Virus record (IMG/VR): IMGVR_UViG_3300025012_000026
Coordinates: 163,248 to 227,247 of that record
Direction: 5' to 3' (one strand)
DNA length: 64,000 bases
Source: a virus
Made by a program: the position numbers and the translations under genes. The notes beneath the pieces are model-generated. The model worked only from the letters and a program-made list of their open reading frames with translations. It ran no database searches and was not told where the DNA came from. Below are positions 1 to 64,000 of the stretch, piece after piece. Each line of letters starts with the position of its first letter. Positions within the stretch are counted from its first letter, which is position 1.

Positions 1-1846
1 AAGACTTATTAAAACCATTTGCGAATTCTCCACCTAGACTTTCAACAATGCTTTTAAGTTCTTCCTTCTTATGCGATTCAAACGTTCCTGTACAGTAAAG
101 TTTGAGTCCATTGAGTACGCTATCCACATTAACCACTTCCTTCTTTTCTTCTTTAATAATATTCACACATTCCAACAACTCCAAAAACATATTCATATTT
201 TCTTCGTTTTGGAAATATTCATAAATTGAAGTTGCAGTAATATCCCCGAAATCATTAATGTTTACAAAGTTCATATATGATTTTGTTGCTTTTAAGAATA
301 AATCAATGTCATTATTAAAATGTTTAGTAAGTCTCTTTGATGATCCAAAACCAACATTTTTTATGCCAAGGGATGCAATCAATGAAGTCATACTTATTTG
401 TTTTGATTTTTCTAAAGCAGTCATTAAATTGTTAAAAGATTTAACCCCAAATCCACTAAGTTTTACTAATTCTTTCTTATGTTCTTCCAATTTAAAGATG
501 TCCATGTAATTCTCAATAAACCCTTTATCAATGAACATTTCTAAAGTTGCTTCACCAAGATCACCAATATTAAAACATTGCTTGCTCACAAAATGTTTAA
601 GTTTCTGTGTTAATTTAGCTTCACAATCAGGATTAAGACAAAACAAGTCGTGAGTTTTTACAACCAATTTAACTTCTACATCACCACCACAGGTAGGACA
701 TTTTGTAGGCAATTGTTCTGTGTTACTTCTGGTGATATTATTCTCAATGGCAGGGATAATTTTGTTTCTCTTCGTTATTTCAATGACATCATCCTTTCCA
801 AGTTTTAAATCCCAAAATCTATTTAAGTTATGTGTTGTTGCTCTGGATACTTCTGACCCTTCAATATTGACAGGTTGGAAGATTCCAGTGCCTATGATTT
901 TACCGAACCTACTTGTATTCCATTCTGTGTATAAATATTTCGTCTTAAACCATGAGTCTTCGAATTTAAAAGAAACAGAATGCTTTGGATGGTGAGCCAC
1001 TTGCCCTAAAGACAATCCATATTCTATATCATTAAACGATAAAACGAGGCCATCAATTGGAAAATCGAGAATAGGAATATCTTCTATAATTTTATTCATT
1101 GTTTCTTCAATATTATTTTTTGTAACCATCCAATATTGTACAACATAGAATCCTTGTGATTTCAACCACTCTAATTGCTCTTGTTTTGTTTTGAATTTAT
1201 TTCCTTTGATAATATTAAATGCACAAAATTCTATATTGCGTTCTTTGCATATTTTGCTATTTAATAAACCCGTAGATCCATTTGCTAAGTTCCTTGGATT
1301 TGCATATTTATCATCTTGATTTAATATTTTTGAATTAATTTCATTGAATGAAGAATATTTCATGAAATTCTCACCAACGACTATAATATCATCGTTGTCA
1401 TCAATGCTTAGTGGAATATTTTTTATGCTATGTACGTTGTGCGAAATATCTTCACCAATGTTTGTTTCAGAATCACCCCTAGTAACTAATTGTTTAAATT
1501 CCTTTTTATAATGTACAGCCCCAGTACCACCATCCATTTTTAACATTAATACACCTTGTTTATCCCCTAACCATTTTACTAGTTTAGGAATTTCTTTGAC
1601 TTTTCCTAAAGATAAGAGTGGGATTTCATGTTTAACTTTTGGCAAATCTGACACCACAGGATATCCAGCTCTTTGAGTAGGAGAATCACTCATAACTACT
1701 CCTAATTGTTGTTCTAAGGACTCTAATTCATCAAAGAGTAGATTGTATTCTCTATTCTCCATAATTGGTTTATTCAGGTTATAATAGGCATTACAGGCGA
1801 TATTAAGTTGTGTTACTAATTCTTTAATCCGATCTACATTATTCAT
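1..1846 (-). CDS. ligA: NAD-dependent DNA ligase (LigA), C-terminal end cut by the window edge
   Basis: Seals nicks in duplex DNA using NAD+, in phage replication or repair. Translating from the ATG at 1844-1846 gives a continuous LigA reading that runs off the window start. The adenylation motif is K-M-D-G with the AMP-accepting lysine near residue 103. The SDSPTQRAG signature near residue 54, a four-cysteine zinc finger (C-P-T-C, then C-L-N-P-D-C), helix-hairpin-helix repeats and the first part of a BRCT domain follow in normal order. About 615 residues are inside the window. A perfect-spacing promoter lies just upstream at 1894-1922. It depends on NAD+, which fits the NAD-rebuilding operon at 23-26 kb. 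Confidence 0.95.
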   Translation of the reverse strand, partial: MNNVDRIKELVTQLNIACNAYYNLNKPIMENREYNLLFDELESLEQQLGVVMSDSPTQRAGYPVVSDLPKVKHEIPLLSLGKVKEIPKLVKWLGDKQGVLMLKMDGGTGAVHYKKEFKQLVTRGDSETNIGEDISHNVHSIKNIPLSIDDNDDIIVVGENFMKYSSFNEINSKILNQDDKYANPRNLANGSTGLLNSKICKERNIEFCAFNIIKGNKFKTKQEQLEWLKSQGFYVVQYWMVTKNNIEETMNKIIEDIPILDFPIDGLVLSFNDIEYGLSLGQVAHHPKHSVSFKFEDSWFKTKYLYTEWNTSRFGKIIGTGIFQPVNIEGSEVSRATTHNLNRFWDLKLGKDDVIEITKRNKIIPAIENNITRSNTEQLPTKCPTCGGDVEVKLVVKTHDLFCLNPDCEAKLTQKLKHFVSKQCFNIGDLGEATLEMFIDKGFIENYMDIFKLEEHKKELVKLSGFGVKSFNNLMTALEKSKQISMTSLIASLGIKNVGFGSSKRLTKHFNNDIDLFLKATKSYMNFVNINDFGDITATSIYEYFQNEENMNMFLELLECVNIIKEEKKEVVNVDSVLNGLKLYCTGTFESHKKEELKSIVESLGGEFANGFNKS

Positions 1847-1893
1847 TTATTTATCCTTCTTTCTTAAATTTATATCTCTTTTGTACTACCTTA

Positions 1894-1922
1894 ATAATAA
1901 CACAAAAGAGATATTCTGTCAA
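1894..1922 (-). promoter_or_regulatory. Sigma-A-like promoter for ligA
   Basis: On the minus strand a consensus TTGACA (1917-1922) is followed after 17 nt by TATTAT (1894-1899). It lies about 50 nt upstream of the ligA start and has no competing gene. Confidence 0.75.
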
Positions 1923-1950
1923 ATAATTTTATTTATTGATTTATACCTAA

Positions 1951-2385
1951 CTAATCCTTAACAATCTTCTTACTCAAACATTTCCTACCATCCCGATATC
2001 CAATCACAAATCCTAATTTTCTTAATCCGTGTTCATATACATCCCTACGTCTATTATCTGTCCAATAAACACTAATAAAATCTCCATCTTTACAATAAAC
2101 TGATTTCTCAAACTCAATTATTTGATTCTTGCCCCATAGCAAACCTTCCAATCCACATTTACCAGTTTCATGATCGGTTAGAATATCTTTTTCACCTAAT
2201 ATCAATTGCCTGAGATGCTTTTTCTTATTAGCAATTGCTAATAGTATTACATATTCATTAGATTTGCTTTGCTCATGTTTCCAAAAATATATTCCTATGG
2301 TTTGATTATTTTTAAGTTTATGTGTTTTGTAAAGACCATAAATATGTTTGTCTTCATCGAATTTTATTCTTTCAAAGTCATCCAT
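1951..2385 (-). CDS. Hypothetical protein, 144 aa
   Basis: No family recognised. It is charged and soluble, with a single cysteine pair and basic C-terminus. The ATG at 2385 is chosen because AAAGGAG sits 5-9 nt upstream. An in-frame start 30 nt further up has no ribosome binding site. It is the gene immediately upstream of the ligA promoter. Confidence 0.8.
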   Translation of the reverse strand: MDDFERIKFDEDKHIYGLYKTHKLKNNQTIGIYFWKHEQSKSNEYVILLAIANKKKHLRQLILGEKDILTDHETGKCGLEGLLWGKNQIIEFEKSVYCKDGDFISVYWTDNRRRDVYEHGLRKLGFVIGYRDGRKCLSKKIVKD

Positions 2386-2431
2386 ATAATCTCCTTTCTT
2401 ATGGCATAAAATCACAAACTTATCCTATTGT

Positions 2432-3010
2432 TTAATTCCGCCAATTGCTAGATAAATTACCCATACTAATATCAAAACAACTTGCAATATATTTATTATC
2501 AATATACAAATGATCAACACTCAATTTTTCTTTTAAACATTTCTCTTCCTTCTCAATTTCATCAATAAAACTATCCCAATTATCACTTATAAACTTGATA
2601 AATCCTTCATCATTGCCCCTTTCCCTAAAACGCCTTATCCATTCATCCTTCATGCTCTTATCTGGGTAAACCATGAAGAAATTAATATTATTCTTATTTA
2701 ATGCTTTTCTCACAATATCGTGACTTGATACAAAGATAACATCTACTTTGCCAATATTATCCTTAATATGTTTGATATAATTTGTAGGAAAGTTAGGATC
2801 TCTTTCTTTTGTATTTTCTCCATTTTCATCTTTAATCCAACTAAAATTACTCGAATCAGAATCTAACATTGCAAATGGTTTGCCATTATAATTATTGAAC
2901 ATGTAGGACTTGCCACAGGCAGGAAATGCACTTACTATGATTGTTGGTTTGTATCTTGTGTTTATAGATTCACAAATTTTATTCCATTCTTTTGTAGGCA
3001 TAATACACAT
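2432..3010 (-). CDS. P-loop NTPase, nucleoside/polynucleotide-kinase-like, 192 aa
   Basis: A Walker A element (AFPACGKS, residues about 28-35) close to the N-terminus places this in the P-loop kinase superfamily; the usual first Gly is Ala. The small size and a lid-like R-R-F-R-E-R segment near residue 128 fit a phage nucleotide or polynucleotide kinase-type enzyme. Substrate cannot be told from sequence. The gene has AAAGGAG upstream. With the RNA ligase at 41.4 kb and the cREC protein at 5.8 kb it could belong to RNA-end repair, which is inference only. Confidence 0.75.
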   Translation of the reverse strand: MCIMPTKEWNKICESINTRYKPTIIVSAFPACGKSYMFNNYNGKPFAMLDSDSSNFSWIKDENGENTKERDPNFPTNYIKHIKDNIGKVDVIFVSSHDIVRKALNKNNINFFMVYPDKSMKDEWIRRFRERGNDEGFIKFISDNWDSFIDEIEKEEKCLKEKLSVDHLYIDNKYIASCFDISMGNLSSNWRN

Positions 3011-3066
3011 AATTTTAAATCTCCTTTATTACTTATAATCCTTTAAAACTTCTCTTTCCTAGTATC

Positions 3067-3534
3067 TCAATGATCAATCGTAATCTTACCCAATTTCACA
3101 CAATGTTCACATCTACAAATTTTCCATCTATAGTAGTCCTCTGCTCCCATTAAACAATAATAAGGTTTTTTAGAATCATGATTCATATTATTAAATATGT
3201 GCCCATTTTTATGATTCAATTGTTTCTTCCTATCTACATAATCTCTAAAACTTTCTTCAACTTCCGAATTTGTATCAAATTGATTATAAGTATAATGATT
3301 AAACCAATTGCAACACCAAGTTTCATCTTCTACAAATTTATATTCAGCATTCTTAAATACAACTCCATTATGTTTTGCTAATATACCAAGTTTAAACTCT
3401 TGTAATTCATTTTCTAATTGACTAGCAGATGGATTATCTTTGTACATAATTGAATATCCTGTGCCATTGTTTTCAAAATCATCTTGATCCCAAGTTGCAT
3501 AAAATTTGTAGATTGGAAATTTATTTTCCATCAT
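3067..3534 (-). CDS. Hypothetical protein with C-terminal CxC-type cysteine cluster, 155 aa
   Basis: Unrecognised. Aromatic-rich (many Trp and Tyr) with a C-R-C-E-H-C metal-binding-looking cluster near the C-terminus. Its start abuts the stop of the upstream 72-aa gene, so the two are co-transcribed. Confidence 0.75.
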   Translation of the reverse strand: MMENKFPIYKFYATWDQDDFENNGTGYSIMYKDNPSASQLENELQEFKLGILAKHNGVVFKNAEYKFVEDETWCCNWFNHYTYNQFDTNSEVEESFRDYVDRKKQLNHKNGHIFNNMNHDSKKPYYCLMGAEDYYRWKICRCEHCVKLGKITIDH

Positions 3535-3753
3535 TTAATTATCAATCCCTTCCACGTTATAATCACCATATCCCATATTTTCATCTGATAAACACTTCTT
3601 ACTAACTGGATACCCTAACTCTTTTAATAATCTAATCCAATCTTCATTAGAAATTCTATGCCCTTCTCGTATAAAATCTTCACCTAGATTTACCTGCAAT
3701 ACTTCCCAGTCACCAGATTTACAAGTAATCAATTCAATTAATGGTTTAATCAT
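3535..3753 (-). CDS. Hypothetical protein, 72 aa
   Basis: Small acidic protein of unknown family with a clear AAAGGA site upstream. Its stop codon touches the start of the next gene. Confidence 0.65.
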   Translation of the reverse strand: MIKPLIELITCKSGDWEVLQVNLGEDFIREGHRISNEDWIRLLKELGYPVSKKCLSDENMGYGDYNVEGIDN

Positions 3754-3800
3754 ATTAATACTTCATTCCTTTCCCATACAATACATTATTTAATTGATCA

Positions 3801-3971
3801 TTAATCTCTCACTTTAAACAAATACTTAATACCATCTCTAATCGTCATTCCATTTTCCAAAGAATATTGAGTAATCATATCTTCATTATTCTTCATAAAT
3901 TTAAATACCTCTCCCTCATCTTCAAACCATAATTCAGCATCTTGCCAATTATAAGGATTTAATTTTATCAA
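3801..3971 (-). CDS. Small acidic hypothetical protein, TTG start, 56 aa
   Basis: Reads in a different frame from the end of the 74-aa gene above, overlapping it by 23 nt. TTG at 3969-3971 has GGAG eight nt upstream inside that gene. The product is acidic and aromatic (N-P-Y-N-W near the start). No family recognised. Confidence 0.55.
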   Translation of the reverse strand: MIKLNPYNWQDAELWFEDEGEVFKFMKNNEDMITQYSLENGMTIRDGIKYLFKVRD

Positions 3972-4173
3972 TTAATTCGCTCCAATCCTCAACATTGTTT
4001 TCAAAAACTTCTTCAAATAACTTACATTTTCTAATTAAATCATCTCTAGATTTTTTAATATTCTCAAGCAGATTACACTCAGAACTTACATCAATTCTGT
4101 ATGTAGTTTCTAAGCAAATTGGATAGAAATAGTCCGTATTGTAACTACCACAAGTTTCACCTATACATTTCAT
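3949..4173 (-). CDS. Small Cys-containing protein, paralogue of the next gene, 74 aa
   Basis: Begins M-K-C-I-G-E-T-C-G, almost the same as the neighbour at 4179-4397 (M-K-C-I-K-E-N-C-G). Both carry further cysteines and a charged helical C-terminal half, so the pair looks like a tandem duplication. Function unknown; zinc binding is possible. Confidence 0.7.
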   Translation of the reverse strand: MKCIGETCGSYNTDYFYPICLETTYRIDVSSECNLLENIKKSRDDLIRKCKLFEEVFENNVEDWSELIDKIKSL

Positions 4174-4178
4174 TATTA

Positions 4179-4397
4179 TTAATTTTCCTTTCCATCATTC
4201 TTAGCATGATAAACAATCACTTTGTCTAAAGCACATTTATAATGATTTAATTCTTTTTCCATTTGTGAAATCTTATCTGGTAAAGAGCATTTTAATTCAT
4301 TGCTATCTACTGCAAAAACAAAAGCGTCGAGTATGTTACAGAATCCACAATTATTTGAAAAATATGATAAACCGCAGTTTTCTTTTATACATTTCAT
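4179..4397 (-). CDS. Small Cys-containing protein, paralogue of the preceding gene, 72 aa
   Basis: Shares the M-K-C-I-x-E-x-C-G start with the gene at 3949-4173 and has a C-G-F-C pair near residue 17. GGAGTG lies upstream. The two genes are separated by only five nt. Confidence 0.7.
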   Translation of the reverse strand: MKCIKENCGLSYFSNNCGFCNILDAFVFAVDSNELKCSLPDKISQMEKELNHYKCALDKVIVYHAKNDGKEN

Positions 4398-4421
4398 TAT
4401 TTTTTCACTCCATTATATTTA

Positions 4422-4586
4422 TTATTCCATTCTGAAATAAGTATCGCAAAATTTACAAAACCAACATGCAAAATCAACTGTCTTCTCAACTTCTATTATT
4501 TTTGCTGAACAAAATGGGCAGATATCACTCCATAGAATATCTTGCTGATGTTCATTAAGTTGAAATGTGTAAATTAATCTACTCAT
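4422..4586 (-). CDS. Zinc-ribbon mini-protein, 54 aa
   Basis: Two cysteine knuckles, C-P-F-C near residue 23 and C-W-F-C-K-F-C near residue 41, are the visible signature. The start overlaps the stop of the 66-aa gene above, a translational-coupling arrangement. Confidence 0.65.
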   Translation of the reverse strand: MSRLIYTFQLNEHQQDILWSDICPFCSAKIIEVEKTVDFACWFCKFCDTYFRME

Positions 4587-4779
4587 ATTGTTTCTGCTCC
4601 TCTCTTATCATATCTCCATATTCTTTAAGCATAATTTTCAATTCTTCTAATGCCACATTTTCTTCTAATTTTTCAAGTTGCAATTCCATTTTGTCAAGAT
4701 CACAACCATCAAAGAAACTTCTAAAATCATCCTCTGACATTGTTCCATGGTCTATGCATTGATAAGCAACTTCTGTCAA
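4579..4779 (-). CDS. Hypothetical acidic coiled-coil protein, 66 aa
   Basis: Predicted mostly helical and acidic, with a heptad-like C-terminal half. The start is uncertain: the TTG at 4777-4779 has a weak GGA only; an ATG at residue 14 is the alternative. It overlaps the zinc-ribbon gene downstream. Confidence 0.55.
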   Translation of the reverse strand: MTEVAYQCIDHGTMSEDDFRSFFDGCDLDKMELQLEKLEENVALEELKIMLKEYGDMIREEQKQYE

Positions 4780-4835
4780 TCCTAATAAAATTACAATATC
4801 TCTGTTTTTTATTTAATTTTCCTTCTTTCTTCTTG

Positions 4836-4925
4836 TATAATAATTTACATTATGGATATATTACTATCGTCAACTAAAACGTTCTCGTCCTACATCAAAC
4901 CTTGCCTTCTGGCAGGGTCTTTTTA
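4836..4925 (+). ncRNA. Candidate plus-strand small RNA
   Basis: A TATAAT at 4836-4841 and a rho-independent terminator at 4899-4925, both oriented to the right, bracket about 75 nt without an ORF. No good -35 is visible. It would be the only rightward transcript in the window. Confidence 0.3.
4899..4925 (+). terminator. Intrinsic terminator read on the plus strand
   Basis: Eight-base-pair stem (accttgcc / ggcagggt, one G-T pair) with a ttct loop followed by a run of five T on the plus strand. On the minus strand the same bases form a poorer stem without a U tract. Confidence 0.55.
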
Positions 4926-4935
4926 TTCCACAGAT

Positions 4936-5118
4936 TTAAATTAATTTAAACAATAATACAATTGGTATAGCAAATAATGCTAATATTCCTCCGAAAATTA
5001 TTGTGTATATTAATCCAACAACCACATATCCGAATAATTTAATAAGTATTGATAATGCTTTAAATAATTTACTTTGTATACTTAGTTTAAATAATAATAA
5101 TTTCCATTTTATTTCCAT
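4936..5118 (-). CDS. Small membrane protein, 60 aa
   Basis: Basic N-terminal third, then a hydrophobic stretch from about residue 25 to the end that could make one or two membrane passes. GAAAGAGG site upstream. Function unknown. Confidence 0.65.
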   Translation of the reverse strand: MEIKWKLLLFKLSIQSKLFKALSILIKLFGYVVVGLIYTIIFGGILALFAIPIVLLFKLI

Positions 5119-5138
5119 TAATATTATCCCTCTTTCTC

Positions 5139-5795
5139 TTAAATTATATTAAACACAACCTGCTCATGCCCCAAACCTAAGACCAATCCCTCAATATCTT
5201 CTTGCAAATTAATCATAGCATCATCAAACAATTTCCTATCTTTACCAATTGTATTAACAACATTTTGCTGTGCTTGCATAGATAATATTTGAGTGTCAGA
5301 TGGACTAAATTGATCGAATAGAAACATTGTATTTCCATCTGTAATTTTAGAGTTTTGAGTGTTTTGTTCAATATATAATAATTGGACTCGATTCTTTGGG
5401 ATGCTTATGTATACTTTCCCATCTTCGATTTTCAGAACTTTTATGTATTCAAGACTGTTGATTCCAATTCCAAAATTATATTCGAAGTCAAGAGTGATTT
5501 CTCTTAAAGTGAACTTATCAAAGAATTTATCTTTATTAGTTATTTTGCTAAAATAATTGTATTTACCTTTTAATGATGTAATTTCACCTACTTTTCTTAA
5601 TTCATTTTGGATTAGAGTTGGGTCTTGCATCTTCTTTAATTCTGCTGTTCTTTCAATATCTTTTTGATAATCTCTTAGTTGCACTTGTTCAACTGGTATA
5701 GGTTTTGGTATAGATAGATTGTGATATTTCATATAAATATTTGTAGCAAATAAAGTTCCTAATATTGTTAAAGCAATAATTGTTGGTTTTTTCAT
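5139..5795 (-). CDS. Membrane-anchored protein resembling DUF4230, 218 aa
   Basis: An N-terminal signal-anchor (residues about 5-22) is followed by an extracytoplasmic domain. The segment around residues 75-135 resembles the DUF4230 family by eye, a family of unknown function found in envelope-anchored proteins. The family match is from pattern memory only. The small membrane gene at 4936 follows closely, so both may act at the cell surface. Confidence 0.75.
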   Translation of the reverse strand: MKKPTIIALTILGTLFATNIYMKYHNLSIPKPIPVEQVQLRDYQKDIERTAELKKMQDPTLIQNELRKVGEITSLKGKYNYFSKITNKDKFFDKFTLREITLDFEYNFGIGINSLEYIKVLKIEDGKVYISIPKNRVQLLYIEQNTQNSKITDGNTMFLFDQFSPSDTQILSMQAQQNVVNTIGKDRKLFDDAMINLQEDIEGLVLGLGHEQVVFNII

Positions 5796-5830
5796 TCAAC
5801 TCACTTCCTAGATTTTATTTTATGATTTAA

Positions 5831-6172
5831 TTAATCATTGTTAGGCATAGGCCCACGATGTAACTTAACCCAATCAGGCTTATATCTTTCAAGCAATTTA
5901 AACATATTGTCTCTTCCTACTCCATCTGCTGTATGAAGAAATATTTGTTTAGGATAAATATTTGGATTATATTGTCCTAATTCAATAAGATATTTTACAA
6001 AATCATATCCAGTTGGCTCATTTTCGCCTAAATCGTGATCCAAACTAATAATGTTCACCTCTTGATCTAATTCTTTTAATTCGTCAAGTTTATAAATTAA
6101 TTGACTTACTGTTTTTACTAATATAAACCCATCTGGGCAATCGCGCAAATCGTCAAGATATAGTGATATCAT
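5831..6172 (-). CDS. cREC-type receiver-domain protein (cyclic-phosphate processing receiver), 113 aa
   Basis: Stand-alone receiver-like domain. Its N-terminus (L-D-D-L-R-D-C-P-D-G) and the central S-L-D-H-D-L-G-E motif match the family annotated as cyclic-phosphate processing receiver (cREC), proposed on comparative grounds to act on cyclic-phosphate RNA ends. The acidic pocket Asp residues and the Asp of the DHDLG motif are all present. Not a partner of any visible histidine kinase. Strong GAAAGGGGAG site upstream. The biochemical role is prediction, not demonstrated. Confidence 0.8.
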   Translation of the reverse strand: MISLYLDDLRDCPDGFILVKTVSQLIYKLDELKELDQEVNIISLDHDLGENEPTGYDFVKYLIELGQYNPNIYPKQIFLHTADGVGRDNMFKLLERYKPDWVKLHRGPMPNND

Positions 6173-6188
6173 TTATTTTCTCCCCTTT

Positions 6189-6452
6189 CTATAATTTCCA
6201 ATCAGAAATCTTATCCTTAACCATATCTTTTAATTTTTCATAAACCATTTCATGAACTGCTCCATTGTCTAAAAGTTGATAGCTTACACTTTCTGATATT
6301 GCTTCAGGTAATAGTTTGTCAATTTCCATTTCAATTATTTGTTGAATATTTTCATTAGACATTTTACTGCGAACAATGTCTTTTATGATTTGAGTTAGTC
6401 CTTTTTCTTGAATTACAGTTTCAATTTCATCTTTAATGACTTGTTCTAACAT
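6189..6452 (-). CDS. Helical hypothetical protein, 87 aa
   Basis: Almost entirely Ile/Glu/Lys-rich predicted helix, likely coiled coil. No family recognised. AAGAAGGA site upstream. It resembles in character, not clearly in sequence, the 88-aa protein at 39625. Confidence 0.7.
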   Translation of the reverse strand: MLEQVIKDEIETVIQEKGLTQIIKDIVRSKMSNENIQQIIEMEIDKLLPEAISESVSYQLLDNGAVHEMVYEKLKDMVKDKISDWKL

Positions 6453-6469
6453 TTTATTTTCCTTCTTTC

Positions 6470-6688
6470 TTAAATTTTGATAATTTCATTTTCTTTAGTT
6501 AACCAAGCAATTTCCATATCTAAATATTCTTCTTCTGGGACAATATAATAGAATTTTTTACCTAATTTTTCAGGCGTTCTATTTTTACTTTCTGCTTTTA
6601 ATATTAAAATATCTTGATAAAATTTAGATGATAAAAACATTCCTCCAATACCAATACATAACCCAATGGCAATCCCCTCTAATATCAT
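6470..6688 (-). CDS. Single-pass membrane protein, 72 aa
   Basis: Glycine-rich N-terminal transmembrane helix (residues about 2-20) and a short charged cytoplasmic tail. Function unknown. GGGAG upstream of the ATG. Confidence 0.7.
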   Translation of the reverse strand: MILEGIAIGLCIGIGGMFLSSKFYQDILILKAESKNRTPEKLGKKFYYIVPEEEYLDMEIAWLTKENEIIKI

Positions 6689-6732
6689 ATAATTACTCCC
6701 TTATTCCCATTAGAATAAACCATAGATTTTAT

Positions 6733-7077
6733 CTACCAATCTTTATGTTCAAAGATAAACTTACTAGGTAATATTTCTAATATTCTCCCCATTTCTTCCG
6801 AAGTAATTTCAATATTATCTTTATCTGTATTATAAAAATACCACCAAAATGATTCTAAAAATTCATCAATTTCAATCCAAGTCACTAAATCTGGTTCTAA
6901 TAAAATATTGAAATAATCATTATATTTATTTAATACATTTAATATAGAATTTATTAAATCTTCGTTATTAACTTTTAAAGTGTAAAATAATCTACTTTTG
7001 CACGATGTAGAGGTTAGGAAATCAGCATTGGTATAATAATAAGGTTTAAATCCTTTATTTAATAATTTCTTATACAT
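6733..7077 (-). CDS. Hypothetical protein, 114 aa
   Basis: Unrecognised, aromatic-rich soluble protein. The ATG at 7077 is preferred to the one at 7086, which would sit directly on the AAAGG ribosome binding site. Confidence 0.7.
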   Translation of the reverse strand: MYKKLLNKGFKPYYYTNADFLTSTSCKSRLFYTLKVNNEDLINSILNVLNKYNDYFNILLEPDLVTWIEIDEFLESFWWYFYNTDKDNIEITSEEMGRILEILPSKFIFEHKDW

Positions 7078-7121
7078 ATTTTTCATCCTTTCAAATAGTC
7101 ATTTTAATAACTTTGTTCCAA

Positions 7122-7475
7122 TTACTTTCTTCTAATATGCCAACTATAATTATCTGAAAGACATTCCAATTCCTCATCCCCTTCTAAACGGCATCTTTTT
7201 AATTTCCTATCACTGTTTTTACAGTTTATGCAATTATCAATAATTCTCGCATTAAATAAATCATCTTTTAAACTCTCAATAGTATCAAACAAATCTCTAA
7301 CCATTTCCATTGCTCCATCTACAAAATTAAATGAACCATATTTATTACATGCACTAATTAAATTACAGCAAGGATTTTTTGGAGTACATTCCATACAATT
7401 ATCATTATATTCTTCGTCTAATTGACCAAGAATCAAAACCTTTAATTTGATTAATTCCTCATTGCTTAATATCAT
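7122..7475 (-). CDS. Cys-rich hypothetical protein, 117 aa
   Basis: Nine or more cysteines in two clusters (C-M-E-C / C-C-N and C-I-N-C-K-N / R-C) look like two metal sites. No family recognised. Two nt separate it from the YqeY-like gene upstream. Confidence 0.75.
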   Translation of the reverse strand: MILSNEELIKLKVLILGQLDEEYNDNCMECTPKNPCCNLISACNKYGSFNFVDGAMEMVRDLFDTIESLKDDLFNARIIDNCINCKNSDRKLKRCRLEGDEELECLSDNYSWHIRRK

Positions 7476-7477
7476 AA

Positions 7478-7921
7478 TTAATTTGCCAACTCCTTCTTTA
7501 CAATTTCACTAGCAATTTTACCGTCATAAGTCCCACCATAGGAGTTCTTCAGTACAGACATAACTTTGCCCATTTGCACTTCTGAATTAATATCTTTCAA
7601 TGCTTCAATAATATCTCTAACAACATTTTCTAACTCCTCTCTACTCATTTTCTGAGGCAAATACTTACTTAAAACTAAAATCTCAGAAACAATATTACTT
7701 GTATTCTTATTATTTTTCAAAAGAATTGTTTGAATCTCATTTGCATTTTTAATAAATTTCTCAATGACTTGCAACACTTCTGCATCTGTAGATTGTCTAT
7801 TTCCAAGGTTTTTACCTATCATAGAGGCTTCAGAATATAGGGTTGTTAATAATGTTGCAGTATCAATTTTACGAGCCTTGCGTGCGATAAGAGCATCTGA
7901 TTTAATTTGATTGATTAACAT
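7478..7921 (-). CDS. YqeY / GatB-domain-like protein, 147 aa
   Basis: Full-length match in pattern to the GatB/YqeY family: helical N-terminal domain, then S-K-Y-L-P-Q-K-M-S and a C-terminal Q-M-G-K-V-M-x-x-L-K-x-x-Y-G-G-x-Y-D-G-K segment. The domain is the tRNA-binding tail of amidotransferase GatB; free-standing YqeY proteins are of unclear function, possibly tRNA-related. Typical length. Strong AGAAGGAG site. Confidence 0.88.
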   Translation of the reverse strand: MLINQIKSDALIARKARKIDTATLLTTLYSEASMIGKNLGNRQSTDAEVLQVIEKFIKNANEIQTILLKNNKNTSNIVSEILVLSKYLPQKMSREELENVVRDIIEALKDINSEVQMGKVMSVLKNSYGGTYDGKIASEIVKKELAN

Positions 7922-7939
7922 TTATTTCACTCCTTCTTT

Positions 7940-8548
7940 CTAATTTTTATAATTATCAAAATCATTTGATATGGAATTGGAATATTGTTTAACAATTAAA
8001 ATTCCTTTACCATATTCGGTTCCATAACAACGATAATTAATAGAGACTCCAAAATTATTCTTTTTCAAAGTAAGATTAATATCTGAAATCTTTCTACCAT
8101 ATTCATAAGTCCTAATTTCTGCTTTTGCATATCCTAAAACTGGTATTAAAAATTCACAGATTTTATTTAGTTTCTCTGTGCCATCATCTCCTTCTTCACT
8201 TTCAACACTCATATTAAAATTCAACCCATCATTAGTAGGATATAATTTGAGTGCATTAAAGAATGCTGTAGCAATTTCTTTTTCTATTTCTGCTTGATCT
8301 ACTGCCTTCTTATTTTTCTCATCAAGATATTGTGGATTCTTCTCTAGATAATGTTTACATTCTCTGACACCAAATTTAGTTTCTTCATAAAAGTACACAT
8401 CTGCTTTGTTAATATAATGCATATCATCTAATAAAGAGTATTGTAATTTATATGCTTGAGAGTGTAATTCTTGTTTTACTTCTACGACTTTAGCATTTAC
8501 TACGCAGATATTACTTTTAACACAATTATCACATTTATTTTTATACAT
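7940..8548 (-). CDS. Hypothetical protein with N-terminal Cys motif, 202 aa
   Basis: Begins with C-D-N-C and N-I-C-V residues suggestive of a zinc knuckle, followed by a mixed alpha/beta body. No family recognised. AAAGGGAG upstream. Confidence 0.75.
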   Translation of the reverse strand: MYKNKCDNCVKSNICVVNAKVVEVKQELHSQAYKLQYSLLDDMHYINKADVYFYEETKFGVRECKHYLEKNPQYLDEKNKKAVDQAEIEKEIATAFFNALKLYPTNDGLNFNMSVESEEGDDGTEKLNKICEFLIPVLGYAKAEIRTYEYGRKISDINLTLKKNNFGVSINYRCYGTEYGKGILIVKQYSNSISNDFDNYKN

Positions 8549-8582
8549 TTTATCTTCTCTCCCTTTCAGTTAGATATCCAAT

Positions 8583-8885
8583 TCACTGTAACAAATCAAC
8601 CAATATTATCCTATGTTCTAAAATAAAATCCAATATATCTTGATAATAAACATCTTCTGGACAATTTTCACTAACAAATTTAAGCAATTCTTTATCAATA
8701 TCTTCGATAATTTGATATTCTCCCTTATAAACTTTTACTGATCCATTTTCATCATTAAAACATACTCCAATAGAACCATCATCATATACTCTATCATCTT
8801 CGACTGTATAAACCTTACCAATATATTTACTAATATCTGAGGCAGTACTACTAGATGGAGCATTTGCGATAATTTTTACTTTCAT
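8583..8885 (-). CDS. Small beta-barrel-like hypothetical protein, 100 aa
   Basis: N-terminal 60 residues alternate in the manner of an SH3/KOW-like barrel (V-K-I-I-A ... Y-I-G-K-V-Y-T-V-E-D-D). C-terminal part is helical. Function unknown. Confidence 0.7.
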   Translation of the reverse strand: MKVKIIANAPSSSTASDISKYIGKVYTVEDDRVYDDGSIGVCFNDENGSVKVYKGEYQIIEDIDKELLKFVSENCPEDVYYQDILDFILEHRIILVDLLQ

Positions 8886-8940
8886 TATTTTCTCTCCTTT
8901 GTTTTTTTTATTAAAATTAACATTATGCTCTACATTATGA

Positions 8941-9390
8941 CTACTTTACTAATCTCAAAATATTAGTATGTAATGGTTTCCTATTTTCTATTGCATCTGA
9001 AATTTCTTCATACTCTAAAAAATCCTCATCGTAAAAATTATTGTACGGATCTTCTTCGTCATAATCCCATTCGTTTGTTTCTTTCCATACTTCAAATGCC
9101 CCTTGATGTAAATCATGGTTGTTATCGTATTTTGATATAAATGATTTATCAATCATAAAATTTTCGGGAACAATTTTAAATGTTTTAACAAATTTAATTA
9201 AACATATTTCACACATTTGCGCTTTCCATGAATTATTATTATCAAATATGCTATTATAACCAAATGAAAAATTAAGTTGCTGAATTGAATCTAATTTATC
9301 TTGTTCAACTGGTTTACCGCAACAGTTGCAAATAACGCCTACGATGACTTGCTCTGTTCTTGTAATCTCTACACTTTTTGTTATAATCAT
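8941..9390 (-). CDS. Zinc-knuckle hypothetical protein, 149 aa
   Basis: Two Cys pairs (C-N-C-C near residue 20 and C-E-I-C near residue 60) suggest one zinc site. The acidic tail is typical of small phage proteins. ATG at 9390 is preferred to the GTG nine nt upstream because of the spacing from AAAAGAG. Confidence 0.7.
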   Translation of the reverse strand: MIITKSVEITRTEQVIVGVICNCCGKPVEQDKLDSIQQLNFSFGYNSIFDNNNSWKAQMCEICLIKFVKTFKIVPENFMIDKSFISKYDNNHDLHQGAFEVWKETNEWDYDEEDPYNNFYDEDFLEYEEISDAIENRKPLHTNILRLVK

Positions 9391-9509
9391 TAAATCCACA
9401 CTCTTTTCTAATTAATTTATACTTTATAAGATTATACGAATAAGAATTATAAATTAAGGGTGTATTGGAAAGTTTTATGAAAATATTTTATGTCTTCTTT
9501 TATGTATCA

Positions 9510-9698
9510 CTATCGATTAATAAGTTCTCGTTCATTTATATGTTCTACTATTACAAAAGAATTATCAAAAGTTATTTTAAACTTGAAATCATCTGGTTTA
9601 TTTTTACCAAATCTTTTTATCATTTCCTTCTTTAGTTCATCTTGTTTTCTAAGTCTATCTCTGAATCCATCAAACTGAACATATACATAATCTCTCAT
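9510..9698 (-). CDS. Hypothetical basic protein, 62 aa
   Basis: Short, basic and helical in its centre. ATG at 9698 is 12 nt from AAGGAG; the ATG four codons earlier abuts the site. Function unknown. Confidence 0.55.
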   Translation of the reverse strand: MRDYVYVQFDGFRDRLRKQDELKKEMIKRFGKNKPDDFKFKITFDNSFVIVEHINERELINR

Positions 9699-9759
9699 AA
9701 TATTAAACATCTCCTTAAATTTTATTTTTATATTTTACTAATTTGTTCACATGATTATG

Positions 9760-10287
9760 CTAATTTTCTAAAATTGTTACTGTAGCATATCCAATACCGA
9801 AATCAATTGATTTTTTACTCGGGTTACTACTATGAAAATCTCCCAGAAACAAATCCACTCTATTTCCAATTATTCCTGAACCTGTATCTACTGTTGTATA
9901 ATTGTCTGAATATTTCTTATGTTTATGATCTATAAATGTCAATTTTACTTTTTTATTTAATGGAATTACTCTAGTATCAACTGATATGAATCTAGCACCA
10001 GTATTTTCCCATGACTTATTTTTTAAGTTTGTACCATTTTTTGTAATACCAAAACCACTTTCTCCTCTTGATTTGGTGCATGATTGGACAGATAAATCAT
10101 AACTAGTCACTTTAAATATGGATTTATCTTCTTCGCTAATTATCTCTTTCTTAGTAGGAGTCACTATGTATTGCTTTCTTAGTTCTTTCAAAACATTAGC
10201 ATCACTTCCTTTGTAATTATTAATATGATTTGATCCCATACTACTTATGATAATAAAAGCACTAAGTAAAATACTAAGTTTTCTCAT
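9760..10287 (-). CDS. Secreted 3D-domain (MltA/RlpA-like) cell-wall protein, 175 aa
   Basis: Signal peptide at the N-terminus (basic start, hydrophobic residues about 4-20). The C-terminal half is a 3D domain, the double-psi barrel with three aspartates found in lytic transglycosylase MltA and firmicute Sps/YocH-type wall enzymes: V-I-P-L-N-K near residue 118, D-T-G-S-G-I-I-G-N-R-V-D near residue 142 and F-G-I-G-Y-A-T-V at the end. Likely exported and active on peptidoglycan. Could aid lysis or modify the host wall. ATG at 10287 is used; the in-frame TTG upstream lacks a site. Confidence 0.88.
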   Translation of the reverse strand: MRKLSILLSAFIIISSMGSNHINNYKGSDANVLKELRKQYIVTPTKKEIISEEDKSIFKVTSYDLSVQSCTKSRGESGFGITKNGTNLKNKSWENTGARFISVDTRVIPLNKKVKLTFIDHKHKKYSDNYTTVDTGSGIIGNRVDLFLGDFHSSNPSKKSIDFGIGYATVTILEN

Positions 10288-10348
10288 TTTGTAACTTCTC
10301 TTTTCTGTCAAGTTTTATTTTGGGTTTTATAGATTAAGAGAAAGGGGA

Positions 10349-10747
10349 TTAAATCCCCACTTCTACCATTGCTCTGTAATCCATCAAAATACTTTTAATT
10401 CCTATGGAATCAACCACTGGATGATCTATTTCTATTTCATTGATCACTATGTGTTTAAATGGGCAAGTTTTAACAATGCCTAGTTTAACTTCACTTCTTG
10501 AAACTTCTAACATATTAACTCTTTCAATATGGAATGCAATCCCAAATTTTATTTTTATTCCCTTTTCTTGGAGAAGATTTAATTCATTTTTGGCATCCAA
10601 TTCATCTGTATATGTATAATATCCATTCGAAAGCGTTTCAGAATAAGAATATATATATCTCCTAATTTGTTTGTCATATGAGATTGAGTTAACTCCTACA
10701 AAATTTCCTCTACTATCTTTTAATACAAATACTTCTAATTCTGTCAT
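10349..10747 (-). CDS. Hypothetical protein, 132 aa
   Basis: No family recognised. Start set at ATG 10747, about ten nt after AAGGGGGC; an in-frame TTG at 10840 would add 31 residues. Two tandem promoters lie upstream at 10845-10910. Confidence 0.7.
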   Translation of the reverse strand: MTELEVFVLKDSRGNFVGVNSISYDKQIRRYIYSYSETLSNGYYTYTDELDAKNELNLLQEKGIKIKFGIAFHIERVNMLEVSRSEVKLGIVKTCPFKHIVINEIEIDHPVVDSIGIKSILMDYRAMVEVGI

Positions 10748-10844
10748 TAATTCAACTGCCCCCTTTATATTTTTTAGTGAAACCAAATGCTTGTTCCTTT
10801 CTGAGCATATTTTAGGAACATATATTCTCCCTTTGCCCAATTAC

Positions 10845-10873
10845 ATTATCCCACTTTGTCCATCCAATTGCAA
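10845..10873 (-). promoter_or_regulatory. Proximal promoter of a tandem pair
   Basis: TTGCAA (10868-10873), 17-nt spacer, GATAAT (10845-10850) on the minus strand, upstream of the 132-aa gene. Confidence 0.5.
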
Positions 10874-10880
10874 AACAAAA

Positions 10881-10910
10881 ATTATATGCATATAACCATT
10901 CTTTCGACAA
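10881..10910 (-). promoter_or_regulatory. Distal promoter of a tandem pair
   Basis: TTGTCG (10905-10910), 18-nt spacer and a consensus TATAAT (10881-10886) on the minus strand. Confidence 0.55.
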
Positions 10911-10979
10911 AATAATTTTAAATTAGATTTAATTATTTTTATACTCTCATGTATTTTAAGTTTAGACTGATATAATTGG

Positions 10980-11011
10980 GTCTACAGTCCCATCACTTAG
11001 GGACTGTAGAC
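10980..11011 (-). terminator. 12-bp perfect hairpin at the end of the recombinase-like gene
   Basis: gtctacagtccc and gggactgtagac form a perfect 12-bp stem with an 8-nt loop that contains the stop codon of the gene at 10993. There is no clear U tract, so it may be a terminator, an mRNA stabiliser or a protein-binding palindrome. Confidence 0.5.
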
Positions 11012-12003
11012 TTAGTTTGTGTTTGCTTATAAGTCTCATACATTTCTTTTAATCCTTGCCAACCCCTTTCATCCAATTCTAAGTCTTTAAATAATTGCTT
11101 AAAATCTTCAGATTTTAATTCACCAAGTTCTATTTCTTTTTGTAAACATCTGTCAAGCATACCGGATTGAAATATAAGAGTTGGATTTAAAAATTTAATA
11201 CCTGTATAAGTTCTAAAGTTTTTAAATCTCGAACTTATATTTCCAACAGTAATTTTTTCATCATTGTCACTACTTTTCCTGTCAAGTGTTCTAAGAATAT
11301 ATGGAGTATCTTTAACAGGCATAATAGCAAATCTTCCGGTATCTTCTCCATTTGATTTATGATAAGTGTCTTCAATGCAAGCCATTCGCAATATTTCCAT
11401 AGTCCTTGGATCTACAGTTATAGGTCTTGGTCGAGGATTTTTAATTTTGTCATCTGGATCTCTAGTTATAATAACTATATTTGATTCAGGGTCTAGATCA
11501 CTCATTTTTAGATTTCTTAATTCTTCATAGGTGTGTCCTTTTATTGTTCTGCCTCTGATATTTTCATATAATGATGCCATTAATGCTTTATCGACATAAT
11601 TATACAATCCGTCACAATAATCATACATTTGTTCTCTAGTGATATAGGAATTTCTCTGAGCTACTTGATGGATATATTTTGGTAAATCTTCTTTTTTATC
11701 AACTAATTTCAATACGTTCATTGAACTGTAATTGTTAAATAAACACCAATCAAGATATTGCATGATAATTGTATAAGATACACCTAATGATTTAAGAGAT
11801 TTCTTTTTCATTCCAATTAGTAATTCTTTTACTTCCTCGTAACTAAATTTGCTCAAATCTTTGTTTTTTTCATGCTCGAATCTACTAACACTTTTTAAGA
11901 TAGAGGTATTTGTCACTCTAGTGCTTTCATTAGGATATTTCTCATCAAGAAAACGATTTTTCAATTCTTCGTTAAATAAAGTTCTTTCAATAGTTAATGA
12001 CAT
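10993..12003 (-). CDS. Tyrosine-recombinase/integrase-like protein, 336 aa
   Basis: N-terminal SAM-like helical domain typical of phage integrases (residues about 25-110), then a divergent catalytic-like domain with R-G-R-T near residue 150, L-R-N-L-K-M-S-D-L near 162 and N-P-T-L-I-F-Q-S-G near 278. A clean H-x-x-R plus Tyr set is not evident, so catalysis is doubtful. Its ATG overlaps the stop of the DGQHR-like gene as TAATG, with GAAGGAGG inside that gene: the two are translationally coupled. It may be a DNA-binding partner rather than an active integrase. Confidence 0.72.
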   Translation of the reverse strand: MSLTIERTLFNEELKNRFLDEKYPNESTRVTNTSILKSVSRFEHEKNKDLSKFSYEEVKELLIGMKKKSLKSLGVSYTIIMQYLDWCLFNNYSSMNVLKLVDKKEDLPKYIHQVAQRNSYITREQMYDYCDGLYNYVDKALMASLYENIRGRTIKGHTYEELRNLKMSDLDPESNIVIITRDPDDKIKNPRPRPITVDPRTMEILRMACIEDTYHKSNGEDTGRFAIMPVKDTPYILRTLDRKSSDNDEKITVGNISSRFKNFRTYTGIKFLNPTLIFQSGMLDRCLQKEIELGELKSEDFKQLFKDLELDERGWQGLKEMYETYKQTQTKSTVPK

Positions 12004-13358
12004 TATGATACCTCCTTCTGAAGTTGATAAACAACATCTTTAAAATAATCAGAAATCTTTTTAAATGTAGATAAATTTACATGATTTTCGATTCCAATTT
12101 TTTTCCAAATTTTATTTGATTTATCGAAATCTAAAGAGTTTAATACTTTTACTAATCTAGGTTTCCAGTCATCACCATATTCTTGTCTTAATAAATCTCC
12201 TAAAATAATATACCCCATAAACATGTTGTTATGTGCAAGATATGAATTTTCTTTGGTATTAGATAATTCTGTTTTAAACTTTGAATAATTGAGTCCAATA
12301 ATATTATTGAACAACTCTACAATATCATTTTCAACTTGTGCGGTTCTAATAACTGGCTCCTCTTTAAGATCATAAAGAAATTCAATGGATTTTGATAAAG
12401 TATCAAATGTCATTAATTTGTTTTCAATAATCAATTCCTTTTCATTTAAGGCTATACGATTAAACATTTCGTTTGCCCTTTGTCTAGAATTAATAGCTTT
12501 TGCTACTTCCATATTTGGATTGGCTGTATTTTTAAAATCAACCCATTCAGTTTCAATTTGTGTACTTTTACTTTCTTGTCGAATTATTTCATTGGCACGC
12601 TCTTCTGTAACGTGGTGAATATAAATTGATGTAACCCTATCTATGTCATTCTTAATTTCAACAGTTTTTAACATGCCACAGGTTCTATTTGCACCATCAA
12701 TTATGTCTACTAACGTAGACGCATTATCTGGTTCAATTAATAACGTTCTAGTTTTAAGATCATACTTAAACTTTTCTTGTCCATTTATTTTGCGAATGTT
12801 CCACATAATAGCATTAGTGCAAAAAGAACCATCTATCATTGACTCTGTAATTTCTGATACCTTTTTGCTGTCAATATTAATAGATTCAACAATTCTGTTT
12901 CCACTTCGTCTTTTTAAAAGTTGTCTTTGAGTATTTGGATTATATGTTAATAGTCCATTACCCATATAAAGATTAATATTTTGATAAGTTTCCTTTGTAC
13001 ATAACCATTGACTATCATCTATTTGATCGACATTATGAAGTAAAATATACTTAACTTTTTCTTTATCAAGTTTTTTGTAATAATCAGCAGAAGACAATTC
13101 AATCTCTGTAAAGAACTCATCTGGATTTATTTCTGTTCGGTGAGTGTATCCATAAAGATATTTTGTAAATAAACATAGTTCAATTTCTTCAACATAAACC
13201 AAAGGAATTGCTTTAGTGAATATACCTGTAGTTCTGCCCCTCGGTATACCTCTTTCTAATAATTTGCCTATGACTTGCTCTTGAATTTGATTGTCATTTG
13301 AATAATCTTCAATGACTAAATTAAGAATATCCTCAAGAATTTGACGATCTTGTTTCAT
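12003..13358 (-). CDS. DGQHR/DndB-like ParB-superfamily protein, 451 aa
   Basis: The central motif D-G-A-N-R-T-C-G near residue 225 is the DGQHR-type signature of DndB and related ParB/sulfiredoxin-fold proteins. The region around it (I-I-D-G-A-N-R, then I-Y-I-H-H-V-T-E-E-R-A) follows the family layout. DndB is the transcriptional regulator of phosphorothioate DNA modification, but no dndACDE genes are here, so a regulator or mobile-element role is likelier. Start at 13358 has AAGGAGG nine nt upstream; the ORF opens eight codons earlier without a site. A strong promoter and a palindrome lie just upstream. Confidence 0.75.
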   Translation of the reverse strand: MKQDRQILEDILNLVIEDYSNDNQIQEQVIGKLLERGIPRGRTTGIFTKAIPLVYVEEIELCLFTKYLYGYTHRTEINPDEFFTEIELSSADYYKKLDKEKVKYILLHNVDQIDDSQWLCTKETYQNINLYMGNGLLTYNPNTQRQLLKRRSGNRIVESINIDSKKVSEITESMIDGSFCTNAIMWNIRKINGQEKFKYDLKTRTLLIEPDNASTLVDIIDGANRTCGMLKTVEIKNDIDRVTSIYIHHVTEERANEIIRQESKSTQIETEWVDFKNTANPNMEVAKAINSRQRANEMFNRIALNEKELIIENKLMTFDTLSKSIEFLYDLKEEPVIRTAQVENDIVELFNNIIGLNYSKFKTELSNTKENSYLAHNNMFMGYIILGDLLRQEYGDDWKPRLVKVLNSLDFDKSNKIWKKIGIENHVNLSTFKKISDYFKDVVYQLQKEVS

Positions 13359-13385
13359 AATATTTATTCCTCCTTTTGACATATC

Positions 13386-13404
13386 AGCAACAAGTTATGT
13401 TGCT
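13386..13404. promoter_or_regulatory. Perfect palindrome in the leader, possible operator
   Basis: agcaaca and tgttgct separated by five nt, 28 nt before the start codon of the DGQHR-like gene and downstream of its promoter. Suits autoregulation or a small leader hairpin. Confidence 0.5.
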
Positions 13405-13431
13405 ATGTATTGGTTAATAATACGCAATGCT

Positions 13432-13461
13432 ATTATAATATATAATATGCCAATACGTCAA
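13432..13461 (-). promoter_or_regulatory. Strong promoter of the DGQHR-recombinase operon
   Basis: TTGACG (13456-13461), 18-nt spacer, perfect TATAAT (13432-13437) on the minus strand. Confidence 0.75.
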
Positions 13462-13569
13462 GAAGAATGCCTGATTAGTTTTATTATTTATGATTATATC
13501 ATTATAACATTATTGATTGCATAATGTCAAATAATTTATTTTATACACTTGATTATCATATCTCTCACC

Positions 13570-14379
13570 TTAATTAATCATATTCTCATAATCTTGATTC
13601 CCAACATTTTCACAAACCATTTGTGCTGTTTTTTCTTTGCATAAATAATGATTAATTACCATTAGTAACCATGTTAAAAATATTACTGGAATAGATGTTA
13701 TTATAACAATAGCAATTAGTTCATCAATAAATTGTAATTTAATTATAATGCTATTGTTTTCTACTAATTTGTTCATATAATTTACCACTAGAACTCTAGT
13801 TGACAATACTAACAACAAACCACTAATAATAAATTTATTTCTGATAACCGAACTAAATAGATTAATTTTTACTTTGCTGTTTTTTCTAACTAGAATTAAG
13901 GAAACAATACATAGATGCAAAATTTTGATTGGAATGGCCCATAAGATATTGTACATGACATTATCATTAAAAAAACTATATGGCTTATCTAATAACGATA
14001 ATAGAAGTGGACAGTATGCGTATTCTATTATTCCTACAATGACGAAGCTTCCGACTGTATAGATTGCTGTTTTAAATATTAATGATATGTTTATGTCAAA
14101 ACTGTTTGTGATGACTATGTATTCCATTAAGATTATCATTAGAAACATAATTGATAATATAGAATTTTGTTTTGGTACTATGATAATATACTTGAAGATA
14201 TTTGCCATTATTGCTACTGGTAATGCTGTGAGCATAATCCATGTTAGACTACGTTTCCACATTAAAATATCTAGTAGATCATTAATTTTTAAAAGTGATA
14301 ATGCGATGATTACAATGAACATTTGTTCAGGGAGGCCAACAAATATGGTGTTTAGGATGGCATTTGTTATGGATTGCAT
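13570..14379 (-). CDS. Kinase-less AgrC-like membrane sensor, paralogue 1, 269 aa
   Basis: Seven or so hydrophobic segments over residues 1-245, then a short charged tail and stop. The topology matches the sensor half of AgrC, the receptor for cyclic autoinducing peptides, but the whole histidine-kinase half is missing. It is a clear paralogue of the protein at 16216: both start M-Q-x-x-T-N-A-L/I-L-N and share the I-F-K-Y-I-I-I-x-P-K motif. The chosen ATG gives this shared start; an upstream GTG is possible. Lies directly after agrB. It might bind peptide without signalling (decoy), or pair with a host kinase. Confidence 0.8.
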   Translation of the reverse strand: MQSITNAILNTIFVGLPEQMFIVIIALSLLKINDLLDILMWKRSLTWIMLTALPVAIMANIFKYIIIVPKQNSILSIMFLMIILMEYIVITNSFDINISLIFKTAIYTVGSFVIVGIIEYAYCPLLLSLLDKPYSFFNDNVMYNILWAIPIKILHLCIVSLILVRKNSKVKINLFSSVIRNKFIISGLLLVLSTRVLVVNYMNKLVENNSIIIKLQFIDELIAIVIITSIPVIFLTWLLMVINHYLCKEKTAQMVCENVGNQDYENMIN

Positions 14380-14397
14380 ATGGGTGTTCACTCCTTT

Positions 14398-15030
14398 TTA
14401 TTTTATTTTTGAATCTAGCGCAGAATAAACAATTTGCCCTATTCTGCTTATACTAAATAATTCTAATAATAATCCAAAACAACTTGAAATTACAATAATC
14501 TTTAGATTGAAAAGTAGGGAGATGGTCATTATGATTGTCCATATAAATAGATAATATGATGACCATCTTTTGAATTTTTTGATTTCTAATGGCTCTGTGA
14601 TTGGTTTATTTGGTGTATCTCTAGGTACATAACGATAAATTATATACATTGTCATTACAACACAGAAATTGAATAAATACCACATGTCTATAAATGACCA
14701 ATATTGGAGTGTATATTTGATTAATAATGCTGATCCAATGAACTGAATGGTTGAAAAAGTTATACATTTATTATATTCCCCGAAATGGTATCCACCTGCT
14801 ATGATACGTAAACTACTGAAGGTCAAGGCGATTATTAGGGTAGGAAGCTTTATGCTAAAAATAGATGCTAAAGATACCATTAACATAGCCTTAAAAATAG
14901 CACCCCAAACTACCATGAAACCATATGTGAAAACCTCAATCTGATCTTCTACGGTAGGATATTTATCATTAGGTACTTTTTTTGCTAACCACTTAGCAGA
15001 ATGATTTGATACAAATTCTATAAAACTCAT
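14398..15030 (-). CDS. agrB: AgrB-family autoinducer-peptide maturase, 210 aa
   Basis: Membrane cysteine endopeptidase that cleaves the AgrD propeptide and closes its thiolactone or lactone ring. The family core R-I-I-A-G-G-Y-H-F-G-E-Y-N-K-C gives the catalytic pair His82 and Cys89. Four to six hydrophobic helices and normal length. The stop nearly touches the ribosome binding site of the kinase-less sensor downstream. Substrate is presumably the AgrD at 16041, about 1 kb upstream. Confidence 0.93.
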   Translation of the reverse strand: MSFIEFVSNHSAKWLAKKVPNDKYPTVEDQIEVFTYGFMVVWGAIFKAMLMVSLASIFSIKLPTLIIALTFSSLRIIAGGYHFGEYNKCITFSTIQFIGSALLIKYTLQYWSFIDMWYLFNFCVVMTMYIIYRYVPRDTPNKPITEPLEIKKFKRWSSYYLFIWTIIMTISLLFNLKIIVISSCFGLLLELFSISRIGQIVYSALDSKIK

Positions 15031-15057
15031 TAAATTATTTAATCTTCCTTTCTTTTA

Positions 15058-15861
15058 TCATGCATAAGCCACCTGTTGCCCTACACTAGTATAATTATTT
15101 TCTTGTATATTCTGTCTGATTGGTTTAACTTTATTTAGATTTTTCAAAGTCTCTATTGCTTCCTCTTCGTTTACATGTAATTCTAAAATACCCTCAGATT
15201 TCATAAGGGCAATTTCAACTTTCAACATTATATTTGAAGGACATTCAGCGACTTTTTGAAATACTCCATTCTTTCCTATTAATCTTCTTTTTGATATTGT
15301 GTTTGGTAATTCACAACATATAATAGAGTCCTGTGGGATATTACATTCTTTACTGCTTGCGAAAACGTGAGTCGGCATCTTAGCTTTGGATCTAGTTGTC
15401 ATCGCTATGACAATAGAGTTGCTAGAGCAAGCATTCCCCTTATTATTTTGCACCACAAGCACCATTCTTGGGCCGCCTACTTCACTATCTATCCCTTTGT
15501 CACCAAAGTCTGCGAAACAAAAATCTCCTCTTCTGACACGAATATTTTTTATTTGCTCTAAATCATTATTTGCATATAAAGAGTATCCACATGCTATTTT
15601 TAGATCCTGCAACGAAACCCTACCTTCTGAATTATTTGCGAAAACATTGAGGGTTTGAACGTTCGGATAAACATTTATTTTTTCACGAACGATAAGTTCT
15701 ATGTACCCTCCTTCAATTTTGCAGTCTGCTCCAAAATTATTGATTGTCCTATGGGTTCCTTTAGCAAGCATAATTAAACTAGCTAGTTTCTTAAAATCCT
15801 TTTTGGCATTTACCTCAGTGTTGGTGGTATTAGTTGATTTGGCAAATAATTTGTTGAACAT
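15058..15861 (-). CDS. PemK/MazF-domain protein with long N-terminal extension, 267 aa
   Basis: Residues about 105-235 follow the PemK/MazF fold: R-R-G-D-F-C-F-A-D-F-G, G-G-P-R-M-V-L-V-V-Q and I-A-M-T-T-R-S-K-A-K-M-P-T-H-V. These are sequence-specific mRNA endonucleases. About 100 extra residues precede the domain and no antitoxin gene is adjacent, so the extension may be a built-in regulator. It sits between agrD and agrB in the signalling island and has its own promoter at 15925-15954. A second PemK is at 19559. Confidence 0.85.
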   Translation of the reverse strand: MFNKLFAKSTNTTNTEVNAKKDFKKLASLIMLAKGTHRTINNFGADCKIEGGYIELIVREKINVYPNVQTLNVFANNSEGRVSLQDLKIACGYSLYANNDLEQIKNIRVRRGDFCFADFGDKGIDSEVGGPRMVLVVQNNKGNACSSNSIVIAMTTRSKAKMPTHVFASSKECNIPQDSIICCELPNTISKRRLIGKNGVFQKVAECPSNIMLKVEIALMKSEGILELHVNEEEAIETLKNLNKVKPIRQNIQENNYTSVGQQVAYA

Positions 15862-15924
15862 AATAATGCACATCCTTTTCATATTTAATAAGATATAAAA
15901 TAATTTTCTTTAACTGATAGTATA

Positions 15925-15954
15925 ATTATATCTTATTATGTATGGATATGTCAA
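15925..15954 (-). promoter_or_regulatory. Promoter of the PemK-agrB-sensor unit
   Basis: TTGACA (15949-15954), 18-nt spacer, TATAAT (15925-15930), both perfect, on the minus strand. Confidence 0.8.
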
Positions 15955-15994
15955 CATAATTATTTTCAATTGTCTATTAATTTATATTATGGTT

Positions 15995-16022
15995 ATAGGA
16001 GAGAACCGAAGTCCTCTCCTAT
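15995..16022 (-). terminator. 12-bp hairpin with UUCG tetraloop after agrD
   Basis: On the minus strand a 12-bp stem (one G-U pair) is capped by C-UUCG-G, the most stable tetraloop. It begins about 20 nt after the agrD stop. The U tract is poor, so it could be an RNA-stabilising 3-prime end or partial terminator. Confidence 0.55.
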
Positions 16023-16040
16023 ATGTAAAAGTGATTAAAA

Positions 16041-16160
16041 TTATTTATTTAGACATTTAGGATCTTTTGGTTGATAAGAAAACGCCCAAGAAGCCATATT
16101 TGATGTAAATAGTGCTAACATAGATACTAATCCAGCAAGAACAATATATACTTTCTTCAT
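16041..16160 (-). CDS. agrD: AgrD-like cyclic autoinducer propeptide, 39 aa
   Basis: Amphipathic N-terminal leader (residues 1-20) and the C-terminal Y-Q-P-K-D-P-K recognition tail that defines clostridial AgrD peptides. The residue five positions before that tail, normally Cys, is Ser24. The predicted autoinducer ring is therefore S-W-A-F-S closed as a lactone, as in other Ser-type peptides. AGGAGGTGA lies at ideal spacing upstream. Too short for most gene finders. It is preceded by a kinase-less sensor and followed by a tetraloop hairpin. Confidence 0.85.
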   Translation of the reverse strand: MKKVYIVLAGLVSMLALFTSNMASWAFSYQPKDPKCLNK

Positions 16161-16215
16161 GTTAATGTCACCTCCTTTCCAAGAATTTATTTATATAACA
16201 AATGCCTTAATCATC

Positions 16216-17001
16216 TTAATCAATAAGATTTTCTTGCGTTTGCTGTATACGTTTTTCTATACCGACTACACAATTTATCATATACCACAACACCATAAGA
16301 AATATAGTTGGTAGACTTAGAATGAATCCTATTGATAATATTTGTTCCCAAATTGGCAATGTGCTTAAGATATTATTATATCCTATCAATTTCACAACAT
16401 AAATTGTAAATAGTGTTAAGAAAGATATTATAAAAATTATCATATTGGTTAATGGTTTATTTTTGAACACTAAATTGTACAATTTGATATTTACTTGTTC
16501 ATTCATCTTAACTATAAAAAATATTATTATTGAGAATTCTAAAATTCTAGAAGGAATTACTAGTAAAAACATATAAGAAATATTTTGATTAAAATATTCA
16601 TAAGGAATTTTTAACAATGAAAACGTTAGTGGCATATAAGCTAATTCAATTAAACTGACTATTATTAGAGTAATCATTGAGTAAACTATGGTTTTAAATA
16701 TTAGTTTATTTTCTTGAGTTATTTCAGTAATTCTTATTATGTAAATAATCGCCAACCAAAATATTATTAATGAGATTATTGATGTTAATAATTTAGGCAA
16801 AATTATAATATACTTAAAAATACTTATACACATTGCCATCAGCAATGAAGGTATTATAATCCACTTAATATTTATTCTCCACATTCTTATGTCAAGTAAA
16901 TCAAATCTTTTGAACAATATTAATGTCATACATGTTACAAATATTTCTTCAGGTAAGGATATAAGAACCATGTTCAATAAAGCATTTGTTACACCTTGCA
17001 T
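16216..17001 (-). CDS. Kinase-less AgrC-like membrane sensor, paralogue 2, 261 aa
   Basis: Same architecture as the protein at 13570: about seven hydrophobic helices then a short polar tail, with no histidine-kinase domain. The paralogues share M-Q-G/S-V/I-T-N-A and I-F-K-Y-I-I-I-L/V-P-K. Upstream promoter at 17042-17070 and AGAGG site fix the start at 17001. It precedes agrD in the same transcript, as agrD and its receptor often travel together. Function likely peptide sensing, immunity or interference. Confidence 0.8.
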   Translation of the reverse strand: MQGVTNALLNMVLISLPEEIFVTCMTLILFKRFDLLDIRMWRINIKWIIIPSLLMAMCISIFKYIIILPKLLTSIISLIIFWLAIIYIIRITEITQENKLIFKTIVYSMITLIIVSLIELAYMPLTFSLLKIPYEYFNQNISYMFLLVIPSRILEFSIIIFFIVKMNEQVNIKLYNLVFKNKPLTNMIIFIISFLTLFTIYVVKLIGYNNILSTLPIWEQILSIGFILSLPTIFLMVLWYMINCVVGIEKRIQQTQENLID

Positions 17002-17041
17002 ATGTATTACCTCTTTCTTATTCATTTCTTAACCTGTAATA

Positions 17042-17070
17042 AGTATACCATAAGACAAGGTGTAACGCAA
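17042..17070 (-). promoter_or_regulatory. Promoter of the sensor-agrD unit
   Basis: TTGCGT (17065-17070), 17-nt spacer, TATACT (17042-17047) on the minus strand. Confidence 0.65.
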
Positions 17071-17082
17071 GTATTATTTTAT

Positions 17083-17694
17083 TTATTGATTCATATATAC
17101 CTTATTAATTTCTTTGACTGAACAGTAAACTATTATAAAAGCAAATATTCTTATTAAAATATCACCAATACTCCAAATTGACATACCAAATATATCAAAT
17201 ATATCGGACAAAAATATTAGATTTGTCATATGATCACCTAAAACATGAAAATCATTAAACTTAGAAGCATTCATAATCATATCATACTGAGTGTAACCAG
17301 TTGAATAAGATACATCTGGGAAAATAGGCATCATCCCATGATTAAAGTACATTACAATATAATTCAATACAAATCCACACAAGAGACTACAACAAGCGAT
17401 AATATACTCTTTATACTTCTCATGCCTAAATAGAACATCAAGTCCTAGAATCATATATGATCCTAATATAGCATTCTTTATTATGTGTTGATATTGAAGA
17501 AAGTAGTAATTTTGATTCATTATTGTATATTGTAGATAGATGTAAAATATAGACATTAATATAACTGGATAGATACTCCATCTTTTTAGTATTGGTTTTA
17601 TATTGTATGATTCTTTATGTATTTGGAATTTTCCTAGTTTTATGTAAAGATATATTTTAGAGAATATGAGCGATGCTATTAGTGTCTCGACCAT
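17083..17694 (-). CDS. DUF5317 membrane protein, 203 aa
   Basis: Multi-pass membrane protein. The C-terminal half has the DUF5317 pattern: G-M-M-P-I-F near residue 120, H-V-L-G-D-H-M-T-N-L-I-F-L-S-D-I near 150 and S-I-G-D-I-L-I near 178. DUF5317 proteins are of unknown function, common near cyclic-peptide and signalling genes in clostridia. Its position beside the agr-like genes suggests membership of the island. Confidence 0.82.
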   Translation of the reverse strand: MVETLIASLIFSKIYLYIKLGKFQIHKESYNIKPILKRWSIYPVILMSIFYIYLQYTIMNQNYYFLQYQHIIKNAILGSYMILGLDVLFRHEKYKEYIIACCSLLCGFVLNYIVMYFNHGMMPIFPDVSYSTGYTQYDMIMNASKFNDFHVLGDHMTNLIFLSDIFDIFGMSIWSIGDILIRIFAFIIVYCSVKEINKVYMNQ

Positions 17695-17754
17695 TTATTG
17701 TATTATCTCCTTTGTATTATTTTGTAATAATTTATTTATTTACAATCATGTATT

Positions 17755-19491
17755 CTACGGAGGTTTATTATTTTGATCTTTAATCATATTCTCATAATCT
17801 ACTAAATACATCCATTTAAGTAATTCACCAGTCTCAAGATCTTTACCACATGTTTTTTGTTTATTTTTGCAACATCTTCCAATTCCGACACGATTTATAT
17901 TATATTCTTTTGATGCGTTTGCAATAGAATTGAATACTTTGTTTGTTGTCAAACATATTATCTTCATATCTCTTGAACTATGTAGTATATACTTTATTTC
18001 TTGTTTATCTTTAAAAATATATTCTTCGTAATACATCCAAACCATCTTTTCCCCTGTTTCGGGATGTTTTCCTGCCGATTTTTGTATACCTAAACAACAT
18101 GATGAAATATCACTATTCCTTATATTATACTTACTTGTTGCATCAGTTATAGAATTAAAAATTTCATTAGTTGTTAAACAAACAACTTTTGTTTGCATTA
18201 CTTCTTTAGTATCATAATCACACCACCCCAATTCTACACCTTGTTTTAAATATCTAGAAACTGTAGAGGTATGAACCTTTATTATATCTGCTATTTCTAC
18301 AGTCCTTTTAATTCCACTATTCCATAAATTACATGAAATTTTAACTAAACTTGAACATCCAGCCTCATGACACTTCAACCAATCTATATCTTTTTCTTTA
18401 AAATTAAGTAATATGGGCAATCTAGACCTCATTATGCTATTCTTTATCCACTCTAACTCAGACTTTCTACAATCGATTATTATGTAATTATTAATATTGT
18501 TTGTTCTCGCTAACCACTCTTTATCAAAATCATTTTCCTGAACTTCTGCTAATGAAACTTTCCAATTACCTGTTATTTCTTCATAATGCTGAATTCCTTG
18601 AATTTCAATGACAATTTTATCTAATTTTTCTATGTAAAAATCATATCTGTATCCACCACACCATTTAAAAGTTATTTTACTCAATTGAGATTTAAAATTT
18701 AGATGTAATTGTTCTAAAAAAGATAGAAAGAACTTCTCTGGATAACTCACACCATCGGAACATCTAGGGCAAGCAAATCCATGTACTACTAAGGTGCTAA
18801 AATTTAAATTTTTATCATATCCACAATCTGGACATTTCATAGGTATTTTTGGATTTGATCCAAAAGAATGTTTATTTGCATCTTCTTTATTTACCAAATA
18901 CTTAATTAAATGTGGATGAGTTGTCACAACCATATTACACATATTGCAATCAAGACTTCCATTTTGTCCATTTGTAAAACTACTAATACTTTTTAATTCA
19001 CTTTCATGTTCTGGATGTTCTAAACACTTAAACCAATAACCTTTTTTATTAAAACCTGCGGAACTAAAGCTTACATCATTAGGGCTTAATACTTTCCCAT
19101 TTTTTATATTTTTTGCATCATCCCATCTAGATAATATCCAATCTGCCAATTCTTTAGGGAGATTATCGTAACACCATTGATAAAAAGATTTACTATTTTT
19201 TAATTTTGTAATTCTTCCATTTTCACTCACAAACAGTTTTATGGCACATTTTATACAATAATATTTTTCACCCTCATGTCTTAAATCTATATAATGTCGC
19301 CATATGACATTTTTTATAATTTCTCCGCAACCATCACACTGAATATCGACTAATGCGTGTGAACTATGAGGTAAATCCTCTACTTTCACTTCGAATTCAT
19401 TGCCCATTTTTGTAAAGATATAATCTCTTTGTTCATAATATTTTTTAATACTTGCATTCCATTTCATTTTTACGGTTTTAGTTATTAACAA
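17755..19491 (-). CDS. Freestanding homing endonuclease: zinc fingers, PD-(D/E)XK nuclease, two NUMOD1-like repeats, 578 aa
   Basis: N-terminal cysteine knuckles (C-D-G-C near 52, C-I-K-C near 79, C-N-M-C near 182, C-P-D-C near 220 with C-P-R-C near 241) suggest zinc ribbons. A PD-(D/E)XK/Vsr-like core follows: Glu252, Asp284 in Y-R-Y-D-F-Y-I, and E-I-Q-G at 296-299. The C-terminal 170 residues hold an HTH-like stretch and two repeats of the NUMOD1 type (V-C-L-T-T-N-E-I-F-N-S-I ... and I-C-L-T-T-N-K-V-F-N-S-I ...), which bind DNA. This is the domain set of phage homing endonucleases related to the I-Bth0305I class. No intron is seen, so it is freestanding. The TTG start lies in a long hairpin. 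Confidence 0.87.
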   Translation of the reverse strand: MLITKTVKMKWNASIKKYYEQRDYIFTKMGNEFEVKVEDLPHSSHALVDIQCDGCGEIIKNVIWRHYIDLRHEGEKYYCIKCAIKLFVSENGRITKLKNSKSFYQWCYDNLPKELADWILSRWDDAKNIKNGKVLSPNDVSFSSAGFNKKGYWFKCLEHPEHESELKSISSFTNGQNGSLDCNMCNMVVTTHPHLIKYLVNKEDANKHSFGSNPKIPMKCPDCGYDKNLNFSTLVVHGFACPRCSDGVSYPEKFFLSFLEQLHLNFKSQLSKITFKWCGGYRYDFYIEKLDKIVIEIQGIQHYEEITGNWKVSLAEVQENDFDKEWLARTNNINNYIIIDCRKSELEWIKNSIMRSRLPILLNFKEKDIDWLKCHEAGCSSLVKISCNLWNSGIKRTVEIADIIKVHTSTVSRYLKQGVELGWCDYDTKEVMQTKVVCLTTNEIFNSITDATSKYNIRNSDISSCCLGIQKSAGKHPETGEKMVWMYYEEYIFKDKQEIKYILHSSRDMKIICLTTNKVFNSIANASKEYNINRVGIGRCCKNKQKTCGKDLETGELLKWMYLVDYENMIKDQNNKPP

Positions 19492-19523
19492 TTAGCAACA
19501 CCTTTTTGCCAATTGTTAATAAC
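19481..19523 (-). promoter_or_regulatory. 13-bp perfect hairpin sequestering the homing-endonuclease start
   Basis: gttattaacaatt and aattgttaataac pair perfectly around a 17-nt loop. On the transcript the AAAGGTG ribosome binding site is in the loop and the TTG start codon (19489-19491) is inside the 3-prime arm. If the downstream ATG at 19467 is the start, the hairpin is in the leader instead. Confidence 0.7.
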
Positions 19524-19558
19524 TTTATATTTTTCAATAAACATCCTTCTCCTTTTAT

Positions 19559-19969
19559 TTATGCATACACAATATTCTTATCTTTCTGACCTATTGAGAA
19601 TTGAATAAGTATACCTTGATTTATACGTTCCATAGTTTCAGAATTACAATATCCAACTTTCTTCAAAAATATATCTTCATTTTTGTTAACTAACATAACT
19701 TGTTCACAGAGAGCAATAGAATCTCTTAATAGTCCTGAAGAGTTTTTATTTATGCTTTTGTGAGTTGGTAATTTTGACTTCGTGCCGATAGAACTAATTG
19801 GACATATATGCACAACTGGACTGTAGCGATTTGCCATATTATTACTTACAATTATGCATGGACGCAATTTTCCTTGGATAGATCCCTTGCCTTCTCCTAG
19901 ATCAACTAACCATATCTCTCCTCGATTAAATTGTTGTGGTTGTTGAACATTATTTATTACATTTTGCAT
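19559..19969 (-). CDS. PemK/MazF-family toxin-like endoribonuclease, 136 aa
   Basis: Compact MazF-type domain over nearly the full length: R-G-E-I-W-L-V-D-L-G near residue 17, L-R-P-C-I-I-V-S-N-N near 36 and the S-K-L-P-T-H element near 65. Likely cleaves single-stranded mRNA at short motifs. No antitoxin gene is adjacent on either side, so it may be controlled by another protein or serve as a host-shutoff or defence factor. AAGGAG upstream of ATG 19969. Confidence 0.87.
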   Translation of the reverse strand: MQNVINNVQQPQQFNRGEIWLVDLGEGKGSIQGKLRPCIIVSNNMANRYSPVVHICPISSIGTKSKLPTHKSINKNSSGLLRDSIALCEQVMLVNKNEDIFLKKVGYCNSETMERINQGILIQFSIGQKDKNIVYA

Positions 19970-20093
19970 AATAATTATCACTCCTTCTTATTTAACCTTG
20001 TGATAATTATTATTCCCCACAGCTTGGATAATATACGTTGTCCAACAAAACTTTTATTTCTACATTCTAATCACCCCCTTACATTCTAATACT

Positions 20094-20364
20094 TTACCAC
20101 CATAAACTAGGCAAACACAATGCAAATATATTAACTATATCTTCTACTTTTTCTTTCTGCTCGTCAGTCCTTTTCATTGTACATAGATAATCTTTCATAT
20201 AACCATAGTTTAAATGTGAAGTCCATTGACCAAGTTTCTTTTTCATCAAAACCATATATTTCTCTTTCTTTAATCCATCGTTCTTGCCTTGAATCATCTT
20301 TATTCCAACCTTGAGGAGTATTGTCTTCTAATATACCAAGGTCTTTAAGATATTTACCTAACAT
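20094..20364 (-). CDS. Small phage protein interrupted by a +1 frameshift (first frame 20164-20364)
   Basis: The ATG at 20364 has GAGGAGG upstream inside the DUF1385 gene and codes 66 residues ending M-Y-N-E-K-D at 20164. The next frame continues T-D-E-Q-K-E-K-V-E-D-I-V to a stop at 20094, which reads as the natural C-terminus. Removing one A from the AAAA run joins both parts to about 90 residues. Family unknown. Decay or a base-call error are both possible. Confidence 0.55.
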
Positions 20365-21071
20365 TTATTTTCCTCCTCTAACCCCTTAAATGCCATAATA
20401 GCAACCTCTAATTGTTCCACACTTGGTTCCTTTGTGAAAATATATTTCTGCAATAAACTTCCTACAAAATAAATTGGCTTAACAAACCACTTAATAATCC
20501 TATTATCAGATCTCATTACTTCATATGTAATTCCCCATCCTAATAACATTGCTCCAGAATGAACTAATGAAACTAATAATCCACTAATTATAATTAATCC
20601 AATATACAAATTAGTTCCACAATTATCATTTACACAACTTTGATTCATTGATGTTTCAATCGACACTTTACCATTTATTTCGTAATCATTTACCACTTTA
20701 TGTTCTGCTCCATGATAATATTTCGTTTTACTACATTTATTAAATAACAACATAAAAATAGGCAATATAATGAAATTATGATAGTTACTGTTTTGTAGAC
20801 TGCTTGGTTCAAAATTGTATAGACCATAAGAATAAATAAGACTTAGTGCCAATAATAACAAACCAAATTTTGTAAAAATTAATTTTAATATAATCCAATA
20901 TGCTCTAGCAAAAGGTATTCTGTAAAGAAAATTCTCTAAAATATTTTGCTTATCATCTTTGAGTATTTTATTTACAATAATATTATTGCCTTTTCTTATT
21001 GCTGTTGAAGTATGAGTTTCTGATTCAAACATTACATTATTGTATCCTGCTCTACCACCTAGTAAATTCAT
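20358..21071 (-). CDS. DUF1385 membrane protein, 237 aa
   Basis: The signature Y-H-G-A-E-H-K near residue 118 with E-T-S-M-N-Q-S-C ... C-G-T-N about 25 residues later is that of DUF1385, a predicted metal-dependent membrane protein usually encoded on clostridial and Bacillus chromosomes beside prfA/prmC genes. Hydrophobic segments near residues 60-80, 100-115 and 155-180. The N-terminal G-G-R-A-G-Y-N replaces the usual G-G-Q-A-V-I-E-G, so it is a divergent copy. Finding it among phage genes is unusual. Biochemical function is unknown. Confidence 0.85.
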   Translation of the reverse strand: MNLLGGRAGYNNVMFESETHTSTAIRKGNNIIVNKILKDDKQNILENFLYRIPFARAYWIILKLIFTKFGLLLLALSLIYSYGLYNFEPSSLQNSNYHNFIILPIFMLLFNKCSKTKYYHGAEHKVVNDYEINGKVSIETSMNQSCVNDNCGTNLYIGLIIISGLLVSLVHSGAMLLGWGITYEVMRSDNRIIKWFVKPIYFVGSLLQKYIFTKEPSVEQLEVAIMAFKGLEEENKC

Positions 21072-21083
21072 ATTCTATCCACC

Positions 21084-21347
21084 TCAAATCCCCTTAATAT
21101 CATTCGGAATCCCAAATTCCCACTTATCACAACCTACAACCGGATAAATCTTAATTATAAACCCATGTTGTACATTCATTTGCTCTCCTACTCTGCAATA
21201 TTGTAATCTCCCATCTCTCATTCTAGCATTTTTACAAGTCAAACAAGTTTTATTTATCACATTATAATCACAAACTTTTTCATGGATTTCCATTTCTTCT
21301 TTTGGGAGTAACATAGTACAGAAATCACATTTGAATATTGGTTTCAT
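21084..21347 (-). CDS. Zinc-finger-like protein, 87 aa
   Basis: Starts with a C2HC-type finger (C-D-F-C ... H-E-K-V-C) and then a second cysteine cluster C-L-T-C-K-N-A. May bind nucleic acid or protein. GGAGAG upstream. Confidence 0.72.
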   Translation of the reverse strand: MKPIFKCDFCTMLLPKEEMEIHEKVCDYNVINKTCLTCKNARMRDGRLQYCRVGEQMNVQHGFIIKIYPVVGCDKWEFGIPNDIKGI

Positions 21348-21394
21348 ATTTAATCACTCTCCTTTCTTTAATACAACAAGACAAAAGACTTGTT

Positions 21395-21571
21395 CTAAAC
21401 CAACAACTTCTTTAATTCATGTTCAAAATAAAATGTTGCAGGATTTTCAATTATAGTATAAGTATATCTAGCTTGTTTCAGTGTATAACCCCATTCATTT
21501 ACCGTGACAATTTTACCATCTAATAATACTTTTTCTCCATCTTGAAATTTTGGATTAAATTCATTAATCAA
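21395..21571 (-). CDS. Hypothetical protein, TTG start, 58 aa
   Basis: TTG at 21571 follows AAAGGAG at ideal spacing. The product has a short beta-barrel-like opening (F-Q-D-G-E-K-V-L-L-D-G-K) as in small SH3-type phage proteins. Unrecognised otherwise. Confidence 0.6.
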   Translation of the reverse strand: MINEFNPKFQDGEKVLLDGKIVTVNEWGYTLKQARYTYTIIENPATFYFEHELKKLLV

Positions 21572-21585
21572 TTTAATTCTCCTTT

Positions 21586-22038
21586 CTACTCAAACATTTT
21601 AACAGTATTCTTAAATATCCCTGCCATATCACAAGAATAACCAAATCTATCATGATTTTTATCAATATCAATAAGAATATTTCCATCATTGTGTCTTAAT
21701 GACGATGCTTTCCAATCACAAACCATTTCAATTAAATCTACTAAATCCATATCTTTAATTCCATTAGGCCAATGTTGGGGGTGATGTCTATTTTTTGCAT
21801 AATGATGATCTAATGCTTCTTTAAGTTCTTCAAGAGTCTTTTTATCTTCTTCGCTTCCATAGGTGCAACCAGCCAATTTTGAATTATGTTGAGCAAAAAT
21901 ATCTGCTTCAAAGTCCTCTAGTTTTGAATTATCATGATTGATTGCTCTTTCACCTAATTTCTGGATAACTTTATTCATAAACTTATTGACCAATTGCTTA
22001 TGTTTGTATGTGTCACACATTGTTTCATATTTTGTCAT
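21586..22038 (-). CDS. DUF5662 (HD-like) protein, 150 aa
   Basis: Histidine-rich pattern characteristic of DUF5662: N-H-D-N-S-K-L near residue 35, D-H-H-Y-A-K-N-R-H-H-P near 77 and D-W-K-A near 107. The His and Asp pairs suggest a metal-dependent phosphohydrolase fold related to HD domains. Frequent in phages, role unknown. GGAGGAAAA site upstream. Confidence 0.85.
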   Translation of the reverse strand: MTKYETMCDTYKHKQLVNKFMNKVIQKLGERAINHDNSKLEDFEADIFAQHNSKLAGCTYGSEEDKKTLEELKEALDHHYAKNRHHPQHWPNGIKDMDLVDLIEMVCDWKASSLRHNDGNILIDIDKNHDRFGYSCDMAGIFKNTVKMFE

Positions 22039-22041
22039 TAT

Positions 22042-22164
22042 TTATTTTCCTCCCAATGCACAAGCAAAAAATATTCCAATCCACATTATGAAAAACCAAG
22101 CAACAGGACTTTGAGGTAAAATATTAATCGTAATATGCTTTGCTTCTTTATTATTCTCACACAT
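22042..22164 (-). CDS. Single-pass membrane peptide, 40 aa
   Basis: Polar N-terminal half and one hydrophobic helix (W-F-F-I-M-W-I-G-I-F-F) near the C-terminus. GGAGTG precedes the ATG. The stop overlaps the leader of the DUF5662 gene. Confidence 0.6.
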   Translation of the reverse strand: MCENNKEAKHITINILPQSPVAWFFIMWIGIFFACALGGK

Positions 22165-22210
22165 AATTAAACACTCCTATTCCGATCAAACTATTCTTTG
22201 AATTGATAAC

Positions 22211-22567
22211 TCATCTACATAACTTTAAATTTTTTAACCAATTTAATTCTTTTGGAAAATCATCATAATCGATAATTCCCATATTAATACATGTCAATGT
22301 ATTAGGTTCTAAATCCGTCCATCCTCTATCTCTGATAGCGATATAACCTTTAACTTCTAATTCCTCTAATTTTGATTGCGGAGCATAAAGAATAATTTTC
22401 TTTTGATAATTCGTCATATATAATTCAATAGTTGAATCGTATTCCTTACTCTCATCAATCATAAAATTATAAAAATATACTGCTACTGCGTGTCCGACTT
22501 GACCTGCAAGTTTTCCTTTATTGATTTCAATATCTTCATTAACTAATATATACATTCTTAAATCCAT
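22211..22567 (-). CDS. Peptidyl-tRNA hydrolase 2 (PTH2)-like protein, 118 aa
   Basis: N-terminal M-Y-I-L-V-N-E-D-I-E-I-N-K-G-K-L-A-G-Q-V-G-H-A-V is the catalytic signature of archaeal/eukaryotic type PTH2, which frees tRNA from stalled peptidyl-tRNA. The second motif, usually D-x-G-x-T-x-x-x-P-x-S-x-T, appears as T-D-L-E-P-N-T-L-T. Normal length. Start at 22567 has AGGAG eight nt upstream. Fits the other RNA-related genes (RNA ligase, cREC, PemK). Confidence 0.83.
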   Translation of the reverse strand: MDLRMYILVNEDIEINKGKLAGQVGHAVAVYFYNFMIDESKEYDSTIELYMTNYQKKIILYAPQSKLEELEVKGYIAIRDRGWTDLEPNTLTCINMGIIDYDDFPKELNWLKNLKLCR

Positions 22568-22581
22568 AATTAAATCTCCTA

Positions 22582-22763
22582 TCAATCTCTAAAAATCAAT
22601 TCTTTATCTTGATAATCCTGACTAATAACTTCATACTTAAACTCAGTCAATATTGCATAATTTCTACAAGTCCTTCATTTTCTTGATTAAAAGACACCCA
22701 AATTACTTCTTTTATATTTGTGTCTTTACTTTTACAGTAAGGGCATGGGATGTTGTTTATCAT
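22582..22763 (-). pseudogene. Small CxxC protein split by a -1 frameshift
   Basis: From ATG 22763 (AAAGGAG upstream) a 38-residue frame with C-P-Y-C ends at 22647. From about 22663 another frame reads on as Y-A-I-L-T-E-F-K-Y-E-V-I-S-Q to a stop at 22582, looking fully protein-like. One extra A in the GAAATT run would fuse them into about 60 residues. Confidence 0.5.
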
Positions 22764-22777
22764 TATTTACTCCTTTT

Positions 22778-22984
22778 CTAACATGGATAACCTTCATGTA
22801 ATTCATCTCTTGAATCAGTATAAAAACTTTCTTGATACATGTCGCACTCTTCATTATCGCATTTGAAAATATCTCCCTCTTTCTCTATCCAAGATTGAGG
22901 GTACGACCAATAATGTTCTGCTACTTGACGCTTACCATAGTAATCTGTGCATTTTAATTCATAACTACAATATGGACATTCCAT
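22778..22984 (-). CDS. Zinc-ribbon protein, 68 aa
   Basis: Two Cys pairs, C-P-Y-C at the start and C-D-N-E-E-C near residue 42, with aromatic residues between. Typical phage zinc ribbon, function unknown. The ribosome binding site is weak. Confidence 0.65.
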   Translation of the reverse strand: MECPYCSYELKCTDYYGKRQVAEHYWSYPQSWIEKEGDIFKCDNEECDMYQESFYTDSRDELHEGYPC

Positions 22985-23069
22985 AAAAAAATATCACATC
23001 CAAATCTTTATCAGGAAGATATACTTCGTTTATCTCCATATATCTTCCATTTACTCCACTTTCTAAATC

Positions 23070-24779
23070 TTATTTCAAAACTCTCGCTCTAATTTCTGCT
23101 AAACTTTCATCTCTTACTAATTTTCCATCAATAAATACATCTTCAAGTAAATCAATAATATCAATTGCATCTTTTTCCATTTCATTTAATCCATCAACCA
23201 AATAGATACCATTTTCACCATCAACTACTGCAACCATTCCTTTTTGAGATTTTTTGATTCCACCAATATCGGTTTTAGGATCTTTAAAGATAAACTTTTC
23301 AACTCCATCAATAACCGTATAAGTGGCCTTTAAAGCGAACGAAAATGTGTCTCTGGTGTGATAACCTAAAGAATAACTTCCAACTCCGTATACGATGTTT
23401 TCTGCTGAAAACCCCTTTGCTTCTAATTGTTTGAAAGTTTCTTCTGCAATTTCTGGACTTATGCTATCTCCATATATTAAGCCCACATGACTATCTAGTA
23501 CCTTATACCCTTTACTATTAATAGTTCCTCCAAAGGTATCCCATAATGCTTCTACAGAACCCTTTTGCTCTATAGTTAATTTTACTTCTTTACAAATATG
23601 AACATTAGCACCATCAATATAATAATATTGTTTATCATGTCTATTCCAATCAATTTCAATAACAATTTCATAATGCTTATCTTGAAATTTAAAAATTGCA
23701 TCTTGCCTAGAAATACCATGTTCTCCATGAGGTGTATCATTTCTTATATCGTCAATTATTCTCTCCAACATAATTTCCTTGCAATCTTCCAGATTATCAC
23801 AATATTCTTCATTGGTTAAATCTTCAACAATCACATTACCGCAAATAATCTTTATTGGACTTCCAGAATCAGGACGAATGACACACTTACCATTTCTACT
23901 CATAATATCATCTTTCAATGAAGGTAAAATATTCCCCAAGACATTAAAATAATCATACCCATCACTAACTATACTTACAATTCCACTAGGGGCAACTTCA
24001 GTAATCATTCTCTTAAAATATCTCAAATCATCTTGATATCCACATTGAATACTATGTTCCGTTGCTAACACACTTGCTGAAACTAATTCCTTTTCCACAT
24101 TAACACCATAATATTGCTCTAAATATTGAATACTTGGAATCGTATCACTACCAGTAAAATATAATAAATGTCCTGCTCCTGTAGTTACTGCATCTTCATG
24201 ACCACTCATACCTCTATAACTAAAATTATGACATTGCCATTGAATATGATCTTTACTATCACATGTTTTCTCAGCCCACTTTTCACAAATGTCTCTATAT
24301 TTCTTTACAATTGTTGTTGCAGTAATTACTTTCCACATATTTGCGGAAATCAATGTCTCTAAGAAATTAGTCAACCAATAGAACTCTTTTTTAGTATTTT
24401 CAATTGTAAACACAGGAACTTTCATTGGAATCAATGTGCCTTCTTTTACTGCCTTGATTTTAATAGGAAGGTATCCTAAATCATGTAATGCTTCAATATG
24501 AGTTGTATCTGCACAATTATCTCCTAGAGAATTTTTAATGATTCTTTTATAATCTGCAACTACTATTGATTTATCAACATTGAAAAAGTTTTCATTGAAA
24601 TTATCAATTAGATAATCTTTAATAAATCCTTGTAAACCAAAGAATACTACTTCATTAATTCCTTCAATTCTTGAATGTCTAGGCGTAAATGTAGAATAAA
24701 TTTTTTCTGTACCTTTTTCACTCATAATGAGGTGGCTTATTTTGTACGAATCTGTCATTAACATTGGATTTGTTTTCAT
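23070..24779 (-). CDS. nadV: Nicotinamide phosphoribosyltransferase (NAMPT/NadV family), 569 aa
   Basis: Joins nicotinamide to PRPP to make NMN, the first step of NAD+ salvage; phage relatives called Namat use ADP-ribose pyrophosphate to make NAD+ directly. Conserved marks: S-Y-K-I-S-H at residue 11, the catalytic-His region A-T-E-H-S near 240, V-S-D-G-Y-D-Y-F-N, the phosphate-binding R-P-D-S-G, and F-K-D-P-K-T-D near the end. It is about 80 residues longer than human NAMPT owing to an insert between R-P-D-S-G and A-L-W-D-T-F-G-G. Last gene of a three-gene operon with PRPP synthetase; only one nt separates it from the gene above. Confidence 0.95.
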   Translation of the reverse strand: MKTNPMLMTDSYKISHLIMSEKGTEKIYSTFTPRHSRIEGINEVVFFGLQGFIKDYLIDNFNENFFNVDKSIVVADYKRIIKNSLGDNCADTTHIEALHDLGYLPIKIKAVKEGTLIPMKVPVFTIENTKKEFYWLTNFLETLISANMWKVITATTIVKKYRDICEKWAEKTCDSKDHIQWQCHNFSYRGMSGHEDAVTTGAGHLLYFTGSDTIPSIQYLEQYYGVNVEKELVSASVLATEHSIQCGYQDDLRYFKRMITEVAPSGIVSIVSDGYDYFNVLGNILPSLKDDIMSRNGKCVIRPDSGSPIKIICGNVIVEDLTNEEYCDNLEDCKEIMLERIIDDIRNDTPHGEHGISRQDAIFKFQDKHYEIVIEIDWNRHDKQYYYIDGANVHICKEVKLTIEQKGSVEALWDTFGGTINSKGYKVLDSHVGLIYGDSISPEIAEETFKQLEAKGFSAENIVYGVGSYSLGYHTRDTFSFALKATYTVIDGVEKFIFKDPKTDIGGIKKSQKGMVAVVDGENGIYLVDGLNEMEKDAIDIIDLLEDVFIDGKLVRDESLAEIRARVLK

Positions 24780-24780
24780 A

Positions 24781-25281
24781 TTATTTTACCTCTTTCTTAT
24801 TCATATTATTTAAATACTCAGCAACTTCTTCTAACGATTTAAAATACATTCCACCATTTCTTTCTACTATTAATCCGACCTGATTTAAAGATTTCATTTC
24901 TCCAATTGAAAAATTAATCTTATCATTTGGATAATTAATTTTATCTATAAACATATTAATATCAGGACTTCCAAGATAGCACATTGGATTTGGTACTTGT
25001 GTAATTATTGGAACTTCAGAATTTAATATACAAAATATAGTTTTTCCAGGACGTTTGTTGCTATCATCTATAACTTCTGCAATACTATAGACTCCACTCA
25101 TAGACGGAGTAATTACATATAAACAATAATCACATGTTTCACGTTGTCTACGCTCTTCTATCATACATTCTTCAGTCCAATCCTCTACAACTGGATTAAA
25201 ATAGTTAATATTAAGCATTGGAATTAATTTGTCTCTCCATATACTATTATTACAAGTACCGCCAAGGAATACTTTACTCAT
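24781..25281 (-). CDS. Nucleoside 2-deoxyribosyltransferase-like protein, 166 aa
   Basis: V-F-L-G-G-T-C-N-N-S-I-W-R at the N-terminus, an acidic R-Q-R-E-T-C-D-Y-C element and G-V-Y-S-I-A-E-V-I-D-D near residue 80 match the nucleoside 2-deoxyribosyltransferase-like family. Such proteins break or exchange N-glycosidic bonds, so a role on nicotinamide, NAD+ fragments or nucleosides is plausible. It sits between Prs and NAMPT genes and overlaps their translation signals, so it probably joins the same pathway. The predicted nucleophile is not certain. Confidence 0.8.
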   Translation of the reverse strand: MSKVFLGGTCNNSIWRDKLIPMLNINYFNPVVEDWTEECMIEERRQRETCDYCLYVITPSMSGVYSIAEVIDDSNKRPGKTIFCILNSEVPIITQVPNPMCYLGSPDINMFIDKINYPNDKINFSIGEMKSLNQVGLIVERNGGMYFKSLEEVAEYLNNMNKKEVK

Positions 25282-25284
25282 GAC

Positions 25285-26109
25285 TTAATTACCTTCTTTC
25301 ATAATTTTATATACTTCAATTTTATCATTTAATGATTCATTCATAATAGTATCTGTAGTGAAAACTTTATCAATCAAGTCTGTTTTAAATACATCGCCTT
25401 TGTAAATTGATTCCTCGCAATGTCCAACAACAAGATAAATTTCAGAAGCTCCAAGTTCTTTAAGTTGTTTTGCACCAAGCAAAAATGTTCCTCCATAACT
25501 TGATAAGTCATCCAACATTATTACTTTAAATCCTTTTTTCTTAACATCTCCAAAAACTTGAAGACTAGTAATTTTACCTGTTTGAAAATCTCTATGTTTA
25601 AATCCAACTAATTGATTTGGAACGCCAATCATTTTACTATAACGTTTCTCACTCGAAGCATCTGGGAAATAAACATAATCAGTATCATCATTGAAATTAA
25701 TTTTGTCTTTAATATCATAAAAAATATCTACAGATAGGAATCTACTTTTACAATTATTTAATAATGCAGGAGTTACATCAGAATGTGGTTCCAATACATG
25801 AATATAATCAAACCCTAAATTATTAATAAATTCTGCAATATATTTTAGTGTAAATGCTGAACCTCCTTCCGATCTATCCATTCTACTGTATGGCATGTAC
25901 ATGATATGTAGATTACAATTTATTTTTAATTGGTCTAGATATTTCTTTAAGAACAATAGTTTAATCAAGTCTGCATCTGATTGATACTTAAATGTAGTTA
26001 ACGAATTATTAACACCTCCTAAAATCTCATTAATTTGTTGTTCATTGAGTTTTGTTTCCCCATTTGGGAATGTAGTAAAATCTAATAGTTTGTTATTTAA
26101 CCAAATCAT
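25285..26109 (-). CDS. prs: Ribose-phosphate pyrophosphokinase (PRPP synthetase)-like, 274 aa
   Basis: Family features: M-P-Y-S-R-M-D-R near residue 90 (ATP/ribose-phosphate loop), V-L-E-P-H-S-D-V near 125 and the PRPP-binding V-I-M-L-D-D-L-S-S-Y-G-G-T loop near 200. About 40 residues shorter than bacterial Prs. It would provide PRPP for the NAMPT; in the phage NARP1 pathway the homologue Adps makes ADP-ribose pyrophosphate instead. Sequence alone cannot tell which. ATG at 26109 follows CAGGAGG. Promoter at 26144-26173. Confidence 0.9.
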   Translation of the reverse strand: MIWLNNKLLDFTTFPNGETKLNEQQINEILGGVNNSLTTFKYQSDADLIKLLFLKKYLDQLKINCNLHIMYMPYSRMDRSEGGSAFTLKYIAEFINNLGFDYIHVLEPHSDVTPALLNNCKSRFLSVDIFYDIKDKINFNDDTDYVYFPDASSEKRYSKMIGVPNQLVGFKHRDFQTGKITSLQVFGDVKKKGFKVIMLDDLSSYGGTFLLGAKQLKELGASEIYLVVGHCEESIYKGDVFKTDLIDKVFTTDTIMNESLNDKIEVYKIMKEGN

Positions 26110-26143
26110 TTTGTTTCCTCCTGAAATATTTATTTCTATATTC

Positions 26144-26173
26144 ATACTACCACAATTTAGCATAATAAGTCAA
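26144..26173 (-). promoter_or_regulatory. Promoter of the NAD-rebuilding operon
   Basis: TTGACT (26168-26173), 18-nt spacer, TAGTAT (26144-26149) on the minus strand, about 35 nt before the prs start. Confidence 0.7.
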
Positions 26174-26205
26174 GTTTAATTTAAACATCCTTTAAAATTT
26201 GATTT

Positions 26206-26493
26206 TCAATCTAATTCTTCAAAACTAATTTTAATCCTCATTTTCTTTTGAATTTTATGTCTATATATTTCTTCATTGTCAAGATACATTTCTGAAAAAA
26301 TACTATTGGGATAAACCATTAATTTGCCTCCAATAAATTTCCCATCTTTATGCGAATATTTTCCACCAATATAATCCATAATCTCATCTGGTACTTCATT
26401 CGTTGCCTTCATAAAATTCTCTTCATCTACTTCCCAACAAAAACATTCTCCATCTCCTGTGGGCTTACCTATAAATTCAACTGATTTCTTCAT
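26206..26493 (-). CDS. Hypothetical protein, 95 aa
   Basis: No family recognised. ATG at 26493 follows AAAGGAGAGG; the open frame extends upstream without a site. It lies between the left pentamer array and the NAD operon promoter. Confidence 0.68.
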   Translation of the reverse strand: MKKSVEFIGKPTGDGECFCWEVDEENFMKATNEVPDEIMDYIGGKYSHKDGKFIGGKLMVYPNSIFSEMYLDNEEIYRHKIQKKMRIKISFEELD

Positions 26494-26590
26494 ACTAACC
26501 TCTCCTTTACACCAATAATAACTTATAAACCATAGCATAAATCATCACCATTACAAACATAATCAACTGTCCCTTAATTTTTTAAAGATT

Positions 26591-26688
26591 TATAAATACT
26601 TAACTCAAAATACCTAACTTAACACAACTCATCGCAACTTAACTCAAACCAACATATCTAAACCAAACCCAAAATGCTTATCTTAATC
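26591..26688. repeat. Left degenerate pentanucleotide array (11-unit block)
   Basis: After the 9-nt spacers tataaatac (26591-26599) and tcaaaatac (26605-26613), eleven consecutive pentamers of type N-N-A-W-C run from 26614 to 26668 in unbroken phase (one, tcaaa, lacks the C), then the spacer ccaaaatgc (26669-26677) and two more units reach the stop of the 154-aa gene. Same grammar as the large array at 27183-27571. No ORF. Position: directly downstream of the 154-aa gene. Confidence 0.85.
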
Positions 26689-27151
26689 AAAAACTATTAC
26701 TTAATACCAATTTACTCTTCTTTTTATTTAACAATTTTAATTCTGTACATCCTCCAGCAAGCATAGCATGAAGTGTTTTTGCTCTATCAGAAACATGCCT
26801 AAATGCCTCCAATCCCTCTTTTGACATTTCATTAACAGGAGCATATTGTAATACTTGATACCCTTTATCAATCTTATTAAAACCACTCTTAATATGTTTT
26901 AAAGACATATCAGTATATTCATCTGGATTAACAATTGAATATCCTTGACCTGCTAAGGATTTAATAGTTTTACTTGATTCAAGTAATTTCTTTTTTGTTT
27001 TACCAATAATAGAATAATATTTAGGTGTATTTTGACTTTCTTTAATAACCTCTTCAATTTCACTATGTAATATCGTAGTGTCATAATCCATTTTTACAAT
27101 ATACTCAAATAGTAATTCCCATTTTTCTTTTTTATTTACTAATTCATTCAT
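26687..27151 (-). CDS. Hypothetical helical protein lying between the two pentamer arrays, 154 aa
   Basis: N-terminal winged-helix-like half: I-V-K-M-D-Y-D-T-T-I-L-H-S-E-I, Y-Y-S-I-I-G-K-T-K-K-K-L-L, then G-Q-G-Y-S-I-V-N-P-D-E-Y as a wing-like hairpin. The C-terminal half is helical and basic at the end. This resembles phage DNA- or RNA-binding regulators, but no named family is recognised. Its 5-prime leader is the 389-nt right array and its stop overlaps the left array, so it is the prime candidate to bind them. Confidence 0.75.
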   Translation of the reverse strand: MNELVNKKEKWELLFEYIVKMDYDTTILHSEIEEVIKESQNTPKYYSIIGKTKKKLLESSKTIKSLAGQGYSIVNPDEYTDMSLKHIKSGFNKIDKGYQVLQYAPVNEMSKEGLEAFRHVSDRAKTLHAMLAGGCTELKLLNKKKSKLVLSNSF

Positions 27152-27182
27152 TCTTATATCTCCTTTATTATTCTTATTTTGC

Positions 27183-27571
27183 CCATAATGCCTATCAAAT
27201 CACAGCGTATCGTACCTCAACGAAACCCATCTCAACACAACTGATCCTAAAATGCCTAACAAAACCAAACTCATCACATTCAAGACGCAACTGAACATAT
27301 CTAATCATATCCCAACTTAAAATACATAACAGAACTTATCCCATCCAATCATAACGCAACAGAGCGAAACTGAACCTAAAATACTCATCAAAGCATATCC
27401 AAACCCACCCAAACCCTACTCAACGAAACTGAACATATATTGCTCAACTTAACTCGGCCAAACTTATCATAACGCATTTTATCTCGACGTAACGTAGCAT
27501 ATATTGCTTAACTTATCGTAGCTTGCCCTATCCCATCTTAACTCGCCCCAACCCAACAGAACCTAAAAATC
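27183..27571. repeat. Right degenerate pentanucleotide array, six blocks separated by 9-nt spacers
   Basis: This fills the gap between the 154-aa and 192-aa genes and has no ORF. On the plus strand about 65 pentamers N-N-A-W-C (C almost invariant, position 3 mostly A, position 4 A or T) run in strict 5-nt phase. Spacers at 27183, 27247, 27317, 27376, 27435, 27499 and 27563 (ccataatgc, ctaaaatgc, ttaaaatac, ctaaaatac, atatattgc twice, ctaaaaatc) reset the phase. Blocks hold 11, 12, 10, 10, 11 and 11 units, so super-units are 59-70 nt. The plus strand is A/C-rich, the transcribed RNA G/U-rich (G-W-U-N-N). Confidence 0.92.
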
Positions 27572-27576
27572 ATATC

Positions 27577-28155
27577 TTACTCTACTTCTTCGACTACAGC
27601 TACAAACTGTCCATACTTAGGTCTACTATCACACAGTCCTACATATTTCCCTGCAAAATCAATGCTTTGAATTACAGCTTCTAGATCAATTTGAGACTCT
27701 TCATAATTTACAAAGAATGTAACTTGCCATGTGTCAAATCTTGCTCTAGTTCTTAAAATTGAAGCATTATTTACTTTCATAACTCTAACATCTCTATACT
27801 TTAAATCTGCTTTCAATTGTTCTTTGGTAAGATTTTCACCATATGCAAAAGGTATGTATAACGGTTCAACTGATAAGAATTTCTGAATAGCTGTGCCTTT
27901 CTTAATAGACTTAGCTCCATTTCTAATTGTGGCCTCTACATTTTCTGCTGGCATAAAAGTTCCCATATTATCCTTCCAATACAGACCACATTCCCATTCT
28001 AAGTCTGCAATCATTTCATGATCTTCGTCAGTTTTTGTTCTCTTACCCGTATATTTCTTTAGTTCCTTAGTTAGAGGATGAAGTGGGTTAACTCCTTGGT
28101 TTGAGTGCATAATTAATGGGGTAATACCTTTCCATGTAACTTTAAGTTTTTTCAT
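27577..28155 (-). CDS. Conserved phage protein upstream of the pentamer array, 192 aa
   Basis: Pattern seen in many phages without assigned function: T-P-L-I-M-H-S-N-Q at residue 12, a T-G-K-R-T-K-T-D-E-D segment near 36, F-M-P-A-E-N-V-E-A-T-I-R-N-G-A near 67 and G-L-C-D-S-R-P-K-Y-G-Q-F near 175. The last two motifs loosely recall RAMP-fold RNA-binding proteins (Cas5/Cas7 type), which form filaments along RNA. That comparison is a guess from short motifs. Own promoter at 28202-28230; the array starts six nt after its stop codon. Confidence 0.82.
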   Translation of the reverse strand: MKKLKVTWKGITPLIMHSNQGVNPLHPLTKELKKYTGKRTKTDEDHEMIADLEWECGLYWKDNMGTFMPAENVEATIRNGAKSIKKGTAIQKFLSVEPLYIPFAYGENLTKEQLKADLKYRDVRVMKVNNASILRTRARFDTWQVTFFVNYEESQIDLEAVIQSIDFAGKYVGLCDSRPKYGQFVAVVEEVE

Positions 28156-28201
28156 TTTTAAACTCCCTCTTTCTTTTTAATTATTTATTTCTTACAAGTA
28201 A

Positions 28202-28230
28202 ATAATAACATGTTTATAGTAATTTGTCAA
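28202..28230 (-). promoter_or_regulatory. Promoter of the 192-aa gene and pentamer-array transcript
   Basis: TTGACA (28225-28230), 17-nt spacer, TATTAT (28202-28207) on the minus strand. No terminator is evident before the arrays, so these are probably transcribed. Confidence 0.75.
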
Positions 28231-28268
28231 TAATTATTTATTGATTTAAGCTCGATAAAATATTTTTT

Positions 28269-28439
28269 TTAACTTATAAGACTTCTTCCTGCTTTATACA
28301 TTATGAATCCACCTATTGATACAACAATTGCGAATACAAAAACATTTATATTTGAATAACATATAAAATATGATCCACCAAAAGACAAAACAAAACCTAT
28401 AATTATAAATAATAATAATTTAAAAAATATCTCCCACAA
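28269..28439 (-). CDS. Two-pass membrane protein, TTG start, 56 aa
   Basis: Two hydrophobic helices (residues about 3-27 and 31-46) linked by C-Y-S-N and a basic tail. TTG at 28439 has GGGAG eight nt upstream. Almost abuts the preceding gene. Confidence 0.6.
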   Translation of the reverse strand: MWEIFFKLLLFIIIGFVLSFGGSYFICYSNINVFVFAIVVSIGGFIMYKAGRSLIS

Positions 28440-28441
28440 AC

Positions 28442-28756
28442 CTAACTCTCCCTCTCTTTAGGATTCTCCCAATCCAAAAATTCCTTCTCTGCTCTTTCTC
28501 TACAATCAGGACAAAACCCTCTACCCATTCCATCAGTACATAAATGAGCATTACCATCTTTACCACAATACCAACATAGATAAAAACTATTTTGTTTAGA
28601 GGGATGCCAAGGACTCTCTATGCTTCCTTCTTCAATGAAAAGATGTCCACATTCATTTTCAAATTCCTCATCAGTCATATTTTCAAAATGATCTGCAACT
28701 AATTTTAATTTATCTTCCATTGTTAATTGCAATGATTCTTCATCTGTCAATTCCAT
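28442..28756 (-). CDS. Zinc-ribbon protein, 104 aa
   Basis: Acidic helical N-terminus, then C-W-Y-C near residue 61 and C-P-D-C near 82, with an additional Cys/His pair. Unknown role. AAAGGAGTG upstream. Confidence 0.75.
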   Translation of the reverse strand: MELTDEESLQLTMEDKLKLVADHFENMTDEEFENECGHLFIEEGSIESPWHPSKQNSFYLCWYCGKDGNAHLCTDGMGRGFCPDCRERAEKEFLDWENPKERES

Positions 28757-28773
28757 TTATTTCACTCCTTTAT

Positions 28774-29457
28774 TTATAACATCACAATATCATTATAAAT
28801 CAACCTATGTTTCTCATCAATCCACCTATCCTCATGATAGTGGCCGAAATACCATTGCTTATAGTCCAATTTCTCTTCTAATACCTCAAAATACTTGTTA
28901 ATTGATGTTAAACTCTTTACGTATAATCCTGCCATTAACTTCTCAAAAACACTCTGAGAACAATCATGCGAAACAATAAGGTCAATTTTCCAACCACACT
29001 TATCTAGATTGCTCATACCTTCTTCATACTCAGCATTAGATGGCATTTCTCTTTTCCACCATGATTTGCCTTCAGTCCTATTCCCTTTATCAATTGAATC
29101 AGCTCCACCAAAAGTAAATATCTTTTTGCCATTGATATTAAATACCTGTCCACGCATTAAATGGATAACACTGTCATTAATAAAATGTACCTTACCACCA
29201 TTCCATATTGAGACTGGCATCTTATCTAGCATTGAATGGTTCTCATGGTTTCCATCTATCCATAAACTAACATAATTTTTCTTATGTAACCAGTTTAACC
29301 AATATTCTTCTTCCTTGTCTCCATTCCATACAAGTCCAAAATCACCACAAATTATCATGTAATCGTTTTTAGTCAGTTCTTTTTGAAGAGGGAAGTTTTT
29401 CATATTAAATCTTGGCAGGCCCATACTTCCATGAGTGTCACCACTAATGAATATCAT
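28774..29457 (-). CDS. Calcineurin-like metallophosphoesterase, 227 aa
   Basis: All five metallophosphoesterase motifs are in order: S-G-D-T-H-G near residue 5, G-D-F-G near 42, G-N-H-E-N-H near 72, S-H-D-C near 168 and F-G-H-Y-H-E-D near 205. These enzymes use two metal ions to cut phosphoesters; phage copies act on nucleic-acid ends, cyclic phosphates or nucleotides. Substrate cannot be told. ATG at 29457 follows AAAGGAG. Confidence 0.92.
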   Translation of the reverse strand: MIFISGDTHGSMGLPRFNMKNFPLQKELTKNDYMIICGDFGLVWNGDKEEEYWLNWLHKKNYVSLWIDGNHENHSMLDKMPVSIWNGGKVHFINDSVIHLMRGQVFNINGKKIFTFGGADSIDKGNRTEGKSWWKREMPSNAEYEEGMSNLDKCGWKIDLIVSHDCSQSVFEKLMAGLYVKSLTSINKYFEVLEEKLDYKQWYFGHYHEDRWIDEKHRLIYNDIVML

Positions 29458-29474
29458 AATATTATTTCTCCTTT

Positions 29475-29762
29475 CTATCCACAATTAATAAATTCATTCA
29501 CATGATGATCCACAAGATCACCATTATACAAAATACTATAAACATTACCATTCTTGTCGAATTCACAATCACAAGATAAACAAAATCGAGTAGTTTTACT
29601 GACTTCATTAGTCTTCTTACTATTACAATTGGGACAATTATGTATTTCTTCCGGCGCATCAGATTTAATTTTCTTAGGAGTATCCTGCTTACAAATGATT
29701 TTATATATTGTCGATAATGCTTGTCTATGCACAAAACTTTTAATTCCTTCTCCTGATGACAT
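29475..29762 (-). CDS. Zinc-ribbon protein, 95 aa
   Basis: Central ribbon C-P-N-C-N-S-K-K ... C-L-S-C near residues 43-66, flanked by a basic N-terminus. Likely nucleic-acid or protein binding. AGGAGG upstream of ATG. Confidence 0.72.
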   Translation of the reverse strand: MSSGEGIKSFVHRQALSTIYKIICKQDTPKKIKSDAPEEIHNCPNCNSKKTNEVSKTTRFCLSCDCEFDKNGNVYSILYNGDLVDHHVNEFINCG

Positions 29763-29796
29763 TCAATTTCCTCCTAATATTTTATTTCTTGATTAT

Positions 29797-29825
29797 AGTA
29801 TAACATAATATGGATTAGAAAGCAA
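29797..29825 (-). promoter_or_regulatory. Candidate promoter upstream of the zinc-ribbon gene
   Basis: TTGCTT (29820-29825), 17-nt spacer, TATACT (29797-29802) on the minus strand. Confidence 0.45.
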
Positions 29826-29833
29826 ATGGAAAA

Positions 29834-30070
29834 TTATTTAAAATTCACACAATCTAAACATGATTGGCCGTACTCTATCGATGAGCATTTTTTATAATCC
29901 ATACCAATAGTACATCTTTTCTCCATAAATCTTCGTTTAATTGAATCTGCTGCATCATAAAAACCAAATTTATTAGCAATATAATGTAAATCCTGCATCT
30001 GATCAATCAAAGAATCTTGTCTTTGTGGACATTGTTCTACTTTTTTAAGTTGTTCCTTCCAATTAGACAT
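29834..30070 (-). CDS. Hypothetical protein with C-terminal Cys residues, 78 aa
   Basis: Helical N-terminal part and C-terminal C-S-S ... C-L-D-C. No family recognised. AGGAGG upstream. Confidence 0.65.
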   Translation of the reverse strand: MSNWKEQLKKVEQCPQRQDSLIDQMQDLHYIANKFGFYDAADSIKRRFMEKRCTIGMDYKKCSSIEYGQSCLDCVNFK

Positions 30071-30105
30071 AATTATTCCTCCTATTTATAGTTTAAATGA
30101 GTATA

Positions 30106-30246
30106 TCAATCAATTATCCTAATCACAACACGTTTAAATTCAGCGCACCCTTCGCATATATCCAAATTATCAGATAGAATAATTTGACTATCTTCATAAT
30201 CATTGAATAATAATTCCTTGAAGCAATCAATACAAAATTCAGCCAT
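30106..30246 (-). CDS. Zinc-knuckle mini-protein, 46 aa
   Basis: C-I-D-C near residue 5 and C-E-G-C near 33 make a plausible zinc site. ATG at 30246 follows GAGAGGG; the frame extends upstream without a start signal. Confidence 0.58.
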   Translation of the reverse strand: MAEFCIDCFKELLFNDYEDSQIILSDNLDICEGCAEFKRVVIRIID

Positions 30247-30250
30247 ATAA

Positions 30251-30460
30251 TTATTCCCTCTCTTCTTTATAAAATCTACCAACATAATAATATTTACTTT
30301 CATCCTCTACATCATCTTTAAACCATAAATTGCCTATAAACTCCTTAACCTGACCACCACAAGCCCAACCATCTTGTTCCATTTCTTTGATATGATTTAA
30401 TCTTTCTTCGGCATTATCATAATGAAATGTTTTTGAGTGAGAATATTTAAGTAGTTTCAT
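30251..30460 (-). CDS. Hypothetical protein, 69 aa
   Basis: Small acidic protein with a G-W-A-C-G-G centre. AAGGAGG upstream. Followed after four nt by the zinc-knuckle gene. Confidence 0.62.
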   Translation of the reverse strand: MKLLKYSHSKTFHYDNAEERLNHIKEMEQDGWACGGQVKEFIGNLWFKDDVEDESKYYYVGRFYKEERE

Positions 30461-30488
30461 TTAATTAATTCCTCCTTCGTTAAACATA

Positions 30489-30818
30489 TTAAATACTTTG
30501 ACAAAACATATCAATGTCTGACTTCTTGCCTTTTAATGTAATTCTATATTCCACACTATTACATGGAAATCTAAATAGTGTAGCTACATAATCAATTTTG
30601 CAGTTTAGATTCAAGTCTTTTGCTAAAGAATTCGTGCTGTCTCTAAAACTAAAATCTCTAAACCCACCAACTATTTTATTGATAACTTTAGTTATTGTTG
30701 AATTAGTGTTTTCTAATTCTTGCTTTCCACAAATATAAGCATATTTAAAAATCATTTGCTCTCGTTCGGTTAAATCTATATTGGTTTTTTGTTCCAGTTC
30801 TTTAATATATTTATCCAT
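30489..30818 (-). CDS. Hypothetical protein, 109 aa
   Basis: Helical first half with a Y-I-C-G-K element, beta-rich second half. No family recognised. AGGAGGTAA upstream of the start. Confidence 0.68.
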   Translation of the reverse strand: MDKYIKELEQKTNIDLTEREQMIFKYAYICGKQELENTNSTITKVINKIVGGFRDFSFRDSTNSLAKDLNLNCKIDYVATLFRFPCNSVEYRITLKGKKSDIDMFCQSI

Positions 30819-30851
30819 AATTACCTCCTAACTTCCCATCTAATCAAAGTT

Positions 30852-31043
30852 TCACTCGCTTACAATTGATTTACACTTAGGACATCTATATAGGTAGATG
30901 AGTTGCTTAGAATATCTCCCATCATTATACACTCCACTATAGACATTAACTTCTTTATTATCTTCTGTAACAAATGATAATTGTAAAAATGGCATCTTTA
31001 ATTCATACATATTGTGTGAATAACCACACGCTTCACAAAGCAT
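30852..31043 (-). CDS. Zinc-ribbon protein, 63 aa
   Basis: C-E-A-C at the N-terminus and C-P-K-C near the C-terminus frame a beta-rich core, the classical small ribbon layout. Confidence 0.65.
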   Translation of the reverse strand: MLCEACGYSHNMYELKMPFLQLSFVTEDNKEVNVYSGVYNDGRYSKQLIYLYRCPKCKSIVSE

Positions 31044-31075
31044 ATATTATCATCCCTTCCATTCAATTCTTAGAT

Positions 31076-31205
31076 TTATTCTGCTTCAATAATTATTTGA
31101 TCACCATTTTCTAACCCCGTAAAACATATCATTTATTTTAACTTTTAGATTGCTATCAGGAAAATTATGATTCCTTAAATATTTTTCAAGTTCAATTTCT
31201 TTCAT
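31076..31205 (-). pseudogene. Small protein interrupted by a +1 frameshift
   Basis: From ATG 31205 (AAAGGAGCG upstream) 34 residues end at 31101. In the neighbouring frame the text F-T-G-L-E-N-G-D-Q-I-I-I-E-A-E runs to a stop at 31076 and reads as the natural tail. Dropping one T from TTTT restores about 42 residues. Confidence 0.5.
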
Positions 31206-31248
31206 TATCCTCGCTCCTTTTACCCTTTTATATCCTCGTTTTAATGTA

Positions 31249-31404
31249 TCACTTTTCACCAGACTCCCACGTATCCTCTTCGCCATTTTCATGAACTGTA
31301 ACGCTAGATTCACACATAATACACTCATAATGATGAACTTCACTGTGCCCAATACCCTCTGATGAATCAAATTCCATTTTCTCTTGACAAAATTTACAAT
31401 GCAT
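31249..31404 (-). CDS. Zinc-ribbon protein, 51 aa
   Basis: M-H-C-K-F-C at the start and C-I-M-C near residue 29 make one ribbon; acidic tail. ATG at 31404 follows AAAGGAG; the upstream extension of the frame lacks a site. Confidence 0.65.
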   Translation of the reverse strand: MHCKFCQEKMEFDSSEGIGHSEVHHYECIMCESSVTVHENGEEDTWESGEK

Positions 31405-31429
31405 AATAATTCTCCTTTCAATTCCTTGT

Positions 31430-31624
31430 TTATACAAACAGATTTTCCACTTTACAATAAAAATTATCATCTTTATATAATACATCACCAACCAATTCCA
31501 AACTGGTACTGAATCCACCCATTAAAAATATGTCACATTTATCACCTTCTATTTTTATGCTTTTGACTACTGCCTTAATCCCTCGTTTTAATATAAATCT
31601 ATCAACAATTTCTTTAAAATCCAT
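31430..31624 (-). CDS. Small beta-rich hypothetical protein, 64 aa
   Basis: Short helix then a barrel-like strand pattern (K-C-D-I-F-L-M-G-G-F-S). Clear AAAGGAG site. Function unknown. Confidence 0.6.
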   Translation of the reverse strand: MDFKEIVDRFILKRGIKAVVKSIKIEGDKCDIFLMGGFSTSLELVGDVLYKDDNFYCKVENLFV

Positions 31625-31660
31625 TTAATTTCTCACTCCTTTAAATATAATATTATACAA

Positions 31661-31907
31661 ACTGTTACTTCTGTATAATATAACTATTTATTCATATATT
31701 TCTAAAGTTGGCAACTCGAATGAATCGCTATACTTTTTAGCTCCATCAAACCAAATACATATTGCTTTAGTTGCACCACTGTATACCCCTATACTTTCTA
31801 TAGTCATTGCAGGACTTCCGCTTTTTAATAGAACAACATCTCCACTTTTAAAATCGATTTTAATATCCCCTTCTCACTTTACTCACTAAATATACAGAAG
31901 CAACAGT
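31661..31907. repeat. 15-bp inverted repeats flanking the DUF2158 gene
   Basis: actgttacttctgta (31661-31675) and tacagaagcaacagt (31893-31907) are inverted copies with one mismatch. The short AT-rich tails beside each (tgtataatataac and tgtatataatataac) also match in direct orientation. They enclose one small gene. Could be ends of a tiny mobile unit or a long-range RNA stem. Confidence 0.5.
31688..31858 (-). CDS. DUF2158 (YodC-like) protein with a non-canonical start, 56 aa
   Basis: F-K-S-G-D-V-V-L-L-K-S-G-S-P-A-M-T is the DUF2158/YodC signature, a small beta-barrel family of unknown function. A stop lies just upstream and no ATG, GTG or TTG precedes the conserved part. The codon at the right distance from AGAAGGGG is ATC (31856-31858). 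Either an unusual ATC start or a start-codon mutation. Lies inside a 15-bp inverted repeat pair. Confidence 0.55.
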   Translation of the reverse strand: MDFKSGDVVLLKSGSPAMTIESIGVYSGATKAICIWFDGAKKYSDSFELPTLEIYE

Positions 31908-31967
31908 ATGTATATAATATAACATATTGTACCAATTATATAAAGTATATCCCTCGAAACTAGACAT

Positions 31968-32156
31968 TCATGCTATTGGACTTTCTTCATCCATCCACTT
32001 AATAAACTCATGTATTTTTCGATACATTATTTGAAAATTTTCTTCTTCTTGCTTACCATCTCTTGAACTCATATAATATTCAAGAATTGATAATAACTCT
32101 CCTTTTGTCTTGCACCAAGTAGACCTTCTCATAAACATTAAATCGTCTTTATCCAT
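31968..32156 (-). CDS. Hypothetical protein, 62 aa
   Basis: Helical, mixed charge, no recognisable family. AAAAGGAGG upstream of the ATG. Confidence 0.6.
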   Translation of the reverse strand: MDKDDLMFMRRSTWCKTKGELLSILEYYMSSRDGKQEEENFQIMYRKIHEFIKWMDEESPIA

Positions 32157-32182
32157 TTATAAACCTCCTTTTAAATCACTTT

Positions 32183-32761
32183 TCAACGTGTTTCTAATTC
32201 ATTCTTAAAAATATTTAAATATGGTTTGTATTGGTCATAATCAACAACATATCTTGGAGGTGGTTCTGGAACTGTATCATAACGCTCCATGACATCTAAA
32301 AATTTACTGCGCTTGATCATTTTAATACAATTCTTAATATGATCTGTAGTCATTTCAGATATCTTTAAGTGCTTATTGTCTAAAGTTATCCAAACAGAAT
32401 AATCCATTTTAGATACTTCATTGACTATATGCAACGATGGAATATTATAAATCTTCTTACTAAAATCTTTCAATTCAATAGGCAATTGACCTCTATAGCT
32501 TCTCTCACATTCTCTAATACACCATTTATTTAACCTTTCTTCTTTTATTTCTGGTTTTCCACTCATTTCAAATCCCTCATAAGTTCCAGGATCAATAGGA
32601 GCTTCATTTAATTCATCATCTGACAAGTAAGCATAATCATCTTCATTATTATCATCGAATTGAATTTTTGGCCTATTATTTATACCCCATGCTTTATTAC
32701 ATTTCTCATCACAAGCTACAATAATTTGTTGACCAAAATAAGTAATATTTCTTTGAATCAA
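32183..32761 (-). CDS. Conserved phage protein with Cys pairs, TTG start, 192 aa
   Basis: Residues 14-28 (V-A-C-D-E-K-C-N-K-A-W-G) and C-I-R-E-C near 85 suggest a metal site; D-P-G-T-Y-E-G-F lies between. The general layout is familiar from firmicute phages but unnamed. TTG at 32761 follows AAGGAGG at ideal spacing. Confidence 0.75.
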   Translation of the reverse strand: MIQRNITYFGQQIIVACDEKCNKAWGINNRPKIQFDDNNEDDYAYLSDDELNEAPIDPGTYEGFEMSGKPEIKEERLNKWCIRECERSYRGQLPIELKDFSKKIYNIPSLHIVNEVSKMDYSVWITLDNKHLKISEMTTDHIKNCIKMIKRSKFLDVMERYDTVPEPPPRYVVDYDQYKPYLNIFKNELETR

Positions 32762-32785
32762 AACAATTTCCTCCTTCCATCATCT

Positions 32786-32872
32786 TTAAGGCAATTTCAT
32801 TTCGATTTTAACTAACCATACCAAATTAAATGCTAATAATCCAACTATTAAACCTAAAGCAAAATACAACAT
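32786..32872 (-). CDS. Possible membrane micro-peptide, about 28 aa
   Basis: GGGAGGAAA precedes ATG 32872; the product is one hydrophobic helix with a short basic tail. The 3-prime end is uncertain by a base or so. Low confidence because of size. Confidence 0.35.
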   Translation of the reverse strand: MLYFALGLIVGLLAFNLVWLVKIEMKLP

Positions 32873-32916
32873 GGTTTATTTCCTCCCTTCAAACCACACA
32901 TTTATAGGATGATAAT

Positions 32917-33240
32917 CTACATTTCGATATAATATCTTTTAATTTCATCATCCCATTGTATTTTAGGTGAAAATATAGTATCGTCTGCTTTCACAGGAAA
33001 TTCATAAACATAAACTGCATTTTCTTCTTTAGAATATGCAGTTGCAATAATTCCTTCAATGTTCCAAGACCTTCTAATATCATTACACATTGCCTTATAG
33101 TATTCTTTCCAATCATTTAATAATTGCTCATCATTGGGATATTCTAATGACATATTACGCATATATTTTGATATTTGAACTCTTGGGATTAATCTTTCAT
33201 CTTGACATTTATAGCGATTGCAATGATAATTCTTTTCCAT
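32917..33240 (-). CDS. Hypothetical protein, 107 aa
   Basis: Basic Cys-containing N-terminus, beta-rich C-terminus. No family recognised. AAAAAGGAGG upstream. Confidence 0.68.
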   Translation of the reverse strand: MEKNYHCNRYKCQDERLIPRVQISKYMRNMSLEYPNDEQLLNDWKEYYKAMCNDIRRSWNIEGIIATAYSKEENAVYVYEFPVKADDTIFSPKIQWDDEIKRYYIEM

Positions 33241-33273
33241 AATATTTCCTCCTTTTTAATTATAACTTTTTAA

Positions 33274-34155
33274 TCACTCACATATCACTCTCCTATAATC
33301 CTCAACAAACTTCTCTACAGCCAAATCCTTATCTTTTGCCTCAATCATTACATCAAATTCTAATCCCTTATACTTCTCAAAAAACTCTCTACAATATTCA
33401 TAATCAATCATGTCAGAATGACTTCTAAACGCTTCAATACTCTTTGGTGAACTAAGATGAATCTTAGGTACTCTACCATCCTTCCAAGTAGCAAATATGG
33501 CTTCTAAATCTAATTCTGTACCATCATTATTGCAGTACATATGATGTATATCTAACACAGCTCTGACTCCAGTTTCTCGATGTATTCTCATTACATCACT
33601 TACAGTATAACTTTTGTCATCATTCTCTAGCAAGATATGATTTCTCAATTCCAAAGGCAAACTATTGAAAACATTAATAAATCTCTTCATTGCTTCACTT
33701 TTATTCCCATAAACTCCACCAGCATGAATTATAATATTAAAATCATCAAGGCCCATAGCATTAAGAATATCATAATGATAAATTAAATCTTTGATAGAAT
33801 TATTTACAACTTCATCTTTATTGCTTGATAATACACACATTTGAGAAGGATGCATTGACAATATCATATTATTATTTTTTGCTATATCACCAATCCTTTT
33901 TAAATCAGATTGCATCCAAGACATATAATCAATATCTTTCATAATTTCATGAGTAACAAATGTAACTAAATCAGAACTGATTCTGAATAATTTAATTCCT
34001 TCAGAAATGCAATGTTGGATTGTACGCTCAGTTTCTTTTAGATTATGAGCAATTGTTTGTTTTAATCTGTATTCACTAAATGATGCTAATCTAAATATTT
34101 GATATTTTGTATTGCATTTTTTACTCATACAAGCGAATCCTACATGTCTGATCAT
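33274..34155 (-). CDS. uvsE: UV-damage endonuclease UvsE/UvdE, 293 aa
   Basis: TIM-barrel endonuclease that nicks DNA 5-prime to UV photoproducts. Begins R-H-V-G-F-A-C-M-S and carries the family metal-site segments F-R-I-S-S-D-L near residue 55, S-M-H-P-S-Q near 100, I-I-H-A-G-G-V-Y-G near 145, L-E-N-D-D near 175 and L-D-I-H-H near 198. Normal length. It would protect the phage genome from UV. GGAGGAATTA precedes the start. Confidence 0.95.
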   Translation of the reverse strand: MIRHVGFACMSKKCNTKYQIFRLASFSEYRLKQTIAHNLKETERTIQHCISEGIKLFRISSDLVTFVTHEIMKDIDYMSWMQSDLKRIGDIAKNNNMILSMHPSQMCVLSSNKDEVVNNSIKDLIYHYDILNAMGLDDFNIIIHAGGVYGNKSEAMKRFINVFNSLPLELRNHILLENDDKSYTVSDVMRIHRETGVRAVLDIHHMYCNNDGTELDLEAIFATWKDGRVPKIHLSSPKSIEAFRSHSDMIDYEYCREFFEKYKGLEFDVMIEAKDKDLAVEKFVEDYRRVICE

Positions 34156-34255
34156 TTTATGTAATTCCTCCCTTTGGATATAACCTAATATAATTATATT
34201 AACATGATATAGATATGATTGAAATAATTATATTAGGTTTTTATGAGCATATTTT

Positions 34256-34432
34256 TTACACCAAGTCTTTTGCTTTTTTTACTGCTACATACAAATCAGT
34301 GGCGTAATCACTTTTCATTTCTTCAAAACCCCAAATATTCTCATCTAACATCTCTCTTGCCAATGTTAAACATTTACTTAATTGAAACCTTAATTCATCT
34401 CGTTTTTCATCATATGTTGTAACAACACTCAT
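34256..34432 (-). CDS. Hypothetical helical protein, 58 aa
   Basis: ATG at 34432 follows GAGAGG by nine nt and is preferred to the ATGs upstream. Basic and acidic helices, function unknown. Confidence 0.58.
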   Translation of the reverse strand: MSVVTTYDEKRDELRFQLSKCLTLAREMLDENIWGFEEMKSDYATDLYVAVKKAKDLV

Positions 34433-34470
34433 TTTTAATAACCTCTCTTTCATCAATTAAATGAATAATT

Positions 34471-34815
34471 TCATCGACTATTTAAATTTTCTAGCATTTT
34501 GTTAAAAGTATATTTACGTCTTTCCATTTCATTTCTTGCACAAATCTTTAAATGTTCAATCATTTTTTGTTCATTTTCAGGAGAATCATCTGTATCCCAC
34601 AACTTTCTTTCGAAACCACCAACACTTTCACTGAATCTACCCTTTTGAACAATTCCTATTTTGTCTTTTGGTATATTAACAAAACAATCAAAAACCAGTT
34701 CGCTATTACTATTAAGTTTAATAACTTTATCAGTTTCTTTAATAATTGGTAATCTCGCCACTTCTATTTCTAATTTTTGATCTGTTAATTTTAAAGATAC
34801 ACCTATTAAGTTCAT
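34471..34815 (-). CDS. Hypothetical protein, 114 aa
   Basis: Beta-rich with a short F-D-C-F-V-N-I-P strand. No recognised family. GGGAGGAAA site. Confidence 0.68.
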   Translation of the reverse strand: MNLIGVSLKLTDQKLEIEVARLPIIKETDKVIKLNSNSELVFDCFVNIPKDKIGIVQKGRFSESVGGFERKLWDTDDSPENEQKMIEHLKICARNEMERRKYTFNKMLENLNSR

Positions 34816-34836
34816 ATTATTTTCCTCCCATAAGTC

Positions 34837-35220
34837 TTAATCTTTATCGGACAATGTTTTACCATAACATATTTGCTTTTCAACTACATCTTCCCATGTT
34901 GTAAAAGGTAAATTAACCCCATGCTCCTTAAGAAGTTTGCAAAAAAGATAATCACATTTTGCAGGATATAATCTCTTATTCGGCACAAAATCCTTATTCT
35001 CATTTATAGGAACAATGTTAAGTTTAATCTCATCTTCTCTAGCATTATAAACAACTGTATAGATTTTACCATCTTCTAAATATACATGCCAAGTATCTCT
35101 ATCGCACGTATAACCGTATAATAGGGTTCTATCTGACTTATCCTTCAAATCTTCTGCTGATAGGACAGGTTTTGGGATTTCCTCAATGCTTCGAAGATAA
35201 AGGTAAGCTGTTTTATTCAT
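34837..35220 (-). CDS. Hypothetical protein, 127 aa
   Basis: Mixed alpha/beta. Central C-D-R-D-T-W-H-V-Y-L-E-D-G reads like a strand-turn-strand. No family recognised. Confidence 0.68.
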   Translation of the reverse strand: MNKTAYLYLRSIEEIPKPVLSAEDLKDKSDRTLLYGYTCDRDTWHVYLEDGKIYTVVYNAREDEIKLNIVPINENKDFVPNKRLYPAKCDYLFCKLLKEHGVNLPFTTWEDVVEKQICYGKTLSDKD

Positions 35221-35276
35221 TTACAATCATTCCTTCCATAGTCTTTAAAATACGTCGTTCGAGGTAATTTATGGTT

Positions 35277-35552
35277 TTAGAATTTTAACTTTTCTAACTT
35301 ATTGAGTTGTTTTTTAACAGATTCAATCTTTCTTAATTTCATTTCTTCTGCTCTCACAATTGCAGATTCTTTAGTTAGGTGCCATTCTTTGCCCTCTCCA
35401 TGAAAGTAACTAGTAAAACCATTTTTTCTAATTTCAACCATGTCGGATTCATCTTTATCACGAATGCTATTAACACAGCGTTTTACTTCTAATTCATAAA
35501 TCCCTTTAGTTAAAGCGTATTTACTAATCCAAACCTTAAAATTTGCACTCAA
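35277..35552 (-). CDS. Hypothetical basic protein, TTG start, 91 aa
   Basis: The open frame extends back to 35627, but that part is the promoter itself. The TTG at 35552 after GAGAGGTGG is the likeliest start. Contains H-G-E-G-K-E-W-H near the middle and a basic coiled tail. Confidence 0.58.
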   Translation of the reverse strand: MSANFKVWISKYALTKGIYELEVKRCVNSIRDKDESDMVEIRKNGFTSYFHGEGKEWHLTKESAIVRAEEMKLRKIESVKKQLNKLEKLKF

Positions 35553-35598
35553 ATTCCACCTCTCAATTTTTTCTTCTCTCAAATTTCTTCTTATCCAT

Positions 35599-35627
35599 AT
35601 CATACCATACAACCACCCATACGTCAA
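35599..35627 (-). promoter_or_regulatory. Promoter of the 91-aa gene
   Basis: TTGACG (35622-35627), 17-nt spacer, TATGAT (35599-35604) on the minus strand. Confidence 0.7.
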
Positions 35628-35649
35628 TACTTTATAAAAATTTTATTTC

Positions 35650-35841
35650 TTACTTCATAAATCCATTAGAAACAGTTCGCTTACCATAACCCTTAATCAC
35701 ATATCCATTATCTTCACAAAACTTCTCTGCTTCTTGATAAGTTTGAAAATCGTCTAACCATTCATCGGTTTCACAAATAATTACTGCCCAGACATATTCT
35801 GATTTTTTAATTTCATTTGTGTGAATAATTTCTACTTGCAT
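35650..35841 (-). CDS. Hypothetical protein, 63 aa
   Basis: Acidic and aromatic. Resembles small phage proteins with a Y-Q-E-A-E-K-F-C-E motif. Start overlaps the stop of the gene above. Confidence 0.6.
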   Translation of the reverse strand: MQVEIIHTNEIKKSEYVWAVIICETDEWLDDFQTYQEAEKFCEDNGYVIKGYGKRTVSNGFMK

Positions 35842-36030
35842 TTAATCATCCCTTCCAGTTTCCTTTACGCTAATTGTTTCAATACTTACATTTCTAATAA
35901 TAAAATTCTTAACTACAATATCTTTCCCATCGTTCCAATCTAAAAATAATTGGATAATTTCTTCTACAGTCATATTATGTTGCACTATCGTTCCGTGTAT
36001 AAAATCTTTTGCAAAAACTGAAAACATCAT
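35842..36030 (-). CDS. Hypothetical protein, 62 aa
   Basis: No recognisable family. AAAAGGAG upstream, then directly coupled to the next gene. Confidence 0.58.
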   Translation of the reverse strand: MMFSVFAKDFIHGTIVQHNMTVEEIIQLFLDWNDGKDIVVKNFIIRNVSIETISVKETGRDD

Positions 36031-36048
36031 TTAATTTATTCTCCTTTT

Positions 36049-36228
36049 CTATTTCATAATCCCTAAAATAATATTATTAATCACTTCAGTTTTGTTCTCA
36101 TTTCCTCTAATACAAATATCTAAACCTTTTGCAATTTTAATAACTTCTTTAATTTTTAGTGGTTTTAAAATTTGTTTTACTTCATTAGAATTAGTTGAAA
36201 TTTTAATCGTATTAATAATGTCTTGCAT
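36049..36228 (-). CDS. SAP/Rho-N-like small protein, 59 aa
   Basis: The stretch L-K-P-L-K-I-K-E-V-I-K-I-A-K near residues 19-32 followed by N-K-T-E-V-I-N-N-I resembles SAP or Rho N-terminal helix-extension-helix motifs that bind nucleic acid. GTG three codons upstream is an alternative start. Confidence 0.58.
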   Translation of the reverse strand: MQDIINTIKISTNSNEVKQILKPLKIKEVIKIAKGLDICIRGNENKTEVINNIILGIMK

Positions 36229-36313
36229 GATTTTCACCTCTCATGCTAATTATACATGCAATTGTTTGGTTTTTCTAGTATTAAATTCCAGATAAATGCA
36301 ATGAAATGATTTA

Positions 36314-36499
36314 TTATTCTTTAGTCAAAATACCAATCAATTGCTCATATTGTTCTTGAAAGTATCCATCCAACTTCCCTTTGTATCCTGAATATCCTCT
36401 TAGATATCCAAATCTTTCATATACTGATAAATCAAGATTAGGTAGCATCATTCTAATCCATTGATCAATATATTTTTTATCTTTACCTTTAAAATCCAT
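36314..36499 (-). CDS. Hypothetical protein, 61 aa
   Basis: Tyr/Gly-rich, L-R-G-Y-S-G-Y-K-G-K-L-D-G-Y centre. ATG at 36499 is used because AGGAGG sits ideally before it. Confidence 0.6.
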   Translation of the reverse strand: MDFKGKDKKYIDQWIRMMLPNLDLSVYERFGYLRGYSGYKGKLDGYFQEQYEQLIGILTKE

Positions 36500-36520
36500 T
36501 AACAATACCTCCTTTTCTAA

Positions 36521-36727
36521 TTATCTTTCTATTTTTAAGTATAAAGCAGGGCATTCTTGTGGGTTATTATTAAACAAATCTTTTAGAGGATGACAAGTCC
36601 AACCCTTTAAATTACAGTCCTTATATTTATCACACGCCACACAACATCTTCGTATTTCATTTTGTCCACAATCATTATACCCATTGCCACCACATTTTAA
36701 TGTAAACTTTGTGTAATCAATAATCAT
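36521..36727 (-). CDS. Cys-rich protein, 68 aa
   Basis: Eight cysteines (C-G-G, D-C-G, C-C-V-A-C, D-C, T-C, E-C) likely coordinate zinc or form an iron-sulfur-like knot. Unknown function, located directly downstream of the sigma factor. Confidence 0.65.
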   Translation of the reverse strand: MIIDYTKFTLKCGGNGYNDCGQNEIRRCCVACDKYKDCNLKGWTCHPLKDLFNNNPQECPALYLKIER

Positions 36728-36745
36728 CTTATCTCACAATCCTTT

Positions 36746-37468
36746 CTAACAAGCCACATCGCCACAATACATTTCTGCTAAATCAAATATTTTCTTCTCT
36801 GTCCTACTTACAATCTTCTGACTCAAATTCAATACTTCACCAACTTCTCTTTGATTAAATCCATACTTAAATCTTAACTTATAAACTTCTAACATTTGAT
36901 CTGATAATAAACTTAAAAAATCATTCAATATTATTTCATTTTCTAATTCTCTTCCGGTGTCCCCTTGAATTAAATCTGCTAAAATATTACTTGATTCATT
37001 TTCATCCAATCCTCTATCCAAACTATCAATTAATGAACATTGATTCAATACCTGTATTCCTGATTTAATTAACTTTAAGGAAATATTTAATTTCTGTGAT
37101 ATTTCTTTCGGATTATCTTCTTCGAGATAACCTGCTTTCCTAATTTTTGCAACAGTTTCTTTAACTGAATTAGGAATTGATATAAAATCATAATTAGCAC
37201 GAATATTATTGCTTATTTCTCCCCAAATCATAGGAACAGCATATGTACTAAATTTTATTTCACTTCCATTCTCTCCTTTGAATTTAGTAGGATTGAATTT
37301 TTCATATGCTTTAATTAGTCCTATGTATCCAATGCTTAGAATATCATCTTTTTCTAATCCTTGTTTATATAGCTTATGATAAAATTTTAATGCAACAGAA
37401 TTGGCAAGTTTCATATTGTTTCTGATGAATGTATCTGGATCTTCTTTGATGTGTGGATTAGTTTTCAT
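36746..37468 (-). CDS. Sigma-70-family sigma factor (SigF/SigG/SigB-type), 240 aa
   Basis: Region 2 is clear (L-E-K-D-D-I-L-S-I-G-Y-I-G-L-I-K-A-Y-E-K-F near residues 37-57, then F-S-T-Y-A-V-P-M-I-W-G-E-I). Region 3 follows, and region 4 ends with the helix-turn-helix G-F-N-Q-R-E-V-G-E-V-L-N-L-S-Q-K-I-V near 205. No region 1.1. Resembles sporulation and general-stress sigmas, which phages of clostridia often carry for late genes or to interfere with sporulation. AAAAGGAG upstream. Confidence 0.92.
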   Translation of the reverse strand: MKTNPHIKEDPDTFIRNNMKLANSVALKFYHKLYKQGLEKDDILSIGYIGLIKAYEKFNPTKFKGENGSEIKFSTYAVPMIWGEISNNIRANYDFISIPNSVKETVAKIRKAGYLEEDNPKEISQKLNISLKLIKSGIQVLNQCSLIDSLDRGLDENESSNILADLIQGDTGRELENEIILNDFLSLLSDQMLEVYKLRFKYGFNQREVGEVLNLSQKIVSRTEKKIFDLAEMYCGDVAC

Positions 37469-37514
37469 TTTTGAGTCTCCTTTTATGATTAAAATGGTTG
37501 ATTTATATCTTCAT

Positions 37515-37754
37515 TTAAAACTTAAATTGGTTTTTATATCTTGCTCCAACGATGGTATTATAGATATGATCTCTCATAATTTCAAATTGTTTTTCATTAC
37601 TAGTCTCTCTTAATTTTTTAATAGCTTCACCCAAGTCAATCATCACTTCATTGAAAGGTCTATAAGTCCCATCTGGTTCGCACATTTGAAAACCTAGATT
37701 TTTCAATACTTTCTCCACACCATTTGTCTCTGTTTTCCTTAAATCATTTTCCAA
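37515..37754 (-). CDS. Hypothetical protein, TTG start, 79 aa
   Basis: GGAGG eight nt before the TTG at 37754 is a better start signal than the ATG at 37769. Helical. Located next to the sigma gene; might be its regulator, but no evidence. Confidence 0.58.
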   Translation of the reverse strand: MENDLRKTETNGVEKVLKNLGFQMCEPDGTYRPFNEVMIDLGEAIKKLRETSNEKQFEIMRDHIYNTIVGARYKNQFKF

Positions 37755-37769
37755 TTTAATTTCCTCCAT

Positions 37770-37955
37770 TTATCTTATATTATAAACTAATTTTTCTTTG
37801 CAATTTGAACAACATGTACCAAATGCAATATTCTCTACATTTATTTCTTTAGAATCACAATAGCGGTCAAAGTCTGCACAAGCATACCATTGTTCAGTAT
37901 TCTCACATTTTTCCTCTTCACAAGAATGACAAATTAATTTCTCACAAATGTTCAT
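37770..37955 (-). CDS. Cys-rich protein, 61 aa
   Basis: About ten cysteines including C-H-S-C, C-E-N, C-C-S-N-C suggest two zinc sites. GGAGGAG site. Confidence 0.65.
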   Translation of the reverse strand: MNICEKLICHSCEEEKCENTEQWYACADFDRYCDSKEINVENIAFGTCCSNCKEKLVYNIR

Positions 37956-38012
37956 TTACGTTTTCTCCTCCTAACTATAAAATCGCCATTTTATTCTTCC
38001 TTATATTGAATA

Positions 38013-38171
38013 TTACATACCTTTGCTCTCTAAATATCTTATTACATCTTCAAGAGAAGAAATAAAACCATTATCAATTAATTCAACTATTTGTTTTTTA
38101 ATATCTTTTTTACAGTCTTGGATTCCGTCTAAGTATCCTTTTTTGTATTCAAAAGAGTTCTCTTCACTCAT
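38013..38171 (-). CDS. Hypothetical protein, 52 aa
   Basis: ATG at 38171 follows AAGGAGG. Product has a G-Y-L-D-G-I-Q-D-C-K-K repeat-like helix. Function unknown. Confidence 0.6.
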   Translation of the reverse strand: MSEENSFEYKKGYLDGIQDCKKDIKKQIVELIDNGFISSLEDVIRYLESKGM

Positions 38172-38207
38172 TAATTTCCTCCTTCTGGTGATGAAATCAC
38201 CGTTTTA

Positions 38208-38591
38208 TCACCTATTCCAAAAATCCATTTGATTCCTAAAAATGTCCTCAATCATTTTAATTTGAGAAGGAGAAAATGTTAACATGTTATCCAGCAACCA
38301 ATCAGTTTGCCCTCTGGTTAATTGATGTTCTGACCAAAGGAAAAATACATAACCTTTATCTGGATAGGAATCATACTCCTTGTAAAATTCTGCTTGAGTA
38401 AACTTAACCCAACCTAACTTTTCAAGTAAATGCTCACCATGAAATAGTTTAAAGTTCTCACGATCATATATCTTCAACCCTAATTTATTCTCCAATTCAT
38501 CTGCTAAACTAATATGTTCATATTCACCACAGATATGAAATTCCCCATTTAAATCTAACCAACCACACACAAAGTTATGCAAATTAATCAT
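38208..38591 (-). CDS. Conserved phage protein (GWL...GWVK family), 127 aa
   Basis: Begins G-W-L-D-L-N-G-E-F, has L-L-E-K-L-G-W-V-K-F mid-protein and a C-terminal L-T-x-x-Q helix. The gene at 62110 is a shorter paralogue with G-W-L-S-P-E-G-K-F and L-L-E-V-L-G-W-V-K. Role unknown. Confidence 0.7.
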   Translation of the reverse strand: MINLHNFVCGWLDLNGEFHICGEYEHISLADELENKLGLKIYDRENFKLFHGEHLLEKLGWVKFTQAEFYKEYDSYPDKGYVFFLWSEHQLTRGQTDWLLDNMLTFSPSQIKMIEDIFRNQMDFWNR

Positions 38592-38614
38592 CCTTTCTAG
38601 AAATGAAATGCGTT

Positions 38615-38881
38615 CTATTTCTTTCCAAACAGATTGTCAAGTTCATCTTCATACTCTTTATAATAGATAAACCTTGTAAAATCTATTTGCATACTTCCAT
38701 CATGGTCAAGAGTCATAACTTGTTTAGTAAACCATGCAATTAAATCACTTATATCTCCTGATTGACGAACACCTTTTTCATCAGTAAAATGATAATGTTT
38801 ATATTCATCTATACAAAGCAAACTCAATTTTCCTATTTCCAACAATGGTTTTTCTAGCTGTTCTTTAACTGCAACTTTCAA
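38615..38881 (-). CDS. Hypothetical protein, TTG start, 88 aa
   Basis: AAGGAGG then seven nt to TTG 38881. Alpha/beta protein with K-H-Y-H-F near the middle. No family recognised. Confidence 0.65.
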   Translation of the reverse strand: MKVAVKEQLEKPLLEIGKLSLLCIDEYKHYHFTDEKGVRQSGDISDLIAWFTKQVMTLDHDGSMQIDFTRFIYYKEYEDELDNLFGKK

Positions 38882-38973
38882 TATTGAACCTCCTTCATAC
38901 GTTCACATGCTCATTAATGCCCCGTTTTTCAAATCCTAAAAGAAGATAAAATGCGTGTTTTCTGGGATAATTA

Positions 38974-39312
38974 TTAAGCGTTATAAAAACCAAGTTTCCT
39001 TAAATATTCCATTGTACAAGGTTCTGGCACTTTATCAAATATATTTTCTTTCCATTCAATATACTTGAGCCTATTTTCTTCGGAAGTTCCTTTAAAATCC
39101 ATTTCTAAACCAAGGTCATCATTACCCCATACTGCAATACGAACAAAATTAAATTTATCTTCTTTGTATTTATTTCGCAATAGAAATATTCTAACTTTAT
39201 CTCCTTCATAGTTAGGACACCAATCATCAGTTGTAGCAATAAATTTTTCTACCTTATCAACAAAATCTTCTTTGCATTTTCTACTTTTCTTTGGTTTTTT
39301 GATTTTCTTCAT
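38974..39312 (-). CDS. Hypothetical protein, 112 aa
   Basis: Strongly basic start (K-K-I-K-K-P-K-K) then acidic body. AAAGGA supports ATG 39312. Function unknown; the basic start could bind nucleic acid. Confidence 0.66.
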   Translation of the reverse strand: MKKIKKPKKSRKCKEDFVDKVEKFIATTDDWCPNYEGDKVRIFLLRNKYKEDKFNFVRIAVWGNDDLGLEMDFKGTSEENRLKYIEWKENIFDKVPEPCTMEYLRKLGFYNA

Positions 39313-39355
39313 TATTTTATTCCTTTCTTCTAACCCTATCAAAGATGTCTTTCAT

Positions 39356-39517
39356 CTATCTATGCATAAATATCCATTCAAACATTATTAGTGTCAAAGA
39401 TGATATAAACATTAATGAACTCAAATATAAAAATTTGTTACTTTTTAAATCCGTGATATTTATCATGAAAAAATAGATTCCTAAAAGAAAAACTATAAGT
39501 ATTAATCCATAAATCAT
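39356..39517 (-). CDS. Two-pass membrane protein, 53 aa
   Basis: Two hydrophobic helices joined by an N-I-T-D-L-K-S-N loop. AAAGGAATTA precedes ATG 39517. Confidence 0.6.
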   Translation of the reverse strand: MIYGLILIVFLLGIYFFMINITDLKSNKFLYLSSLMFISSLTLIMFEWIFMHR

Positions 39518-39624
39518 AAAGATAATTCCTTTCTTAAATACTATGAACGTGGGATTTTAATGCCCTTGACCAACCATTATTCCAACGACTCTTTCACATT
39601 CTTCTAATAAACAACTTTTCTTCC

Positions 39625-39891
39625 TTACTTAATCCCACTCATTATCTTACTTACCTTCTTATCATAAAATACAGCCATTTGTTCTCTTAACTTTTCTTTA
39701 AATTCTGCCTTAATTTCCTTAATAACTTCTGAAAATGCATCATTAATCTTTTCTTCAATTTCATTAGGATCAAATAGATATACTCCCATATCCTCTAATT
39801 CTGTTTTAAAATGTTCCTTGATAATTTCAATAAAAGCATTTTTCATTTCTTCTTTGTCTTGAGCGTCAAATATCTTCATAATGTTTTCCAT
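39625..39891 (-). CDS. Coiled-coil hypothetical protein, 88 aa
   Basis: Glu/Lys-rich helix over most of the length. Unknown role. AAGAAGGAA site. Confidence 0.65.
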   Translation of the reverse strand: MENIMKIFDAQDKEEMKNAFIEIIKEHFKTELEDMGVYLFDPNEIEEKINDAFSEVIKEIKAEFKEKLREQMAVFYDKKVSKIMSGIK

Positions 39892-39915
39892 TTAATAATT
39901 CCTTCTTTCTGCTTA

Positions 39916-40104
39916 TTACATGCTTAATTCCATCTCAGATATTAATCTATTGGTCTGAGTTAAGGTTTCACTAATTAACGCCTTACAGCTACCTTCTGGA
40001 CTGTCTGGTAACACTTCAGTGAGATATTTAATGTATGCTTCTAATGCGTTATAGATTATGTTCTTCTCTTGTTTGGAAACTTCTAGGGTGGTTGTAATTT
40101 TCAT
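39916..40104 (-). CDS. Hypothetical helical protein, 62 aa
   Basis: Two-helix protein. AAAAGGAG upstream. No family recognised. Confidence 0.62.
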   Translation of the reverse strand: MKITTTLEVSKQEKNIIYNALEAYIKYLTEVLPDSPEGSCKALISETLTQTNRLISEMELSM

Positions 40105-40124
40105 TTATTTAATCTCCTTTTATT

Positions 40125-40301
40125 TTATTCAATAATTCCTAATTGTTTAAGAGCTTCCTCATATCCCCATAGTTTACCACACATCATATCTTTTTGTCTT
40201 TTGATGCTATCACTATCATAGCGGTCAATATGAACATCTACACCTTTTAATTCATTATATTTGGTTAATGTTTGATTGATTTTTACATCATCAATTTTCA
40301 T
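40125..40301 (-). CDS. Hypothetical protein, 58 aa
   Basis: ATG at 40301 with AGAAGGAG. Product contains D-V-H-I-D-R-Y-D and ends in an L-W-G-Y-E-E-A-L helix. Unrecognised. Confidence 0.58.
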   Translation of the reverse strand: MKIDDVKINQTLTKYNELKGVDVHIDRYDSDSIKRQKDMMCGKLWGYEEALKQLGIIE

Positions 40302-40334
40302 TTTAATCTTCTCCTTCTACCACGAATCTTGCTT

Positions 40335-40508
40335 TTAAGTCAAATCCATATTATATAAATCATTATGCATCTTTAACATTATCTCATATAAATAATTACG
40401 ATGTTCTGGTGGAGTACAAATGTCTAAGATTTTTAATAAATGTTCATATTCATCTACTGTGAATTTAATTGTTTTCTCATTATTTTCTGTTTTAGATATT
40501 AATTGCAT
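40335..40508 (-). CDS. Hypothetical protein, 57 aa
   Basis: ATG at 40508 with GGAGAG. Contains V-D-E-Y-E-H-L-L-K-I-L and a C-T-P-P-E turn. Unknown. Confidence 0.58.
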   Translation of the reverse strand: MQLISKTENNEKTIKFTVDEYEHLLKILDICTPPEHRNYLYEIMLKMHNDLYNMDLT

Positions 40509-40543
40509 TATTTTTCTCTCCTTTCCAGTAAATTATATAATAC

Positions 40544-41122
40544 CTACCTTTTATTCTTCCATTTCTTCTCATAAACCTTCTTAGTCATTTTCTTATCAGC
40601 AAAATCTAATATATTCTCTGCTGACATATCCTCAAAATTAAGTATATCAAAAATCATATAAGGTTGACCATATTTAAATCCAACTGCTACAGAATGTCTT
40701 CTGCCAGACACAATATACCAATCGAGTTTAGGATATATTTTCATTCCTAATTCAATACAAAAGTAACAAATCCAATGGCAACAGTGTCTACATTGATACC
40801 AACCTACTGAATGTTTCAATGGTTTTCGATGATAACACCAATAATCAGAAGATGTTTTATGGTATGGAGGACTACCTGGAATCCATGAGTACCAATCTTT
40901 CATATATTCATTCATTGATTCTAATTTTTCATTAGTGATTTTATTTTCGTATCTCCATAATTCCATCATTAAATTCATGCCATAATCTAAAGCATATTGA
41001 ACATCTTTATGAAATAAATATGGTTTTACTTTCTTAGACCAGTGTTTACGAAAATTAAATACTTTAGGTTGAATTAGTTTTATATTTTCAGTTTGCGGTT
41101 TTAGTTGTGTTTGAGTTTGCAT
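40544..41122 (-). CDS. Conserved hypothetical protein, 192 aa
   Basis: Aromatic and Cys-rich mid region (Y-Q-C-R-H-C-C-H-W-I-C-Y-F-C near residues 108-121) then Y-I-V-S-G-R-R-H-S-V. Likely metal-binding. No named family. AAAGGATTTA precedes start. Confidence 0.7.
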   Translation of the reverse strand: MQTQTQLKPQTENIKLIQPKVFNFRKHWSKKVKPYLFHKDVQYALDYGMNLMMELWRYENKITNEKLESMNEYMKDWYSWIPGSPPYHKTSSDYWCYHRKPLKHSVGWYQCRHCCHWICYFCIELGMKIYPKLDWYIVSGRRHSVAVGFKYGQPYMIFDILNFEDMSAENILDFADKKMTKKVYEKKWKNKR

Positions 41123-41166
41123 TATGTAAATCCTTTCTTAATTATTATATCATGCTCACTTAACAT

Positions 41167-41400
41167 TTAAACATCCTCCATATAATTTAGTTCGTCCCAA
41201 TATTTTTTAACCCAAATATCACAAGTAACATATAATTCATCATTTCTATAATAAATATTAGAAGGGAAAATTAAATCTTCTTTATCTTTGCATCCCAAAT
41301 CTTTCAATCTTTTTTCACATATAAGTAAAATCTCTTCAATTCTTTCTGATAATTCTTTTATTTTGCAGTCAATTCCTACAATAAAACCTTCTGATGTCAT
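41167..41400 (-). CDS. Hypothetical protein, 77 aa
   Basis: Helical front with C-E-K-R-L-K-D-L-G-C-K, beta-like end. AAAGGAGG site. Confidence 0.62.
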   Translation of the reverse strand: MTSEGFIVGIDCKIKELSERIEEILLICEKRLKDLGCKDKEDLIFPSNIYYRNDELYVTCDIWVKKYWDELNYMEDV

Positions 41401-41438
41401 AAAATTATTCCTCCTTTATGTATGAAGTAAATTAAGTT

Positions 41439-42014
41439 TTATCTCTTTTTATTTCCCCAATCAAAACCAAAATCAGAACGCTTTATTTTACACATATCAC
41501 CATTATCTCTATGAAAAACAATACCCTCAATCATATTCTCACTAAGATATTCTTTAATGCCTTCGAATGATCTTTCAACATCTAGAATGGTTTCACCATG
41601 TTTAATCAAAATATCGCCATCTATGACCATAGTATCAATATTTTTCTGAAAATGAACTCCGCATAATTCATAAGTTCCATCTGCCAAACAATTACTATTT
41701 TCAAATGCTTTTATATGCCATTTGTCATTAGGATTGTTAGAATCACACAAAACCCAATGAGGAAAATGTCCAGTAATAGGATCTGCTTCATCTTGACATG
41801 GAATTGCGTTATTAGGTAACTTTCTACCTAGTTTAAAATCAAATCTCTTATAAATAGAACCATCTTGAATCAAACAACATGTTCCATCATATTTCCTAGT
41901 AGCAAATCCTTCTCCTTCAAGCACCCACTCACACCCAATTGTAATTTCAGAAGTAATATTAGCAATAGCATGGCCGTTAAAAGTTCGTACAAACAAAGAT
42001 GGCATCTTTTTCAT
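41439..42014 (-). CDS. RNA ligase family (nucleotidyltransferase) protein, 191 aa
   Basis: Covalent nucleotidyltransferase core: motif I is R-K-Y-D-G-T with lysine 41 as the AMP-accepting residue, motif III-like T-Y-E-L-C-G-V-H near 117, motif IV I-E-G-I-V-F-H near 162 and motif V C-K-I-K-R near 175. The compact size matches the RNA ligase 1-like family found in phages, which seal RNA breaks such as nicked tRNA. With the P-loop kinase-like protein at 2.4 kb and the cREC protein at 5.8 kb it may serve tRNA repair after host defence cleavage. Confidence 0.85.
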   Translation of the reverse strand: MKKMPSLFVRTFNGHAIANITSEITIGCEWVLEGEGFATRKYDGTCCLIQDGSIYKRFDFKLGRKLPNNAIPCQDEADPITGHFPHWVLCDSNNPNDKWHIKAFENSNCLADGTYELCGVHFQKNIDTMVIDGDILIKHGETILDVERSFEGIKEYLSENMIEGIVFHRDNGDMCKIKRSDFGFDWGNKKR

Positions 42015-42066
42015 AATTAAATCCTCCTCAAATTATATTTATTTTCACCACATGAATTCAACATTT

Positions 42067-42486
42067 TCATGGACTACACTTTTCTCTTTTTGCAAGTTCG
42101 ACTCCCAATGTATTTAATTTCATAATAAGTTTTTCTCTATATTCTTTTAACTCCTCTTCATCATCTGCATAGTCCCAATTTAACCAATCATTAAGATTGT
42201 TGTTGATGTCTTCATATAATTCTTTTGCAAGTTCAAATAAATATTTTTTAATTTCAAATACTTTTACATCATCTTTGTCTAGAATTACGTAACTTTGATA
42301 CCATGATGCAACTAAATGAAAATCTCAACCTTCCGCATCAAAGAAAATTACAGTAGGCGAATTATTTTGTAAAGCATAGATAAAAGCATCTAAACAATCA
42401 TTTGGAATATCAGTCATATAACTTGCTCTTTCTGAGAATCCTTCTAACTGTACATTGACCCATCCATGTTCAGGTTTTGCTAACAT
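42067..42486 (-). pseudogene. Hypothetical protein gene interrupted by an in-frame TGA
   Basis: ATG 42486 follows AAGGAG. The frame codes 53 residues to a TGA at 42325-42327, then continues in the same frame for 85 codons (D-F-H-L-V-A-S-W-Y, then an acidic helical tail) to a stop at 42067. The joined 139-residue protein looks natural. TGA ends other genes here, so it is a nonsense change, read-through or sequence error. Confidence 0.55.
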
Positions 42487-42487
42487 G

Positions 42488-42850
42488 TCAACACACTCCT
42501 TCAATAATTTTATTTTTACAAGTTTCAGCAAATTCAGTATGTTTATCGTTCAATCCATAATATTTCTTGCATATTCTATCATAAAACTTGCCATCACCTT
42601 GATTAACACTACCAACGATAATATATTCAACTTTTGATACAGTTAAATTATTTTCCTCTACAATCATTTTACAATGACCAAAACGATGTTGATATTTATT
42701 GTTTCCTAGATTAACTCTACAATATTTTGTAGCATGAATCATAGCACTAATTTTACGTTTAATAATTGGAGTGGTTAGTGATTTAGCATTATGAATATGT
42801 TGTTGGTATTCTTGGATTACACGTTTTGGTATGAAGTATAATAGATACAT
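42488..42850 (-). CDS. Hypothetical basic protein, 120 aa
   Basis: Basic, with H-R-F-G-H-C-K near the middle. No family recognised. Its stop is two nt before the next start. Confidence 0.68.
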   Translation of the reverse strand: MYLLYFIPKRVIQEYQQHIHNAKSLTTPIIKRKISAMIHATKYCRVNLGNNKYQHRFGHCKMIVEENNLTVSKVEYIIVGSVNQGDGKFYDRICKKYYGLNDKHTEFAETCKNKIIEGVC

Positions 42851-42919
42851 TTATTTATCATCTTCCTTCCATTCGAGTAATATCTTGATGATCTTTTCAC
42901 GGTTTGTTAATTGTTTCAT
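42851..42919 (-). CDS. Micro-protein, 22 aa
   Basis: AGGAGGGAACTAAC precedes ATG 42919, a strong signal, and the TAA abuts the next ATG. Charged helix. Possibly a leader peptide coupling to the 120-aa gene. Confidence 0.45.
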   Translation of the reverse strand: MKQLTNREKIIKILLEWKEDDK

Positions 42920-42943
42920 GTTAGTTCCCTCCTTTTATTTATT

Positions 42944-43309
42944 TTATTCCCAAGGAAATGGTTCATGTAATGCTAATTTAGTTATTTCATTATTCTTAAA
43001 AATATCTTCAGAAGGAAAACTTTCAGTAAAGTAAATTTCTAGATTATTAAATAATTCTTCAGGAACATTATCACAATACTCAAAGAAGTTATTTGAATTT
43101 CTTTGCCCATGTCTTTCACCAATTACAAATATGAATTTCTCACCTTTCTTGAATTTTCCATAGTCAGTGTCAATTGGTTTCAATAGAGTAATAATTTCTA
43201 CTGGAATGTGCATATTGAATGAATCTTTACCATTGATTTTAATTGTATTGACTAGTTTGATGAAGTTTTTAGTTGAATTTGTTTTGATATATGATTCTTG
43301 ATATCCCAT
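42944..43309 (-). CDS. Hypothetical protein, 121 aa
   Basis: Beta-rich with K-K-G-E-K-F-I-F-V-I-G. Unrecognised. AAAGAAGG upstream. Confidence 0.7.
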   Translation of the reverse strand: MGYQESYIKTNSTKNFIKLVNTIKINGKDSFNMHIPVEIITLLKPIDTDYGKFKKGEKFIFVIGERHGQRNSNNFFEYCDNVPEELFNNLEIYFTESFPSEDIFKNNEITKLALHEPFPWE

Positions 43310-43369
43310 GTTTATTACCTTCTTTCGTTTTTTAGTTTTATTTAATATAATTGATTTTGATAATGGTAA

Positions 43370-43930
43370 TTATAAGTTAAGTTCCATGTATACATCGTCT
43401 AATTCATCTTGAGTAATACCGATATATCGCAACGTTTCCTTTGGAGAAGAATGATTTAAAATGGACTGAATTATAACAATATCTACCCCTGCAATATACG
43501 CATGATAACCCATGCTTTTTCTAAGGCTGTGACTCCCAATATTTTCCTTTACACCACAAGATCGTGCTGCTTTATTAATGATGCGATATGCGTGTTGTCT
43601 AGTAATCGGTTCGTTTCCTTTTCTAGAGGAAAATAGAACTGTTTCTGGTTTACTAAATGTAATATATTCCGTCAATGCTTGTAATGCGTTTGCAGACAAA
43701 GGAAAACTTTTTGTTTTAGATGTCTTCTTTTCTTTTACAATCAACCTATCTCTAACCTTACCTTTTTCGTCTACTACGTCCGAAACGTTAAATTTAAGTA
43801 AGTCAGATATTCTTAATCCAGAATTAATTCCTAATACAAATAACGCCCAATCTCTAAGACTTTGAGATTTTAAATAGATTTTCATCTCTTCGATCTTCTT
43901 CTTATCTCGGATTGGTTCTACTGTTTCCAC
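43370..43930 (-). CDS. Tyrosine recombinase, catalytic domain, 186 aa
   Basis: Complete catalytic set of the lambda-integrase family: Arg40 in S-G-L-R-I-S-D-L-L, Lys near 72, H-S-L-R (134-137), N-H at 159-160 and nucleophile Tyr169. It lacks the N-terminal arm-binding and core-binding domains, so it is the short integron/Rci-like or clostridial orphan type. GTG start with AAAGGAGG. Could act in genome circularisation, resolution or inversion. Confidence 0.9.
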   Translation of the reverse strand: METVEPIRDKKKIEEMKIYLKSQSLRDWALFVLGINSGLRISDLLKFNVSDVVDEKGKVRDRLIVKEKKTSKTKSFPLSANALQALTEYITFSKPETVLFSSRKGNEPITRQHAYRIINKAARSCGVKENIGSHSLRKSMGYHAYIAGVDIVIIQSILNHSSPKETLRYIGITQDELDDVYMELNL

Positions 43931-43945
43931 TTTTTATAACCTCCT

Positions 43946-44065
43946 TTAAATCTTCACTGTAAGCCCAGAATTTGACCTGTAAGCTTCTTTACTATCATCA
44001 TTGACATTAACATACACCGCGACTAATAAGAGGATTAGAAGAGCAATTAAGAGTTTATTTTTCAT
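43946..44065 (-). CDS. Membrane-anchored small protein, 39 aa
   Basis: Basic start, hydrophobic helix (residues 5-18), then polar tail. GGAGTG site. The TAA overlaps the recombinase ribosome binding site. Confidence 0.55.
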   Translation of the reverse strand: MKNKLLIALLILLLVAVYVNVNDDSKEAYRSNSGLTVKI

Positions 44066-44156
44066 TATTATCACTCCTTAAATTTATTTATGATTTAATA
44101 TATTACAATTTAAAGAGATAATGCATGGTTTAAAAATTTTATTTTTATAATATGTA

Positions 44157-44384
44157 TTAACATTCACAACCATAAGCAAATTCTAATAATCCTGCTTGCT
44201 TGAGTATCTTCTTTGCCAGTGGCCTGCAAATTTCTTTTGATTTACCATGATCCGGTAATGTAATATGGTTATCAGTATTTTCATTTTGGAAAGTTATGTG
44301 GGAACTTTTCCTATGAGATGGTTTCCATCCATGCTGTGTTAGTATCTGTGACATTTCTTTTAAAGTGTATCCTCTCATCCTCAT
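44157..44384 (-). CDS. hicA: HicA-family mRNA interferase toxin, 75 aa
   Basis: Double-stranded-RNA-binding-like HicA fold: G-W-K-P-S-H-R-K-S-S-H-I-T-F near residue 19 includes the catalytic His29-position family histidine, and I-T-L-P-D-H-G-K near 41 follows. Normal size. No hicB antitoxin is adjacent, unusual for a pair. GGAGGTGA site upstream. Confidence 0.85.
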   Translation of the reverse strand: MRMRGYTLKEMSQILTQHGWKPSHRKSSHITFQNENTDNHITLPDHGKSKEICRPLAKKILKQAGLLEFAYGCEC

Positions 44385-44431
44385 TTATATGAATCACCTC
44401 CTTTCTATAGATTAATAATAAATTGGCAAAT

Positions 44432-44554
44432 TTAAAGTTTGTGCTTAAATAATTTTTCTTTTGTAATTTTAAAAGTTTCTTTAACCATTTTACACCATAG
44501 ATATATTACCATGATATATAAAATAATAACAAGTGTCCACGCAATTACAATCAT
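44432..44554 (-). CDS. Small membrane protein, 40 aa
   Basis: Hydrophobic first 20 residues then a basic tail. AGAAGGTGG inside the gene above provides the site; start follows its stop directly. Confidence 0.55.
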   Translation of the reverse strand: MIVIAWTLVIILYIMVIYLWCKMVKETFKITKEKLFKHKL

Positions 44555-45436
44555 TTATACCACCTTCTCTTTATAATATTTATAATTACAATCTCTAATA
44601 TCCTTAACATGATCATAACAACCAATTAATGAAAATTGATGTTCATGCGATTTCCTTTCTTCCGAATAATTTTTGCTATGCACTAAATTATCCAATTCTT
44701 CATATTGCTTATCTAACTCCTCTGGTGAAATATTTTGGTCTACCAATACCTTAATATTGTATCGTGGACTACTCCAACATCCATCCTTATTCTCATCGCG
44801 TATCCCTACCATTTTTATTTGTGAAAACATATTTGGCAATTCTTTAAAGAAATTAAAAGCAAATAATCTGTCAAATTCGTGGTTCTCTTCAGTTTGTCTT
44901 CTCATTTCAATAAATTCATTCCATTGCCTTTCTACATAATCTTCTTGGGTTATAGATTCATCTCTTCTAAATTGGTTATAAAGTTCAGTTTCTTCGTTAA
45001 ATTCTCTAATACATTGATAACCCTGATAATAAAATTCTCCATCACCCCAATCTACTTTTTCATAAGCAACTAAAGCATTATCATCAGTATATGAGTCAAC
45101 GAAGCACAATTTGGAATTTTCGTTAATTACTTTTACTTTCTCTAGAAATAAATCAATCTCATTTTCAAAACTTAAATATGTTGCACTTGGTTTAAATTTA
45201 TCAATAAGCCATTCATGTTCACCAAAAATTTGATATCCTTTTTTAGTTAACCATATTCCATATTTCCATAATGGAGTTTCTTTTAATGTAAAATGACACA
45301 CTGTATTTTGACCAAATGAAAATATAAAATATCCGTCACCAAATGTTTTCTTGGTTATAGTAAATTTATCTGAAACTTGAGTTAAGATATTTTCTAGTCT
45401 TGATTTGTTGTATTTCTTTATTAATCTTTTTTTCAT
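44555..45436 (-). CDS. Hypothetical protein, 293 aa
   Basis: Soluble, basic N-terminus, aromatic-rich. No family recognised. AGGAGG upstream, last codon touching the next gene. Confidence 0.75.
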   Translation of the reverse strand: MKKRLIKKYNKSRLENILTQVSDKFTITKKTFGDGYFIFSFGQNTVCHFTLKETPLWKYGIWLTKKGYQIFGEHEWLIDKFKPSATYLSFENEIDLFLEKVKVINENSKLCFVDSYTDDNALVAYEKVDWGDGEFYYQGYQCIREFNEETELYNQFRRDESITQEDYVERQWNEFIEMRRQTEENHEFDRLFAFNFFKELPNMFSQIKMVGIRDENKDGCWSSPRYNIKVLVDQNISPEELDKQYEELDNLVHSKNYSEERKSHEHQFSLIGCYDHVKDIRDCNYKYYKEKVV

Positions 45437-45437
45437 T

Positions 45438-45674
45438 TTAATTATCCTCCTTCATTGCATAAATTTTCAATGATCTTTCTAGAGATTCTAATGTAACTTT
45501 CATCATAGGAGTTGATTTGATTTTAATTTTACCATGATGGATTTTTAAGTTTACAGCCCTAGTGTCAAATTTATAATCTCCAATTCGATATGTACCATAT
45601 CTGTCCTTTGTTGCATTGTATTTTACAAGTAAGGAGTTGATACTTGCAATGTGATTTTCTCTTGCAGTTGACAT
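45438..45674 (-). CDS. Hypothetical basic protein, 78 aa
   Basis: ATG 45674 after AGGAGG; the frame continues upstream into the promoter. Basic and beta-like, Y-K-F-D-T-R-A-V-N near the middle. Promoter at 45711-45739. Confidence 0.65.
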   Translation of the reverse strand: MSTARENHIASINSLLVKYNATKDRYGTYRIGDYKFDTRAVNLKIHHGKIKIKSTPMMKVTLESLERSLKIYAMKEDN

Positions 45675-45710
45675 TTTTATGTACCTCCTGATAAATTTAT
45701 TTCTGTATTT

Positions 45711-45739
45711 ATAATAACACAAATACAATATAAAGTCAA
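45711..45739 (-). promoter_or_regulatory. Promoter
   Basis: TTGACT (45734-45739), 17-nt spacer, TATTAT (45711-45716) on the minus strand, upstream of the 78-aa gene. Confidence 0.7.
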
Positions 45740-45833
45740 TTACACAAAACAATTAAAATGCAATTTTTAATGGATTTAGTGTACGCTGAAAGTGGCTTAT
45801 AGCTTGATTTTTGAAAATTGGAAATCTTGAAAT

Positions 45834-46145
45834 TTAAGAAATAATAACTTTACTATCTAGATTTTCAACACATGCAGAATATAATCTCTCTAAAACTTTT
45901 AATGCCCCTTTGTAATCTCCCCATCCATTTTCAGGATTCATATCTTCATAATGTTTTGGATTATTCTTCATTTTATTAATTGAATTTTTAAGTAATGGTA
46001 AGCAATCTTTCGCTGATTTGCCATATAATTCATATAAACCATCACCACCAATTGCGTCTCTAAACATACTAGCAACATTATAAGTATAATTATCGTCATA
46101 TATTTCTTTTTCATCACAGTTAACCAAATTAATATCATAACTCAT
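45834..46145 (-). CDS. Conserved phage protein, 103 aa
   Basis: Pattern M-S-Y-D-I-N-L ... T-Y-N-V-A-S-M-F-R-D-A-I ... G-W-G-D-Y-K-G-A is familiar from phage and plasmid proteins without function. AAAGGAGG site. Confidence 0.75.
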   Translation of the reverse strand: MSYDINLVNCDEKEIYDDNYTYNVASMFRDAIGGDGLYELYGKSAKDCLPLLKNSINKMKNNPKHYEDMNPENGWGDYKGALKVLERLYSACVENLDSKVIIS

Positions 46146-46169
46146 CTCAAAATTCCTCCTTTCAATTTG

Positions 46170-46418
46170 TTAATTATATTCATATAAAAATTTATAGTAT
46201 TCCATAAACTCAATTTCTGCTAAATCTGCATAATCAATAATATTTCCATTAGGAGTTTTTCTTATATACTCTATGCAATTTTTACAGCCATACTTTTCCT
46301 TAATTATTATTCCTTCATATATCTCATCCTTATTAATATAGGGTATAAATAATAAATCATCTTCATCCCATAATACTTTAAATTTAACTTTTTTACCTAT
46401 CCATTCCGGTGTATACAT
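46170..46418 (-). CDS. Hypothetical beta-rich protein, 82 aa
   Basis: SH3-like strand pattern (G-K-K-V-K-F-K-V-L-W, E-G-I-I-I-K-E-K). Unknown. GGAGGGG upstream. Confidence 0.64.
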   Translation of the reverse strand: MYTPEWIGKKVKFKVLWDEDDLLFIPYINKDEIYEGIIIKEKYGCKNCIEYIRKTPNGNIIDYADLAEIEFMEYYKFLYEYN

Positions 46419-46441
46419 TTTTTATCCCCTCCATCCATCTT

Positions 46442-46723
46442 TTATTCTTCACCCAAACCATTAAACACAAACCAAGTTTCTAATAATCCTTCATGATTAA
46501 CATTAATAAATATTTGATCTGACTTATCTAAAATGTCTCTAATAAAATAATATCTGTGTTCATTATCTTCTCTTGATGGTATATCTAGATTGTGTTTAGT
46601 TTTTACAATCATATGTATTTCAAATTTGTTGTCTATGATTTTAGCGACATCTTCACCATAAAAATGATCAAACTTTTTCTTGGTATTATTTAGAAAGTTT
46701 TCTACTTCTTGTTTAGATTTCAA
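46442..46723 (-). CDS. Hypothetical protein, TTG start, 93 aa
   Basis: TTG at 46723 overlaps the stop of the gene above; AAGGATG upstream. Mixed alpha/beta. No family recognised. Confidence 0.62.
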   Translation of the reverse strand: MKSKQEVENFLNNTKKKFDHFYGEDVAKIIDNKFEIHMIVKTKHNLDIPSREDNEHRYYFIRDILDKSDQIFINVNHEGLLETWFVFNGLGEE

Positions 46724-46887
46724 AACTTATCATCCTTCCACATATTGCTGTTTGTTCCCTCTTTATAATCCATAGTTAACCACATTAATTTAGTAGCTAA
46801 AATTTCATGATCCATCTCTGAATGATTGCTGTTTTTGAATTGAATATAGATGATGTTAATTTCTTGAAGATATTCATTTTCAGTCAT
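46720..46887 (-). CDS. Hypothetical protein, 55 aa
   Basis: ATG 46887 with AAAGGTGG. Met-rich acidic helix. Overlaps the next start by four nt. Confidence 0.58.
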   Translation of the reverse strand: MTENEYLQEINIIYIQFKNSNHSEMDHEILATKLMWLTMDYKEGTNSNMWKDDKF

Positions 46888-46908
46888 TCAATAAACCACC
46901 TTTCTAAT

Positions 46909-47085
46909 TTATCTATCACAAATATCTAACCACTGTGCTTCGGTGCCACTAGCCGTAATAGCTAATTTTTGACCATTTGTGAATGTATATTCAACTCTTA
47001 TAATATTTGTATCCCAATGATCTTTGTAGATTTCAACATTAGAAATTTCCAAACCAATTGTAGATTTTAATAATTCTTCTTCCAT
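46909..47085 (-). CDS. Hypothetical protein, 58 aa
   Basis: ATG 47085 with AAAGGAGA. Acidic beta-like protein, single Cys at the end. Unrecognised. Confidence 0.58.
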   Translation of the reverse strand: MEEELLKSTIGLEISNVEIYKDHWDTNIIRVEYTFTNGQKLAITASGTEAQWLDICDR

Positions 47086-47109
47086 GATTTTGTCTCCTTT
47101 CTAAGACTG

Positions 47110-47316
47110 TTAATCCAACTGCTTTAATTTTTCCTGTTGTTTTAGTTTAATTTCCTTATTTCTAATTTTATACTTAATAATAAATTCAATTGTCATCCAT
47201 ATTAACCCAGCTATTAAAGTTTTATAAACATTGCTTGTGATTCCCCAAGCATACAACCAAACTATAATATCAAGAAGCGTAAATTGTGGAGTAGTAATTT
47301 CTTTTAGAAACCACAT
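47110..47316 (-). CDS. Two-pass membrane protein, 68 aa
   Basis: Two hydrophobic helices (residues about 15-30 and 35-50), then K-Q-Q-E-K-L-K-Q tail. ATG at 47316 rather than the earlier in-frame ATG because of the ribosome binding site. Possibly holin-like by shape only. Confidence 0.6.
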   Translation of the reverse strand: MWFLKEITTPQFTLLDIIVWLYAWGITSNVYKTLIAGLIWMTIEFIIKYKIRNKEIKLKQQEKLKQLD

Positions 47317-47350
47317 AATATCCTTTATCCTCCTTATAAAATAAGTTATT

Positions 47351-47530
47351 CTATTCACTATCATCAAACTTAAAATGATTTCTAATCATAGTCGATAATG
47401 GTTTAGGATAATCAAATTTACCATCCAATATTTTCAAATTATAAACTCCAATACTTGTATAAATTTTATTCAATAATTCCTCTGCTTCTTTTAAATACTC
47501 AATTTCTTCAAGTAATTTATCTAATTCCAT
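47351..47530 (-). CDS. Hypothetical coiled protein, 59 aa
   Basis: Leu/Glu heptads at the start. CAGGAGG before ATG 47530 lies inside the YkgJ-like gene, so the two overlap by 14 nt. Confidence 0.6.
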   Translation of the reverse strand: MELDKLLEEIEYLKEAEELLNKIYTSIGVYNLKILDGKFDYPKPLSTMIRNHFKFDDSE

Positions 47531-47867
47531 TACTGACCTCCTGTAATATACTCTTAATTTCTTCAGGAATATCTTTTCTATCTTTCCAATATGATTGTCC
47601 AACTCGACATATTCCAATCAAAGAATTATGGTCTCTACACATGCTAGACCTTCTCTCATAAGCAGAACAAGAATGCATTCCTTGCCCATCTACGGTTAAC
47701 CATTTACAAACAGATCCTTGTTCTTCAATATTTTCATTTATATAATCATCTAAATTATCTTCATTTACAGTTTCCAAAAAATCAGGAGATAAGTCGCTTG
47801 TTTCATATTTTGGTACAAAACATAAATAACCTTTACAACAGTGACCACATCTTAGACATTGAGACAT
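47517..47867 (-). CDS. YkgJ-family CxxCxxCC metal-binding protein, 116 aa
   Basis: The zinc/iron-chelating signature C-L-R-C-G-H-C-C near residue 4, followed by C-S-A-Y-E-R-R-S-S-M-C-R near 85, defines this family. The four-Cys-plus cluster binds iron or zinc; the role may be metal-dependent oxidation or protein modification. Unassigned in phages. AAAGGAAATG upstream. Confidence 0.83.
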   Translation of the reverse strand: MSQCLRCGHCCKGYLCFVPKYETSDLSPDFLETVNEDNLDDYINENIEEQGSVCKWLTVDGQGMHSCSAYERRSSMCRDHNSLIGICRVGQSYWKDRKDIPEEIKSILQEVSNGIR

Positions 47868-47871
47868 TTTA

Positions 47872-48171
47872 TCATTTCCTTTCTTCGGGATCTCCACAAT
47901 ATCTGCAAGAGTCTTCATTATAACTTCCATCTTCCTGCTCATAATCACATTCTAAAGTTGGTGAAGTTGGACAGTACCAACTAAGATGTTTCCCACATAT
48001 TTTACAATCGGCTGATCCCCAATCATTAATAGTTAAATCACTATGATTGCATAAACTCTTATATTGTTTTACTTTGTCATGTAATAAATTTAATTCATTC
48101 TTTTTCTGTATTATTTCTTCGCTAATATTGCCTATAAGTTGCTTTAATTCATCATTTGTATATTTTTTCAT
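47872..48171 (-). CDS. Cys-rich hypothetical protein, 99 aa
   Basis: Coiled N-terminus then C-K-I-C, Y-C-P and C-R-Y-C-G-D; a zinc-ribbon tail. GAAAGAAGG site. Confidence 0.7.
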   Translation of the reverse strand: MKKYTNDELKQLIGNISEEIIQKKNELNLLHDKVKQYKSLCNHSDLTINDWGSADCKICGKHLSWYCPTSPTLECDYEQEDGSYNEDSCRYCGDPEERK

Positions 48172-48232
48172 AATAAATACCTTCTTTCATTTTTCGTCAT
48201 TTAAAATGAGTCTTTCAAATGGAATTCTAATT

Positions 48233-48792
48233 CTAATCACCTTCATGAGTATATATCTTAGACGTATTTACACTAATATGTTTTTCATCTACATATTTTA
48301 ATGCTTCATCTTTTGCTTCCCACATTGAATTAAATTGTAGTCTTTCGATATTCCTTGGCATATTACTTTGGAGATAATAATGCTTACCTCCCCACCTTTA
48401 GCAATATTAATAACTTCTTCAATATCAGGAAATTGGTAATTGTCAGTTTTAATTTCCTTTAATACTGTTACATTTTCATTTAATTCAAAACGATTAGCGT
48501 CACTAGCCCATAATAATGTTTTCCCTTGTTCTAAAGTTTTAATAACATTAGAAGTTAAATTGTCTATAAATAAGAAAGGATTGTGGATATTTGATTCTTT
48601 TATTTTGCCTTCTAATAATTGCTCTAATTGTCTAGAATAAATACCACCTAGTTTGCCTTTTAACCATTCAATAATTTCAACTAATCCATTGAGATTTTCC
48701 GAAGAAATTTTTAAATACCACTGTGCTTTATAATTTGGGATATCTGCATATACAAAATTAAAAGATGTTTCTTCTGAACCATTATACAACAT
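48233..48792 (-). CDS. Hypothetical protein frameshifted near its C-terminus (first frame 48298-48792)
   Basis: The first frame has 164 residues; its last 28 look unnatural. From about 48396 another frame reads H-Y-Y-L-Q-S-N-M-P-R-N-I-E-R-L-Q-F and on to a stop at 48233, clearly protein-like. Adding one G to GGGG fuses a 185-residue product. Family not recognised. TTAAGGAGG upstream. Confidence 0.65.
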
Positions 48793-48833
48793 AATTTTCC
48801 TCCTTAATACTTCAATTTATGAATTCCCTACTA

Positions 48834-49172
48834 CTATTGCACCTTAGTAATCGTAACATCAAAATCAACTTCCCACTCACCATCATCCCATTCCTTATCA
48901 AATATCTCAATCAAATGACATTTCGTACACCTTACACCATAATTAGCAGAACCATATCCATTACAAACATTTGTATCGCTACAAGAAGTTCTACTATGAT
49001 TGATTAAACTCAGAATCAAATCTTTTTGCTCTCTGAATTTTTCAATTTTAGCTTTTGCAATATTTTTGCGTTTATTTAATTCTTCTTCCTTTAATAGTTT
49101 CTGTTGCTTTTCTACTTGCTTACTTAACTCTTGCAATTCTTGTGCAGACATTTTAGAGACATCCATATTCAT
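48834..49172 (-). CDS. Coiled-coil plus zinc-type hypothetical protein, 112 aa
   Basis: First 60 residues are a Lys/Glu/Gln coiled coil; a Cys set (S-C-S-D, V-C, C-T-K-C) follows. ATG two codons downstream (49166) is an alternative start. Confidence 0.7.
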   Translation of the reverse strand: MNMDVSKMSAQELQELSKQVEKQQKLLKEEELNKRKNIAKAKIEKFREQKDLILSLINHSRTSCSDTNVCNGYGSANYGVRCTKCHLIEIFDKEWDDGEWEVDFDVTITKVQ

Positions 49173-49202
49173 ACTTCCTTTCGATTTCCTGTTTGTTAGG
49201 GG

Positions 49203-49361
49203 TTATTTTAGTCTATGAAATAAATCTAAAACTTTCTCTAATGCATATACTTTACCATCCCTAAACGAATATGTTAAATCCTTTAAATATGGTTGCTTTG
49301 CAGATTCTTCTGCCTCTTTCAGCATTTCTTCAATCTTTTCTTTTAGTTCGTTAATATCCAT
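49203..49361 (-). CDS. Hypothetical acidic protein, 52 aa
   Basis: ATG 49361 with AAAGGATG. Helical with an E-E-M-L-K-E-A-E-E stretch. Confidence 0.58.
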   Translation of the reverse strand: MDINELKEKIEEMLKEAEESAKQPYLKDLTYSFRDGKVYALEKVLDLFHRLK

Positions 49362-49401
49362 AATTCAACATCCTTTCATATCATCCGATAATATCTATCA
49401 T

Positions 49402-49692
49402 TTAAAGTACAAAGTCTAAATTCTTATTGATTATTTTTCTAATTGAATCAAAATCATTAATGTCTTTTAACAACAATATTTTACATCTTCTCAAAATTCC
49501 TAAATAACGTATGAAATCATAGTCATGATATGTTGATTTAAATTCATCTTTTATCTTAGATGCTAACTCTTTACTTATAATAGTTTCAATTTCTGTTAAT
49601 AATTTTTCTTCTTGCATTAACAAATTAATTCTACTTTTGCCTTCTCCAGACATTATACCATAATAATATGGAAGATATTTTAAATTTATCAT
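49402..49692 (-). CDS. Hypothetical helical protein, 96 aa
   Basis: AAGGAGGG gives ATG 49692; the frame continues 21 codons upstream without a site and overlapping the previous gene. Basic/acidic helices. Unknown. Confidence 0.62.
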   Translation of the reverse strand: MINLKYLPYYYGIMSGEGKSRINLLMQEEKLLTEIETIISKELASKIKDEFKSTYHDYDFIRYLGILRRCKILLLKDINDFDSIRKIINKNLDFVL

Positions 49693-49751
49693 ATAGTCCC
49701 TCCTTAAACAAATCCTTGTTCGTCCATCTAATTTTACGGTTTCATTATTAC

Positions 49752-50444
49752 TCATGTTGAAGAATTTTGATTTAATTCATTGCTGATTTGATCTATAAAC
49801 TGATATAATCTTTCATATGCGTTTATATATTCGTCAATTCTTTGTTCACTAATATCATCTTTACGATTCCAAACGATATCATTCAATTCTCTTGAACAAA
49901 AAACAATGTTGTGTTTATTACCTAATTCTTTCAGTTTGCTTAGTTTAATTTGAAAAGTATCATGCTCTTTGAAATACTTTTCTTCTTCTCTAAATAAAAG
50001 ATCGCACAAATCATGAAACCACTGATCAATTATGTTGCCTCCAGTATAGGCCATCTGATATGAATATTCTGTTGATGGGCAAGTAGTACTCATATCTTTA
50101 AATTCTGTACCAAACAACCAATACTTTCCTACTTTATAATCTGTATCGATAATTTTTCTTTCATCATTTCTTTTAATCCATGCTTTTTTAGAAACTGTTT
50201 TTACATAATCGTAATTATCTTTTGGTAGTGAATCTTTTTCATTTTCCCATTTAGATAAAATATTTAACAAATAAGATGCAACACCATCTTTTAAATCATC
50301 TATGAATTTAACTTTTTCATTCTCAGTCAATTGATTTTCGATTTCGTATATTTTACATTTGCCTGTTGTAATTCTAAAATTAGAAATATGTTTAATTGAA
50401 GTTTTCATATTGTAAAATATCAAATCTTCTACTTTGTATTCCAT
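49752..50444 (-). CDS. Hypothetical protein, 230 aa
   Basis: Soluble. C-P-S-T-E-Y near residue 123, aromatic-rich centre. No family recognised. AAAAGGAG site. Confidence 0.72.
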   Translation of the reverse strand: MEYKVEDLIFYNMKTSIKHISNFRITTGKCKIYEIENQLTENEKVKFIDDLKDGVASYLLNILSKWENEKDSLPKDNYDYVKTVSKKAWIKRNDERKIIDTDYKVGKYWLFGTEFKDMSTTCPSTEYSYQMAYTGGNIIDQWFHDLCDLLFREEEKYFKEHDTFQIKLSKLKELGNKHNIVFCSRELNDIVWNRKDDISEQRIDEYINAYERLYQFIDQISNELNQNSST

Positions 50445-50524
50445 TTTAATAATCTCCTTTTCAACTGCTCACCCTTATTGTTGAGTCAGTTTACAATACC
50501 TTAAAATCGTGCATTTATTTGAGA

Positions 50525-50816
50525 CTACTCAATTTCATATTGGTTATAAAATCCACCATATTTAATTAATTTTCTCACTCCTTGCATCGTACCAACATCT
50601 GCCTGACAGTCAATTGATATTCAAATAAAAGATTCTAGCAATCTCTATTTGATTATCAATTTCCATCATAAATATTACAGTGTTCAATTCTCCGTCATTT
50701 TCATAGGTGTGTAGAATATCAAATTTCTTACCATTAATCCTATTACCATACCACTCTTGAAGTTTGACGTAGAATGGGAATTCAGGTTTACTCTTAATGT
50801 CTTTTAGCATATTCAT
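50525..50816 (-). CDS. Hypothetical protein, frameshifted (first frame 50610-50816)
   Basis: First frame 68 residues. Removing one A near 50625 joins I-S-I-D-C-Q-A-D-V-G-T-M-Q-G-V-R-K and continues to a stop at 50525, giving about 96 residues. AAGGAAGG upstream of ATG. The join is inferred from protein-like text only. Confidence 0.5.
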
Positions 50817-51320
50817 TTAATCAATCCTTCCTTTTGCTTCTAATTCTGAATCTAAATATTTTTGTTCTTGTATTAGAAACAAATCTACTGGAATGCTAAA
50901 TCTTACAAGACCACTTTTATAATCATAAACTTCTTCTGGTTTCTCACCAAATCTATCTAAAATAATTCCCGAGCCTTCATTAAACAAAATACCTGCTTCC
51001 CAATCTCCATTTTCTACTCTTTGAAATCTGCAAACTTCCATTTTGTAAAGCGGATATAGTTTTTTCATAGTTGGTTTCTCCTCTTCTTTCTTTGAAGATT
51101 CAAACATTTTAACATAGTGCAAAATACTAGCCAAATGTATTTGTTCTAAATCTTTAAAATTTTTGTTTATCAATGCAGGTATAAGAATAGTATCATTTTC
51201 TTTCTTTGATTTTTGTTCATATGAAGTTAATTCTGCATTGTCTGGATACAATTCTTGCATATAAGTAATTGCTCCTTGAATTTGTTGATTGGTTAAGGAA
51301 ATGACTTGTGGTAATAACAT
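50817..51320 (-). CDS. Hypothetical protein, 167 aa
   Basis: N-terminal helical region, then mixed domain with C-R-F-Q-R-V-E-N-G-D-W-E-A-G. ATG 51320 chosen by spacing. Unknown. Confidence 0.7.
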   Translation of the reverse strand: MLLPQVISLTNQQIQGAITYMQELYPDNAELTSYEQKSKKENDTILIPALINKNFKDLEQIHLASILHYVKMFESSKKEEEKPTMKKLYPLYKMEVCRFQRVENGDWEAGILFNEGSGIILDRFGEKPEEVYDYKSGLVRFSIPVDLFLIQEQKYLDSELEAKGRID

Positions 51321-51364
51321 TAAAATCATCCTCTTTCTTTAATTTAGTATTTCAAATAGTATAT

Positions 51365-51691
51365 TTATACTAATACATTATCTACTAATTCAATTGATCC
51401 ATCAGAATATTCATATCTAGTCTTATACTTGTTAGTAATTTCATCTAACTGTCCAGAAATACGTACAATACGTTTTTCTCCAAGTTTGTTTAAGTATCCT
51501 TCAGGAATATATACTAAACTAAATCCTGCGTCTTTGCCATCATCGTAATCAATAGAATAACCCCAAGTATACTCCTCAAGTCTGTTATGATAAATCCATT
51601 TGATTGCCTTGACTACTCCTGTAGCACTACTACACCATCCATGAATCTCAACTTTTTCATTAATTGAATATTTAGGTTCTCTTTTATCCAT
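51365..51691 (-). CDS. Hypothetical beta-barrel-like protein, 108 aa
   Basis: KOW/SH3-like strands (E-K-V-E-I-H-G, T-G-V-V-K-A-I-K-W). Overlaps the upstream gene by eight nt. Confidence 0.66.
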   Translation of the reverse strand: MDKREPKYSINEKVEIHGWCSSATGVVKAIKWIYHNRLEEYTWGYSIDYDDGKDAGFSLVYIPEGYLNKLGEKRIVRISGQLDEITNKYKTRYEYSDGSIELVDNVLV

Positions 51692-51938
51692 TTTTAATCA
51701 TCCTTTCTAATTTTTCTACAGGAAAACTCATTCCCCTTGCTGGATTTTCATTTAATCCTACTGCATAACCATTAACTAATTCAAACCAATAAGTAATGTT
51801 TTTATGCTTACCAATCCATTTTTCTTCTCTTGCATCATATTCTTTAATTACTCCAACTTCTGAAAATTTTCTAGCTCGACAGTCATCAAATTCACAACCC
51901 ATGAACTCATATGGTAATTCATCTCTAAGCTTTCTCAT
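51684..51938 (-). CDS. Hypothetical protein, 84 aa
   Basis: Acidic/basic, C-E-F-D-D-C-R-A near residue 16. GAGAGG site. Unknown. Confidence 0.62.
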   Translation of the reverse strand: MRKLRDELPYEFMGCEFDDCRARKFSEVGVIKEYDAREEKWIGKHKNITYWFELVNGYAVGLNENPARGMSFPVEKLERMIKNG

Positions 51939-51962
51939 AGTTTAAAACAATCCTCTCATTTG

Positions 51963-52157
51963 TTAATCCATTTCATCAGGAATAAATTCTTTTACATATT
52001 TATCAACTAATTTCCATAGACCATCATTGCCGACTCCCCATTCCTTATAAATGATATCTTGGCACTTATTTGATAAAAGTGATTGGTTGCTAGGCTTTTT
52101 AGAAAATGTCATCTTCTCAAATTGCTCATTAACTAAATTGTAAACTTTTTCATCCAT
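51963..52157 (-). CDS. Hypothetical protein, 64 aa
   Basis: Helical. AAGGAG upstream. No family recognised. Confidence 0.6.
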   Translation of the reverse strand: MDEKVYNLVNEQFEKMTFSKKPSNQSLLSNKCQDIIYKEWGVGNDGLWKLVDKYVKEFIPDEMD

Positions 52158-52170
52158 CTAAAATCTCTCC

Positions 52171-52443
52171 TTACATCCACTTCTCAGATATTTTTTCCAT
52201 ATAACCATTCTGATTTACTTTAGGATAAAACATCATCTTTTTATGCATCTTTTCATATAAACAAAGTTTTCCGAAACTAATTGTCTGAATGTCACTAGTA
52301 AATACCCCTTCTTTTTGATCAATGTATTGAATCGTATCTTCACAACCTGAAAATTTTGCCCATGATTCCATTTGATTAACTAAATTAGTTGCAATGTGAA
52401 TAAATCCACTGTCCATTAATTCTTGATTGGTTTTTAGTTTCAT
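52171..52443 (-). CDS. Hypothetical protein, 90 aa
   Basis: Helix followed by strands with single Cys residues. AAAGGAG upstream. Confidence 0.62.
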   Translation of the reverse strand: MKLKTNQELMDSGFIHIATNLVNQMESWAKFSGCEDTIQYIDQKEGVFTSDIQTISFGKLCLYEKMHKKMMFYPKVNQNGYMEKISEKWM

Positions 52444-52444
52444 C

Positions 52445-52808
52445 TTAAATTTCTCCTTTCTGTTCGAATACTGGTTCTACATACCCATCATCTATTAAAT
52501 CCTGCCTAAACTGAACCACATCTCCAATCTCTTCAAAATCTATGCTACACACTTCACATACACATTTTTTATTATCCCAAAATACTGCCTGTGGGTATAT
52601 TTCATCCTCAAAACATTCTTGACCACACGCTGTACATTTCATCATAATCTTCGAACAACTTTTAGAAACTCTTAATGGATTTCCCCCATCCTTCAGGTTC
52701 AACGTCAAATTCTACTGTAATTGAATCAAAATCAAGTTTATCTACATCAAGTACAATTCCTTTGCCGTGACTTACATGTTTAACTCTCATGTCTTTTTTA
52801 AAATTCAT
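52445..52808 (-). CDS. Barrel plus zinc-ribbon protein, frameshifted (second frame 52445-52708)
   Basis: From ATG 52808 (GGGGAGA) a 48-residue KOW-like start (V-S-H-G-K-G-I-V-L-D-V) ends at 52662. The neighbouring frame takes over at a GGGGG run as N-P-L-R-V-S-K-S-C-S-K-I and continues with C-T-A-C-G-Q and C-E-V-C to 52445. One G fewer joins both into about 120 residues. Confidence 0.58.
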
Positions 52809-52832
52809 TCTAAATCTCCCCTTTCAATTCCT

Positions 52833-53099
52833 CTAAATTAATTCACTAATATCAAAACCATAACGTACCGCCAATCCCAAAGCATCTTCAAATATTGGAA
52901 TAGTTGGATTGGCTTTATTGAACCATGATTTTACTTTCTCTTCTTTGTGGTTTAAATCATTTACAATATCTACATTGCCAAAATTATATAATTTCTTAAC
53001 TTCCTGAAGATTAGTCTTAATAATTTGTCTATCAGTAGAATTGTATTTTTGCATAATGTCTAGTAATTTTGATTGTGTATATGTGTTTTTGTCTTTCAT
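52833..53099 (-). CDS. Helix-turn-helix repressor-like protein, paralogue A, 88 aa
   Basis: Helical protein with an XRE-like HTH (I-V-N-D-L-N-H-K-E-E-K-V-K-S-W-F) near residue 45. Same length and layout as the protein at 61185. Own promoter at 53133-53161. Sits beside the Bro-N antirepressor gene, the usual repressor-antirepressor arrangement. Confidence 0.72.
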   Translation of the reverse strand: MKDKNTYTQSKLLDIMQKYNSTDRQIIKTNLQEVKKLYNFGNVDIVNDLNHKEEKVKSWFNKANPTIPIFEDALGLAVRYGFDISELI

Positions 53100-53132
53100 T
53101 GATGCCGTAACTCCTTTCTATTTGATAGTCTT

Positions 53133-53161
53133 AGTTTATCAAAATTATAGGGTATTGTCAA
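53133..53161 (-). promoter_or_regulatory. Promoter of HTH paralogue A
   Basis: TTGACA (53156-53161), 17-nt spacer, TAAACT (53133-53138) on the minus strand. Confidence 0.65.
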
Positions 53162-53287
53162 TACTATTTTAGGAGAAATAAAAATATTATTTTAGTGTTT
53201 GTAACCTAAGAAATTACGGATTTATTGGATCATAGTTTGAGAGAAGCAGGAGGTTTTAAGTCCTGCTTTTTATGTAATTATTTTATA

Positions 53288-54253
53288 TTATCTTGCTGTA
53301 TTTGAAGTATATTCATCTGTTTCAATTATTTTATATGCTTCAGAACAAAGCTCCCATCTCCCATTCTTATCTATGATATCTAGATAATTAACCTTACCTT
53401 TTAATGTGCTTGGTTTATAAGGATCTTTACCTTCTGCTACTCTTTCTTCATTGATTTTATCCCATTCATTCTTGCGTCTTTGATAAACATCAAAACTTCC
53501 CAATGTTTTCATTTTGCCAAATAACGCATTATATGCTTTAGATTTATCTCTTCCAAAATATTTGTTAGCTAAGATAACCATCTTTTCTGAGAAATTTGTT
53601 CTATCACATATGTATAATTGTTGCCCTTTAATTAGTTCTGTATCGGCTTTTATATCATCAACTTGACTTTGTATTAATGCCAACATTTTTGATTGTTTAT
53701 ATGTAGTCAAGTCAGTTACCTTAGAATTATAAGCAAATTGCATAAGCATATCATTAGGGTTATTAGTTAAAGTTTGTTTTAGATTATATATTGTTAGAGT
53801 GAGATTTCTTTCCGTTTCATCTTCTATAAGCATGATATTATTTTCTGTAGAATCAAATTTACCTGTTCTTTGAATCTGAGAAATTATTGCTTTAACTTTC
53901 TTTTTGAATTGTTTTGCTTGAGGAAGGAGTGAGTTATAAATCAAATCAAATACACCATCTTCATTTATGAATACCTCACCTCTATTTCCTATAGTATAAT
54001 TTTCGTAACCTCCCAAGTTACGAAAACTTTCTTTCGTAACGAGGAACCTACTTTCTTCATCTATATTATTTGTAATGGCTTTAGACAAATTAACTCTCTC
54101 ACTTTCTTTAGTAGTACAATTATCTGCATAACCTAAAATTTTAGAAACTTGTTTGCCATTGAATAATACAGTACCTTCAAACTCAAAATTTACATCATCT
54201 TTTGTTAGGATTTCTAACTCTTGTCCTTCAAAAATTGTTAATTCATTACTCAT
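53288..54253 (-). CDS. Bro-N domain antirepressor, 321 aa
   Basis: Residues about 20-125 are a Bro-N domain: F-N-G-K-Q-V-S-K-I-L-G-Y-A-D, V-N-E-D-G-V-F-D-L-I-Y-N-S and A-K-Q-F-K-K-K-V. Bro-N proteins bind DNA or repressors and switch phages from lysogeny. The C-terminal helical half (residues 170-310) may dimerise. Normal for phage antirepressors. Next to HTH paralogue A. Confidence 0.9.
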   Translation of the reverse strand: MSNELTIFEGQELEILTKDDVNFEFEGTVLFNGKQVSKILGYADNCTTKESERVNLSKAITNNIDEESRFLVTKESFRNLGGYENYTIGNRGEVFINEDGVFDLIYNSLLPQAKQFKKKVKAIISQIQRTGKFDSTENNIMLIEDETERNLTLTIYNLKQTLTNNPNDMLMQFAYNSKVTDLTTYKQSKMLALIQSQVDDIKADTELIKGQQLYICDRTNFSEKMVILANKYFGRDKSKAYNALFGKMKTLGSFDVYQRRKNEWDKINEERVAEGKDPYKPSTLKGKVNYLDIIDKNGRWELCSEAYKIIETDEYTSNTAR

Positions 54254-54373
54254 TAATACATTACCGTCCTTTATTATTTTATTTTATTGTTACTGTTTAT
54301 GTATATTATTATTTAGTATCTTACAATCATATATAGCATCACATCCTTAAATAGATTAAATTATTATTTGATA

Positions 54374-54799
54374 CTATAACTCAAAAGAATAATATTCATA
54401 TCTTTCTTTTTCTCGCTCCTCTTTTCTTTTTCTATCTTCTGCTGATATTTTATTATAAAGATCATTGACTTGATGATATTCTGAGTTGTGTATTGTAGGA
54501 ATAATTTCCACGTTAATGTGTCTGCTAAACTTTTTAGGTCTAAGTCTACCCGATAATGATGAAACATCAAATATTTTTTCACTATTTAATTTTAATTCGT
54601 GACACATTTTATTAATTTCATGAGCCAAAAGGTCAATTTGGTCATTAGGACTTTTTCCTATTTGATTGTGTATCCATTGACAATTCTTATAAACTTGTGT
54701 ATATAAGTGTAGCAAACACATTTCCATAGGATTTAAAGCAGAATTATCGTTTACCAATTCACACATATATTCTTGCTTGAATTTTTCTATATTATCCAA
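54374..54799 (-). CDS. Hypothetical protein, TTG start, 141 aa
   Basis: Helical first two-thirds, strongly charged C-terminus. GAAAGGAA before TTG 54799. A second ORF in another frame (to 54364) is a shadow. Family unknown. Confidence 0.65.
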   Translation of the reverse strand: MDNIEKFKQEYMCELVNDNSALNPMEMCLLHLYTQVYKNCQWIHNQIGKSPNDQIDLLAHEINKMCHELKLNSEKIFDVSSLSGRLRPKKFSRHINVEIIPTIHNSEYHQVNDLYNKISAEDRKRKEEREKERYEYYSFEL

Positions 54800-54858
54800 T
54801 TAAATCAATTCCTTTCTTTATAAACCCATAAATGTATTCATAATTAACACCTTCCTCC

Positions 54859-55053
54859 TTAAATACCAAACATTCCTTCTACACTATGTCTTGCAATTGT
54901 GTAAAGACACTTACTACAATCAGAATTTTTCTTTTGCATTTCGCCAAATGCACAACCACTTTGACAAGCATTATAACTATTATCTATCATCGCTATTAAT
55001 GCTCGATATTCATTTTCAGTTAGTTTAAGATTGATTTCTTTTAGTTTACTCAT
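54859..55053 (-). CDS. Small Cys protein, 64 aa
   Basis: Helical start, then C-Q-S-G-C and C-S-K-C: one zinc site. ATG 55053 after AGGAGG. The upstream part of the frame overlaps the gene above. Confidence 0.62.
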   Translation of the reverse strand: MSKLKEINLKLTENEYRALIAMIDNSYNACQSGCAFGEMQKKNSDCSKCLYTIARHSVEGMFGI

Positions 55054-55081
55054 TTTTATTCCTCCTGTAGATTCGTTTAAT

Positions 55082-55267
55082 TTATGCTTTGTCCACAAAT
55101 CTTGCTGTTTCTAACACTAAATTATGAATATTATCTAATGTATTTAAGACAGTAACCCTTACATTTTCATCTTTTGCGTCTTTCCAAATATCCTTCCATT
55201 TATCTATATTTACGTCAAGATATGTTATTTGTTCAATGATTTTCTTTTTCCTTATTAAACCAAACAT
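55082..55267 (-). CDS. Hypothetical helical protein, 61 aa
   Basis: Basic start (R-K-K-K) and long helix. AAAGGATTG upstream. Confidence 0.58.
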   Translation of the reverse strand: MFGLIRKKKIIEQITYLDVNIDKWKDIWKDAKDENVRVTVLNTLDNIHNLVLETARFVDKA

Positions 55268-55307
55268 ATTATCAATCCTTTCACTTGAAAAAATATTATA
55301 TAATAAC

Positions 55308-55670
55308 TCATTTTATTTGTCTATATTTTACTCCTATCTCTTCAGGTTTAATATCTAATTTGCCTCCACCAAATGTTTTGTAACATAACGTGCCATCGTT
55401 ATTTTCTTTTACAAATTGGTAGACATCATCTGCAAATGTTATTATAAATTTAGGATACCTTATTTGTTTACACTGATATTCCCAAAATCCCCAATTATCT
55501 AATCGTCCAAAACCCTTTGATAAAGTATCAGATATATCGGTAGAGTATTTTACTTTTATGTTATTGACTACTATATACTCCTCTTGCTGTTCTGAAGACA
55601 TTGAGTTCCATTCTTTAATATTAATGTCACATACAGGTAAATTATCATCATCTAATTCAAATTCAAACAT
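55308..55670 (-). CDS. Hypothetical protein, 120 aa
   Basis: Alpha/beta, contains W-N-S-M-S-S-E-Q-Q-E-E-Y and G-G-G-K-L-D. AGAAAGGAT upstream. Unknown. Confidence 0.68.
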   Translation of the reverse strand: MFEFELDDDNLPVCDINIKEWNSMSSEQQEEYIVVNNIKVKYSTDISDTLSKGFGRLDNWGFWEYQCKQIRYPKFIITFADDVYQFVKENNDGTLCYKTFGGGKLDIKPEEIGVKYRQIK

Positions 55671-55688
55671 AATTTGTATTCATCCTTT

Positions 55689-55835
55689 CTAGTTTTCAAG
55701 GGAATCGTTAATTAATTGAATACATCCATTCCCATTGCTTGCATATTTTCGTATTGCTTAATCTTCAGAATTTGCTTGAATAATTTCAACTGCTTTTGTA
55801 GTTTTTTTAAAACAAATTAGAAAAAATTCTTGCAT
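55689..55835 (-). pseudogene. Small gene interrupted by an in-frame TAA
   Basis: ATG 55835 after AGGAGG codes 25 residues to TAA at 55758-55760, then stays open in the same frame for A-I-R-K-Y-A-S-N-G-N-G-C-I-Q-L-I-N-D to a stop at 55689. A single GAA-to-TAA change explains it. Confidence 0.5.
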
Positions 55836-55914
55836 GTTTCTTACCTCCTTCCAATTCGTCAATTGATTTCTACTCCCTTAGAATAAAAGTAATCCAATTT
55901 GAGTATAATATAAT

Positions 55915-55994
55915 AGTAAGAGATTTTGACCCTCTTACTCATTGGATAATCTCTTTTAGGTTAAAAGTCTGGTCTTTATGACTAGACTTTTAAC
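55915..55994. terminator. Two intergenic hairpins
   Basis: An 8-bp stem (55915-55939) and an 11-bp plus 3-bp stem (55960-55994) lie in the gap between two gene groups. Neither has a U tract on the minus strand; the larger has a short T run on the plus strand. Mark a transcript boundary or RNA processing sites. Confidence 0.45.
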
Positions 55995-56018
55995 ATTTTA
56001 TAAGATCAAACACTAGTT

Positions 56019-56252
56019 TTAATCTAACCAACCAAACTTTTCTCTTTTTGTCATAATTAATTCGTAATTATTTAAGAAATATAAACAAGACTCCTTACTT
56101 CCTTCAGATAATATCTCAGATGGCTTAGACAATGTTGGAGAAGTCATCATTCCAATATACTTATATGCACCATCCTTATGATCAAAGGAATAATTCAATG
56201 GTGCTTTATGAGTCGATTTAACTACCACCCAATTTCCAGAATGTTTAGGCAT
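56019..56252 (-). CDS. Hypothetical protein, 77 aa
   Basis: ATG 56252 after AAAGGAG. Basic opening with P-K-H-S-G-N-W-V-V-V-K-S. Unrecognised. Confidence 0.62.
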   Translation of the reverse strand: MPKHSGNWVVVKSTHKAPLNYSFDHKDGAYKYIGMMTSPTLSKPSEILSEGSKESCLYFLNNYELIMTKREKFGWLD

Positions 56253-56280
56253 ATTTATACTTTCTCCTTTCTTAATATTG

Positions 56281-56712
56281 TTATGCAGACATAACTTCAT
56301 TAGCAAGAACTAAACCAATTTTTCTGTAATTATTACTAACAATCACTTTTGTTAGTTCATCATCTAATTTATGAATTTCTGACACTACATTTTGCTTATA
56401 TTTATTTAACCAATTAATTATCATGTCGTAAATTATATCTGTTGACATATTTTCAACATTATCCAAACTAATTCTATCGATTTGCCACCTTTTATTTATT
56501 TCTTCTCTAAATTTCCTAATGATGATTCGAGCATCAAACCCGTTTTCTTTTTTACTGCACCAAATATCAAACCAAAAAGATCCAATCTTAATTTCTTGTT
56601 TTGCACGAGTTAATGGCATGTGTCTTCCATAACTTCTCGTATAAGAATTACCATATTCCCATTGAATTTTATCATTTGAAATTAAATATTTGCCAATAAT
56701 ATTTTCTTGCAT
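56281..56712 (-). CDS. Hypothetical protein, 143 aa
   Basis: Basic aromatic N-terminus, helical C-terminus. GGGAGGAA upstream, promoter at 56757-56785. Confidence 0.68.
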   Translation of the reverse strand: MQENIIGKYLISNDKIQWEYGNSYTRSYGRHMPLTRAKQEIKIGSFWFDIWCSKKENGFDARIIIRKFREEINKRWQIDRISLDNVENMSTDIIYDMIINWLNKYKQNVVSEIHKLDDELTKVIVSNNYRKIGLVLANEVMSA

Positions 56713-56756
56713 AACATGTATTCCTCCCGATTAATTATATTTACCTTACTAAATAT

Positions 56757-56785
56757 AGTGTATCATAATCAATAAATAAAATCAA
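56757..56785 (-). promoter_or_regulatory. Candidate promoter
   Basis: TTGATT (56780-56785), 17-nt spacer, TACACT (56757-56762) on the minus strand. Confidence 0.5.
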
Positions 56786-56832
56786 TAGAAAATAGAATAG
56801 ACAGAGAATTTATTTTTTCTCTGTCTTAATAA

Positions 56833-57066
56833 TTACATATACATCCTTGGTTCTGTGGCACTCCAGTATTCAGTACCACCCTGTCCCATATTTTTAAATT
56901 TCTTATCTATCGCTTTGGTATAGCCTATAGAACTACATGGTGTTTTTATGTCATCTTTCTGAATACAAAACTTTTCAATTTCTTCAGGAGATAAAGTATA
57001 AGTTTTTACTTCACTTACTGGAGTGTTGTTCCAGTTATTTCTTTTGTTAAAAATATTAAACATCAT
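56833..57066 (-). CDS. Hypothetical protein, 77 aa
   Basis: Basic Asn-rich start, then an acidic stretch and G-Q-G-G-T-E-Y near the end. AAGGAGGTT upstream. Confidence 0.6.
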   Translation of the reverse strand: MMFNIFNKRNNWNNTPVSEVKTYTLSPEEIEKFCIQKDDIKTPCSSIGYTKAIDKKFKNMGQGGTEYWSATEPRMYM

Positions 57067-57115
57067 TTTATGTATAACCTCCTTAATTATGATTTGTTTA
57101 AGATAACACTATATA

Positions 57116-57149
57116 AGGATTTAAACCTGTCGGAAGTGGTTTAAATCCT
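57116..57149. terminator. 12-bp perfect hairpin between genes
   Basis: aggatttaaacc and ggtttaaatcct with a 10-nt loop, just after the stop of the 83-aa gene above it in transcription order. No strong U tract. Confidence 0.5.
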
Positions 57150-57165
57150 CTTAGGATGTATATTA

Positions 57166-57417
57166 TTAGCATTCAACTATTTCAAATTCAACTAAAGCAA
57201 TCTCATTTGTGTTAATTAATACCTCTTTATCCGATGAAACTTTAAGAGATATTGTTCCTACGATTTCATCTTTATAAATATTTCCAATTAGTTCTTTAAG
57301 CTGTTCAACCCCTTGTTCTGCATCTTCCTTTGTTAATGCTTGTGGTGTAAAATTTGTATATCTTCTTTCTTTACCACTTTTTAGAATAATATTGATAATT
57401 AATAAGTATTGTTTCAT
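57166..57417 (-). CDS. Hypothetical protein, 83 aa
   Basis: Beta-alpha-beta pattern of a small domain (Y-L-L-I-I-N-I-I-L ... E-D-A-E-Q-G-V-E-Q-L). Unknown. Followed by a 12-bp hairpin. Confidence 0.64.
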   Translation of the reverse strand: MKQYLLIINIILKSGKERRYTNFTPQALTKEDAEQGVEQLKELIGNIYKDEIVGTISLKVSSDKEVLINTNEIALVEFEIVEC

Positions 57418-57464
57418 ATTAATTTCCTTCTTTCTTAATTTAGAATAGATTCAAAGAGTGGTTT

Positions 57465-57653
57465 TTAAACCTTATACAACTTTCCATTTTCATCGTATTC
57501 AACTTTGATAATATACTCTTCATCGCTATCCATTGGTGGAATTTCTCCCATGTATTCATATAAAATTGCCATAAATAAATTCATACTAAACCATCCATCT
57601 TTAGTTAAATATTGTTCTCCAAATGGTTCAACCGTTGTTGCAACCGCATACAT
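57465..57653 (-). CDS. Hypothetical protein, 62 aa
   Basis: Acidic C-terminus, N-L-F-M-A-I-L-Y-E-Y hydrophobic centre. AAGAAGGAAGG site. Confidence 0.6.
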   Translation of the reverse strand: MYAVATTVEPFGEQYLTKDGWFSMNLFMAILYEYMGEIPPMDSDEEYIIKVEYDENGKLYKV

Positions 57654-57706
57654 AAAAACGCCTTCCTTCTTTCTTAAATTATAGATTCAAATACTGTTTT
57701 GATGGG

Positions 57707-58000
57707 TTACAAACCTACTGCTAATCCTTTTTCATCAATAATAATTTCCAAGTTTCTACTATCTACCCAACCACCATGAAAATTACCAGAACTCATTGGA
57801 TCTCCATGACCAATTAAATATGAATATTCAATTTTACCACTTTTAAGACTAATTATCACTTTAACATCCTGAACTTCATAATGCCTTAAACTTCTCGTTA
57901 GATGCACAGTATTCCATCCATACTGGGTTTGAATACAAACACCTTGTTTAATATTAACTTTATCACCTATGTTGACTACTGGTTTAATATTACTTAGCAT
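57707..58000 (-). CDS. Hypothetical protein, 97 aa
   Basis: Beta-rich barrel-like (N-I-G-D-K-V-N-I-K-Q-G-V). Contains G-H-G-D-P-M-S-S-G-N-F-H-G-G-W. Unknown. Confidence 0.66.
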   Translation of the reverse strand: MLSNIKPVVNIGDKVNIKQGVCIQTQYGWNTVHLTRSLRHYEVQDVKVIISLKSGKIEYSYLIGHGDPMSSGNFHGGWVDSRNLEIIIDEKGLAVGL

Positions 58001-58039
58001 TTTTACTTCCTCCTCAAATTTTAGATTAAAAGTTATAAT

Positions 58040-58213
58040 TTAATCTAAGTCATCTGGATCAAACTTTTTCAAACATCTAAGAAGAATACTTCTGTTTTCT
58101 TCTAAATCTTCTAATTCATACGTCCTACACAGTATATTCATGATTTCATAATAATTCATTTCACCAATAAGATTGTAAATAACTTCCTTTTCTTTATCGC
58201 TTAACTTTATCAT
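58040..58213 (-). CDS. Hypothetical acidic protein, 57 aa
   Basis: ATG 58213 after GGAAAGGA. Helical with an E-L-E-D-L-E-E-N stretch. Unrecognised. Confidence 0.58.
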   Translation of the reverse strand: MIKLSDKEKEVIYNLIGEMNYYEIMNILCRTYELEDLEENRSILLRCLKKFDPDDLD

Positions 58214-58258
58214 TTAATATCAATCCTTTCCTATAGTTTAAAATCTTCACTTATCGGA

Positions 58259-58636
58259 TCAACAAGATAATAATTCTTTTAATCCATCTCTAAGATTTTT
58301 AATATTAATTGCCTCATCTGTAGAATAATCATTTTTGAATACATTAGTCCAATAAGATTCTGTTGATATCGTGTTATATATCTCTGATACTGCTAATTGT
58401 GCTAGAGGTTCCCTATTATCAGCTAAAGAATGTTCAACTCTCCATATCATATTAGATATATACCACATACCATAAGCATCCTTAATTCCTTCTGAAAGTT
58501 CTTTTACTTTTACTTCTTCGCTTTCCGTTAATGTACCATTTTCTCCTTTTGCTACTAAACTTATAAATTCAGTATTAATACATTTTCTTGCTAATTCTTT
58601 TACTTCAGTACCCCATTTGATTGAAAAATTTGTCAT
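58259..58636 (-). CDS. Hypothetical helical protein, 125 aa
   Basis: All-helical protein with W-G-T-E-V-K-E-L-A-R start. Unknown. GAAAGAAGG site. Confidence 0.66.
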   Translation of the reverse strand: MTNFSIKWGTEVKELARKCINTEFISLVAKGENGTLTESEEVKVKELSEGIKDAYGMWYISNMIWRVEHSLADNREPLAQLAVSEIYNTISTESYWTNVFKNDYSTDEAINIKNLRDGLKELLSC

Positions 58637-58666
58637 ATCAATTTCCTTCTTTCATCTTTAAATATT

Positions 58667-58846
58667 TTATTCCATGTCCATAATTAATTCAGGCATATTA
58701 ACATAAATTCTTTCTAGTGCATCATCCCAATTTATTTTATTAGAAGGATTAAAAATAATACCTCTAATAATATTTTGCAATGATTCATATTTAATTTGTT
58801 TAAGAACTTCTTTGCTAAATAACATTTGAATTTCTTGCTTTCCCAT
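58667..58846 (-). CDS. Hypothetical helical protein, 59 aa
   Basis: ATG 58846 after AAAGAGG. The frame extends upstream over the 74-aa gene but that part is a shadow. Helical. Confidence 0.58.
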   Translation of the reverse strand: MGKQEIQMLFSKEVLKQIKYESLQNIIRGIIFNPSNKINWDDALERIYVNMPELIMDME

Positions 58847-58868
58847 TTTTAAAACCTCTTTCTTTAAA

Positions 58869-59093
58869 TTATCTTTTAAAACTTTCAAAATCATTTCCCT
58901 GTCTTTCATCAAAGAAAAATGTATAACCATTAATTCCTTTACTGTATTTTTCTCTTTGAGAGATATTTGTCCACTCAATAATATCCGTACCACCAAAACA
59001 AAAAACTAATTCTGCCATTGGTTGCCTATCATTTTCATAGAAAAGTCTAATTGCTGTTACTGCTCCGTGTTTTTCAGGAGTGTAATTTTCCAT
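58869..59093 (-). CDS. Hypothetical protein, 74 aa
   Basis: ATG 59093 after AAAGGATG. Contains E-L-V-F-C-F-G-G-T-D-I-I-E-W. Unknown. Confidence 0.6.
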   Translation of the reverse strand: MENYTPEKHGAVTAIRLFYENDRQPMAELVFCFGGTDIIEWTNISQREKYSKGINGYTFFFDERQGNDFESFKR

Positions 59094-59141
59094 TTCAATC
59101 ATCCTTTCTTTCTTACGATACTATCAAATCTGCCTTTTGAG

Positions 59142-59393
59142 CTAGTTTGTTAATAGGTATCTTGCATATTTTTCTTCAATTACTGACAATGGTATTTTGC
59201 AACAATCTAAAGGATGACCTCCGACTCTATCACTAATAAATTGTTTGCAAAAATCATTGTAACTCATTTTACCTAAATACTCTTCATCTGAATTGGTTAA
59301 TGTAATTCTTTTACCATCATCGACCAATACACAAAATCCATCCTCATACTCACGTAAAGCATCATCTAAAGTCATTTCGCTTAATCTTGACAT
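59142..59393 (-). CDS. Hypothetical acidic protein, 83 aa
   Basis: Alpha/beta with L-D-D-A-L-R-E-Y-E-D-G near the start. AAGGAGTG upstream. Unrecognised. Confidence 0.64.
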   Translation of the reverse strand: MSRLSEMTLDDALREYEDGFCVLVDDGKRITLTNSDEEYLGKMSYNDFCKQFISDRVGGHPLDCCKIPLSVIEEKYARYLLTN

Positions 59394-59414
59394 TTATGTA
59401 TCACTCCTTAATTT

Positions 59415-59448
59415 ATGAGAGTAGAATCATTATTCTACTCTCATTTTT
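59415..59448 (+). terminator. 13-bp perfect hairpin with a plus-strand T run
   Basis: atgagagtagaat and attctactctcat form a 13-bp stem, loop catt, followed on the plus strand by TTTTT. On the minus strand, downstream of the DUF2786 gene, the U tract is poor but the stem is the same; it may act in both directions. Confidence 0.55.
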
Positions 59449-59456
59449 AATTCTAA

Positions 59457-60125
59457 CTAACAAATTGCACCAACTGGGGAACTAAACTTACTTCCTTGTT
59501 CAAAACCTTTACCATAAACTTGCTTATCATTTCCTCTGCTAATCGAACTCGATTGGCTTTTCCTTAAATGCAGATTACTCATTTCTTTCTGAATTAAAGG
59601 ATCTTTAACTAATATTATACCCCAATTGTTCTTTTCCACCTGAGCTTTATATTGACTGTCTAATCCTTTTACATAACCAAGCATATAATCATTCTTGATT
59701 CCAACATTGTAAATTACATGATGCTTTTTATATTGCTTAACAAAATTGACTGTATCATTTTCAATTGCTGTTACTGCAAATCCATAAACCATTTTGGCAA
59801 GTCGTACATCATCTTTTAATCCGATAAATACAATTGAACCACCAACATTGCGAGTTTTATGAATGTAACACTCACATCTGAAATTTTGAGCAATAATCAT
59901 AGACAATTGTTTTTCGTACCAACTGAGTCTCCCAAATTCTGTGATATTTTCTGACAATACTTCTTTGGGTTTTAGTATTTGGTTTACTTCAGATTGCTCA
60001 ATTCCGTTTTGAGCCATAAGTTGTTGTGCTTTTAGCATTGCGTTTTGAGCTTCGTTTGGGTTAGTGTTACCTTCAGCAAGTTTGAATAGGTTATGGATTT
60101 TGGCAAGAAGTTTTTCATCAACCAT
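59457..60125 (-). CDS. DUF2786 / DUF7168 domain protein, 222 aa
   Basis: N-terminal DUF2786 signature (K-I-H-N-L-F-K-L-A-E ... N-P-N-E-A-Q-N-A-M-L-K-A-Q-Q-L-M-A near residues 8-38). The second domain (residues 60-190) begins W-Y-E-K-Q-L and includes G-L-K-D-D-V. Common in phages, unknown function. Promoter at 60165-60193. Confidence 0.85.
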   Translation of the reverse strand: MVDEKLLAKIHNLFKLAEGNTNPNEAQNAMLKAQQLMAQNGIEQSEVNQILKPKEVLSENITEFGRLSWYEKQLSMIIAQNFRCECYIHKTRNVGGSIVFIGLKDDVRLAKMVYGFAVTAIENDTVNFVKQYKKHHVIYNVGIKNDYMLGYVKGLDSQYKAQVEKNNWGIILVKDPLIQKEMSNLHLRKSQSSSISRGNDKQVYGKGFEQGSKFSSPVGAIC

Positions 60126-60164
60126 AATATGTACCACTCCTTTGAAGTTTTTATTTATTGATTT

Positions 60165-60193
60165 ATTATACCCCATATTTCCTAGTATTGCAA
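60165..60193 (-). promoter_or_regulatory. Promoter of the DUF2786 gene
   Basis: TTGCAA (60188-60193), 17-nt spacer, perfect TATAAT (60165-60170) on the minus strand. Confidence 0.75.
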
Positions 60194-60258
60194 TACCATT
60201 TACATAATATTATAAATATATTTAGGATGTAGAGTCCTATTCTATATTTAATTTTACA

Positions 60259-61149
60259 TTATGCCATGATTGCTTTCTTCATTGACTCAATTGTACCCTC
60301 TAGTAATTTAACCCTATTATTAAGGTCGGTAGTGACCATAGAGAACATTTGCATGAAGTCATATATTCCACTGAGGTTTATATTATCTTTAGTTATTACA
60401 ACACTATTCTCCAACTTTTCCTTAATTTCTTGAACCGTAAAATAAGAATTCACTAATTGTCTTTGTACCTCCCACGATAAGTCATCGGAGAATGATTTTA
60501 CTAGCATCATATAGCCAGTTTCAGTTATTAGTGTCAGACCACGATTAGGAATTTCTAAAAGACGAAATTCGTCCTTTTGATTTTTAGACACAATAAAGTA
60601 ATCTACGCCTTCAATAAATCTATCTCTATTGTTTTTAAAATTTCTACTCGCCGTTCCATTCGGTCTTTTATGAACTGCATCAATATCCTTAAATGTTACA
60701 ACTCGATTACCCTTAAAATCCTTTACCATTATATCTTGTTTATTTATTTTTATATATTCCTGCAAATCAACTACATTATTTTGTGTAATAATTTCTTCTT
60801 CCTTATCAATTTTAGTTACTGCCGTAATTGGACTTTCAACACTTTTATAACAATGATTTATCTCTAAAGGACTTACATATGGTTTATCAAGAAGTGTTAA
60901 TTCAAACTCTAATATTTCTTGTTGTCTAACTTTATTATCATATACAAGCCAAACATCAGTTAGATTTCCCACTTTTCCTCTATTTTTAACTTTTTGACGT
61001 TTGAGTTTACCCTCTTCCACCAATGATTTTACTGAATCATTAATACTCTTTTTGTTTAGTCTTACCGCAAGATCAATTTGTAGTATCAAGCGTTTCTCCC
61101 TTACCATTTTAACAATTGCCTTTTTGTGTTCTGTTGTACGATATGCCAT
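60259..61149 (-). CDS. ORF6N-domain antirepressor with N-terminal wHTH, 296 aa
   Basis: Residues 1-65 look like a winged helix (K-A-I-V-K-M-V-R-E-K-R, L-V-E-E-G-K-L-K-R). Residues about 155-250 are an ORF6N domain: V-V-T-F-K-D-I-D-A-V-H-K-R, N-N-R-D-R-F-I-E-G-V-D-Y-F and L-T-L-I-T-E-T-G-Y-M-M-L-V. A helical tail follows. ORF6N proteins are phage antirepressors. Pairs with HTH paralogue B at 61185. Confidence 0.9.
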   Translation of the reverse strand: MAYRTTEHKKAIVKMVREKRLILQIDLAVRLNKKSINDSVKSLVEEGKLKRQKVKNRGKVGNLTDVWLVYDNKVRQQEILEFELTLLDKPYVSPLEINHCYKSVESPITAVTKIDKEEEIITQNNVVDLQEYIKINKQDIMVKDFKGNRVVTFKDIDAVHKRPNGTASRNFKNNRDRFIEGVDYFIVSKNQKDEFRLLEIPNRGLTLITETGYMMLVKSFSDDLSWEVQRQLVNSYFTVQEIKEKLENSVVITKDNINLSGIYDFMQMFSMVTTDLNNRVKLLEGTIESMKKAIMA

Positions 61150-61184
61150 ATGTATTTATCCTTCTTTCTTCTTATAATTTATTT

Positions 61185-61451
61185 TTACTTCATTAAATCC
61201 AATATACTAATTCCTAAAACATTAGACACTTTCAATGCAGATTCAAAACTTATATTAGTTCTCTTTTTAGGTTGCCTATAGAGGTAGATTGTATTTATAT
61301 TTAATCCAACTTTATCAGCTAACTCTTGATTATTTCCTTTATACTCGGATCTATTTATATATTTGGTTATATTACTTTTTACGATTGCAGAATCTATTTT
61401 GTTATATTCATTGATGATATTTACTAACTTCTTTTGTTCTAATACTTCCAT
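61185..61451 (-). CDS. Helix-turn-helix repressor-like protein, paralogue B, 88 aa
   Basis: L-A-D-K-V-G-L-N-I-N-T-I-Y-L-Y near residue 44 is a recognisable HTH. Length and layout equal the protein at 52833. GAAAGGAGG before ATG; own promoter at 61485-61513. Confidence 0.78.
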   Translation of the reverse strand: MEVLEQKKLVNIINEYNKIDSAIVKSNITKYINRSEYKGNNQELADKVGLNINTIYLYRQPKKRTNISFESALKVSNVLGISILDLMK

Positions 61452-61484
61452 TTGTTTTTCACCTCCTTTCGCAACCGTATAGAG

Positions 61485-61513
61485 ATTGTACCATTTTTAT
61501 TTTAATATGTCAA
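61485..61513 (-). promoter_or_regulatory. Promoter of HTH paralogue B
   Basis: TTGACA (61508-61513), 17-nt spacer, TACAAT (61485-61490) on the minus strand. Confidence 0.75.
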
Positions 61514-61603
61514 TACCAATAAGTAATTAAATAAAAATTGTACAATTCAGTGCAAAAATAATGGTCGATCTGTTATGGCGATTCTGTTATTGATGTTTTG
61601 TAT

Positions 61604-61735
61604 TTAACCATCCCAGTCTGAGCATTCATTTACATTGAAGATAAATTTAAGTTTATGTTTCTTCAAACAGGATTTATATTCAATATGATCACAGTCAAGA
61701 TTAAGACAGAACCAACAAGAATGTTTGATTTCCAT
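61604..61735 (-). CDS. Cys-rich mini-protein, 43 aa
   Basis: C-W-F-C near residue 7, then C-D-H and C-L-K-K, C-S-D-W: a compact metal site. AAAGGAG before ATG 61735. Confidence 0.6.
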   Translation of the reverse strand: MEIKHSCWFCLNLDCDHIEYKSCLKKHKLKFIFNVNECSDWDG

Positions 61736-61850
61736 TTTTATTCTCCTTTCTATCCCACCACATAAAAATAACATTTTATGCCAAATATTGAATTACAAAA
61801 GCCTAGTGTAGTAAGGTTTTTAGGGTTTGAGATTTTAGAAATATAACAAA

Positions 61851-62090
61851 TTAATGATATTTTTCTGATGCAATAGAAGAATCAATATTCATTCCCTTAA
61901 TTTTATCTTTCCATTTTTTAACCTCTTCATTATTTAGATATCCCGTATTAAGACATTCTCCGTCTACAAACAATGCTCTTCCAGACCTAAACAATTTGTT
62001 ATACTTAATATGATCATTGACATATTCATCCCTAACAATATTTACTACATGACTCCCATTTGCATAAACTCCTACAGAAATATGATTCAC
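61851..62090 (-). CDS. Hypothetical protein, GTG start, 79 aa
   Basis: GTG at 62090 is nine nt after GGAGG, whereas the ATG at 62099 touches it. Contains G-R-A-L-F-V-D-G-E-C-L. Unknown phage protein. Confidence 0.62.
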   Translation of the reverse strand: MNHISVGVYANGSHVVNIVRDEYVNDHIKYNKLFRSGRALFVDGECLNTGYLNNEEVKKWKDKIKGMNIDSSIASEKYH

Positions 62091-62109
62091 AATAATCATC
62101 CTCCATTTA

Positions 62110-62379
62110 TTAAACTAATTTATGCTTCAACAAAAACTTGATTTGCTTATCCGTCAAAGTATCAATATCTAAATCTATAATTCTTTCATCACTACCTAAT
62201 TTTACCCAACCTAAGACTTCCAACAATCTTTCTGCACACCAAGGATGAGTATTGGTTAAGGGATCGATGATATTAAAACTAATCTCATTCCAATCTGCTA
62301 TTTCTTCAGCCTTTTTATAATGAGAAAGCAAATTGAAAGTGCTGTAAAATTTACCTTCAGGGGATAACCAACCGTTCAT
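62110..62379 (-). CDS. Conserved phage protein, shorter paralogue of the gene at 38208, 89 aa
   Basis: Begins M-N-G-W-L-S-P-E-G-K-F and carries L-L-E-V-L-G-W-V-K and a C-terminal L-T-D-K-Q helix, as in the 127-aa protein at 38208. AAAGGAGAG before ATG 62379. Confidence 0.68.
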   Translation of the reverse strand: MNGWLSPEGKFYSTFNLLSHYKKAEEIADWNEISFNIIDPLTNTHPWCAERLLEVLGWVKLGSDERIIDLDIDTLTDKQIKFLLKHKLV

Positions 62380-62488
62380 TAATTCACTCTCCTTTGGATT
62401 TAATTTAGTAACCAATACTATGATATAAACCCACAAACCCATATGCTCTGCTGTTATAGCGAATATGGGCTTAAATCACTAGCACAGA

Positions 62489-62626
62489 TTAATAATAACC
62501 ATAGAATCCCATAAGGTAATTGTTATACATTTTGTTAAGATCGTCTGATGTAACCAAATTGCCTGAAAGTGTTTGAAAATATTCTTTCTTTGTTAGTGGT
62601 TTCTTTTCAACTTTATACTCGTTCAT
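62489..62626 (-). CDS. Hypothetical protein, 45 aa
   Basis: ATG 62626 after GGAGTT. Basic front, aromatic Y/G-rich end. Unknown. Confidence 0.55.
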   Translation of the reverse strand: MNEYKVEKKPLTKKEYFQTLSGNLVTSDDLNKMYNNYLMGFYGYY

Positions 62627-62667
62627 TTTAAATTAACTCCTTTCTTCACTCCGTTAAGTTTTACTTT

Positions 62668-62784
62668 TTATAGACTCTCTCCGCAAGCAGGACAAAAGAA
62701 CTCTACTTCACCTGATTCTAGGTTAATGTTCATTTCAAAATTTTCAAAACTAGTTTTACAGTTTGGGCATACCACTTTTGTCAT
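62668..62784 (-). CDS. Zinc-ribbon mini-protein, 38 aa
   Basis: C-P-N-C at residue 6 and C-P-A-C-G at 31 make a complete small ribbon. AGGAGGTG before ATG. Confidence 0.65.
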   Translation of the reverse strand: MTKVVCPNCKTSFENFEMNINLESGEVEFFCPACGESL

Positions 62785-62815
62785 ATTATTGCACCTCCTA
62801 TTTTTTGATACCACC

Positions 62816-62882
62816 TAGCAGGATTGTTATGAACCCTGCTAACGCTCTGAGCTTAAGGCGTTTTATACTGGATCAGACCAGT
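62816..62882 (-). promoter_or_regulatory. Three contiguous hairpins in a leader
   Basis: Three stems follow one another: 62867-62882 (actgg/ccagt), 62841-62862 (aacgc/gcgtt) and 62816-62841 (tagcagg/cctgcta), 30 nt before the zinc-ribbon start. Could be a structured leader or a terminator cluster. No known riboswitch consensus is evident. Confidence 0.45.
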
Positions 62883-62886
62883 TAAT

Positions 62887-63096
62887 TTATTCCTTCCAAT
62901 AATTAACCCAAGCTAACTTTATAGAATCAACTGTTGAATTACTATCAACTACTACATTAAAACCATTAAAAATGCCTCCAATGGAGAAATCATTTCTTTG
63001 ATTTCTTTTAACCATTCTGTCCCATATTTCAAACAATCTTTCCACATACTCAATAAAAGATTCCATGTCAAATGGTTCAAATGTTCTTGCTAACAT
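62887..63096 (-). CDS. Hypothetical protein, 69 aa
   Basis: Helical amphipathic start, beta-like end. GGGAGAG site. Unknown. Confidence 0.6.
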   Translation of the reverse strand: MLARTFEPFDMESFIEYVERLFEIWDRMVKRNQRNDFSIGGIFNGFNVVVDSNSTVDSIKLAWVNYWKE

Positions 63097-63159
63097 ATTA
63101 ATACACTCTCCCTTAATTTAATTCTGCTTTCTAGTAAGCTTGCTTTCATGCTAATTTTC

Positions 63160-63603
63160 TTATGTCAATACTTCAATTCCAAATCCACCATCTAATGCTT
63201 CTATAACTTCTTCTAAACTATCACATTCAAGACTGTCCCAACCTTCAAGTCCTCTATCATCATCCATTAATATTAGGTATTTAATTACTTTGTCTACTGG
63301 TATTTTATCAATAATATCTTTTCTTTGATGTCTGTCGTTAACCTCATACTTTTTATCAGTCTTTTCTGAGAGGAAATCAATAAAAGCATATTTATCAATC
63401 TTTTCTCTCTCGATTAGCCATTTACCCTGTTCCTGGTCATACTCACTGTTATATCCCTCTAACACTCTACTAATCCAAAAGTCATTGGTATCCATACATA
63501 TAAATAACTTCTTATAGTAGTCTTTTGCATAGGAGAATAATTCACCTTTATCAATTAGTTGATTCATTTTACTTGTAACATCATAATATTTTGCAAATTT
63601 CAT
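63160..63603 (-). CDS. Hypothetical protein, 147 aa
   Basis: Acidic and basic mixture, R-H-Q-R-K-D-I-I-D-K-I-P near the middle and a D-S-L-E-C-D-S-L-E-E tail. AAAGGAAATG site. Unrecognised. Confidence 0.68.
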   Translation of the reverse strand: MKFAKYYDVTSKMNQLIDKGELFSYAKDYYKKLFICMDTNDFWISRVLEGYNSEYDQEQGKWLIEREKIDKYAFIDFLSEKTDKKYEVNDRHQRKDIIDKIPVDKVIKYLILMDDDRGLEGWDSLECDSLEEVIEALDGGFGIEVLT

Positions 63604-63657
63604 TTTATCATTTCCTTTCTAATTTAGAATAAGTTAAATAATAGACTTATGGGATAA

Positions 63658-63750
63658 TTACCTATACCACTTCACAATTGACAAATAAAATCCAAATCCA
63701 TAAATATATTGATCACCATTTACAATTGCTTGCTTGAATTTATAAACCAC
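63658..63750 (-). CDS. Micro-protein with GTG start, 30 aa
   Basis: GTG at 63750 overlaps the end of the gene above, which contains GGAGG nine nt earlier. Aromatic (Y-I-Y-G-F-G-F-Y). Weak candidate. Confidence 0.4.
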   Translation of the reverse strand: MVYKFKQAIVNGDQYIYGFGFYLSIVKWYR

Positions 63751-63991
63751 GACAATATGCCTCCAATTCTTCAATTTGTTTTACGTGCTCATTGTAAACA
63801 TAATCAATATCAATAAAAGTATTTGAATCATATAGGCTAAAATCATAATTCTTCAAATGTGCTTTTGTTAATCCATCTAATAATATTTCAATCGCTTGAA
63901 CATCCTTATCCATTATAGCATTGTGAAGTTCATTGTTATACATAGAACGATATAGAATATACTCATTTTTAGACTGTAAACCACTTTGCAT
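63740..63991 (-). CDS. Hypothetical acidic protein, 83 aa
   Basis: Helical, with I-E-I-L-L-D-G-L-T-K-A-H near the middle, loosely ankyrin-like. Complete, although its leader leaves the window. Confidence 0.62.
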   Translation of the reverse strand: MQSGLQSKNEYILYRSMYNNELHNAIMDKDVQAIEILLDGLTKAHLKNYDFSLYDSNTFIDIDYVYNEHVKQIEELEAYCRGL

Positions 63992-64000
63992 AATAATTCC

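What the first reader, a model, noticed from the sequence alone, without database searches (positions are those of the whole stretch)
26493..28230. Hypothesis: RNA wound on a ring or filament protein with a 5-nt footprint
In the transcript the units read G-W-U-N-N in runs of 10-12. The TRAP protein of Bacillus binds 11 triplets spaced by two nt around an 11-mer ring, a geometry strikingly like 11-unit blocks here, although the triplets differ (G-W-U, not GAG/UAG). The preceding 192-aa protein has faint RAMP/Cas7-like motifs, another family that coats RNA at fixed steps. The 154-aa winged-helix-like protein lies between the arrays. One of them could be the binder and the arrays a scaffold, sponge or autoregulatory leader.
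Basis: inference. Interest (0 to 1): 0.85.

Follow-up and report, generated by a model that had tools for sequence, protein, structure and literature searches.

The report
A phage's 5-letter-repeat guide RNAs (VIPR)
The five-letter repeats are seven guide RNAs of a newly described CRISPR-like weapon (VIPR) carried by a large phage, and three of them can be decoded into addresses in the RNA-polymerase and capsid genes of competing phages.

Summary
On the minus strand, 75 imperfect G-W-T-N-N units form seven blocks of 10-12, each ended by a 9-nt AU-rich element. Six blocks tile 27183-27562 without a gap; the seventh follows the 154-aa gene. The 192-aa protein is the binder. It is homologous to the solved SUSP1 Vipr protein (E = 2.4e-25 alone, 3e-44 as a family profile) and models as a Csm3/Cas7-type RAMP (pLDDT 92.5, Z 11). 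The 154-aa protein is the accessory Vap, with a winged-helix-like N-terminus. The locus is therefore a VIPR system (preprint PMC13142463): the array is guide RNA, not a TRAP leader, sponge or scaffold. Decoded with the published 1-nt-skip rule, guides b2 and b3 match two subfamilies of one phage RNA-polymerase family (YonO type; 20/20 and 18/18 bases). Guide b6 matches SU10-type major capsid genes (20/20). In all three the skipped base is the codon wobble position. What differs from the characterised systems is the GWU unit (GGY in SUSP1), the compact array without a structured tail, and the targets. The targets are predictions: no binding or silencing was tested. Guides b1, b4, b5 and b7 have no convincing target.

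The parts
28202..28230 (-). promoter-like site TTGACA-17-TATTAT with extended -10, upstream of vipr
   Evidence: 11 of 12 consensus bases; consensus match only
27577..28155 (-). vipr gene, 192 aa: RAMP protein expected to coat the vrRNA
   Evidence: (PDB 36pp SUSP1 Vipr)
27563..27571 (-). degenerate 9-nt element GATTTTTAG before b1
   Evidence: sequence
27499..27562 (-). guide b1: 11 units + GCAATATAT
27435..27498 (-). guide b2: 11 units + GCAATATAT; decodes to (I)TTENAMKWEK of YonO-type RNA polymerase
27376..27434 (-). guide b3: 10 units + GTATTTTAG; decodes to HSDGCGWIL of YonO-type RNA polymerase
27317..27375 (-). guide b4: 10 units + GTATTTTAA; no coherent target
27247..27316 (-). guide b5: 12 units with a 1-nt insertion + GCATTTTAG; collections not scanned
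27183..27246 (-). guide b6: 11 units + GCATTATGG; decodes to QVEGSETTVF of SU10-type major capsid protein
26687..27151 (-). vap gene, 154 aa: accessory protein, winged-helix-like N-terminal domain, homologous to the Vap-position proteins of SUSP1-like loci
26669..26677 (-). 9-nt element GCATTTTGG before b7
   Evidence: sequence
26605..26668 (-). guide b7: 11 units + GTATTTTGA, downstream of vap; target unclear

Best explanation
This is a VIPR (Viral Interference Programmable Repeat) locus of a large low-GC phage, probably of a Clostridium-like host. One minus-strand transcript would carry vipr, six tandem guide RNAs, vap and a seventh guide. Vipr, a Cas7/Csm3-like RAMP, would sit on the RNA one protomer per 5 nt, hold each G-W-U and expose each NN. 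The NN series pairs with DNA of the form NNxNNxNN, with one base skipped per unit. The RNP would then bind double-stranded DNA and block transcription of target genes. The targets would be genes of rival phages: two subfamilies of YonO-type RNA polymerase (b2, b3) and SU10-type major capsid genes (b6). The skipped base falls on the codon wobble position, so synonymous changes would not give escape. Shown here: the array, its tiling, Vipr homology and fold, Vap homology, the association of such arrays with vipr in other phages, and the sequence matches to targets. Inferred from the published SUSP1 work: expression, RNP formation, DNA binding and silencing. Unknown: how the guides are cut apart and what the 9-nt element does.
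For: Vipr: PDB 36pp SUSP1 Vipr at 2.4e-25 and 3e-44 by profile; 62 of 192 residues identical to SUSP1 Vipr; AF2 pLDDT 92.5, best folds Csm3/type VII Cas7. Array-vipr link: of loci fetched only by the DNA pattern (GWTNN)x7, 17 of 28 with at least 5 distinct units encode Vipr against 0 of 91 simple repeats, on the same strand in 17 of 17. All five annotated-phage relatives first examined carry GGCNN or GGTNN arrays. Vap. Targets by 1-nt skip: b2 20/20 in 8 contigs, b3 18/18 in one and 17/18 in two, both phrog_8308 = YonO; b6 20/20 in 6 contigs, PF17236/phrog_1328. Two contigs (G012, G013) with a b3 site also carry an SU10-type capsid gene, and a b6 contig (G008) carries the end of a phrog_8308 gene next to its capsid gene. 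The NN letters of all seven guides fit codon positions 1+2 in sense better than any other frame or strand (log-likelihood -186 against -200 or less). The phage's own RNA polymerase differs from guide b3 at 3 of 18 bases.
Against: No expression or binding data exist for this locus. The unit is GWU, not GGY, and no structured 3' tail like that of SUSP1 is evident. The skip rule was published for another VIPR clade. b1, b4 and b7 gave no convincing target and b5 was not scanned. In the three decoded guides the last unit does not match, which needs the added assumption that it belongs to the tail. The target contigs were fetched with 16 of the matched bases, so only the extra bases (4 for b2, 4 for b6, 1-2 for b3) and the family coincidence are independent. 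The b2-type contigs carry no SU10 capsid gene, and the capsid genes of G012 and G013 do not match b6 within 3 bases, so no single record carries all three sites. 71 guides from other array loci scored against 1.16 Mb of fetched contigs showed no skip rule above chance.
Confidence: 0.93

Rival explanations
1. The locus is VIPR-derived, but its GWU guides use another skip rule or regulate the phage's own or host genes rather than rival phages; the polymerase and capsid matches are coincidence of conserved protein motifs.
For: b1, b4 and b7 have no clear target, and b7 best resembles a Clostridiaceae chromosomal motif CYIGDNAEVR (11 genomes against 2 for the reversed pattern at up to 2 mismatches). 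Wobble-phase patterns are enriched in conserved protein families by nature.
Against: 20/20 and 18/18 matches, two guides falling in the same protein family, and linkage of b3-bearing polymerases with capsid genes of the b6-targeted family in the same contigs.
Confidence: 0.12
2. TRAP-like ring: an 11-mer protein binds 11 triplets spaced by 2 nt to control translation of the downstream gene.
For: Same 5-nt spacing and about 11 units per block.
Against: No TRAP-like protein was identified: the flanking protein is a RAMP with a solved Vipr homologue. Block length varies from 10 to 12, and the NN letters read as codon positions 1+2.
Confidence: 0.02
3. The arrays act as DNA: binding sites for the winged-helix 154-aa protein, as a partition or origin iteron.
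For: Vap has a winged-helix-like domain and lies between the arrays.
Against: The array strand is always that of vipr (17 of 17). NN letters are free, unlike iterons. SUSP1 arrays are transcribed and co-purify with Vipr (PMC13142463).
Confidence: 0.03
4. Ordinary simple-sequence (pentanucleotide) repeat grown by slippage.
For: Many IMG/VR hits of the same pattern are such repeats.
Against: Units here are diverse (23 distinct among 50 exact GWT units) with exact tiling, and simple repeats never sit with vipr (0 of 91).
Confidence: 0.01

Closest known systems
VIPR of Escherichia phage SUSP1 (Vipr + Vap1 + vrRNAs, PMC13142463; PDB 36pp)
   Same: RAMP Vipr next to a Vap-type DNA-binding-like protein, pentanucleotide guide units with free NN, guides both between and beyond the genes, decoded targets skip the wobble base
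   Different: unit GWU instead of GGY; six guides between vipr and vap instead of one upstream and three downstream; 9-nt AU-rich delimiters instead of a structured (pseudoknot) tail; Vipr only about 32% identical; targets are polymerase and capsid genes of other phages instead of a satellite
VIPR loci in the IMG/VR contigs L075 and L120
   Same: Vipr 64 and 63% identical, Vap about 46-49% identical, GTT units, same GYATTWTRR delimiter, same gene order
   Different: different guide letters; targets not sought in the collections
CRISPR type III Csm3 / type VII Cas7 backbone proteins
   Same: RAMP fold (Z about 11), periodic RNA coating (established for Csm3)
   Different: 6-nt periodicity with contiguous guides read in 5-nt segments; no CRISPR repeats or cas genes beside this locus
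Bacillus TRAP
   Same: 5-nt spacing, about 11 units
   Different: unrelated protein, GAG/UAG triplets, ring, regulates trp genes

Membership tests
VIPR | Vipr protein homologous to the SUSP1 Vipr RAMP | tested here: met
   36pp_D E 2.4e-25; 62 of 192 residues identical
VIPR | RAMP fold (RRM core, G-loop, thumb) in a single small protein | tested here: met
   pLDDT 92.5, best matches Csm3 and type VII Cas7; C-terminal G-rich stretch seen; thumb not examined separately
VIPR | tandem 5-nt units, fixed triplet alternating with free NN, 9-16 per guide | tested here: met
   10-12 units, GWT + NN
VIPR | fixed triplet is GGY or 'a related consensus' (preprint fig. S17, not readable here) | tested here: inconclusive
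   GWT found, not GGY; whether fig. S17 lists GWT could not be read
VIPR | vap gene next to vipr | tested here: met
   154-aa protein homologous to Vap-position proteins of L139-L142, which are in turn homologous to that of L143; L143 Vipr is 99% identical to SUSP1 Vipr
VIPR | conserved structured 3' tail on each guide | tested here: inconclusive
   only a 9-nt AU-rich element is conserved; no stable hairpin is evident
VIPR | 1-nt-skip targets in other mobile elements | tested here: met
   b2, b3, b6; by sequence only, not by binding
VIPR | vrRNA expressed and bound by Vipr; RNP binds DNA and silences | not testable with these tools
   needs wet-lab work
TRAP | TRAP (MtrB) protein and GAG/UAG triplets | tested here: not met
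   triplets are GWU; Pfam and PHROGs scans of the two flanking proteins give no TRAP hit
CRISPR-Cas | CRISPR repeats with spacers and cas genes | tested here: not met
   no cas gene among the 10 neighbouring proteins scanned; the 9-nt delimiter is not a CRISPR repeat

The most novel reading that the evidence does not exclude
An undescribed VIPR subtype: GWU-reading Vipr with a compact array in which short 9-nt elements bound each guide, much as CRISPR repeats bound spacers. Its guides strike the transcription machinery (two RNA-polymerase subfamilies) and the capsid gene of rival phages, while the phage's own polymerase is spared by three mismatches.
Probability: 0.35. Interest if true: 0.75.

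Novelty: new member of a known kind. Interest (0 to 1): 0.6.

Why it matters
VIPR is a proposed ancestor-like relative of CRISPR, first reported in April 2026. This locus shows the same code written on a different scaffold triplet (GWU), so scaffold recognition by Vipr appears to vary within the SUSP1-like branch (GGC, GGT, GGA-like and GTT units in relatives). That makes RNA specificity of a RAMP a tractable comparative question. The decoded targets give concrete, testable predictions: a large phage that silences rivals' RNA polymerase and capsid genes, with the wobble base ignored.

Tried and rejected
Rfam: no family matches the arrays. Simple-repeat explanation rejected. Targets for b4, b1 (in 18 target contigs only) and b7: no coherent phage gene; b7's CYIGDNAEVR hits in Clostridiaceae may be chance. 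Guides of other array loci against fetched contigs: no skip rule above chance. Tail folding: no conserved hairpin. Two paper searches before the PDB hit found nothing. The supplement of the VIPR preprint could not be read. The in-frame-insertion (intein) idea for the phage's own polymerase was dropped: the insertion carries its own GIY-YIG-like ORF and breaks the frame.

Full report
Observation. The minus strand of 26605-27562 carries 75 parsed units of the form G-W-T-N-N in seven blocks. Position by position: G 73/75; T 43 and A 22 at position 2; T 68 at position 3; the last two positions free. Within the window such runs occur only here and only on this strand: 45 start positions reach 6 or more of 10, the plus strand reaches at most 4, and 60 Markov resamples reach at most 6. 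The 227-kb virus record holds no second such locus. Blocks b1-b6 tile 27562-27183 exactly; b7 follows the 154-aa gene. Each block ends in a 9-nt element (GYATTWTRR or GCAATATAT). The same element precedes b7, and a degenerate form precedes b1.

What the neighbours are. The 192-aa protein belongs to phrog_4652. A profile of 19 relatives hits one solved structure strongly, PDB 36pp 'SUSP1 Vipr protein' (E 3e-44); the window protein alone gives 2.4e-25, with 62 of 192 residues identical. Its AlphaFold2 model (pLDDT 92.5) resembles Csm3 and type VII Cas7 RAMPs (Foldseek 8e-06; Z 11.2, rmsd 3.4 over 157 residues). The 154-aa protein has a winged-helix-like N-terminus. It is homologous to the accessory proteins beside Vipr in Pseudomonas phages Medea1 and LESphi2 (L140, L142; E 2e-06 and 6e-04), with weaker hits to the Gordonia and Mycobacterium ones. 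All of these are homologous to that of Citrobacter phage Mijalis, whose Vipr is 99% identical to that of SUSP1. A consensus promoter-like site (11 of 12) lies 47 nt upstream of vipr.

The link between arrays and this protein. Contigs were fetched from IMG/VR by the DNA pattern alone. Of 28 with diverse units, 17 encode Vipr; of 91 with simple repeats, none does (Fisher p 1.3e-13); strand agrees in 17 of 17. Some rows of the Vipr profile come from these loci, but the PHROG profile, built independently, matches 18 of 19 members. Conversely, the annotated-phage relatives examined carry 5-nt arrays with other triplets: GGC in Gordonia, Mycobacterium and Pseudomonas phages, GGT in Felix O1-like phages; the IMG/VR relatives L004 and L006 carry (G/T)GA.

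Known system. PMC13142463 (bioRxiv, April 2026) describes VIPR. Vipr is a RAMP. vrRNAs are 9-16 GGY/NN units. NN letters pair with DNA with one base skipped per unit, giving transcriptional repression and phage defence. Seven types use GGY/NN 'or a related consensus'. The window locus meets the tested defining features except two left open: the triplet is GWU, and no structured tail is evident.

Decoding the guides. With the 1-nt-skip rule, IMG/VR was scanned with 8 units (16 bases) of b2, b3, b4, b6 and b7. b6 gave 15 contigs; six match 20 of 20 bases over ten units, in frame, at QVEGSETTVF of an SU10-type major capsid protein. b2 gave 44 contigs; eight match 20 of 20, in frame, at ITTENAMKWEKF. 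b3 gave 8 contigs; three share HSDGCGW(I/M)L, one at 18 of 18 and two at 17 of 18. The proteins hit by b2 and b3 belong to one family, phrog_8308, which includes SPbeta YonO, annotated as a DNA-directed RNA polymerase in phage records. Contigs G012 and G013 hold both a b3 site and an SU10-type capsid gene; G008 holds the b6 site beside the end of a phrog_8308 gene. However, no single record carries exact sites for all three guides. In every case the guide is coding-sense, the skipped base is the wobble base, and only the last unit next to the 9-nt element fails. In the fetched contigs, guides with shuffled unit order reach at most 15-18 bases. The NN letters of all seven guides together fit codon positions 1+2 in sense best, a test that does not depend on the database hits, though it was weak for b3, b4 and b5 taken singly. 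The phage's own YonO-like polymerase has the homologous site HTDGCGMML with 3 of 18 bases different, as expected if self is spared (inference).

Host. The exact b2 site occurs in a Clostridium sartagoforme contig and one bacterial MAG among 84,980 species genomes. GC (28.8%) fits a Clostridium-like host. This is inference.

Limits. The seed bases were used to fetch the targets, so only the extension bases and the family coincidence count as independent evidence. b1, b4 and b7 lack a convincing target; b5 was not scanned. Guides of other loci found nothing above chance in 1.16 Mb. Nothing was tested for expression or binding. The supplement of the preprint was not readable, so the GWU unit and the array layout may already be listed there; hence 'new member' rather than 'new variant'.

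Verdict. VIPR membership is near certain. The target reading is probable (about 0.85 for b2, b3 and b6).

Noticed in passing
window 62809-62882 (-): Pistol self-cleaving ribozyme (RF02679, 55 bits) in the same phage.
   Followed up: no
window 22211-26163 (-): Block of nucleotide-salvage genes: PTH2-like, nicotinamide phosphoribosyltransferase, nucleoside deoxyribosyltransferase-like and PRPP synthetase.
   Followed up: partly
L274:3373-7005 (G000:C1): The phage's own YonO-like RNA polymerase gene is interrupted by a stretch carrying a GIY-YIG-like ORF (222 aa, 5210-5878), which looks like a mobile intron.
   Followed up: partly
L001/L019 versus window 28269-28445: A related contig is 99.9% identical through the VIPR locus up to 28269 but only 84.6% identical over 28445-29442: a recombination junction just upstream of the vipr promoter.
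   Followed up: partly
L139:2880-3200 and L141:4148-4500: In Gordonia and Mycobacterium phages GGCNN arrays alternate with hairpins that resemble a tRNA T-arm (GTTCGA); no tRNA or Rfam hit.
   Followed up: partly
L112:214-303 (-), L060:1189-1238 (-): Arrays made purely of GATNN units; L112 also encodes a divergent Vipr, L060 none in the stretch held.
   Followed up: partly
L004:4564-5330, L006:4564-5500: Vipr relatives with (G/T)GANN units and separators resembling TTTAACTTATTAA; a third kind of triplet in the SUSP1-like branch.
   Followed up: partly
L075:1787-1871 and 3181-3319: Two nearly identical guides in one phage, apparently a recent duplication of a guide block.
   Followed up: no
G164:C25:278044-278072 and others: Guide b7 resembles CYIGDNAEVR coding sites in several Clostridiaceae chromosomes (18/18 over nine units in one); may be chance.
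   Followed up: partly

Follow-up and report, generated by a model that had tools for sequence, protein, structure and literature searches.

We report a degenerate pentanucleotide array in a viral metagenomic contig that we read, with a probability of roughly 93%, as the vrRNA bank of a phage-encoded VIPR system, in which a Vipr RNP would block transcription, three of the guides (B, C and D) being directed against the yonO-like gene of rival phages and a fourth (F) against their capsid gene. The window analyzed here is a stretch of 64,000 nucleotides, covering positions 163,248 to 227,247 of IMG/VR record IMGVR_UViG_3300025012_000026, a 227-kb virus contig of low GC content.

VIPR was described in 2026 as a CRISPR-like RNA-guided system (preprint PMC13142463). 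In the available part of that preprint, vrRNAs are presented as 9-16 units of alternating GGY and NN motifs, with 'a related consensus' besides GGY allowed for the triplet (fig. S17); DNA is read by the NN pairs with a skip of one target base from each pair to the next, and the vrRNA has an invariable 3′ tail that is structured in the SUSP1 clade. The same part of the source places the SUSP1 / P. fulva group in VIPR type II, with SUSP1 satellites and Pseudomonas prophages as its targets, and proposes VIPR as an ancestor of CRISPR RAMP proteins (PMC13142463).

Data and methods

The array, its orientation, the homology of both neighboring proteins, the predicted fold and the target matches were computed in this work. 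For target decoding, the published 1-nt-skip rule was applied to six of the seven guides (all but E) over 2.9 million viral contigs, the collection scans using a 1-nt skip and the guides in their true order. Search cores comprised 9 NN pairs (18 fixed bases), and the leftover NN pairs of longer guides were kept as held-out checks. Related arrays were retrieved by a DNA-pattern scan of viral contigs defined by nine GNTNN units alone, which yielded at least 120 stretches.

Structure and orientation of the array

Over positions 27183-27571, identity at lag 5 is 0.48, whereas 2000 dinucleotide-preserving shuffles average 0.298 (sd 0.023) and never exceed 0.375; mononucleotide shuffles peak at 0.395 across lags 2-12, and identity in the array amounts to 0.47 at lag 10 and 0.42 at lag 15. 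This autocorrelation check establishes as real the 5-nt periodicity claimed in a sequence-only reading of the window. Parsed on the minus strand, which is the coding strand of the surrounding genes, the array resolves into 66 pentamers of the form G-W-T-N-N (G-W-U-N-N in RNA), with G at position 1 in 63/66, T or A at position 2 in 56 of the 66 (T 35, A 21, C 6, G 4), T at position 3 in 60/66 and positions 4-5 free. Within the array lie six 9-mers (GCAATATAT twice, GTATTTTAG, GTATTTTAA, GCATTTTAG and a terminal GCATTATGG), each of which closes a super-unit, and the super-units hold 11, 11, 10, 10, 12 and 11 pentamers, the one with 12 also containing a 1-nt insertion (Table 1). RNA folding of single array units was not above that of shuffles, and no structured 3′ tail is visible in them, the conserved 9-nt element standing alone.

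The sequence-only reading is supported in part. It gave about 65 units, grouped as 10-12 pentamers per super-unit, and seven 9-nt elements, where we find six inside the stated range. The array is indeed non-coding, its degeneracy is selected and does not reflect recent duplication, and a reader with a step of 5 remains the appropriate description; minus-strand RNA was also rightly named as the product to look for. The periodic bases are held as described, but the emphasis placed on them was not borne out, since the held G-W-U bases are best read as an anchor gripped by an oligomerizing RAMP protein and the NN pairs as the carriers of information. The assertion that no described element has this grammar has been overtaken by the GGY/NN pentamers of VIPR vrRNAs in the 2026 preprint (PMC13142463).

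A period of 5 nt is close to half a helical turn, and together with the intergenic placement it would also suit an element read at the DNA level twice per helical turn, such as an origin, a packaging site or a partition site. We regard such an element as extremely improbable here, given that the array is strictly co-oriented with vipr and the flanking genes, that the family associated with it is an RNA-binding RAMP family and that NN content differs between relatives.

Table 1. Features of the putative VIPR locus, in window coordinates
Feature	Position	Strand	Remarks
Promoter-like site TTGACA-17-TATTAT, 11/12, TG-extended	28202..28230	-	Ahead of vipr; a consensus match, such sites being not above chance in number in the region
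vipr, Cas7-like RAMP protein, 192 aa, phrog_4652	27577..28155	-	Just upstream of array
vrRNA array, six guides A-F, GWU/NN pentamers and 9-nt spacers	27183..27571	-	
Guide A, 11 pentamers	27508..27562	-	Without convincing target
9-nt spacer GCAATATAT	27499..27507	-	
Guide B, 11 pentamers	27444..27498	-	Decoded target: yonO-like RNA polymerase gene
Guide C, 10 pentamers	27385..27434	-	Decoded target: yonO-like gene, HSDGCGWI codons
Guide D, 10 pentamers	27326..27375	-	Decoded target: yonO-like gene, opposite strand
Guide E, 12 pentamers and 1-nt insertion	27256..27316	-	No target in the rival contigs
Guide F, 11 pentamers	27192..27246	-	Decoded target: SU10-type major capsid gene
Other 9-nt spacers	27435-27443, 27376-27384, 27317-27325, 27247-27255, 27183-27191	-	
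vap1-like accessory gene, 154 aa	26687..27151	-	Just downstream of array
Second array, guide G, 11 pentamers between GCATTTTGG and GTATTTTGA	26605..26677	-	Missed in the sequence-only reading

Proteins encoded at the locus

The gene upstream of the array encodes what, by homology, is a Vipr protein, a single-domain RAMP with a G-loop. The family profile matches the SUSP1 Vipr protein (PDB 36pp) with E=4.7e-47, and a single-sequence search gives 2.4e-25; the runner-up in the phrog_4652 profile search is the CRISPR protein Csm5, at E 0.017. Four residues are invariant in Vipr (G169, G173, R178 and G182). A Cas7/Csm3-like fold is predicted for the window protein, its AlphaFold model having a pLDDT of 95.9 and retrieving Csm3/Cas7 subunits in Foldseek (best E 7.8e-6). 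The protein encoded downstream is homologous to SUSP1 Vap1 (hmmsearch 1.2e-26, hhalign 6e-16), and its predicted fold shows, with weak support, a winged-helix-like N-terminus and a long C-terminal helix. The presence of a Vipr homolog upstream and a Vap1 homolog downstream thus identifies the locus as a VIPR system, and in the SUSP1 locus (KT454805) vipr, vap1 and GGY arrays follow the same order as in the window. A tree of 66 Vipr rows places the window protein and SUSP1 in one group of 20 rows with support 98/99; the closest Vipr (L113, 64% identity) accompanies an array of GTT pentamers with the same GCATTTTAG spacer. No cas genes were found among the neighboring proteins scanned.

The trp RNA-binding attenuation protein TRAP binds GAG/UAG triplets with 2-nt spacers. 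The triplet with 2-nt spacing seen here, the 10-12 (about 11) units per super-unit and the RNA-sense orientation would likewise suit a TRAP-like ring of 11 or 12 subunits, each binding one G-W-U of the mRNA, with the ring as a whole controlling translation of the neighboring genes. This explanation is highly unlikely: the triplet is a different one, none of 28 array-bearing records, the window's record included, has a TRAP (PF02081) match, the associated protein is a Vipr-homologous RAMP, and the variable NN bases decode to coherent targets.

Two further features of the window may be recorded. A NAD salvage set lies beside the locus on the minus strand (23070-26163), comprising a nicotinamide phosphoribosyltransferase and nucleoside deoxyribosyltransferase-like and ribose-phosphate pyrophosphokinase-like genes. 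Far from the locus, a Pistol ribozyme (Rfam RF02679, 55.3 bits) occupies 62809-62882 on the same strand; the available part of the VIPR paper mentions hammerhead-interspersed arrays (PMC13142463).

Decoded targets

Eight contigs were matched by guide F, seven of them in the SU10-type major capsid gene (phrog_1328/PF17236), and six of these seven matches lie at the QVEGSETTVF codons. Guide B matched 11 contigs, with 8/11 matches in a phrog_8308 (yonO-like) gene at TTENAMKWEK, and with 10 NN pairs it matched Clostridium sartagoforme and one MAG in a scan of bacterial genomes. The single contig matched by guide C was hit in the phrog_8308 gene at HSDGCGWI. Of the two contigs matched by guide D, one has its match on the opposite strand of a phrog_8308 gene, some 40 residues ahead of the DFDGD motif; the second (L143), an off-phase match in an unrelated gene, was discarded. 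The protein targeted by guide C matches SPbeta-group yonO along 90% of its length, and on grounds of homology phrog_8308 is here a YonO-type RNA polymerase. Both target genes, yonO-like and SU10-type capsid, are present on the 30-kb guide C contig (G051), and on a guide F contig (G033) the end of a phrog_8308 gene precedes the capsid gene. Such pairing of the genes on single contigs suggests that the four guides B, C, D and F plausibly share a single type of rival phage as their target.

The skipped base falls on the third codon (wobble) position in every on-type match, and the held-out 5′ NN pairs of guides B and F match in 14/15 on-type cases versus 0/4 off-type. The NN pair of the last pentamer is mismatched in on-type matches, so this pentamer should probably be grouped with the 9-nt tail. 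Skips of 0, 2 and 3 nt reached only the null level in the rival contigs, a descriptive comparison given that these contigs were picked by their 1-nt-skip matches.

The matches could also be seen as chance hits in abundant conserved genes, at a VIPR locus whose GWU variant does not obey the 1-nt-skip rule. Matches within one conserved gene are not mutually independent, guides A, E and G yield nothing convincing, and off-type matches occur at about the chance rate. Nevertheless, we consider this account unlikely, since yonO-like genes are the common target of three guides and a capsid gene is that of a fourth, the two genes share one contig, and both the held-out pairs (14/15 versus 0/4) and the consistent wobble phase speak for the decoding.

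As regards the remaining guides, guide A matches with 11/11 NN pairs at L156 715-746, and the same site and sequence recur in L157 (both contigs of GC ~0.43); this site, in the ribosome-binding/start region of a gene and outside any long reading frame, was judged probably a chance match. The 9-NN core of guide G had no match in the viral collection, and guide E, broken by its 1-nt insertion, had no target in the rival contigs. When some 270 guides from all loci were compared with 1.2 Mb of DNA, a database too small for the purpose, no skip rule was prominent.

The window phage has a phrog_8308 gene of its own (G000:3313-6960), which guide C matches at 15/18 bases, and guide B stays at the null level across the phage's whole genome; self-targeting would thus be weakened. 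A guide of L113 has its best match in this same gene (20/24, in the same codon phase), which is suggestive only. The gene itself, on G000:C1 and outside the window, shows two profile matches separated by a 1.1-kb gap (4992-6064), a pattern such as an inserted intron or intein would produce. The target contigs, with the GC content they show, lead us to infer a low-GC Firmicutes host.

Distribution of the array grammar

After removal of simple tandem repeats, the pattern scan left at least 109 degenerate arrays in at least 73 loci. In many of the arrays listed a single second base prevails (GGT, GTT or GCT); others are mixed. Among those listed that are not GCT- or GAT-dominated, the G strand carries both flanking genes in 61 and neither of them in 5; among the matches listed, arrays frequently span the whole gap from stop codon to next start, and phrog_4652 is the commonest flanking family (42/106 array-neighbor proteins). 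An iterative HMM search located Vipr in 68 loci, nine of which were fetched by protein, and the anchor strand coincides with the vipr strand in 51/53 loci of the G-[GTA]-T class. Another six Vipr loci (L045, L058, L063, L091, L092 and L111) carry AGC/NN as the sense-strand motif, not G-[GTA]-T/NN.

A DNA similarity search among named phages gave no match. Related phages, which the sequence-only reading had proposed to search, do share this grammar and differ in their NN pairs, which is what guides should show.

Some relatives depart further from the window's locus. Vipr relatives at L009 (4568-5310) and L012 (4570-6170) have arrays with an anchor of approximately [GT]GA/NN and AT-rich spacers, lag-5 identity being 0.44 in L009; in L012, a reading frame with a SPPYN motif (DNA-methyltransferase-like) apparently lies inside the array region. 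The L006 relative stays 99.9% identical as far as a point immediately upstream of vipr and is only about 85% identical beyond, a drop that suggests recombination next to the VIPR locus.

Discussion

The locus resembles SUSP1 / P. fulva VIPR in having a Vipr RAMP gene beside a Vap1-type gene, intergenic arrays of triplet/NN pentamers on the vipr sense strand, and 1-nt-skip targets, here computational, that belong to competing mobile elements and whose skipped bases are codon wobble positions. Its units combine a triplet with a hypervariable NN, and their number per guide (10-12) is inside the 9-16 range of VIPR. Against this reading stand the absence of the GGY core, the anchor here being GWU with G at position 2 in just 4/66, the lack of a visible structured tail, and guides A, E and G with no convincing target. 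The locus also differs from SUSP1 VIPR in its six guides, which are packed head to tail around 9-nt spacers, in its carrier, a 227-kb low-GC phage contig, and in its predicted targets, a yonO-like RNA polymerase and an SU10-type capsid.

With the Cas7/Csm3 backbone of Class 1 CRISPR-Cas the system shares a RAMP fold, a glycine-rich loop and a guide array that would be read by an oligomerizing protein; in contrast to Class 1 systems, the locus has no repeat-spacer array of contiguous spacers, the step is 5 instead of 6 nt and pairing would be gapped. TIGR-Tas, as its abstract-level description has it, is similarly a phage-borne tandem guide-RNA array, whereas the protein family here is another.

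By analogy with the published SUSP1 work (PMC13142463), from which we infer transcription, processing, RNP assembly and repression, a minus-strand transcript would be processed into short guides, each some 10 GWU/NN pentamers long, and Vipr, a single-domain Cas7-like RAMP, would oligomerize on each guide by gripping the anchor triplets. Pairing with double-stranded DNA would then fall to the NN bases, with one base of the target passed over between successive NN pairs, and the complex, once bound and with help from the Vap1-like protein, would block transcription, guides B, C and D acting on rivals' yonO-like RNA polymerase gene and guide F on the SU10-type major capsid gene.

On balance, we favor the view that the anchor varies with Vipr (GGU, GUU, GWU, AGC and KGA-like) over a fixed NN 1-nt-skip code, and that the clade of the window's Vipr has many head-to-tail guides with 9-nt spacers aimed at rivals' RNA polymerase and capsid genes, its own polymerase being spared by a few mismatches. 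The VIPR system is known, having been first reported in 2026; relative to the available part of that report, the anchor, the compact array and the targets appear to be new.

The decoding of GWU guides in a distant large phage provides independent support for a rule derived from the GGY guides of SUSP1. It predicts a conflict in which a low-GC large phage would silence two kinds of gene in its competitors, those for the YonO-type RNA polymerase and for the capsid, and the spread of anchor triplets among Vipr relatives makes the co-evolution of protein and guide testable.
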